In this document: piece by piece, positions 1 to 36,433 of the stretch | Layout of the letters: every line of letters begins with the position of its first letter | Numbering within the stretch: the first letter of the stretch is position 1 | Assembly: GCA_009602725.1 (NCBI GenBank) | Contig: WELB01000004.1 | Coordinates: 1,097,457 to 1,133,889 of the forward strand | Reading direction: 5' to 3' | DNA: 36,433 nucleotides | From: Spirogloea muscicola | Taxonomy: Eukaryota > Streptophyta > Zygnematophyceae > Spirogloeales > Spirogloeaceae | Position numbers and translations under genes: made by a program | The notes under the pieces: generated by a model | Told to the model about the DNA's origin: nothing | The model's database searches: none | Seen by the model: only the letters and a program-made list of their open reading frames with translations

Positions 1-124
<124 letters not shown>

Positions 125-156
125 AGCCGGTGCCGGGCCCGCCGAGCCGCAGCTCG

Positions 157-1947
157 ATGCCCAAGGACTCGCTGCTGCAGCGCGCGCAGGCCGAGCGGCT
201 CCTGGCGCAGCTCGCCGCCAGGGCCGCGCGGCCCGGCGCCAACCCCGCCGGCTTCCTGCCCATCCCGTCGGTGGCGTTCAGCTCCAGGTCGTCGTCTGGC
301 GTCGCCCCGGCCATCGCTCATGCGCCGCTGCCCACTGCGCTGTTCTACCAAGCTGGCGATGTCGGCCCGCCTGCCGGTAGTCCCGCCATCAAAGAGGAGC
401 CGCGCACAGTCGAGCCGGAAGATGGCCCTCGTGCTGCGACTCCAACGATGCGGCCCGTCACACCTCCCCCACCACCACGGCACGCTGCCGCATCGGATGG
501 CGCGCCCTCCATTCCGCCGCTGCCCAGCCTCGCACACTTCTCGCCGTCGCTGGTCAGCGGGCCCGATCTTGTCCCCGTTCCGACCGTCCCGAATCGCCAG
601 GAGACGCCACCGCCGCAGCAGCCTGCGCCATTGCGCGGATTGTTGCCGCCGTCCGGCTCAAGAGGTGCGGCGCCGAGCAGCGAGGGTGGCCGACCGCACT
701 CACCGGGGCTCCTGGCCTTCCTCCCGCCTCCGCCGCTGCTGCCCATGAGCCGGCTTGCGGGCAACTCCCGGGCCTCGGAGGCTGTGCCGCGCCCCGATGA
801 CTCCATGGCTGCGGACGGCGCCAGGGCCAGCCCCGAGAGCGGTCCTGCAGATCAGTCGCTGCTGGGTGCAGCGGCATGGCTGCGGCCTGCAACACTCACA
901 GAGGAGATCAGGTGACACTCACTCACTATCCCCACAGTCCAGCAGCCAACTTGACGCTAGTCAGATCTCATAGCTATTGATTGTCATCCTCATTTGAGGT
1001 GGTGCTTCACGATGATTGCAAGGTCAAAGTGGCAACAAAGTGCTGGCTCCTCCCATGGGTGATTGTTCTGCCGTCGGAGTCCAAGATCAGGTCGTCCCGT
1101 ATGGAGGGCTATCGAACGCTGCTGTCTGTTTGACGTAAATAGCGTTGTTTGACGTAGGGTCCAACTGGAGGCTGTGTTCTCCTCCAACCACAGTCCGTCA
1201 CGAGAGGTCCGCAAGGAGCTGGCTGTGAAGACAGGCCTGTCTGCAGACCAGATTGCGACGTGGTTTCAGAACCGGCGCATGCGTCTTAAGCGGTCCGAGG
1301 CCACTGACAGCGGCTGCTACGGGGGTGGGCCTGCTGTTCCCACCTTCGCTGCGCCGTCCCTCCCTGTGGCTAGCACTTTGCAGGGCTGGACAGTACTGGG
1401 CACACCGGCTACCTCCCCGATGCCGCTTGCTGCACCCACCATGACACAGGTGCAACTGGCAGCGGCGCTCGCTGCCAGCGAATATGAGAAGGGCAGCCAT
1501 CCTGGCACGTCTAGCATTCTGCACAATCTGCCACCTCTGCCCTCGTTTGGCAGGCCTCCCAGCTCCACCACGCCGCTGACACAAATGCAGCCTGCCACTG
1601 CTAAGTCCGAACCTGGGTTGAGCATCAGCCAGCCAGCAACTGCAGTGGACAATCTGGATGCTCTGATGGGATCATTGCCAACGACGCTAGGTGTGCCAGC
1701 TGCCATGGAGGGTCCCCTTGTGGCAGTGGTGGACAGGCAGCCAGCTGAGGAGGAGCCAACAGGGCCTGGCTCTGGAGCAGCACGTCCACTTATTGACTTA
1801 AACTCGGACAATCGCGGTGAGCAGGAGGAGTCGCCTCAGGCTCACCAAACACTGGATGGTGAAAGACACTCCAGCTTATTAGGAACAAGTTCTGCTATGG
1901 CGTCCTCCAGCAGTCGCTTGCTGCTGGCACCCTTGAGTATAACATGA
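157..1947 (+). CDS. Homeodomain transcription factor (non-TALE), possibly 5' partial
   Basis: Nuclear DNA-binding protein. Exons are 157-911 and 1158-1947, joined by a phase-consistent GT-AG intron of 246 bp (split AGG codon), giving about 514 residues. The homeodomain spans about residues 240-299, with helix 1 around LEAVF and recognition helix QIATWFQNRRMRLKR. The invariant W48, F49, N51 and R53 equivalents are present, with Gln at position 50. Length fits a 60-residue domain with no TALE loop insertion, and no leucine zipper follows it. The N-terminal 230 residues are proline/alanine/serine-rich and low in complexity, as in activation or repression regions. A C-terminal LIDLN stretch (about residue 462) recalls EAR-type DLN repressor motifs but lacks the usual proline. 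The ATG at 157 is the first, but the frame is open upstream into the poly(A), so the true 5' end may be missing. The target is unknown. Confidence 0.85.
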
Positions 1948-2688
1948 AGGCCAGTTGAAATTATTGGCTCTGTCGCGGAGCTTATGTTAGTTTGAGAGCA
2001 CAATCTCGTCACAGAAAATGTTGCTACAGAAGTACTCAGGCTTTTGTTGAGAAGTGGCCCCTTGTCAGTATTAAAAGAGTAATCTGGTTAGCAAAACGAA
2101 CCAGGCTCACATCTGCCCATGTTCAGCCAGGTCAGTCAACTGTGCCCTCAGTATGTTTACATTAAGTACATTCGCCTTCTGCTGAATCGTGACTGGGGCC
2201 ATACTTCTAGCTTGTTAAAATGCACAAGGACGCACTAAGCTGTACCTGTCAAAACCAGTTCACAGCCTTATCCACACTTGAGGAGATCTGAAGAGGTTTG
2301 GACAGGCAGAAACCCGCAAAGCCAATGCACGGGCCAAGATGCAAGCAGCGCAATGAAAATTTCTTTCCAACGAGCAGACTAACTGTCTGTCTGCTGATGC
2401 AAGACCCTCGCATCCACATCATCACCAAACACACCATTGACTGCTGTGGATCATGCACATGCTCAAAGCTGCACGCAAAGTTGCTCTAGATAGGATATAT
2501 TCATATATACAGGTAGTAATGCCCTCCTTTGCTCATGGCCGGTTGCCGCAAGGCGACTCAGCATCGGCCTAATCAATGTGCTCCAGGTGCTGGCCGCTGG
2601 CCAGCACCGAAAGAATGGAGTCAGCACTAGGCAAAAGTTTTGAGCCCGCAGGGCTCCTAAGCGGGCTGGTCAGCTCAACAAATGGCAC
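1948..2688. other. Intergenic, homeobox gene 3' flank
   Basis: This stretch separates the stop of the homeobox gene (+) from the stop of the WPR-motif gene (-), so the two genes converge here. Base composition is more AT-rich than the exons. I see no convincing coding exon, RNA gene or repeat. Short open frames here have no recognisable features. Confidence 0.6.
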
Positions 2689-3600
2689 TCAGAATGTCTT
2701 AGACGACAGGGCAGGCACCCGGTTGGCAGACCGGGGCCATGCGCACCGCGGCCCCATGGGCACTGATGTCAGATCGGCCTCCATGCTGCCCGTTGGTGAG
2801 GGCGTGCTGCGTGCGCGTGGCCACGGGCAGCGGGAGGCATCCGGTGCTGTAGCGCTCTCGTCTGCTGAAAGCGAGTCACTCCGCGACGTCGCCACAGCTG
2901 GAGCTGCAATCGCTGCCGAGGCCTGCCTGGGCCACGAGCAACGGGCCACCGGGGCCTCGGCGCTGGCAAGAGGGGAGGTGAGGGCGGCCTGCGCGGGCTC
3001 CCTGGTCACAAGAGGCGTTGCGAAGGCGGAGCTGGCAGTGGCGCGCGGCCAGGCGCAGCGGGCAGCGAACTCCCCGGCAGGCACAGACTTCGAGGGAGTG
3101 GACACCCGCGGCCACGCCGAGCGCGGCCCGAGCGGGATGGGCTCCGTCTCTGCCGGAGCGGGCAGCGTGGTCGTCACCGACTCGCCGCCCTCCACCTCCT
3201 GCACCACGCCGCCGGGGAAGAGGTTCCAGCCGAGGCGGGGCGTCCAGTCGAGCCGCGGCCACTGCTGGACGGCGAGCTTCGCCAGGTCGTCGACGGCGCT
3301 CAGGGCCGACTCCACGGGGCTCCTCCGGAGCTCCTCCTTGGCGAGGAGGGGCAGGCAGTAGTTGCCGCTGCAGGCCTCGGCGGGCGGCCGCTCCTGGACG
3401 GACGAGGCCTCCCGCCGCTGCGCCGCGGGCCGGTGGACGGAGCGCGGGGCTGCGAACAGCGGCTTCACCCCGGAGGAGCGCAGGGGCGCGCTCGACAGCT
3501 GCCGCGGAGCAGCGTCAGCGTGCCCCTTCTCGGCACAACGGGCGCCGGCCGCGGCGGCAATCACGGAGGCCGCCCGCGCGGCGCCGCACGCGGCAGCCAT
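2689..3600 (-). CDS. Uncharacterised Ala/Pro-rich protein with RCxWPR repeats
   Basis: Not a family I recognise. The single-exon model starts at the ATG at 3600 (in a CpG-dense 5' region) and ends in TGA, 303 residues. The first 60 residues are Ala/Arg/Ser-rich with few acids and no long hydrophobic core, resembling an organelle-targeting peptide. Residues 85-130 look more structured and hold WPRLDW and PRLGWNLFPGG. The rest looks disordered and carries five short motifs with W at 163, 184, 223, 260 and 288: RSAWPR, RCAWPR, RCSWPR, RCPWPR and RCAWPR. Spacings are 21, 39, 37 and 28 residues. In the minus frame the variation between copies is mostly synonymous: Arg as CGG, CGC, CGT or AGG; Pro as CCC, CCA or CCG; Trp always TGG. 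This argues that this is the coding strand. The frame is open upstream to 4107 but is poly-Pro/Ala from GGC repeats, so the internal ATG is preferred. Function is unknown. Confidence 0.6.
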   Translation of the reverse strand: MAAACGAARAASVIAAAAGARCAEKGHADAAPRQLSSAPLRSSGVKPLFAAPRSVHRPAAQRREASSVQERPPAEACSGNYCLPLLAKEELRRSPVESALSAVDDLAKLAVQQWPRLDWTPRLGWNLFPGGVVQEVEGGESVTTTLPAPAETEPIPLGPRSAWPRVSTPSKSVPAGEFAARCAWPRATASSAFATPLVTREPAQAALTSPLASAEAPVARCSWPRQASAAIAAPAVATSRSDSLSADESATAPDASRCPWPRARSTPSPTGSMEADLTSVPMGPRCAWPRSANRVPALSSKTF

Positions 3601-3705
3601 GGCTCGGCGAGCGCCCCGAAAGGCGGGAGATGTGGGCGGCGGCGGCGGGCTCGCAGCGCCTGTAGAAAAGCGAAGTCGGAGCGGGCTTGGCGGACGGCAA
3701 GGCGC

Positions 3706-3718
3706 TAAGGCTGGCGGT

Positions 3719-3749
<31 letters not shown>

Positions 3750-3806
3750 GCAGGGGGCTTCGCAGCGGAAGCGGAAGCGGCGGCGGCAGCGGCGGCGGCA
3801 GCCGNG
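3706..3806. repeat. GGC/GCC trinucleotide repeat with an ambiguous base
   Basis: Imperfect (GGC)n runs with GGA and AGC interruptions lie 105-205 bp upstream of the WPR-protein ATG (minus strand). They contain one of the two N calls in the window (3805). This is typical of a 5' UTR or promoter CpG-rich repeat, and of a sequence that is hard to assemble. The long frames that cross it are composition artefacts. Confidence 0.8.
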
Positions 3807-4440
3807 GAGGGAGGAGGGAGGGGGGGGGGCTGGACCACCTGCGGCGCCGCCGTGGGGGGGGTAAGTCGGCGGTGTGGATGGCCTTCCTCTGCGGGTTAGA
3901 GCCACCCGCAGTGCGGGCGACACCCCGTGGGACGCCCCGGCCAACCACAGTGGCAAACGGCCGCGTTAGGCGAGAGCGCGCTTTTATCAACCCCCCCCGA
4001 CGCGCGACCCCGCAGAGGACGGCCTGCGGGGCGAGGATCATTGCCGGGCGCGCCCTGCATGACCGCGGCGCCGGGGGCCAAACGCCGGGCAGCTCCTCCT
4101 CACCCACGGCTGCTTACCTACACTCTAGAGCTTCTCTCCCGTGGACACAGGCCGCCTGTAGCTCCACTACCCTGCAAGCGGCTTGGCCCCCGGTGCGACC
4201 CGAGGGGGACCACCAAGGTACGTGGCGGCCTCTCCGCGTCCGCCGGGCCCCTGAGCCTTATCCGCGGGCGTGGGATCCACGTCAGGGATCCGCGCCGCGG
4301 CGGGCGGGGGGGGGCGGGGCCAGTTGGCGCCGCGCGGCCCAATGGCCGACCGCACCGCCCCGTCAGCGCCGCGTCCGCTGCCGCTTCGCCGGTGCCGCCC
4401 ACCACCCCGCCTTTCCAGTGGCGTCGGGGCCGCCCCGAGG
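3807..4440. other. GC-rich upstream region, no gene called
   Basis: CpG-dense DNA upstream of the WPR-motif gene. It is probably its promoter or 5' leader and perhaps also promoter DNA for an unseen feature. Long open frames here are produced by high GC and have no recognisable domain. Confidence 0.4.
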
Positions 4441-4870
4441 CCATCCGCAGTGGTCCTTGCTTGGGAGAGCCACTTTGTTGCTCCTCTTTTGGCCTCTCTC
4501 AGCCATCGCCTCTTCCAATAAATCTGGCACGGCTTCCGACTCCGTTTCAAATTTTGTTCACCAGGTTCATGCGCCGGCCTTTGACAGCACCTCGCCACTT
4601 TGGGAGACCCTTTTCATATACGGTACCTGGCCTTGGGGCTGGCCTTTCACGGCCATCGCCTTCTCTTGGGAGACTACTTTCATCTTATTCATTCTCCTTC
4701 GTTCTCCTCCTACCTTAGGACAGGGCACCGTGTAATGTAGCCTTGTTTCGTTTGCCTGAACAATATATTGGCTTGAATTGGCCTCCATTACACTTATGCG
4801 CTCCGTGCACCTTCTCTCTCCGAATGGCCATTCACAGCCATCGCCCCCCCAAATCAGAAGCTATTCCTTG
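4440..4870 (+). repeat. Cluster of solo LINE-type 3' tails
   Basis: At least two or three degenerate copies of the window-wide tail motif read on the plus strand: GGGCTGGC, a short loop, GGCC or AGCC, then ATCGCC and a TTGGGAG block. The clearest spans about 4635-4680. No element coding sequence precedes them. They look like extremely 5'-truncated insertions or an independent SINE-like unit. Confidence 0.5.
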
Positions 4871-4889
4871 CTGAGCCCGACGAAGGCCC

Positions 4890-5100
4890 ACGCCGGGGAG
4901 GTCACCACGTGGCAGGCGCTCGTCCGGGGGCGCGGGAGCCGCGTCGCGGCCATTGGTTGCAACGACACGTGTCCCCTAGACAACGGGAGCCCGATCCTTT
5001 GCCGAGGTAGGGGCGTGCCGCGATTCCCGGGCCGGACGGCGGACGCCCGCCCCCCCGCCCGGGCTCGCCCATCCGCCGGCTCCTGGCCGGTAGCCCCACC
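4890..5100. promoter_or_regulatory. GC-rich promoter-like segment with CCAAT and CACGTG
   Basis: Between two repeat clusters is a 200-bp CpG-rich stretch. It carries an inverted CCAAT box (CCATTGG, 4950-4956) and, 8 bp on, the palindrome ACACGTGT (4965-4972), which contains a CACGTG core. No downstream gene is visible on either strand, so it may be a relic promoter. The call is weak. Confidence 0.25.
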
Positions 5101-5445
5101 AGAGAGATAGACTCTTTCCAGTAAAGGGCGATAAGGTGGGCAAGCGCGGCCACATTCGTTGGTGGCTGGGAGAGGCCAGCCCAGAGGAATGCACAAGGTC
5201 CGACCGAAGGAGCCGGAGTGCCAAGGACCAAGACATCAGCAAGGGGACGCTCAGTAACCTCTAGAAGATGCAAGAAGTCAGAAGATGCAAGTCGGAATAG
5301 CTCGCAGGCGGAAAGACGTCGCCCTGACGGACGCCGGAGGCCGCCGCCAAAGAAAGTGCTCGCCCATTGAGGACAGGGACTGGGCAAGCCAGCCCCAAAA
5401 AGATTGAACAGAGTACGAGAAGGGGGCCAAAGCGCGGCCTGCGCG
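5100..5445 (-). mobile_element. Concatenated LINE 3' fragments
   Basis: Reading the minus strand there are three parts: a hairpin tail at about 5435-5348, a C-terminal coding remnant ending SYSDLHLLT, and a second tail variant at about 5230-5105 (CCTTTGGGCTGGCC...CAGCC). The C-terminus departs from the usual LLTRGY-stop because a short direct duplication of ACTTGCATCTTCTG shifts the end. All copies are 3'-aligned and 5'-truncated, as expected from target-primed reverse transcription. Confidence 0.55.
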
Positions 5446-5589
5446 CAAGTGAACCGCGAAGGCAAGGGACAAGGGACACGGGCGATTGCTGTGGTTGGCC
5501 AACCCAGATATAAGATGACTCATGCCCACTAGCTGTGGCCCACAGCTATTACGTCACAGCACGTTGCTTTACACTGGAAGAGCTGTTTA

Positions 5590-5800
5590 CTGTGGCCCAG
5601 AACGCTATCTGCCCTTTGGACCTTGTCCATTCCTTCTGGGCCCCCCCCTCTTCTCAATGGGCGAGCACCTTCTTCTGGGCTGGCCTTCACTAAGCGACCA
5701 GCTTCGCAATACTTGCTTAATCTGTAAGTTGCAGCTTTTCGGCCCCTTGGGACCTTGTCCATTCTTTTCTTTTACATCCCTAACCGCCTTCGAAATTGCT
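5590..5800 (+). mobile_element. Degenerate LINE 3' tails
   Basis: Plus-strand copies of the tail block (TTTGGACCTTGTCCATTC, a decayed hairpin, TCTCAATGGGCGAGCACC), followed by a second partial copy around 5745-5775. No coding remnant is recognisable. Confidence 0.45.
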
Positions 5801-5864
5801 TAATCATATCGCAGCCTTCCGCCCCTGCCGGCCATCTGATCGTCGGCAGGGTCAACAAGGAAAA

Positions 5865-6310
5865 TTCGGTGTATTAGAAACAAATGTAGGCCAAATGGCC
5901 AAGTACAAAGGCAAGCACATCTAAAGATCTACATAACCTACAGCAGATTGACCCGCTCAATAACCACGGGTCAATACATGAAGGTCAGTAATTGATGCAT
6001 GAATACTAGATGCCAGAAACGGAGCCCTTCTGCCACCAACTAGAGCTCGCCCTGCTTTCTGGTGCAAGGCACTAGCCTGAGCACGCTGCAAATAGGCCGA
6101 ATCTCGTCGTCGCAAGAGCGACAGATATGCAGCTGGCAAGCCCATCTCAGCCGGAAACACATCTGCACGTCGAGTGTAGCCTAGATTGGCAAGGAGAGTG
6201 TGGAACCGAGGACCCAGACAGCCAAAGATGTCGATTGCCGCTGGCAGGAGCTGATCGCATTGGGGGTAATCGGAGTAGTGCCGCAGTTTTCTTTGTTCTG
6301 CACCGGCCAC
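5865..6310 (-). mobile_element. LINE remnant, type-B tail, with C-terminal coding region
   Basis: Open on the minus strand from 6310 to the stop at 5957. It contains AIDIFGCLGPRFHTLLANLG, then a helical Arg/Ala/Leu segment and the signature LTRGY-stop. An F/L-x-x-x-(A/S)-x-(D/E)-x-x-G-x-x-G block followed by a basic helix is the usual C-terminus of algal non-LTR retrotransposon ORF2 proteins; that assignment is from family knowledge and is not verified. The 3' tail (5955-5865) is of a different type from the GGGCTGG family. It contains GGCCAAATGGCC and ends near AATACACCGAATT. A close copy in the opposite orientation lies at 13318-13620. Confidence 0.6.
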
Positions 6311-6344
6311 TGCTTGCCCAGCGATGTGTGTCGATGCTGGGCAA

Positions 6345-6660
6345 CAATGGGGTGCTGCCCGGCTTCAATGCTGCCGGGTTGCTTGCTTAGGTACTCCGCA
6401 TGCGGCTGTCTGTCTCCGTCACCAACCTTTTCCTTAGCGCTTCCCCTGGAGCGCTTTCTCCGTGCTATCGGCCCCTCCGCAACTTCGTCAGTTCTTTTTG
6501 GGCTGGCTTTTCGCAGCCCTTGCCCCCATTGGGAGTGCTACTTCTTCTGGCAGCTACGAAGGGGCCGGCCGGGCTGACTTTTCTCCGACTCCTTCAGACC
6601 TTGTCCATTCCTTTGGGCTGGCCTCTCATAGCCACCAGTCAATCTGACCGCGCTCTCTTT
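6345..6660 (+). mobile_element. LINE remnant with tails, plus strand
   Basis: The frame around 6355-6420 reads PGFNAAG, then an in-frame TAG where other copies have Gln, then VLRMRLSVS, which matches the core of the minus-strand copy at 34897-35225. Two tails follow: GGGCTGGCTTTTCGCAGCCC with CCATTGGGAGTGC (about 6499-6545), and a type-C tail (about 6593-6645). The copy is degenerate. Confidence 0.5.
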
Positions 6661-6689
6661 CTCTCATGGCGAGGCGCAGTGCAAGTGTG

Positions 6690-7080
6690 TATAGTGGAGG
6701 ACAGACTCGGCACACCTGGCGGCGCTCATACTCCACAATGCTGTAGCCTTTCCAGCCATGTCCACTTTTGGACGAGCTTGACAGGAAGCAGTAGCTGGAA
6801 GGGCAGCACCCGGCCAAGGAGGTGGCGAGAAAGTCCACGGTGTGCATGAAATGAAAGGGAGCCCAAATTAAGCCAACACACTGTTTCGGCCAAAAACAAT
6901 CCCCCTGACGAAGGCAGAGGCTGCAGCGAGAGCACGGCCAGCACGCAGGTGCAAGGCGTGGGCCATGGACAGCTGAAGGGCGATAGACAGGTGCATGGGA
7001 TAGACCTGGGCCAACGAGCCGACGAGCTAGAAGTTGACTAAGCGGAACCTGGGTGAAGGGACTTGAGCACCTCATAATAA
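6690..7080 (-). mobile_element. LINE C-terminal remnant with a third tail type
   Basis: The minus strand at about 7030-6890 translates to VYPMHLSIALQLSMAHALHL then RAGRALAAAS, aligned with the RMRLSVSLQRSLAHAVHS core of other copies. Instead of LTRGY it runs into a different 3' end containing CCCTTTCATTTCATGCACAC. The same GAAATGAAAGG block recurs near 14270 and 34065. Confidence 0.5.
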
Positions 7081-7139
7081 TTCGACGAACTCACTAGCCG
7101 CCAGTCACAGTTACCAGTCAATTTGGAAGCGTTGTTCTC

Positions 7140-7225
7140 TAACAAGATCTTAGATCTTTAGATGTGCTTGCCTTTATACTTGGCCATTTGGCCTACATTT
7201 CTTTCTAATACACGGAATTTCTCTA
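7140..7225 (+). mobile_element. Solo type-B LINE tail
   Basis: Matches the terminal ~75 nt of the type-B family: AGATGTGCTTGCCTTT, then ACTTGGCCATTTGGCCTACA, then a TTTCTAATACACG end. No coding remnant precedes it. Confidence 0.55.
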
Positions 7226-7440
7226 ACTAGGAGAGCCGGAGCACCGGCAGAAAAGCCAGTGGCCTGCCTTGGGAAACAAATGAGAAGGCTGCGTGCCCAG
7301 CTCGGGGAGGAGAAGCACGCGGCTGCTGGATTGTGGAAGGGGCGGCCGTGAAAGCCAGCCGAGTGCACTCAGGACATATGAAGTGGGGAAACGCGAGATC
7401 GTGAAAACGTGGGTCGCTTCGTGCAGGCAGCCGGGGTGTC

Positions 7441-7462
7441 CTAAACCCTAACCCTAAACCCA
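7441..7462 (+). promoter_or_regulatory. Telomere-like box upstream of EMC5
   Basis: CTAAACCCTAACCCTAAACC lies 63-84 bp upstream of the EMC5 ATG. It mixes the plant-type CCCTAAA and the CCCTAA units. Plant telo-boxes of this kind occur in promoters of housekeeping genes. Equivalent blocks here precede the gamma-CA/glucosidase pair and the candidate start at 36091, which supports a promoter role over a telomere relic. Confidence 0.5.
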
Positions 7463-7524
7463 CAGTCCCGAGCGCAGAAGGCGAGGCGAGGACGCGGCCG
7501 CGCACGGCGCCGCACCCGGCGGCA

Positions 7525-9056
7525 ATGGCGTCGGCGGCGACGACGAGGCCCGTGGACTTGGCCGCGGGCGCCGCCAGCCTGCTGGCGCTAGCCTGGGCCG
7601 GCCACCGGATGATGCTGCGTAGGTGCCCGGCCCCACCTCCCCCCCTTGTCATCGCGCCGCCGGCCCAGCCGGCGCTCTCGCGCCGTTAGACTGCCCGATG
7701 GCCTTGGCGAGTCTAGGCTTCATGGCCTTTGCTGCGCGTCCAGCGTGCGACGATCTGCCCGAGGCTCAGTGCTCAGGCTTCAGGGTTTGTGGGTTTAGGT
7801 TTTGCTCGCTGCTGTGCCCGTTTGAGTGTGGGTGGTGGGAAGGCACGTCGCTAGACATACTTCAGGATTACGCCTAGCAGGGTGCCGGGACGTGGTCGTG
7901 AGCCTGGAGGACCCTGCCGTCATTGAATAAACTGTTGAGGAGGGCCTTCTAAGCGGCAGTCAATGTGTGTGCCTTCCACGTGCTCACGGTCGTCTTACTT
8001 GATGGCTTTGCAGATCAAGACGAGCTGAAGCTTACCGACGAGCAGTACTTGGGGCCCCCACCTCAGGTGCGGCCTTAACCCTTGTCGAAATACTTCCTCA
8101 CAGCTGACCTTAGACTGAGACTGTGCGTGTCAGAGGCACTTGTGGTGTTGTATGCCAGCAGTCTAGGCTGCGCAAGACTGCCAAATAATATGTGATATGT
8201 ATATAGCAGGCAACGAGTCCTCATCACGACAATATATCAGCCGTCAATGGCACATGTACGGTCCTGTGATTACTAGTAGCATCACATCAAAGCTGCTCAG
8301 CGCTGCCCATCATTGCCGAAGTTGTGCTCTGTCTCAGTTGACTTACTTTCCAAACAGCAGTCTCCTTGTTCTCTTGTAAGTTGGTAATTTCAGGCACCAT
8401 TCAAGACAGCGTCAATGCAGGTCAAGCGAAGGGGCTTTTGAGGTCAGAGTACGGACTCCTCTGCACCTAAACATGCCGGTCTCATGATCAGCTCTCGTCC
8501 TCCTCTTGCAGGTGCTTGTGGGGGTAGTGGTAGGCATGCTCCTTGCTGTCTGGGCTGCACTGAGAATACCTGGGAAGTTGTTACCCATCCGGCTAGATGC
8601 TGAATTCAACAGGTATATGACCCACCAGGACTCTTGCCTACCTGTCGGTTGAGGTCAAACTACTACCATAAATACTGCAGTAGGAACCCGTCACTGCGTC
8701 GGAACCTACATCATTAACTGCTTGTGCAATTTAACCGTGTGCGGCTCCTTTAGCAACTTTGACATTTGGATGCTCTAAGCGCTCGTTAAATATTGCACCC
8801 TTTGATTGCATCGCTGACTCTGACTCTGTTCACATGGTTTCAGCAACCCACTCTCAGCATGACAGTCTTCTTTCTCAAGTCCTATCCTATGCACCTGCCA
8901 ATCGTCAAGACTGGAGCATTGCAAGCCTGTAACAACTCCTATCTGTCGAGTGGCAGGTTGGTGGAACTTCCTGTACTGACAGAGTTCATGCATTTCAATC
9001 ACAGAGGCCAAGTCTTACCAAGCAAACTCAAGCTGGGCTCTAAAAGCAGGGGCTGA
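7525..9056 (+). CDS. EMC5: ER membrane protein complex subunit 5 (EMC5/MMGT family)
   Basis: Subunit of the ER membrane complex, the insertase for tail-anchored and multipass membrane proteins. Exons 7525-7618, 8014-8066, 8512-8612 and 8957-9056 join with consistent phases (1, 0, 2) to 115 residues, the usual length for plant and algal EMC5. The first transmembrane segment is about residues 10-27 (LAAGAASLLALAWAG). The second is about 50-68 (VLVGVVVGMLLAVWAALRI), followed by the cytosolic family signature FMHFNHRGQVLP, which corresponds to the F-x-x-FNHRG motif of MMGT/EMC5. A telomere-like box lies just upstream and the start is in a CpG-rich leader. The gene is flanked on both sides by LINE debris, yet all four exons are intact. 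Confidence 0.9.
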
Positions 9057-9540
9057 CCGTGTACAGTTTCTCTCCCCCACAACAATAGTTCTATCATGTG
9101 TCATTTTAGGAATAGCGCCCTGTTTGTTGATATGGCCAAGCTTGTCTAACACGACATCTGCATAGACTTTCTCCACAAGGGGAATGTGCTCTCAACTGAT
9201 AGCTCTTGTTCCATCCATCAGGAGCTTATTTTATAAGCTGATACTTGTATGCACAACAAGCACATGCTTACAGCGTGCAATTTATATGGCTTGCCTTGGC
9301 ATGTCATGTTATGGTTATTGAGAGACAATATCAAGCTTCATCTGGCATGTTAAGGTCTTGGTAGCACTCCGTGAGCCTCTTCTCAAGTTGCTAGGTGTGT
9401 TTAAGACAAGTCAGTCCTCAGTCGCAACTCGTAGTTTACTTGGCGCATAGCACAGGTACCAAGCACGACATAGCAGGAATACAGCCAAAGTCAATGGGCT
9501 TTTGATCTGGCCTTCTTGCTTACAAAGTTCCACCAGCTAA
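9057..9540. other. Intergenic, no gene seen
   Basis: EMC5 3' flank. It is AT-richer than the surroundings, with no recognisable coding exon, RNA gene or repeat copy before the LINE remnant that begins near 9545. Confidence 0.5.
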
Positions 9541-9544
9541 AGCT

Positions 9545-9840
9545 TGACCAAAGTCTGGTGCAAGGAATGAGCCTGAGCTCGCTGCGAACAGGCTGACACA
9601 CAACGTCGAAGAACGACTATTAGGCAGCGGGCATGCCCATCTCGGCTGGAAGCACATCCTCACTTCGTGCATATCCTAGCACTTGCGGTATTCTCAAATA
9701 GGGTATGAAAACGCGAATCCATGCAGCCAAAGGTGTCAACTGCAGCTGGTAGGAGGTGATTGATATGGGGGTAGTCAAGTAGTGCTGCGAGAGGAAGCTC
9801 AGTGACCTCTAGTCAGCAAGTGCAGATCAGAATAAGGGTG
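9545..9840 (-). mobile_element. Decayed type-B LINE coding remnant plus a second 3' end
   Basis: The nucleotide sequence aligns over about 240 bp with the 6080-6290 copy (shared GCCCATCTCGGCTGGAAGCA-like and TGATTGATATGGGGGTAGTC-like blocks), but the frame is broken by several stops. At 9799-9840 a separate SDLHLLTRGH-stop end follows, so two insertions abut. Confidence 0.5.
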
Positions 9841-10019
9841 GCGCTCTTGGCGACGGGGGCATCTGTGGGCCGGCCCAGCATGACACAGGGCTACCCTTAC
9901 AATGGAAGAGCTGGTTTGTTTCTCGGGCAGCTTAACCGCCCACCTTGCGGCTGCTGACTGGCCGTTACTGACAGCCATCCTTAGTGGCATACGCTAGTGA
10001 ACTCCTTTGGACCTGATAC

Positions 10020-10165
10020 ACTCTTACGGCGCTGGCCTCTCACAGCCATTGCCTTACTTGGAAAGGGCTAGTTCCTTTGAACAGTCTCTGAGCAGTCTTT
10101 TATGGGCTGGCTTTTAACAGCCCTTGACGGCACCATCAGAGCTACTTCTTGTTCTCACATAGTCT
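10020..10165 (+). repeat. Two solo LINE tails
   Basis: GGCGCTGGCCTCTCACAGCC (about 10029-10048) and GGGCTGGCTTTTAACAGCCC (about 10101-10120), each followed by a short CC(T/A)T...GAGCTACTTCTT-like block. Both read on the plus strand with no coding sequence. Confidence 0.5.
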
Positions 10166-10329
10166 GGGCCAGCCTCCGCCGCCGAAGCCACCTCACAACC
10201 ACCCATGGCAGTAGGAATGGGAGGTGCGCATGCAGCTAAATGGAGGCCAAGCCAGGACACTCTTCATGCCGAGGGCAAGACAGTGGAGTGTCTGGAGTGG
10301 TGGAGGGCAGGCTGCAAATGTGAGTTGAA

Positions 10330-10560
10330 GCTGCTGGCAACGGCGGCGGGTGGGCGGGCAAAGTCCCCTAGACCCAAACCCTGAAACCCTAAACTCTGAA
10401 CCCCTGGCGGGAAACGTGCGCTAGGTCAGGACGGATTGTGAAGGGTGGGGGCTGCCCCGAAGCACCTGACGTCGTCCGGTAGCAGACATCGCGAGCAGGG
10501 ACCGGGGCCCGGGATGGTCGGGTGGATCAAGAGTCCGAGGCCGTATTGTGCCACCTGGCG
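10330..10560. promoter_or_regulatory. GC-rich segment with telomere-like and E2F-like motifs
   Basis: Degenerate telomere-like units (ACCCAAACCCTGAAACCCTA, about 10373-10392) are followed at 10406-10414 by GGCGGGAAA, whose complement TTTCCCGCC matches the E2F consensus TTTSSCGC. The next ~130 bp (10450-10560) resemble 13850-13985 (shared GACATCGCG, GGATGGTCGGG and TCGTGCCA/TTGTGCCA blocks). Either a duplicated promoter with first exon or an internal LINE segment would explain the pair. Confidence 0.3.
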
Positions 10561-10619
10561 GTGCGGCAGTGTGAAAGGGCCAATCAAGCCCAAGAAAAGG
10601 GAAGACTGAATGTGGTTCT

Positions 10620-10797
10620 TTCAAAGAAGAAGGTGCTCGCCCATTGAGAAGAGGGGCTGGCAAAGCCAACCCAAAAAGAATGGACAATGTTCAAAGCCAA
10701 AGAAAGAGGTGCTGAAAAAGGACTACATTACAAAGTGCAAGATGGTGCAGAGGGAGATGCAGATGGCTGCTCAGTATCCACGTGTGAGCAACAGCAG
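10620..10797 (-). mobile_element. Very short 5'-truncated LINE, hairpin tail
   Basis: The minus strand keeps only LLLTRGY-stop (about 10797-10773) and then about 150 nt of 3' UTR. It ends in TCCATTCTTTTTGGGTTGGC, CAGCCCC and the CAATGGGCGAGCACC terminus. It closely matches 12300-12480, including the AAAGCCAAAGAAAGAGGTG spacer, which suggests the same subfamily. Confidence 0.6.
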
Positions 10798-11520
10798 AAG
10801 AGGGCAAGGGTTGTGACAAGCCAGCCCGCTTGATCGGAACGATCGGGACGGGCAGCGGAGCAGGGCGCCCAGCCGCCTGCAGTCCGACTCTCTTCACTTA
10901 AGGTGACGGAGAAAACAGCTATTTTGAAAATACTGCGACGGCTACAAGAGAAGAAGTCTTCTCGTAAAGGGCGATGGCTATGGGCAGCCCAGAAGAACCA
11001 ACGAAGTTCGAAGGGGTCAGACAAGCGCTAAAGCACACAGCGACTCAAGTGGCCAGCGCAAGAGGAAGGGGCTCTTCCAAAGGGATAAGCGAGGGCTGTG
11101 AAAAGCCAGCCCAGATCATTGGACAGGGTTCAGAGGGCAACACACGCTAAAATTACACATCTCTGCATGTAGCTACAGCGAATGAATGCCTAATGATCAC
11201 GAGTCAGCAGCCGCAAGCCGGGGTGACTTGCAGCTGGAAAAGAGCCAACCCGACGAAACTAAAAGCGGCAGTTAAAGCGTGTGGCCTGCCAGCGAGTGCA
11301 CTGCATGAGCCAAGATAACCAGACGAAGCAGCTTTTCGAAATAGGGGCGAGGGTTGTGAGAGATAAGCCTACAAAGAAGTGGTAGCCACTTGCGTAGCTG
11401 TGGTATGTAGCGCTCCTACCATTTCCGCAACTTGACAACTGGGCAAATTTGCAAGTGCTGCAGCTAGGTCCTCTGCCTGTCGGACAGTACTTTTGCAGTA
11501 GGTGTGGGATTTGCATAGCC
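10797..11520 (-). repeat. Array of solo LINE tails, minus strand
   Basis: Several copies of the complement form GAGGGCTGTGAAAAGCCAGC or variants (about 10800-10830, 10970-11000, 11085-11110, 11340-11365), each next to AAGGGGCTCTTCC- or GAAGGGGTCAG-like blocks. None has recognisable coding sequence. Confidence 0.45.
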
Positions 11521-11789
11521 CCTTCTGTAGAGACTGGAGCTATATGAACCCCAAGAGAAGCTGAGTTGTTTGAAGCTTGGGGTATCCGCCGTCCTCGTAA
11601 ATTGTATCTTTGCTTTTCAGGAGCAGCACTCGTTATCCGTTAGATCCTTATGTCACTAGAAGAGCAAGTAAGTTCCACTTCACACCATTCAATGCCAGTG
11701 ACACTGTTATGCGTTGGGCATGTAAGTCGGAGATGCATGACCGCCTTCAGATGATTGCAAGGGGCTAGTGGCTCACTCGTAAAGACAGT

Positions 11790-11950
11790 CAGGTCTGGGA
11801 CCGCTCAGAGGAAACAGCTCACTGAAGTAAGGCAATGGCTGTGAGAGGCCAGCCCAAATGGAGTCCAACATGGCCGGAACCGCAAAAACGAGCAAAAACG
11901 ACTTCTGCAAGTGTTTGCTGAACAACCTTGAGTCAACGTATGCAGATTGG
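11790..11950 (-). mobile_element. LINE 3' end inserted beside a CpG-rich exon-like segment
   Basis: The minus strand reads SNLHTLTQG, a decayed form of SDLHLLTRG, then about 100 nt on TTTGGGCTGGCCTCTCACAG with GCCATTGCC. Its 5' truncation point lies within 20-30 bp of a candidate splice donor at 11969. Confidence 0.45.
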
Positions 11951-11969
11951 AGAAGGTAGAAGGTGGGAC

Positions 11970-12134
11970 CTGGTGGCTTGCCGGGGCGCGGGTGAGGACC
12001 GCAGCGGGCGGCGGGACGGGGTGGGCTCTGCGCTGCCGGCGCAGGAGGCGAGGGGGCGCGCCCGCAATGCGCATGAGCGGCAGCTGCAGGGCGGCGCCGG
12101 CGAAGGAGTTGGAGAGTGCGGCGGGGGCGGCCAT
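11970..12134 (-). other. Candidate orphan first exon in a CpG island
   Basis: From the ATG at 12134 the minus strand is open for exactly 55 codons to a good donor (CACCAG|GTCCCA). The peptide begins MAAPAALSNSFAGAALQLPL and continues basic (RLLRRQRRAHP), like an organelle-targeting presequence. The surrounding DNA (11990-12260) is CpG-dense like the verified first exons in this window. Downstream on the minus strand there is only LINE debris back to EMC5, so the rest of the gene is missing or unrecognised. This is a hypothesis, not a gene call. Confidence 0.25.
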
Positions 12135-12297
12135 GGCGGCGGCAGGGCCTCGACGGCCGGAGGCGTGAGGAGGCGGGAGGGAGGCCGGGAGGGAGGTGGC
12201 GGCGGGCCGCCGGAGAGCCCGTGGGGCGGGAGAGCGGCAGAGGGGCGGACGGGCTGGCCAGGCGGAGGCCGTGGCTTCGTACTCGCCGGCGGGCTGC

Positions 12298-12640
12298 TGC
12301 AAGTGCTCGCCCATAGAGAAGAGAGGCTGGCAAAGCCAGCCCAAAAAGAATGGACAATGTCCAAAGCCAAAGAAAGAGGTGAAGAAAAAAACACACTACC
12401 AAACACGCCAACGCACTAGGGGGAAGGCGCGCGGGGCGTATAGGGAAGCTCAGAACTCGCGAGTGAGCAACATCAGGTCGGAGTAGCTCGTTGCCGGGAA
12501 GGAGGCACTCCGCTGAGACCCGGAGGCGGCGGTCAGAGCACGTCCTGCGCGCGTGTGGGCTGCGTGGGCAAGGGAGCGTTGGAGTGATACCGCCGGGGCG
12601 CATGCGGAAGACTTGGGCGAGCGAACCGGCGCTGCTTTCG
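12298..12640 (-). mobile_element. LINE remnant with one frameshift, hairpin tail
   Basis: The minus strand from 12640 reads GSLAQVFRMR, then a frame change, then SLQRSLAHAAHTRAGRAL and SYSDLMLLTREF-stop. This aligns with 34897-35225. Its 3' UTR ends with the hairpin tail at about 12365-12300 (CTATGGGCGAGCACTT). Confidence 0.6.
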
Positions 12641-12654
12641 TAGCTGCTTGGTGT

Positions 12655-12975
12655 GCTTGTTTTCCTTAGCCTCTGGCTCTGGCCAGGGGACCCACTTCCA
12701 GGAGCCCAGCATCTCTGATCTGCGGCTGCTTAGCAGGGGTTACTGAGTGTCTCGTAGCAGCTTTGTTTCTGTTACTTACCGCTTCCCCTGGCCCCCTTCT
12801 CGTACTCTGTTCATTCTTTTTCGGGCTGGTTGTTCCAGCCCCTATTCTCAATGGGCGAGCACTTTCTTCTTTTTCTTAGCGCTTCCCCTGGCCCCCTTCT
12901 CGTACTCTGTTCGTTCTTTTTTGGGCTGGCTTTTCCAGCCCCTATCCTCACTGGGCGAGCACTTTCTTGAACCGG
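12655..12975 (+). mobile_element. LINE 3' end followed by a tandem second tail
   Basis: A short coding end GTHFQEPSISDLRLLSRGY-stop (to about 12746) is followed by the type-A tail with hairpin at 12823-12841 and terminus GGGCGAGCACTTTCTT. The last ~95 bp then repeat directly, with a perfect hairpin GGGCTGGCTTTTCCAGCCC at 12923-12941. This is head-to-tail concatenation of two 3' ends. Confidence 0.6.
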
Positions 12976-13110
12976 CGGCGTTGAAGCCGGGCAGCGCCCC
13001 TGGCAGACCCGGCCTGACGGGCAAGCCGCTGGAGGAGATCCCAGCCAGCGGCTGGCGAAAGCCCCGTGGACGCTGCTGGGGCCGAGGGGACGCCGGGGGC
13101 AATCATCGCT
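12965..13110 (-). mobile_element. Internal LINE coding fragment
   Basis: The minus strand carries the LPGFNAAG block and flanking sequence matching the 35060-35140 part of the 34897-35225 copy. Neither end of the element is present. It abuts the tandem tail of the plus-strand copy. Confidence 0.45.
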
Positions 13111-13159
13111 CCGGCGTGGCTGGCGAGGAGGGGGGGAGCTGCACCTGCGGGCCGGCAGA

Positions 13160-13318
13160 GCCCTCGCTGCTGCCTCTGGCTCTGGCCAGGGGACCCACTT
13201 CCAGGAGCCTAGCGTCTCTGACCTGAGGTTGCTTAGCAGGGGTTACTGAGTGATCCATAGCTGCTTTGTTTCATTGTGTGCTTGTTTGTCTTAGCGCTTC
13301 CCCTGGCCCCCTTCTCGC
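13160..13318 (+). mobile_element. LINE 3' end lacking its hairpin
   Basis: The coding end reads GTHFQEPSVSDLRLLSRGY-stop, and its UTR runs to GGCCCCCTTCTCG. There it is cut off, just before the hairpin, by the type-B copy that follows. It is nearly identical to 12655-12800. Confidence 0.6.
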
Positions 13319-13622
13319 GCAGATGTGTTTCCGGCTGAGATGGGCTTGCCAGCTGCATATCTGTCGCTCTTGCGACGTCGAGTTTCGGCCTGTTTGCAGC
13401 GTGCTCAGGCTAGTGCCTTGCACCAGAAAGCTGGGCGAGCTCTAGTAGGTGGCAGAAGGGCTCCGTTCCTGGCATCTAGCATTCATGCATCGAGTAGTGA
13501 CCTTTATGTTTTGACCCGTGGTTATTGAGCGGGTCAATCTGCTGTAGGTTATGTAGATTTTGAGATGTGCTTGCCTTTGTACCTGGCCATTTGGCCTACA
13601 TTTCTTTCTAATACACGATCTT
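13318..13622 (+). mobile_element. Type-B LINE 3' end, intact final frame
   Basis: Open frame 13325-13528 (FPAEMGLPAAYLSLLRRR ... LTRGY-stop, 67 residues) followed by a 95-nt UTR. The UTR contains GGCCATTTGGCC and ends at TTTCTAATACACG. It is about 90% identical by eye to the minus-strand copy at 5865-6190. Confidence 0.65.
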
Positions 13623-13634
13623 TTTCCTTCTCGT

Positions 13635-13795
13635 CCTTCGTTGAATTTTTTTGGGCTGGCTTTTCCAGCCCCTATTCTCAATGGGCGAGCTCCAGGGGGG
13701 AGGGAACAAGAAGTGGCACTTCCAATGGGGCAAAGGGCTGCGAAAAGCCAGCCCAAAAAGAATTCACAAAGGTTCAGAGGGGCCTAAGAGCGGTG
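13635..13795. repeat. Tail-to-tail inverted pair of LINE tails
   Basis: A plus-strand type-A tail with a perfect hairpin (13653-13671) faces a minus-strand tail (13795-13705, GAAAAGCCAGCCC at about 13741-13753) across about 40 bp. The pair could fold into one long stem. Confidence 0.6.
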
Positions 13796-13829
13796 AAGAG
13801 AGGGAACCACGTGCGCCAGGTCAAGCCGG

Positions 13830-14000
13830 ATGTGCACGGGAGGGCTGGGGCTGCCCTGGAGCCCCTGAAGTCGTCCGCCGCCCGACATCGCGGGGGCGGT
13901 GCCGGTGCCCGGATGGTCGGGGGGCGGACCAAGTGCCCGGGGCGCCCTGTCGTGCCATCTGGCGGGCGACTGTCCCAGTCCGCCTCCGTCGCGCCCGGCC
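13830..14000. repeat. Second copy of the GC-rich 10450-10560 segment
   Basis: Shares GGCTGCC, CTGA(A/C)GTCGTCCG, GACATCGCG, GGATGGTCGGG and (T/C)(T/C)GTGCCA blocks, in the same order, with 10450-10560. Coding potential is unclear on both strands. It may be an internal segment of one LINE family. Confidence 0.4.
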
Positions 14001-14007
14001 TTTCCGG

Positions 14008-14300
14008 TGAGTTTTCCGTAGCTGCTTTATTTCTTTGTGTGTGCTTGTTTTTCTTATCGCTTATCGCTTCCCCTGAAACCCTTCTGATTATTTGTTAATT
14101 CTTTTTTGGGCTGGCTTTTCCAGCCCTTTCTCTCAATGGGCGAGCAATTTCATCTTTCCAGCCTGGTTGCCAGGTGCAGGGCGACAAAGAAGAAAGTGCT
14201 CGCCCATTGAGAATAGGGGCTGGACAAAGGCGGGCCCAGCCACCGGAATGAAATGATTGGGCGCGCACGAAATGAAAGGGTGGCCATTCCAGGCCACTAC
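14008..14300. mobile_element. Second tail-to-tail LINE pair
   Basis: A plus-strand UTR with a perfect hairpin at 14108-14126 and TCAATGGGCGAGC is followed by a minus-strand tail (about 14235-14185, AAGTGCTCGCCCATTGAGAA). A GAAATGAAAGG block (about 14270) of the third tail type then follows. Confidence 0.55.
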
Positions 14301-14332
14301 ATTGTTCAGGCAAAAGCTAGTCCAAGAAAGTA

Positions 14333-14375
14333 GAAGCGGTAGAAGCAGAAGTAGAAATAGAAGAAGGCGAAGCAG
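14333..14375 (+). repeat. GTAGAA-type microsatellite
   Basis: Imperfect repetition of (G)TAGAAG(C) over about 40 bp upstream of oxidoreductase paralogue 1. It is simple sequence with no evident function. Confidence 0.7.
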
Positions 14376-14486
14376 CTGTGCTAAATCAGGCAGAGGGGCT
14401 CAAGAGGCTGTGATGAACTAACCGAGCCCAGGACTGGAACGGGAGCGGGGCCCAGCCCCGGCAGCACGACTCCCGACGACCGTCCG

Positions 14487-14525
14487 CCGGTCCACCAGTC
14501 CACCACTGGTGGACTGGTGGACCGG
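14487..14525. repeat. Perfect 39-nt palindrome (19-bp arms, 1-nt centre)
   Basis: The left arm runs 14487-14505 and the right arm 14507-14525, with a single C at 14506. Each arm itself contains the direct repeat (G)TCCACCA or its complement. It sits about 400 bp upstream of the oxidoreductase paralogue 1 ATG. It could extrude a cruciform or fold as a hairpin in RNA. No CTRR terminus lies next to it, so a Helitron end is not supported. Confidence 0.85.
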
Positions 14526-14929
14526 GCCTCTCGCCGCCACCGCCTGCTTCTGGACTTATGAAGCCCCAGTTTTGCACTAGCTTTTGCCTGCAGTGGTATT
14601 GGTGTAAATTGGCCACCCTCTCCTCTTCCTGGCGGGCCTTTCCCCATCAATGTACTCGAGCACCAGCGATGGCGCCAGCCGGCGCTCGGAGTTGCCAATT
14701 GCCCCGCCCAGCCCGCGAGCTGAGCCGCGAGTGAAGTGGAGGCGCCACTCCGTCTGCCGCTGGCGCCGCCGCCACCGCCAACGCTGCCACTGCCGCCGCC
14801 GTCGCCTACGCCACTGAGTCCCATAGGGGCCCCGCTGTCGCTGCCCCCGCCCAAGCTGCTGTTGATTGCTCGAGGAAGCACTGCGGAAGGCGTGACGACC
14901 AGCCGTCTGTGCAACTTGCGCCGCCGGAG

Positions 14930-17900
14930 ATGAAGCCCGGGTCCAAGATGGTTGGTTGGCAGGCCAGCCGCTCAGCGCTCCGCCTTGCGACTTTCTCCTA
15001 CCTGCTTGTACTGATCTCCACGCTTGCTGGTGCTTTCCCGACGACCTGACCAGCTTCTGCCAAGTTCCTCTCTCCCACTAGTATGGCGTGCCCAATACTA
15101 TGTTTAGCTGGACCCTTGAACAACGAGGATATTGTGCATGCCCATCTTGCTGTCATCCTCATGAAAGGTATCGGCATGACCTTGGCATGGTGCTAAGCGT
15201 ACGCATGCAGTCAATCAACAGGGAAGGAGTTGCACTATTCCAGAGAGGCATAGTACCTTCCTCTGAAGGTTGCCGGCCTTCTTCGTGTAGCGTACCAGTC
15301 GCATCTAGTTCTGGCCATGGTAGGATGCTGACAGTAGGACCTGTATGACTGCTGTGATGCCATTCCTCTACAGTGCAAGCCCAGGCCAAGTTGTCCAAGA
15401 AAATCTGCATTCTTGGAGCAGGTCCCTCGGGAATTGCAGCAGCCACCGAACTAGAGAGCAAAGGCTATTCGGTAGCCATTTTTGAGAAAAATGCCTATGT
15501 TGGTGGACGTACCAAAAGCTTCAAGTGAGGAGGTCATTCATGCGAAACATTGATTGACAAGTGTGCTACATGCAAGCATCTGTACCTGGGACAAATTTCT
15601 TTGCCTGACAGACTGTGGGGAAGACTGATTCACCAGCTTTCTGCACTGCAGAACCCACTCATCAACCTTCAGCGAGCTGAATTCGGCCTGACATGACCAG
15701 GACCTTTTATGCAGATATACTATGGATGGACTCAACTACGACGAGGGGGCCGTGATCCTCACCACGGACTACACTAATGTGCTGAGGCTTGTACAGAGAT
15801 TTAACTTCAAGATTGGTTACATGAATTACACCTCGTACTTCTTCGATCCTCGAACAGGTCTAGCAGCTTCTCCTACTCACACGGCTTCTTGACTTACTTT
15901 ACCAGCCAGTCTGTACAACCGAGCGCTCTTATTACACCTGCACGAGCTAACTTGCCAAATAGGAAAATGCCTACTCTACCAGCTTTGCTGCCACTTGCAG
16001 GACGTTGAAAGGCTACGAACTCTTAAGCGCCCCAAAGTTATGCCTACGAATTCCTAGCTGTAAAATATCATAATTCATGTCGATGACCAACCAATCTGCT
16101 TGTTGCATTGGAGGGATCAGGGTTTAAAGTCAAGATTGCATCACTGTCAACACCAAGTACTACAGCAGCACTATTACAAGCTCTCGCGCAGTATGTCACC
16201 TTGTGGTCTGACTGGCGCTTCAATGCCCAGAACAACACTGCAGCATATGCACTTCCCTTCGGTGCTTGGCTTGTGCAAAATAAGCTGCAACCTTTGCTCC
16301 CAGCCTTTCTTGAGATTGTGACAACCTTCGGGTATGGCTCTTTGATGGAGACACCCACTCTTTACGTGCTGAGGTGAGTTCACTTGTCCTTCCTGCCTGC
16401 TGATACTGCTTTTCTTTTGGGCAAGCCTTGCTGCTTCTGCAAAGTGGATGGGGCCTCTTCAAGAATATCAGAACGATAAAGTTGTGACATTTTGGTGGCA
16501 GGTACGTGACGAAAGATCGCATTGTATCCTTGTTGGTGGATCTTCGTCAACCAGCAATCATTGATGAGCCAGGAGGTTTTCAATCTTTGATTCAGAAATG
16601 GGCAGGGACGGTCAAAGGCCCCATATATCTAAAAACATCAATTGCTGTCAACCGTCCTAAAAAGGGACTTCCGACTGTACACTTCACAGGCACCCTCAAG
16701 GGCAAAATAACACAGTCCTCAATGACCTGCAGAAAAATTATCGTGGCATTTCCCCAAATAGCAAAGAATCTTGGATCCTTGGGGCTTGACAGCAGAGAAA
16801 CAGCTGTCTTCAATCAGGTACACTTGCAGTTCCTGGGGCTTGCCATAACCATCTTCTGCTATGTGGTCATAGCAGAGCCCTTCTGTGGAGCTTGGAGCAT
16901 TCCTGTGTCCACCCTTCTCTCGCTTCTTCTGGTGGCAAAAAGCCTTATTGACGCCTTTTTGAAGCTAGCATCTGACTTGCTGCCGTCTTATGACTGAAGG
17001 TTGTTTACAGCGGGTTCTCCACCACCCTTATTGATGTTGGAGCTACTGGGCGCATTGCACTTGACCAGCCATCTGCCCTCTATGGCATCTTGAACGGTAC
17101 ATCATTTTCAGAGCCACCGGGAAATGGCGGCCCTGTTGGCATTACAACAGAGGTAAAGCTGAATAAACCCTTGTCAATAGGTCATTTTTTTGGTTTGACT
17201 ACGTACTAAGCAGACTCAGTATTCTGGGATGTTTTTGTAAAGGCCATTGTAGATAAGTGATTGACATTCTGGATCAGTAGCTGTACCAGGCATATGCTCC
17301 ACTCTTCAGATACCTTGCTTGATGGATTATCTGCAGCTGAATAGACAACCAGCTGTTAGTAGCAGGTCTCACTCCACAGGTGGCTATGACAGGCGGGGAG
17401 ACGATTGACAACCTTGTACTCTTGGAATCGGAAAACAAGCAGTTTAAGTAGTGCAAATGCTCAGTCAACTGCATTTGCCACACTTGCTAAGCTCGGCCCC
17501 GGCACCACCCTTGCACAGCTGGGACCTACTGCCATCAAAGTAAGATCCAGCAGGAGTCTTGAGTCAAAGATCACATTCAGAGTACTTTCTAGAGACAAAC
17601 ATAATGAGAATATTGACTAGGGAAAGCAGGGAAGTAGTGGTCGCTGTGCTCTTTGACATGTCAAAAGTGCCTCCAATTGCCTAATTGATTTACTATGTGA
17701 TGGAAACAGCAGATATGTCAATCTTGCTTCTGCCAAAAGCTCATCTGGATACATTGAACTTTTGCAGGACTTTCAATTATGGGACTATTTTCCTCATGCC
17801 CCTTCAGCAGCCATAGCTGCAGGCTTTGAGGCCAAGCTCCATGCACTACAAGGGTACCGGAAATCTTACTACACAGGCTCTTTACTGAGATTTGATGTTG

Positions 17901-17950
17901 TGGAGGACAGTATCCAAGCTACTATTGACCTCATCGACACATTCTTCTGA
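14930..17950 (+). CDS. FAD-dependent oxidoreductase, amine-oxidase-like, paralogue 1
   Basis: Probable flavoenzyme entering the secretory pathway; the substrate is unknown. Eight exons: 14930-15029, 15374-15524, 15715-15857, 16121-16373, 16502-16817, 17000-17152, 17393-17539 and 17768-17950, all GT-AG and phase-consistent, giving 481 residues. An N-terminal hydrophobic segment (residues 17-33) with a VQA-type cleavage site suggests a signal peptide. The dinucleotide-binding motif GAGPSG is at 48-53, with the acidic end at about E71 and then GGRT, typical of flavin amine-oxidase and NAD(P)-binding Rossmann proteins. A YDEGAVILTTDY block follows, then a central helical domain (QYVTLWSDW, YGYGSL) and a C-terminal VEDSIQATIDLI segment. 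General resemblance to algal and fungal FAD proteins of the cyclopiazonate-dehydrogenase-like group is an inference. A TGTAA signal lies 118 bp after the stop. Confidence 0.8.
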
Positions 17951-18067
17951 CTAACAGCGACTAAGCAACCACTTCAGAGCTATCCAGAACCGAGGGACAT
18001 ATTTTCTCAGCCTCTATTGCTCATCTTTCTTTCTTTCCTCCTTACTCGAGCCAACCCGGCAGACAAG

Positions 18068-18072
18068 TGTAA
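18068..18072 (+). promoter_or_regulatory. TGTAA polyadenylation-type signal
   Basis: Chlorophyte nuclear genes commonly use TGTAA near the cleavage site. This one lies 118 bp after the stop of oxidoreductase paralogue 1. Spacing is plausible, but the motif is short and could occur by chance. Confidence 0.4.
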
Positions 18073-18197
18073 AGCATTTGCGACTTGAGCAGAACTTGCA
18101 CTCTTTAGAAGCTAATATTCATTCTTATGACTGAGAATGTACTGTTTCTGAAGAGTTATTGATAATCGAACGGCATTAAGAGCTATGAAGAGGCCAC

Positions 18198-18635
18198 TTG
18201 CGGCCCAGAATTTCTGAGGGCATCACAGACCTGTTATTGCCTAGCTTCCATCTCCTAGACGCCAATAGTCCCTTTAAGAAATTGTCTACGAAGGAGAACC
18301 TTTGTACAACTTGTTAGCAGGCTGAGGTCTCGTTTGTCAACGGAATTAAGCAGAATCAATCACTTCACCAATTAAGAACGGCCATGCACCACCATCCATG
18401 GAATTAAGAAAGTGCTCCCAATCTATAAATCTTCACTATGTATGGACCTGGTAGAATTCCCCGTGTTAAGTCAAATAAAGCCGCAAGCTCCACACCTACT
18501 GGTGCCCATCCGTTGATTCCTGTGAATTTCAGCCTTGCGACCATATTCCCCCGGGAACTCAAAAACTATATTTCTCATGAGGTGCTGGCTGAGTCATCAG
18601 GTCCGGCCAATACTTAGTCGGCGTCGTTATAGTTA

Positions 18636-18666
<31 letters not shown>

Positions 18667-18990
18667 ACCCAACTTTCCTTCTTGACAGATCAAAACATCC
18701 TTGACACTGGCTTTTGCAGAAGTACATCCAAGAAATTTCCCTCTGACAATGAGATACTTATGCCCCCAATTGTCCCTATCAATCGTTACTCCGGTCTCAA
18801 CGACCAAAAAAATAGGACCGGAGTCCTATCGCGTTTTCCCATGCTAATGTCTTCAGTGCGTTGGCCTGCTTTGGACACCAGTTTTGTCATAGTAACATCG
18901 CCGACTCCGCGGCCCAGCCAGCGAAGGCCAGGCGCGTCTCCCAGGCAAGGACGGAAAGGCCAGTACACACCGCAGCGGCGACCGGCCGCT
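18198..18990 (-). pseudogene. 18S rRNA pseudogene fragment
   Basis: Minus-strand sequence recognisable as the central to 3'-central part of eukaryotic small-subunit rRNA. On the plus strand I see the complements of landmark segments: GGCATCACAGACCTGTTATT (about 18220), GTTAGCAGGCTGAGGTCTCG (18314), CAGCCTTGCGACCATA (18531), GACTAGGACGGTATCTGATC (18637) and ACTCCGGTC (18788). The universally conserved block around TGGTGCCC...TTCC has several substitutions. About 10 nt are missing before ATCCAAGAAATTT, and both rRNA ends are absent. It is therefore a decayed insertion and not a working gene. No ITS, 5.8S or 28S flanks it. Confidence 0.85.
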
Positions 18991-19510
18991 CCGCCCTAAA
19001 TTCTTGTGCATAACAGACCTGTTGCAAGACACAGTCAAGCTGAAAGACAGTCAGACTCAAAGTTGCCTCCCTTGTGGATGGGCGGCCTATTTGATGACTC
19101 CAAGCTGACCTGAGATCCATTCAGGCTCCTCCATGGAACACTGCTCAGCACCACGACTGTAAACGTATCAACAGCGTCATCTAAATGGCCAACGCTGAAG
19201 CACCTTTGTTTTAAAGGCATGCAATGTGAATGTCATTAAATGTCATGGGTCCCTATCATGGCAGCCACCTTGGCTGTATGCTCAATTGCAACACTGTCAC
19301 GGTGGCAACTGTGCGGGTCACAGCAGGATGATGGTTCTTGTCGACTGTCAATGGCCCCACATAGGCATCGACATGCAATGGCAGAGCTCGTGTGCCACCA
19401 CCTCGCTGGTTCAGTCCCACTGGCTGACGTTCGCAGGTATGCGCCAGTGGCTCCATCTGGCACACGCCGCTAATGCCGTGCTTTGCATTGAGAGGCAGCT
19501 GTGATGAGCG
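18991..19510. other. Intergenic, no gene seen
   Basis: Between the rRNA pseudogene and the tail array. Short overlapping frames exist on both strands, but none shows family features. Homology to rRNA stops near 18990. Confidence 0.5.
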
Positions 19511-19514
19511 ACAA

Positions 19515-20545
19515 GAAGAAGCGGGCAACTGTGGAAGAGGCAGCTCTTGTAGCGGGGGCGATGGCTGTACAAGGCCAGGCCAAAAGAAACGAGCAAGTTC
19601 CGGAGGGGCCGGAGAGTGACAGGGCAAGAGCGGCCATGTGAGTGGGCAGGATTATGCTAGTCCGAAGGGGTAATGACTGTGAAAAGCCAGCGTAACGAGG
19701 AACGGACACTGGCCAAGGAGCAGCTCTATCGAAGGAGGCGAGGGGCTTTGAAATGCTAGCCTCTATAGGGGTTGAGAAGGGCAAGGGCTGTGGACAACCT
19801 GCCCACTAAAAGGTCCGGGAGGCCTCGGGCAAGCACATCAGCATAATCTGGCTCCTTTAGAGGGGGGCAAGGGCTGCGAAAGGCCAGCCCAGAAAGAAGC
19901 CTTCTGAACAAGGTCAGAAGGCGTCTCACAGCTATGCGAGGAAAGACGGAAACTGGCTACATCGATGGGTGCTCGGTGACCCCTGATGAGCAGCCGCAGC
20001 ACCCCCGAGGACATATCCGCATGGCGGCGGGCCCTGGGGACCAGGCCGCCGCCCGCACGCTGCAGCAGGCCCGTGCCGGCACAGCTCGCGCCACGCCTAC
20101 ACATATACATGTATTATGTTGTTGCTCATTGACTTCTGCAAGTCCACTGCTATCTTCACGCATATTATCGTTATCATCACATAGATCTTTTGAGTCAGTA
20201 ATGATATCTTTCAGAAAGCGCGACATATTTGAGACTTGACCTTTAGACCTTTAGACGTTGTACATCCCTTTGGTGGCGCCTCTCAACCATTGCCTTGCAT
20301 TGGAAGTGCTGTTTCTTAGATGTGATGAAAAGTGGCTCTTCCAAAGGGGGCGAGGGCTGTGAACAGCCAGCCCGAAGAGAGTTGTCAAGGTCCGAAGGGG
20401 CCAAGAAGCGTATCCCAAAGCTTTCCCAGCTCTTACAGAGGGGGCGGGTGCTGTGAATGGCAAGCCCAAAAAGAGTGAACAAGGTCCAAAGGGCCAAAAG
20501 GCGCCAAAAGCGCACGGCTTTGGAAAAGACTATAGCGAATGGGAG
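19515..20545 (-). repeat. Tandem array of solo LINE tails
   Basis: Five to seven degenerate units in the same orientation (about 19540-19600, 19665-19720, 19855-19925, 20330-20400 and 20440-20510). Each has GGG(G)C(G/A)AGGGCTGTGAA, CCAGCCC, AAAGA and GAACAAGGTC(C/A)GAAGG blocks on the plus strand. The last two form the double 3' tail of the LINE remnant that follows. A GC-rich unrelated stretch lies at 19985-20100. Confidence 0.5.
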
Positions 20546-20546
20546 C

Positions 20547-21089
20547 TTAATAGACCGGAGTCAGCAGCTGCAAGTCGGAGTAACTTGCAGCTAAAAAAGA
20601 GGCACCCCAACGAGACCCAAAAGCTGCAGCCATGGCTCTACCTGCCGGCAAGCGCACTGCGTGAGCCTGGGACCGTTGAAAGGATATGGATAGCCGCATA
20701 CGGAACACCTGGGCAAGCGACTCGGCGGCCTTGAAGCCGGGCAGCTCACCTTGCTGTCCCTGCCGGCAATCGATGGCCCTCTGTGCAAGCCGCTGCAGAA
20801 GGTCTAGCAATCGTTTGCAGAACGATTGCTGGACGTCCATCATCAGCGCCACAAATTCATCGTCGGCTGGGTGATCTGCACACTTCCGCTCTTGCCGCTG
20901 GCAGCCTTGCCGACCGCGTGCCCTGCTTCCGACGCGGATTTGATGGGGTTGGCGGAGTCGACGGAGTCGGTAGTTACGACGTCCGCGAGAGAAGGCGCGC
21001 AGTGCGCATAACATTGAAAGGGATGCCAATTCTAGCCTTTCAAATGTCCTGTTACGGGGTAATGAGCTAGCTAAGCGGGAGACTAACAT
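20547..21089 (-). mobile_element. LINE ORF C-terminal region, longest open remnant
   Basis: A 180-codon open frame on the minus strand, stop at 20547. Only its 3' half is shared with other copies: DHPADDEFVALMMDV, LLDLLQRLAQRAI, GELPGFKAAESLAQVF, RMRLSISFQRSQAHAV, then SYSDLQLLTPVY-stop. The pattern matches the C-terminal tail of algal non-LTR retrotransposon polyproteins downstream of the reverse transcriptase. No RT catalytic motif is within the window, so the copy is 5'-truncated. The remnant is open but not autonomous. Confidence 0.6.
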
Positions 21090-21420
21090 CCCCGAGTGAG
21101 CACATGCATACGCGACAATGCAGGGACCCGGCGGGATGGCGACCAGGTCAGCACGCCGAGTATAAAGACGACCGTCAGCCGTAGGACAATCACTCAGTAA
21201 CCTCTACGAATGTCTGTCTCACGAAGTCCAAGTGCCGCCGCGCGTGGGCGGACGCCCGGTCGCGCCGCACGGTCGCGCGGGCCTCGGGCGTCCCGCCGGC
21301 CCCACCGATTTCCGAGCGGGTCAGCTTAGCCGCATGTGATTTACGTCTGTCAAAGTGCTGGCCGCTGTACTTGGCCACGCAGGCCCTCCATCTAACTTTC
21401 TATTGCTGGGTAAATAAGAG
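21090..21420. mobile_element. Abutting LINE fragments in opposite orientation
   Basis: A minus-strand RGY-stop end occurs near 21195-21205. At 21310-21412 a decayed plus-strand type-B tail follows (GAGCGGGTCAGC, GTACTTGGCCACGCAGGCC). The GC-rich stretch 21235-21305 is of unknown origin. Confidence 0.4.
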
Positions 21421-21696
21421 CGCCCTGTCCGCCTAGCCAGTGGCTCCGCTGATGTAGTCATAAGAGATCCTCTGTATGCACTTGGCTGGCCTTTACAGCC
21501 GCTCTCTTACATATAGGAGCCGCATCTTCTTTTTCTCGATACTCACTCAATATCACCCCGGGCCAGCCGCGGGGCCGGGCGCGAGATCTGCCTCACCCGG
21601 CCACGGAGGCCCTCCACCACTCGAGAGACACTCCATTCCCCCGCGCCGCCGTCGCCCCGCCCCCCCGCTTCTCCTCCTCCTCCTACGGCAGGAGAC

Positions 21697-24600
21697 ATGC
21701 TGCGCCGCGCTCGGCCTGCCGCGCTGCTGTCGCTGCAGCTACTGCTGCCGTGCGTCGCGGCCGTCCTCCTCGGCGTTGCCTTAGCTGCTGCTGGTATTGC
21801 AACGCGCCACTCGACTCGACGGTGTGCGCTAGACACGCTAAGCTACATATCAATGCTTCCGTGCACTCCGTGCATGCAAGGGGATCACGGGATTCACCGC
21901 TTTCGCTCTGAACAGGTAGCTGAATCTGCTATATAGATAGCCCACCGCTACTGTAAGTGTTGCAGCGTTGCTGGGTGAGGTCTATGGCACCCCAATCTGT
22001 CCATGACATTCACGAAGGGCTGCAGACAAAGGGCCTCCAAAGGATGGCAAGCCAGTCTGCATCCTTGGGGCAGGGCCCTCTGGACTGGCTGCGGCAACCA
22101 GCCTAGAAGATAAAGGCTACAACGTGATCGTCTTCGAGAAGGAAGAAAGTGTTGGGGGCAGGACACGAAGCTTCGAGTGAGTGAATCACCTCGACAGCCC
22201 ACAACTTGCGCCTGGCACGGACTCTGTGCGTCATCCTCCAGCCATTCGGGCTACTGTGCCGGACGTCTCGCGAGCTTCCGAGTAGACATGTGGATCCAAA
22301 CAATATAAAATCGTAAAGCCAGTGCTTTCTGCAGCTAGACAGGACGAAAGAGTGAGTTGAGGTCTCCCTCGTGTGTGCTCGATAAGGAGTCACTGCGAGT
22401 TGCTGTTTGCTTCAATTGACGCTTCATGTTGCACCGCCTGAACCGGCTGAGTACATCTCGAGTCAGTATCTGCTCAGGCGCCTTTGTGTGTGCTACGCCT
22501 TCTGTTGTGTGCATACATTACCGCAGGTATCGCAAGGAAGGCCTTTTCTACGACGAAGGTGCCATCATCATCTCCACAGACTACGTCAACGTCTTAGAGC
22601 TCATTGATCGATTCAACTTCACTGTCGACATCGGTCAGCAAGGGGCTTACGCTCAGTTCTTTTTTGATCCGAGCTCAGGTCTGAAGCAGTACTGTCTTCC
22701 TGTACGCACTCACAAGTGCTTATCCCAGAGAGATTCAGTACTAGTCAGGAGTCTTCCCAGCACGACCTGCAAGACGTTGTAAGCGCGTCAACAAGAAGGA
22801 AATCCTTCTGACAGTCAGGAGTAAGAACATCTGAGCAACTTCTATGTCAGTGGCATGTATGGTGCAACTTCGGTGTCATCAAGTAGATGCCCGCTTGGCA
22901 GATTCCAACATCCTCATGCAAGCCGGTGTTGTCCATGTTGGTTTGTGGCCATGCTTTATAACAGGTTACTCAGTTTCAACAAGCACATTTTCCAACCCCT
23001 TCACAGCGACGCAACAACAGAATGCCCTTCGACAATACGTCACTCTGTGGTCTGAGTGGCGCTACACTGGGCAGCACAACGACACTGAGTACTCAATCCC
23101 ATTCGGGACATGGCTTCAGAATCATGAGCTGCAAGCCTTGCTTCCTTTCTTCCTTACAACTATGCTCTGCTATGGGTATGGGTCAATGACGAGCACACCT
23201 GCTTTGTATGGGCTAAGGTAGTATCTCTGCTCTTAATGACTGATGAGAAAAGTGCGTACATTCCTGCATAGGCCTCTAGGTTGCATGCATTGCTCCTTTT
23301 CCAATATATGTATGTAAGACACAGACACGAGTAAGATAACAACTGATCTGCATTCTTTGAACTTCGTACAGTCCAGCATAATCTGCGCGTGAGCTCCCTG
23401 TGCGACTACAATGTTTTGCCGTGTGCATCCCTCATTAGCTTATGTCTCGTTTTCAGCGGTCTTTAACAGCCACGAAGATTTGATATTGTGCACTGTATAC
23501 TTTCAGATATATGACTAAGGACCGTATTGCGGCCTTCCTTGTGTCTCTTGACAAACCTGCCACCATTAAGAACCCTGGTGGGATACAGTCTCTGCTGAAA
23601 AGGTGGGCGACGACCATAAAAGGCCCCATTCACTTGAATACACGGGTTTATAAAGTAAGTCGACCTATCAGTGGATCGCCCACTCTAAGCTACGTGCTCA
23701 AGCAAGGGGGATCAATTGTCAAGGCAACCGTGGAATGCCACAGCGTTGTTGTGGCCTTCCCTCAGCTTGCCAGTCGCCTTGGCTTCCTGGGTCTCGATAA
23801 GGAGGAGCTAGGTCTACTCAGCCAGGTGCACGATCTGCCTCTGAAGCGTATAGTGGTCAATGGGTGATACCACACTTTTTGAAGTATGCGCTGTGTCAAG
23901 CGGCAGCATTGAAAGCATGTGATAGTTGTGGTAATTGTAGGTTGAGCACATTGGTTACGCAACCTCTCTCATCGATCTTGGAGACAGTGGCCGAGCCCAG
24001 GTGACCCAGCCTTCAGCTTACTATGCCCTCCTGAGCGGCACATCAATCGTCGAACCGCCTGGAGATGGCGGTCCCATAGCCTTCTCAATGGAGGTATTGA
24101 CTTGGATGGCACAATCTGGACACTCCAGCATCTCAGCTGCAGCGATTGCTTAACTGCACTCATGTAGGTCAGACCAGCAGTCGTATGTATTGGCATAAGG
24201 CACCTCACTCCTGCTTTGCTCTGCACAGACTGGGAAGTCATTGGCAACCGTTTACTCGTGGAACCGCAACACTACAGCCATCAGCACAAGAAACGTGCAG
24301 ACGGCAGCTTTAGCCACACTAGCCAGACTTGGGCCCACTACGAGTCTCAGTCAGCTTATAACAGCTAGTTTTAAGGTGAATCGAAAAACCTATCTTGAAG
24401 GATGGGTTGTCGTGCAAGACCAGTCCGCTAAAATGTCAGTGTCTGCCCTGATGTACAAAAAGAAGATCCACGACAATTCCATTGCTGCCTTACTCATCCC
24501 TACTATACAGTTCAAAGACCTGTATCGTACCTGTCATATTCCTGCAGGATCTTCGGTTGTGGGGCTAATTTCCACACGCGCCCTCATCTTCCATTGCAGC

Positions 24601-24730
24601 TGGTTTTTTTCAGAAGCTGGCCATTCTGCAGGGGCACAGGAGCACATTTTATGTAGGGTCCCTGCTGAAGTTTGACTGCGTGGAGGACAGCATTCAGGGC
24701 ACTCTTGACCTTATTAAGCAAGCTTTCTGA
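21697..24730 (+). CDS. FAD-dependent oxidoreductase paralogue 2, with in-frame TAA in the last exon
   Basis: Tandem paralogue of 14930-17950. Exons: 21697-21793, 22026-22176, 22527-22678, 22965-23217, 23507-23825, 23941-24093, 24229-24375 and 24548-24730. Exons 2, 4, 6, 7 and 8 have exactly the same lengths as in paralogue 1 (151, 253, 153, 147 and 183 nt), and all phases match. It has a signal peptide (residues 8-32), GAGPSG at 47-52 and GGRT, then YDEGAIIISTDY, QYVTLWSEW and YGYGSMTSTPALYGL. In exon 8 codon 431 is TAA (24566-24568), where paralogue 1 has Tyr. The frame stays conserved beyond it to VEDSIQGTLDLI and TGA. As read, the product stops at 430 residues and lacks the last 53 conserved ones. 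An alternative in-frame acceptor (TTTTTTTCAG, ending at 24613) would skip the TAA. Recent nonsense mutation, sequence error or alternative splicing are all possible. Confidence 0.75.
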
Positions 24731-25532
24731 AGTATCACAGCACTGCTTGTAGAAGTTGGCATTCACTTTCAGTTAATATGCTCATGTATACTTGAACAGA
24801 TCACAATTTTGGCCGTCAATTCTTTACAGCGCTCCTGTGAGGGTAGATCAGTCATGGTTATTAATTTCCACATGCGCAACATTTTGACTGATCTTATGTG
24901 TCATGTATATGGTCGCATGAAGTGAATCCTGTCCCCTTAGGAACAAATGTTTTAACAACTGTCTAACTGAGGTCTAAACACTGAGATACATCGACCAAAA
25001 AGACCAGAATACATTGCATCATTGTGGTCTTGCGAGAAAGGAATGTCTTCTGGACTCAACTGCCAGTGTCACACACAGCATTGAGAAACTTTGACCAGTC
25101 AAGCTGCACACATCAAAAGTGGCAACGCTGCCAAGATCGCAGTACCGTCAACTTCAGGCAAATTCAAGATGACCCGCTTTCTGCCGACCTTGCAGACATC
25201 CTGGACTACATACAAAAATCAAGAGATGAGTTGACTGGCACTATTGTGGCCAGGTCAAATAGGTTCCAGTGGGGTCGAACACCTAGGTGTACATATGAGA
25301 AAGAGGAAGTCCGCGTACAAAGGTTGCGCTGGCTGCCACCAGCATCTGCTTTCAGAGAGCATTGACACCGTAACTCTGCATCCTTGATCGCTGGTGGTGG
25401 TCACAACCCATGGGCCCAATGATCAGCTAATTGCAGCTGATATCTCATTGACACCCTGCTATAGTGGACAGTTAACAAGCTTGTCCCAGCCACTGGAGCT
25501 TGCTGTGGCAAGAAGCCCGCCTGCCCGTCGAG
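24731..25532. other. Intergenic, one unexplained open frame
   Basis: Convergent interval between oxidoreductase paralogue 2 (+) and the gamma-CA-like gene (-). A plus-strand frame at 25024-25365 contains a plausible acidic helical stretch (DDPLSADLADILDYIQ), but it has no ATG in good context, no recognised family and no splice partners I can support. I leave it uncalled. Confidence 0.4.
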
Positions 25533-26261
25533 TCACTGGGCGGCCGCGAGCGACGGCACGGGCATGTTGAGCGCCTTGCGGAGCTTCTCGACCTCGAGGT
25601 AGGCGGTGCCGTAGGGCAGGAACTCGGCGGCGTACTGGTCGGCGCACTTGTGGACGGCCTCCGCCAGCCGCCCGATCTCGGCCACGTCATCGGGCGTGAG
25701 GTCGCGGACGTAGCGCGCGGGGCAGCCGGCCCAGAGCTGGCCGCCGGGGATGCGGCGGCCGGGCGGCACGACGGTGCCGGCGCGCAGCACGGCGTGGCGC
25801 TCCACCAGGGAGCCCTCCATGAGGACGCAGCGCTCGCCGAGCACCACTTCGTCGTCGATGGTGCAGGAGCGCAGCGTGCAGGCCGGCGCCACCGTCACGT
25901 ACTTGCCGACGACGGCCTCCGCCGAGAGGCCGGTGGCCGGCGCGGTGCCGGCGGCGGCGTGCACCACGCAGCGGTCGCCCAGCGAGGAGTAGGCGCCGAG
26001 GACGACGGCGTTGAGGTCGCCGCGCAGGACGGCGCCGTGCCAGACGGAGGCGCGGTCCTGGACCTCCACGGCGCCCACGAGCGTGGCGGACGGCGCCACC
26101 CAGGCATCCACCGCCACGTCCGGCACGACGTGCTTCAGGACCACCACCTGCCGGTGGCCCGCCCACGGCTCCGGCGCCAGGCCGTGCAGGGCCGCGGCGC
26201 CGCGCCGCCGCGGCAGCGCGCGGCGGGCGCCGCGGGCCAGCGCCCGCAGCGCCTGCGCCAT
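25533..26261 (-). CDS. Gamma-carbonic-anhydrase-like protein (mitochondrial complex I, gamma-CAL type)
   Basis: Left-handed beta-helix protein of the carbonic anhydrase domain of plant and algal mitochondrial complex I. Single exon, 242 residues, ATG at 26261, stop TGA. The first 25 residues are Arg/Ala-rich without acids, a mitochondrial presequence. Hexapeptide repeats run from about 45 to 185. RGD at 80-82 and H101 (CVVHAA) are retained, but the segment YVTVAPACTLRSC (121-133) lacks the two other zinc-ligand histidines found in active gamma-CAs (GHSAVLHG type). It should therefore not bind zinc normally, as in plant gamma-CAL proteins. The C-terminus EFLPYGTAYLEVEKLRKALN is the gamma-CAL signature. 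The gene is CpG-rich throughout, uses mostly G/C third positions and is divergent from glucosidase II. Confidence 0.92.
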   Translation of the reverse strand: MAQALRALARGARRALPRRRGAAALHGLAPEPWAGHRQVVVLKHVVPDVAVDAWVAPSATLVGAVEVQDRASVWHGAVLRGDLNAVVLGAYSSLGDRCVVHAAAGTAPATGLSAEAVVGKYVTVAPACTLRSCTIDDEVVLGERCVLMEGSLVERHAVLRAGTVVPPGRRIPGGQLWAGCPARYVRDLTPDDVAEIGRLAEAVHKCADQYAAEFLPYGTAYLEVEKLRKALNMPVPSLAAAQ

Positions 26262-26393
26262 GGCGGCGGGGAGCTCGGGGGCGCCCTCGCCTGAGCCCTG
26301 AGCCCTAACCCTAACTCCCAGCCCGGCACCTCGGCGACGCCCGAACCCCGTTGTCGGGCGCCCCGGCCCCGGCTGCCCGACGGTCCTCGGCCC
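26262..26393. promoter_or_regulatory. Bidirectional promoter interval with telomere-like box
   Basis: Only 132 bp separate the gamma-CA-like ATG (26261, minus) from the inferred glucosidase II start (26394, plus). CCCTAACCCTAACT at 26302-26315 lies 41-54 bp upstream of the former and about 80 bp upstream of the latter. GAGCCCTGAGCCC just before it looks like decayed units. No TATA box is visible. Confidence 0.55.
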
Positions 26394-29300
26394 NAGGCGG
26401 CGGCGCTCGCGGCGCTGGCCGCGGCGCTCCTCCTCGCCGGCCTGCCGCGCGGCGCGCTGGCCTTCAAGGAGCAGGAGTTCCGCAAGTGCGAGCAGGCCTA
26501 CTTCTGCCGCACCAACCGTGACCGCACGCCCGGCAACTGCACGCTCGCGCTCGTCTCGAGCGCGCTCGCCGCCGACGGCCGCTTCGTCGGCAAGCTCGCC
26601 GACGCCGGCGCCGGCGACGGCGTGGAGCTCGACCTCGAGCTCAGCGCGTACGCCGACGGCATCCTGCGCGTCAAGGTCGACGAGGTCCCCTCCAAGAACC
26701 GCTTCCAGGTGCCCGACGTGCTCGAGCCGGACCTGGAGACACGGCGGGTGCCTTTAGCACCGGGCACCAGGAAGTTCTCAGTGGTAGTCGACCCCACGCC
26801 CCTCATGTTTGGCGCATACACCATTGATGTCTTCCACAAGGTGCGAATGATGCTGCCGCAGTTACTGCTCCTCAAGCCGTCAATTTCTTTGAAAACGGGT
26901 CGATGAATTGTTGACATTCTTTCTCATGTCATATCTCTTGAATCCTTTCGCACTATATTCTTGAACTGCCTTTGTTGTGCTTCTTATAACCAGCAGATTG
27001 CTCGGGTATCTTTATGTTTCTGCATTAGCCTCTGCTATGTGACTTGCATTCCAGCTGAGCTTGTCCTGCGTACATCTGAATGAGCTGAATGTGCAGATAT
27101 TGCATGATGTAGGAGACGTCATGTACGCTGACTGAAGCCCTCTGGCACCTCGTCTGCAGCCCTTCTCTCTCACAGTCTCAATGGACGGCCAGCCCATCAT
27201 GGGCTTCAATAAGCGGGGCCTCTTCCACTTTGAGCAATTGAGGGGCAGTAAGCAGGAAGGCGATCCAGCCGACATGTGGGAAGAGACCTTCCGTTCTCAT
27301 ACAGGTGACCAATTTGCCCTTCTCAAGCACTGTGTTCCCTTGGCGATGGCCTTGATCAGGATGTAAAGTACTGCAAGGAGTCATGGGACCAACATGTGCT
27401 GCTGTTAGAGCATTTTGTGTTTGGTCAGTAACTGACGTTGCCACCTGCAAACTGCAACTTCCGAGATGAAGTGGGTGTGTATAGGCATTCCTCAGCCCAG
27501 TGAGCTACTAGATTGCTGGTGTTGTGTACAAATTCACTCAGATTCTAAGCCAAGAGGACCTGCTTCTATCTCCTTTGACCTTTCATTCTATGATGTCGAG
27601 CACGTTTATGGTATCCCCGAGCGAGCAACAAGCTTGGCCCTTAAGGTGCAATTTTCCTTCAAAATCCAGATTTGTCCCCCAAGTTGGCTTCACCCATATC
27701 TGTGATAAGCTGCTGAGCTTGCAGCTTATACGTTGTTGAAGAGGACTGCATATGACCACTCTCTGCTGCATGCTTGAGGTTCTCTGATTCAGTAGTCTGT
27801 CTGCTGCAGCCGACCAAGGGCCCAGGCTTAGACTCGGAACCTTATAGATTGTTCAACCTGGACGTCTTTGAATACATGAGCGAATCACCATTTGGGCTGT
27901 ACGGGTCCATTCCATACATGCTGAGCCACAATGCAGAGCGTACTTCTGGCTTTTTCTGGCTCAATGCTGCGGAGATGCTCATTGATGTCCTCAAGCCTGG
28001 GTGGGACGACCAATCTCCACAGGAGGGGGGCCCGGTAGACCCTCAGCCTGAAGCACATGAGTCTTATACGCAATGGACGAGTGCACGTCAAATACCTTCT
28101 GACACCATTAGCTGAACCTGCTGTTCATAGATTGAGTCGCACTGGATCAGCGAGAGTGGCATACTGGATACCTTCTTCTTTCTGGGGCCAAGCCCCCAGG
28201 ACGTGATGCGGCAATATTCCTTAGTGACGGGCCCCACAGCCTTGCCTCAGCTGTTCTCTGTGGGCTACCATCAGGTCCACATCTTGGGCACCGTAACCTC
28301 TAATCGGATGGTCGAAGCTGCTCTATGGCAGTCGCTTCTTGATGCTTTCCAGAAACTGTTGTGGCGGCCTGGGGCCTGGGGCCAAAGAGGTACCGCGGGG
28401 CTGTGTCTGAGGTCAATTGACGCACTTGGCTCAGGCTTTGTCCCAGTGATGCCCCATGTGACGGCAATGAGCTGGTTGCAGTGCCGGTGGAATTACAAGG
28501 ACGAGGCGGATGTGGCTGCAGTGGATGAGAATTTTGACCACTATGATATACCATGCGATACGATTTGGCTTGATATTGAACACACAGAGGGCAAGAAGTA
28601 CATGACCTGGGACAAGGCCAACTTTCCCAACCCTGTGGAGATGCAGGTATAGAGCACAACCCATGACCAGCCATGTCACCAATTTGTGACTTAGTAGACT
28701 TGGATCAGATGTACTGTGTAACAAATGACAGCCTTGTTCCACCTTACTGTGATGCTAGTCAATGGTGTGAAGAGCTTCTCGGCATCAATTAAGTTGATCA
28801 GGGTAAGCGTCTCTACAGCATTTTCTATTTGGTGCTTTTTTGAATCGCTGGATATGGAGTTTTACTATGTCCATGTTTGAATTTCTTCAGAATAAGATCG
28901 CTGCAAAAGGGAGGCACATGGTGACAATTGTGGATCCTCATGTGAAAAGAGAGACTGGATATAACCTCCACGAGGAGGCAACTTCCAAGGGCTACTATGT
29001 CAAGGACGCATCTGGCAAGGACTATGATGGTTGGTGTTGGCCGGGCTCATCGTCCTACTTGGACATGCTTGACCCCGCCATTCGGTCATGGTGGGCTGAC
29101 AAGTTTTCTCTGGCAAACTACCCTGGATCGACTCCAATTCTCTACACCTGGAACGACATGAATGAGCCCTCTGTGTTCAACGGGCCCGAAGTGAGTGGCT
29201 CAAGTCAACCAACTGTGGATTGTCATTTCTACGGGCTTTTGGTCAAGTAGAACAAGCACATCATCTAGGACCGGCTATCTGGAACTAGCAAACCTATGTG

Positions 29301-31329
29301 ATGTGGTACTTGATTAATCTGGCAAGGTAGCACCCCTTTGCGCAACTCCATAGTGTCCCTGGATTTATACTTATGACTAATACTTATACAACAATCATGA
29401 GGCCTGTCTTTGCAGGTCACGATGCCACGGGACAACCTCCACTTTAGGAAGGTGGAGCACAGGGATGTACACAACGCCAATGGATACTACTTCCATCTTG
29501 CCACTGCAGAGGGCCTCAAGAGGAGAGGCGGCAACAACGACCGCCCATTTGTGCTGTCTCGGGCTGTATTTGCAGGCTCCCAGAAAGTGGGGCCCATCTG
29601 GACGGGCGACAATTCGGCTGACTGGAGTCACCTGAAAGTGTCAGTGCCGATGGTCCTGACGCTTGGGCTCGCTGGCATGGCCAACTCTGGTATGTACAGT
29701 CACGTCCATTACTCATGCAGCCAGTCTTTGCCGCCTGTCCCAGGCTGTTGCCGTGTAGCAATACCCTGTCTAGTCAAATTTATAGTGACAGCCACTTCGG
29801 TTGCTGCCCTGTGCAGGTGCAGATGTTGGTGGCTTTTTTGGCAATCCTGACCCAGAGCTGCTAACTAGATGGTACCAGCTTGGAGCTTTCTATCCGTTCT
29901 TCCGGGCTCATGCACACCTGGACACCAAGCGGCGCGAGCCGTGGCTCTTTGGGTATGACCTGTAGCAGCATGTCAGTACTGTCAATAGCCATAGTCTGGT
30001 ACATCATTGCAGCTTAGTCATGGGAGCATGTGAGCACTTATGTATTGCTGTAATTGATGTTAGTCTTAAGCATGGCCACACTCTCAGATGGCAGCAACGC
30101 CCAACTGTCTGCACAATCTGCTCCCCCATTTTATGTGGCCTGTGATTGATTTCATTTGCCAGGGAGCCTTACACAAGCGCCATTCGTGAAGCCGTGCGTC
30201 TACGTTATAGTCTCCTCCCATACTTTTACACATTATTTAAGGAAGCAAGCCTGACAGGAGTCCCCATCTTGCGACCCCTCTGGATGGAATTTCCCCAGAA
30301 CGAGCACACCTTTGAAAGAGACGTGGACATGATGGTCGGGAGAGCTCTGTTGATGAAGCCCATCGTGGAGCATGTATGTGGCCTCGAACATTCTGGTTGA
30401 TCAATATATGCTGCTGGAGATGGATGAAGTACCCCAGTGTCATGCTCCACAGCATTTTCTTTCCGTTGCCTGGAGCAACAGGCCCCGAGCTGACACGTAT
30501 GCGATGGCTGTTCTGCTTTTCCAGGAAGCCAAGTCATACTCGGTCTATCTTCCTGGACCAGAGGACTGGGTTGACTACTGGACTGGAGCTACTTACCGCC
30601 ATGGATATTACGAGTCTCTGGAGGCAAATCTTCAGACCATCCCTGTCTTTCAGCGGGCGGGCACTATCATTCCAAGGAAGGATCGTCCAAGGAGAAGCTC
30701 AACCCAGATGGAGAAGGACCCATTCACGCTGGTACTCACTTCAAGCGACCTACTTGCTGCCATTGAAGGAATGTTGCTCTCACTTGCTGATGTGCACATG
30801 GAGCAGCTATTGGGCACATGGCGTGCCATCAAGGTTGATGCACACGAAAGTTGAAGAGTACACAGGGCCCTTGCCTTGCTATCATTAGCCAGTGTTTGGC
30901 AACTCAAGATGATGCTTCAAGGTGCTGTGTGGTTGTCAGGTTATTGCTCTTAACTCCACCTTGGAAGCAGAGGGAATGCTTTATCTTGACGATGGGAAGA
31001 CCTACGACTTTGAGAAGGGTGCCTTCATCACCCGCCGCTTCACTTTCTCTCGAGGTCGGCTCCGGAACATGGACGGTGCCGTGCACGGCAGCAGTGGGAA
31101 GGGGTACAGCTCGGCCTGCAAGGTCGAGAGGATAATCCTCAGCGGCATCCCGGAGCAGGACCTGAAGAACAGCCACCATCAGCGGGCACTGATTGAGGGC
31201 AGTGACGAGCAGCTGGATGAGGAGACAGGGCCGAGGCTCCTACGTACTGGAGCAGCTCAGGGTTCCCTAGTTGTTAGGTTACCAAATGTTGGTGTAGCGA
31301 GCGACTGGAGCATTCAGATTTTACGATGA
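26394..31329 (+). CDS. Glucosidase II alpha subunit (GH31)
   Basis: ER glycoprotein-processing alpha-1,3-glucosidase that trims the two inner glucoses from N-glycans and so controls calnexin/calreticulin cycling. Twelve exons: 26394-26840, 27160-27304, 27542-27645, 27810-28034, 28131-28274, 28482-28646, 28891-29190, 29416-29689, 29817-29952, 30163-30373, 30525-30731 and 30940-31329. All phases agree, giving about 915 residues, the family norm. It has a hydrophobic signal peptide (2-23), then [10 protein letters not shown], the usual N-terminal Cys motif. The catalytic nucleophile is D499 in WNDMNEPS and the acid/base is D575 in [19 protein letters not shown] and [10 protein letters not shown] family blocks are present. 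The C-terminal beta domain has [14 protein letters not shown]. The start codon is obscured: position 26394 is N in the codon NAG where ATG is expected, and no ATG lies upstream before the gamma-CA-like start. The exon 4 donor (CCG|GTAGAC) is the least certain junction. Confidence 0.93.
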
Positions 31330-31467
31330 CAAATACCACAATTTTAAACCCTACCTCACTATCCTACCAGCGCAGATCAATCATATGCAGCGGGCGTTCA
31401 GTAATGACTGGTTAAGCCTGCCAAGTGAGAGCCATTAGCTTACGATGGAAGCCACTGGAAGCCGCAA

Positions 31468-31472
31468 TGTAA
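31468..31472 (+). promoter_or_regulatory. TGTAA polyadenylation-type signal
   Basis: Lies 139 bp after the glucosidase II stop, in the 281-bp interval where this gene and the CCB3-like gene converge. It matches the chlorophyte consensus; chance occurrence is possible. Confidence 0.4.
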
Positions 31473-31610
31473 ATGTGAATGAAAGAATGACTGCAGTGCG
31501 AACTTGAACAGGGGTTCAAATTGTATCACCCCGAGCATGGTAAGCCAGTACACCCACCAACTCCTCTTATGACGGACTTCTGTGGGAGCAAAGAGAGGCT
31601 GTCTATCCCA

Positions 31611-32890
31611 TCAGCGTTGCTGTTGGGACAAGAGGACAAGAAGACCCTGGGGCCCCAGCAGGACCTCATTCACGAAGCTCATGAGCGCAACCCAGATGAC
31701 CGGCGACACATCCACTCCGCCTACCGGTGGTATAAGCCTCCTGGTGGGGCCAAGCACAGGCTCGGTAGGGACATACGCTACCGAGTACGGAAGCTTGTTA
31801 ACTGGCAAGCTGGGGTACCATGACATAACAATCCGGACTATGAAGAGAAAGTTGAGGCCCGCAATGAAGGGTCCCAGGATGGAAGAGATCACCTTGGCGC
31901 TGCCTGCACGGCAGGTGTTGTGATCAATTGGCAGACAGGCTGGTCATGCAAAGCACTATGTAGCAGAGCTACATGACAACACTGTGTGCTGACTCTGAAG
32001 CTGTAACCTCATAAAAAGAAGAGCAAATGATACCAACCTGGGTCGAGGTCACCCAGCAGAAAGAGAGAGCCAGTAGCTGCTGCGGTGGACAGCCACAGGC
32101 CCTCTGTCAGCGGCCTGCTGGCTTCGCCTGCCAGTGCGGCCGAGGACGGAAGCAGCGTCAAAGCTGACAAGGCCACTGCCGCTGCGCCGCCGGTTGCCCA
32201 AGGCTTGGGTGAACGCGTTGAGCACTCTACAGGATCCGCTACCAGCTGTCAAGCATCAAATAGTTCTTTAAATGCTGTGAGCTGGGCACAAGCAAGCACA
32301 GGCCTATCAACAGTCATCAGCTGAGCTGCAGTGCTCAGCACAGAACCATGTTGAGGCTGCACAAGTGCTTGGCGTTAGCGACAATAGCGGCAATAGCTTC
32401 AGAGATGAGCAAGGAGCTCGTCAAGCATCAATACAGGGCTGCTGCTCCAGCCCAGACGTCAGGCACCATAATTCAATTCACCTGGGCCAGCTGAACATTC
32501 CCGCCTTGACCTGGCTGTGCACGCGTTTTCTCGTCCTCCGGCTTCTCCGTGGCGCTAGCCATGCAGAATGCCGTAGGGCTGCCGCACACCACAGCCAGAG
32601 GGCAAGGCAGTAGGGCCATGAGCAAAGTAAACGACGATGACTGCTCACTGGCCTGCAGTGGCTGGGTTTCTACAGGCGCAGCCGGTGGGGCCGTGGGTTG
32701 GCTCCTCTCTGCTCGAGGGATGTCCTGAGCCGCCCGAAGGGAGTGCAGTAAGCAGGGCCAGCGCCGGCGCTCACAATCGGCGTGGCAGCGGCAGAGCAGC
32801 CGTGGAAGGCCACCTCAGCGGCCGCCGTCTCCGCTGCAACCGGGCCGCCACCGCAGGAGCAGCGGCGCCGCGGCCCGCGAGGAGCGGCAT
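31611..32890 (-). CDS. Plastid YggT-family protein (CCB3/YlmG-like)
   Basis: Thylakoid membrane protein of the YggT family. Plant CCB3 takes part in attaching heme c' to cytochrome b6 in b6f assembly; related YlmG proteins affect nucleoid or division. Exons on the minus strand: 32890-32775, 32578-32482, 32245-32038 and 31903-31611, phases 2, 0, 1, giving 237 residues. The C-terminal exon is unmistakable: FLFIVRIVMSWYPSLPVN, then YVPTEPVLGPTRRLIPPVGG, VDVSPVIWVALMSFVNE and LLGPQGLLVLLSQQ. The junction LGDLDPG/SAKVISSILGPF is supported by the family DP-x-(T/S)AK pattern. The N-terminus (MPLLAGRGAAAPAVAARL, Arg-rich) is transit-peptide-like, and an Ala/Leu segment precedes the mature domain. Exons 1-2 rest on splice consensus and phase only; an alternative exon 1 donor at 32813 has the same phase. 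Confidence 0.85.
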
Positions 32891-33198
32891 GGCGGCCGTC
32901 GCAGCCGCCTCAGCGCCGCAGCGGCCACCGGCGGTCGGCACAGACGCCTCCTCCAGGCAGCTGGGCGCCCACAAACCCGTTGACGTAAGAGCGAGCTTGG
33001 ACTGGTCGTTCCCGAGGCACAGATGAAAAGGCCAACGGTAAAGAAGCAAGGGCTGACTGGCAATGTCACCGGCAAGTTGTAGGCGCAGCTGCGGCGACGG
33101 CGGCGGCGGCGGCGGTGGCGGCCATGGCACTTGCAGACGGCGGCCAGAGAGCAAAGCGGGGAAAAGTTGACTGGTCGACCTGGCGCGGCAGGCCCGCT

Positions 33199-33271
33199 TG
33201 GCCCCATCGGGTCTCGAACCCGAGACCTTTTGCGTGTAAAGCAAACGTGATAACCGCTACACCATGGGACC
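33199..33271 (-). tRNA. tRNA-Val (anticodon TAC)
   Basis: 73 nt on the minus strand. The 7-bp acceptor stem GGTCCCA/TGGGGCC has one G-U pair and discriminator A. The D-arm includes GTGTAGCGGTTATCAC, the anticodon stem TTTGC/GCAAA encloses loop TTTACAC (anticodon TAC), and the T-arm has GGTTCGAGACC. No intron and no encoded CCA. It lies 309 bp upstream of the CCB3-like start, same strand. Confidence 0.93.
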
Positions 33272-34265
33272 CCAGGCTGGCACAGGATTCTGGTAGCAGG
33301 CAGCGAAGTTGGCAACTAAAACATATAACCAAGCGGAGCGGGTATGTAAGTTTCATACTTACCAATTTAAGCGAGTACTCTGTTTTCGGCAAAAGCTATT
33401 GCAAATAGAGGGTCTATGTAAAAGGAAGCCCTATGCGAAGGGGTGTTAGGGTAACTGTGTGACGTCAACACCAACGAGGAGCAGATCCGGCAGGCTAACT
33501 TGGGGAAGCTGGAGAGCCGAACGAGTGGCCTGACTTAGAGTGCGCCCAGCACGCTAATGAGTATCCAGAGCTTGGGAGCTGCAGATTAATCGAAGAGGGC
33601 ATTCTCTGATGCAACTAATGCCTGCGGAATGCTGGTGTGCCCCAAGCTGCTCCTCCCAACTGCGACGACGCGTCTCAATAGCAAGGCCAGATGCTAGCGA
33701 AGGATGACCGTTTCTTATGGTAGCCACCGTGACATCAATAGCGTACGGGTAGAAGTGGTCTCCTCCGGGGTGGTCCTTGGGATGCCCCTTCTTTTTGTGC
33801 TCCGCGCTGTTCGTTCCTGGAGAGGCACAGTTGACGTGGGTGCTCCAGCTTTGATTGCGTCAAGACTTTCAACGTCCAGGAGCAGCCGGGCCCACTGGGG
33901 GGTGGCGACCACGTCCAGTCGCCGCACGTATGGGCTTGCCGCGCCTGTAGGAGACTGGCATGACGCCGGAGACATCCATTGCTGGATGATATTTCGCCTC
34001 GCACACACATCCAAATATAGCATCTCTGAGTGAGTGGGAGGTAAGGTGCGCATGGTGCGCATGAAATGAAAGGAGGGCAAGCCAAGCTACTATACTGGTA
34101 CGCACTGTGGATGTCTACGGCGGCCTCGCCTCCTTCTCTGGCCCAGCTCATTGAATGTGCGCCGTCTTTGTGGAGAGGGGACCTTGGGCTTGCTAATGTT
34201 GCGCAGATGATAGTCGGTGTTGCAGGTTGCGGCTCTCACTTACCTTACAGCGGTCCCAAGCTCTA
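33272..34265. other. Intergenic, mostly unexplained
   Basis: No gene recognised. Minus-strand frames at 33715-34150 are open but show no family motif. The GAAATGAAAGGAGGGCAAGC block near 34065 matches the third LINE-tail type seen at 6850 and 14270, so part of this stretch is probably a decayed insertion. Confidence 0.4.
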
Positions 34266-34690
34266 GCCATTCAATCACAGCCCTCGCCCTCTACTAGCTT
34301 CTTCAGGCCCCTTCTTCTTGCCCATTCGTAGCTCCTAAGCGCTTTTTGGCCCCTTCGAACCTTTGTCAATCCTTTTCGGGCCGGCTTATCACACCCCTTG
34401 CCCCTTGCGCAGGCCGAGCTTTGGCGGCCGCCTCCGGCTTTCGTCACGGCGACGTCTTTCCGCCGGCTAGCTACTTAGACTTGCATCTCCTGACTAGAGA
34501 TTACTGAGCGTTCCCTGGCTGATGTCTTATTCCTAGTCCTTCGTACTCCGGCTCCTTCAGACCTTGTCCATTCCTTTGGGCTGGCCTTTCCCAGCGACCA
34601 GTCAATCTGGCCGCCCTTCCTTCTTGCCCCCATTGGGAGTGCCACTTCTTCTAGTGGAAGAGACTCTTCTTTCTTTGATAGAGCTGCTTC
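34265..34690 (+). mobile_element. LINE fragments with type-C 3' end
   Basis: Partial tails at about 34265-34300 and 34355-34400 are followed by a coding end (about 34420-34507, FPPASYLDLHLLTRDY-stop). A UTR follows with CCTTGTCCATTCCTTTGGGC, TGGCCTTTCCCAGC and CCAGTCAATCTGGCC. It matches the opposite-strand copies at 5105-5345 and 35260-35330. Confidence 0.55.
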
Positions 34691-34739
34691 TCACAGACCT
34701 CAGAAAGTGGCTCTCCATGACAAGGGCTGGAAAGCGCTA

Positions 34740-35225
34740 TTTTCAGAAGAAAGAGCTCGCCCATAGAAGAGAGGGGCTGGCCGAAGCCAGCCAAAAAAGA
34801 ATGGACAAAATCCAAAGAGCTACAACAGGTGCCGAAAAGAAGGGAAACACACAGCTAGGCATCTAGACAACTAGACATGACGAAACCACAGGAAGCTCAA
34901 TACCCTCGGGTGAGCAACATCAGGTCAGAGTAGCTCGAAGCTGGAAAAGATGCAGGCAGACGAGACCCGGAAGCAGCAACAAGAGCACGGCCCGCGCGCG
35001 AGTGGACGGCATGAGCGAGGGAGCGTTGAAGCGACACGGAGAGCCGCATCCGGAAGACCTGGGCCAGGGAGCCGGCCGCGTTGAAGCCGGGCAGCCCCCT
35101 TGGCCGCTCCATAGCCTGCCGGGCAAGCCGCTGGAGGAGATCCAGCCAGCCGCTGCCATAAGCCCCGTGGACGTCTATGGCAAGGGCCGCGAACTCATCG
35201 CCTGGGGGGTGATCTGTATACTAAA
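34740..35225 (-). mobile_element. LINE 3' end with open C-terminal frame
   Basis: The minus strand is open from about 35223 to the stop at 34897: DHPPGDEFAALAIDVHGAYG, SGWLDLLQRLARQAME, LPGFNAAGSLAQVF, RMRLSVSLQRSLAHAV and SYSDLMLLTRGY. The 3' UTR has the hairpin GGCTGGCTTCGGCCAGCC and the terminus CTATGGGCGAGCTCTTTCTT near 34745. This is the best copy for a family consensus; its 5' truncation point is about 35223. Confidence 0.65.
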
Positions 35226-35254
35226 TAAGACCTCGCCCCCCTTGGAAGAGCTGC

Positions 35255-35485
35255 TTATTGAAGGAAGCGCGGCCAGATTGACTGGTGGCTGGGAAAAGCC
35301 AGCCCAAAGGAATGGACAAGGTCTGATGGAAAAATTTCGTGTATAAGAAACAAATGTAGGCCAAATGGCCAAGTACAAAGGCAAGCACATCTAAAGATCG
35401 AGAAGGAGAAAGTGCTCGCCCATCGAGGATAGGGGCTGGAAAAGCCAGCCCACGAAAGAATGAACAGAGTACGAGAAGGGGGACT
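35255..35485 (-). mobile_element. Three LINE tails in succession, minus strand
   Basis: In order on the plus strand: a type-C tail (35265-35330), a type-B tail (35333-35398, AATTTCGTGTATAAGAAAC through GGCCAAATGGCC), and a type-A tail with a perfect hairpin at 35433-35451. All are on the minus strand, so three families are stacked head-to-tail in 230 bp with almost no coding sequence. Confidence 0.65.
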
Positions 35486-35486
35486 G

Positions 35487-35690
35487 GGTTTAGGGTCTCT
35501 GATTTGCGGCTGCTTGGCAGGGGTTACTGAGTAATTTGTAGCTGCTTTCTTTCTTTGTGTGCTTTGGTTTCTTAGCGCTTCCTCTGGCTTCCTCTGGCCC
35601 CCTTCTCGTTCTTTGTTCATTCTTTTTTGGGCTGGCTTGTCCAGCCCCTATCCTCAATGGGCGAGCCCTTTCTTTCTGACTGGGGAAGCG
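35487..35690 (+). mobile_element. Short LINE 3' end, plus strand
   Basis: The coding remnant SDLRLLGRGY-stop (about 35499-35531) is followed by the type-A UTR with a perfect hairpin at 35629-35647 and CAATGGGCGAGCCCTTTCTT. It is convergent with the previous minus-strand tail across GGGTTTAGGG (35485-35494), a telomere-like unit. Confidence 0.6.
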
Positions 35691-35955
35691 CAAAGAAAAA
35701 CAAGCACACAAAGAAACAAACCAGCTACGAATCACTCAGTAACCCCTGCTAAGCAGCCGCAGGTCGGAAATGCTAGGCTCCTGGAAGTGGGTCCCCCCTG
35801 GCGAAGAAGAAGGCTCGCCCATAAAGAAAGAGCGAGAGCCAGAGTACGATTATTGTGGAAGAGGAGAGAGGAAGACTTGCGTGTATTGAAACGATGGAAG
35901 TGCCAGAGTGGCCAAGTACAGCGGCAAGCACATCTGATGACGTACGAGAGAGAGG
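35690..35955 (-). mobile_element. LINE remnants, minus strand
   Basis: The minus strand at about 35800-35735 reads GTHFQEPSISDLRLLSRGY-stop, with its UTR to 35690. A separate decayed type-B tail lies at 35872-35945 (GTGTATTGAAACGATGG, GTGGCCAAGTACAGCGGC). Confidence 0.5.
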
Positions 35956-36061
35956 GAGGCCAAAAGCAAGCCAGTAGATTGGCTTTGGGAAGGAAACATC
36001 TTGGAAGAGCTGCCCTCTGCTCCCCGCCGCCGCCGACTAGCTCCACACTCCCACAAGCGTC

Positions 36062-36131
36062 CCGCCGCCGCCGACCGCTGACCGCCGCCATCGCCGCCGC
36101 CGCCGCCGCTGCCGCCGCCGCCGCCGCCGCG
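36062..36131. repeat. CCG/GCC trinucleotide repeat
   Basis: Imperfect CCG repeats with one ATG on the minus strand at 36091 and a telomere-like CCCTAACCCTA at 36178-36188. The layout (GC repeat, ATG, telomere-like box 41-97 bp upstream) matches the EMC5 and gamma-CA starts, so a gene start on the minus strand (MAAVSGRRRRDACG...) is possible. LINE sequence follows within 140 bp, and no continuation is visible. Confidence 0.5.
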
Positions 36132-36212
36132 CGCGGCGCGAGGCTCGAGGGGGCCTCACATCGGCGGTCTCCGGACGCCCTAACCCTACTTCTGCTTAGG
36201 CCGGCCCTGGCC

Positions 36213-36433
36213 TAAAGAAAATGCGTGTATATTAAGAGATGGGGAGGCCATGTGTGGCCAAGTACAAAGGCAAGCACATTGGACAAATGTACGTCACCTG
36301 CTGCTAAGCTGACCCGCTCAGTAACCACGAGTCAGCACATAGAGGTCGCTAGCTGACGCTCGAATACCGGACGGCAATTGACTAGCTCTTGTGCCAGCAG
36401 CTAAGGCTCGACCAGCTTTCTGATGCAGAGCAT
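36213..36433 (-). mobile_element. Type-B LINE 3' end running off the window
   Basis: Tail at 36213-36280 (GTGTATATTAAGAGATGG, GTGGCCAAGTACAAAGGC), then GACCCGCTCAGTAACCACGA, the complement of the RGY-stop end. A decayed coding remnant extends to the window edge. Confidence 0.55.

Follow-up and report, generated by a model that had tools for sequence, protein, structure and literature searches.

Rubisco linkers have been named for Chlamydomonas and Chlorella and for one diatom, a chlorarachniophyte has a candidate, and EPYC1, PYCO1 and CsLinker are described as lacking sequence homology with each other (PMC13159521). PYCO1, the pyrenoid linker of the diatom Phaeodactylum, is described as having a pI of 10.03 and the sticker KWSPR/Q; the sticker, KWSPRGGS in the structure, sits on the Rubisco small subunits and its Trp is needed for binding (PMC10288592). 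In CsLinker of Chlorella, the binding elements are helices about 10 residues long that contact the Rubisco large subunit through Phe, Arg and Lys, and the linker search FLIPPer is stated to seek repeated elements spaced 20-120 residues apart (PMC11570498). In the titles and abstract openings of the mainly open-access literature searched, no pyrenoid linker was reported for a streptophyte alga.

The locus described here lies in a window of 36,433 nucleotides, which is the whole stretch of Spirogloea muscicola DNA that was analysed, and encodes a protein of 303 residues with five copies of the motif R-[CS]-x-W-P-R. It resembles PYCO1 in having a repeated short motif of the Trp-Pro-Arg type, and its core holds the sequence DWTPRLG. 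PYCO1 is basic and predicted mostly disordered; the present protein is less basic and may likewise be disordered. It differs in that KWSP had 0 matches in the 303-residue protein, with one WTPR at residue 119, and in that PYCO1 also carries tyrosine motifs (GTGYNP), has a repeat length of about 80 residues (compared with spacings of 21-39 residues here) and acts on the Form ID Rubisco of diatoms. Likenesses to CsLinker would be disorder of the protein and the repetition of short, here putative, binding elements, whereas the CsLinker elements are helical (PMC11570498). With EPYC1, the pyrenoid linker of Chlamydomonas and a plastid protein, the likeness lies in multivalent Trp/basic motifs and would extend to disorder. 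The EPYC1 motif [D/N]W[R/K] carries an xx[L/I/V/A] tail. An earlier reading of the DNA made from the sequence alone (the sequence-only reading) had stated that the motif differs from that of EPYC1, which was borne out by 0 matches to [D/N]W[R/K]xx[L/I/V/A] and 0 to W[RK]xx[LIVAMF]. The KWSPR sticker of PYCO1 is nearer to R-[CS]-x-W-P-R than the EPYC1 sticker is. In its arrangement the protein is similar to multivalent linkers that join copies of a partner into droplets, as in the Rubisco condensate of algae.

Results and Discussion

The gene and its parts

The coding sequence runs on the minus strand from an ATG at 3600-3598 to a TGA at 2691-2689; this strand is open throughout the span, whereas the plus strand contains stops. 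The G+C content by codon position was 0.69/0.69/0.84 (about 74% for the frame overall), which is a coding-like pattern. The length, the coordinates and the Ala/Pro/Ser-rich composition put forward in the sequence-only reading agreed with what was found (63 Ala, 36 Ser and 36 Pro among 303 residues). The pI was 9.37 for the full length and 8.90 for residues 53-303. The parts of the gene are listed in Table 1.

Table 1. Coordinates in the window of the 303-residue gene and its parts.
Feature	Position	Strand	Evidence
Coding sequence, 303 aa plus stop, single open frame	2689..3600	-	Codon-position GC; duplicate L002; dN/dS 0.21
Presumed transit peptide, Ala/Arg/Ser/Pro-rich, residues 1-52 (extent is a guess)	3445..3600	-	pI 10.1; by-eye likeness to assumed first RbcS exon frame
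Conserved segment, residues 85-131: amphipathic stretch and WPRLDWTPRLGW	3208..3348	-	0/47 residues changed between copies; helical moment
Motif 1, RSAWPR, residues 160-165	3106..3123	-	
Motif 2, RCAWPR, residues 181-186	3043..3060	-	
Motif 3, RCSWPR, residues 220-225	2926..2943	-	
Motif 4, RCPWPR, residues 257-262; RCAWPR in the duplicate	2815..2832	-	
Motif 5, RCAWPR, residues 285-290, 13 residues ahead of the C-terminus	2731..2748	-	

The N-terminus had been called targeting-like, and by eye its beginning, MAAACGAARAASVIAAAAGARCAEK..., does resemble the assumed first RbcS exon frame of the same genome, MAALAATSALAVAAAAP.... The first N-terminal windows had a low helical moment and a disorder value of 0.04 at residue 11, values that do not discriminate between organelles. 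The compact Trp-rich segment noted earlier, WPRLDWTPRLGW, was located at residues 114-125, and the highest helical moment (0.47) was found at residues 100-117, LSAVDDLAKLAVQQWPRL. On a residue scale, the disorder propensity was 0.11-0.33 in sampled windows centred at residues 131-291, and the most order-prone window was centred at residue 121 (0.01), followed by the very N-terminus (0.04).

A duplicate copy and purifying selection

The genome used for comparison was a 153-Mb assembly of 471 contigs, and the selection tests were made between two copies of one gene in this one genome. One close second copy was found on contig C45 (locus L002), encoding 305 residues with 92% identity and with all five motifs kept. 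For the whole gene the Nei-Gojobori method gave a dS of 0.205, a dN of 0.043 and a dN/dS of 0.21. For the motif codons, whose neutral evolution had been named beforehand as the outcome speaking against the reading, dN/dS was 0.08 on small counts from the two copies (1 nonsynonymous and 4 synonymous changes), and for the spacer codons of residues 150-303 it was 0.23. The sole nonsynonymous change in a motif replaced Pro by Ala in motif 4, at its free position x. None of the 25 fixed motif residues had changed, compared with 19 of the 142 spacer residues within 132-303 (one-sided Fisher's test, p = 0.038); when all six motif positions were counted the comparison was 1/30 against 19/142 and not significant (p = 0.10). 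Residues 85-131 were likewise unchanged (0/47 compared with 24/256 elsewhere, one-sided p = 0.015), but synonymous changes in this stretch also numbered only 2, so that its low divergence may explain the result.

Only two indels separated the copies inside the coding sequence, each of a single codon. The ATG at 3600 was in frame in both copies, and about a dozen codons immediately upstream were shared in frame with no ATG among them. Farther upstream the open frames of the two copies encode unrelated peptides, which makes it unlikely that the protein is longer and begins far ahead of this ATG. The gene is conserved and under purifying selection on its protein, and the repeat peptide is selected. 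A weak third match in the genome (L003, E = 2.07, with one TAG inside) was dropped, as no WPR was present in the stretch translated.

The window was collinear with C45 at 0.2-4.7, 7.3-9.5, 14.2-21.0 and 21.1-22.4 kb, in blocks longer than 1 kb with 77-86% DNA identity (L002 and L044-L047), and window 9.5-14.2 kb had short repeat matches only, in an alignment from which rows of fewer than 120 bases were omitted. The gene sits in a duplicated genome segment, which probably derives from polyploidy or hybridity. The collinear partner region was G000:C45:200000-238999, facing window 1-22409, and window 14.2-18.3 kb had two long counterparts on C45. Upstream of the gene, the 497 bp at window 3815-4311 were identical in both duplicated segments, and neighbouring bins of 100 columns were mostly 65-91% identical. 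A 501-base query from this block occurred at two places in the genome. Each copy of the block contains one N, at most about ten bases from its left edge, so that an artefact of gap filling or collapse, a recent gene conversion and extreme constraint are all possible.

The repeated peptide

Five motifs had been reported at spacings of 21-39 residues; they were found at spacings of 21, 39, 37 and 28 residues. When the protein was shuffled 100,000 times, R[CS]xWPR occurred on average 0.001 times and at most once, compared with the 5 observed. The post-hoc choice of motif was allowed for by scoring the commonest W-containing tripeptide, which in the protein was WPR with 6 copies, a number reached in 0 of 50,000 shuffles (the highest was 5, in 2 shuffles). 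Outside the protein, R..WPR had 2 occurrences in the six frames of the window.

The 18 nucleotides encoding the motif averaged 74% identity between the copies in the gene, whereas the 45 nucleotides upstream were 35% identical and the 36 nucleotides downstream 33% identical, compared with an in-frame background of 32%. The repeated unit is therefore the peptide with varied codons and not a recently copied DNA module, and duplication of a longer DNA module as the origin of the repeat was ruled out by the background identity of the flanks. The synonymous differences described in the sequence-only reading were present at the first Arg (CGC/CGC/CGT/CGC/CGG), at Pro (CCG/CCG/CCC/CCA/CCC) and at the last Arg (CGG/CGC/AGG/CGC/CGG).

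For the whole protein, neither Pfam families nor PDB chains were found up to E = 10, and no relatives were found among prokaryote and viral contigs. The best PDB matches of the core peptide (a designed protein, E = 0.065, and a PPR protein, E = 0.19 and 0.22) were judged to be chance. In the genome a DNA pattern of the RCxWPR type, which also admits Ser for Arg, had 351 matches compared with 115 for the reversed pattern, a control unmatched for dinucleotides, and the excess is unexplained. Among the 30 loci inspected (100 places were listed for the 351 matches), L036-L039 were the studied gene and L035 reached its end; no other frame of at least 30 codons with more than two R[CS]xWPR was found among these 30, the next richest being a 469-codon frame on C5 with two.

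The Rubisco small subunit of the host

Exons of RbcS were found at four places in the genome (eight matches), and their translation presents what we take to be the short beta-A/beta-B loop of plants. When the exons were joined by eye the best match was chain 9pvb_M with 197 bits; the next chains scored 168-188 bits, several of them presumably from plants, and chains 1gk8 and 7jfo, which we assume to be from Chlamydomonas, scored 150 bits. The Chlorella chain 8q04, named in PMC11570498, scored 144 bits; in the aligned region the Chlamydomonas and Chlorella chains were both longer by seven residues. By these sequence comparisons the small subunit of the host Rubisco is of the land-plant type, which points to a streptophyte, most likely an alga.

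Possible functions of the protein

The sequence-only reading stood as regards a real gene whose peptide is under selection, the compact Trp-rich segment and the multivalent motifs in low-complexity sequence, and as regards the targeting-like N-terminus it held by eye. We regard as about evenly balanced between true and false a model in which this streptophyte protein is encoded in the nucleus, is probably imported into the plastid and serves there as a scaffold of stickers and spacers. Against the model weigh the comparison of just two copies in one genome and the loss of significance when all six motif positions are counted. Each R-[CS]-x-W-P-R would be a short peptide docking on one and the same surface of the partner, its Trp packing into a pocket and its two Arg forming salt bridges. 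Carried on flexible, presumably disordered Ala/Pro/Ser spacers of 15-33 residues, the five tags could cross-link several partner molecules, and the amphipathic and Trp-rich segment at residues 85-131 could be a separate point of anchoring or self-association. By analogy, Rubisco would be the best-motivated candidate partner, because the spacing agrees with the linker-search rule (20-120 residues) and because PYCO1 uses KWSPRGGS stickers. Even with a partner other than Rubisco, an unrecognised protein with a conserved, putative Trp-Arg docking tag in five copies offers a lead that can be tested directly with a simple series of mutants.

One special case of the scaffold model would be a pyrenoid Rubisco linker or matrix tether, in which RCxWPR binds Rubisco, the five copies cross-link holoenzymes into a matrix and residues 85-131 anchor the protein to a membrane or to itself. 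This reading is plausible but was estimated to be unlikely, although several observations are compatible with it: all four spacings lie between 20 and 120 residues, the protein is basic both with and without its first 52 residues, the Trp-Pro-Arg sticker recalls that of PYCO1 and the host possesses plant-type RbcS genes. A family match would not be expected, the known linkers being unrelated in sequence, and given that EPYC1, PYCO1 and CsLinker are without homology the missing match is neutral. On the other hand, neither [DN]W[RK]xx[LIVA] nor KWSP is present, the pI of 9.37 is below the 10.03 of PYCO1, and the motif was not established in a second protein: frames with more than two motifs occurred, among the 30 loci inspected, only at the loci of the studied gene. 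The specific proposal of a streptophyte pyrenoid Rubisco linker, with a new sticker RCxWPR that is convergent on the diatom WSPR and whose Cys may tune it by redox state, appears quite unlikely; if true, such a linker would act on Rubisco of the land-plant type, as needed for crop engineering.

A scaffold or regulator of the plastid or the mitochondrion, which would dock a different partner by its Trp-Arg tags and might be under redox control via Cys, was considered somewhat unlikely. The presence of Cys at position 2 in four of the five motifs, kept in both gene copies, would fit such control and the Ala/Arg-rich N-terminus suits either organelle, but no known family with the motif was found in Pfam, in PDB or in a literature search on WPR motif and chloroplast. 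That the frame is an accident of GC-rich DNA, as its GC content of about 74% and the lack of a stop upstream of the ATG might suggest, is highly improbable given the dN/dS of 0.21, the single-codon indels, the conserved motifs and a repeat far beyond that in shuffled proteins; a chance frame was rejected on the two-copy conservation and the shuffles.

Other features of the window

A homeodomain exon (Pfam, E = 4e-13) at window 1174-1947 belongs to the convergent neighbour of the 303-residue gene. Two adjoining genes at 15370-18000 and 21700-24730 contained pieces that by eye were of the flavin amine-oxidase type (GPSGIAAATELESKGY...). On the minus strand, 25536-26261 encodes a hexapeptide-repeat protein (Pfam Hexapep), which we presume to be gamma carbonic anhydrase-like, and 28807-29247 holds an exon from a gene of glycoside hydrolase family 31. 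A repeat centred on 'gggctggcttttccagcccctattctcaatgggcgagc', with closely similar variants, was interspersed at 12780-12870, 13620-13690, 35496-35676 and elsewhere, and the segment 35521-35674 recurred on C45 with 100% identity. The first 123 positions of the window (1-123) are all A.
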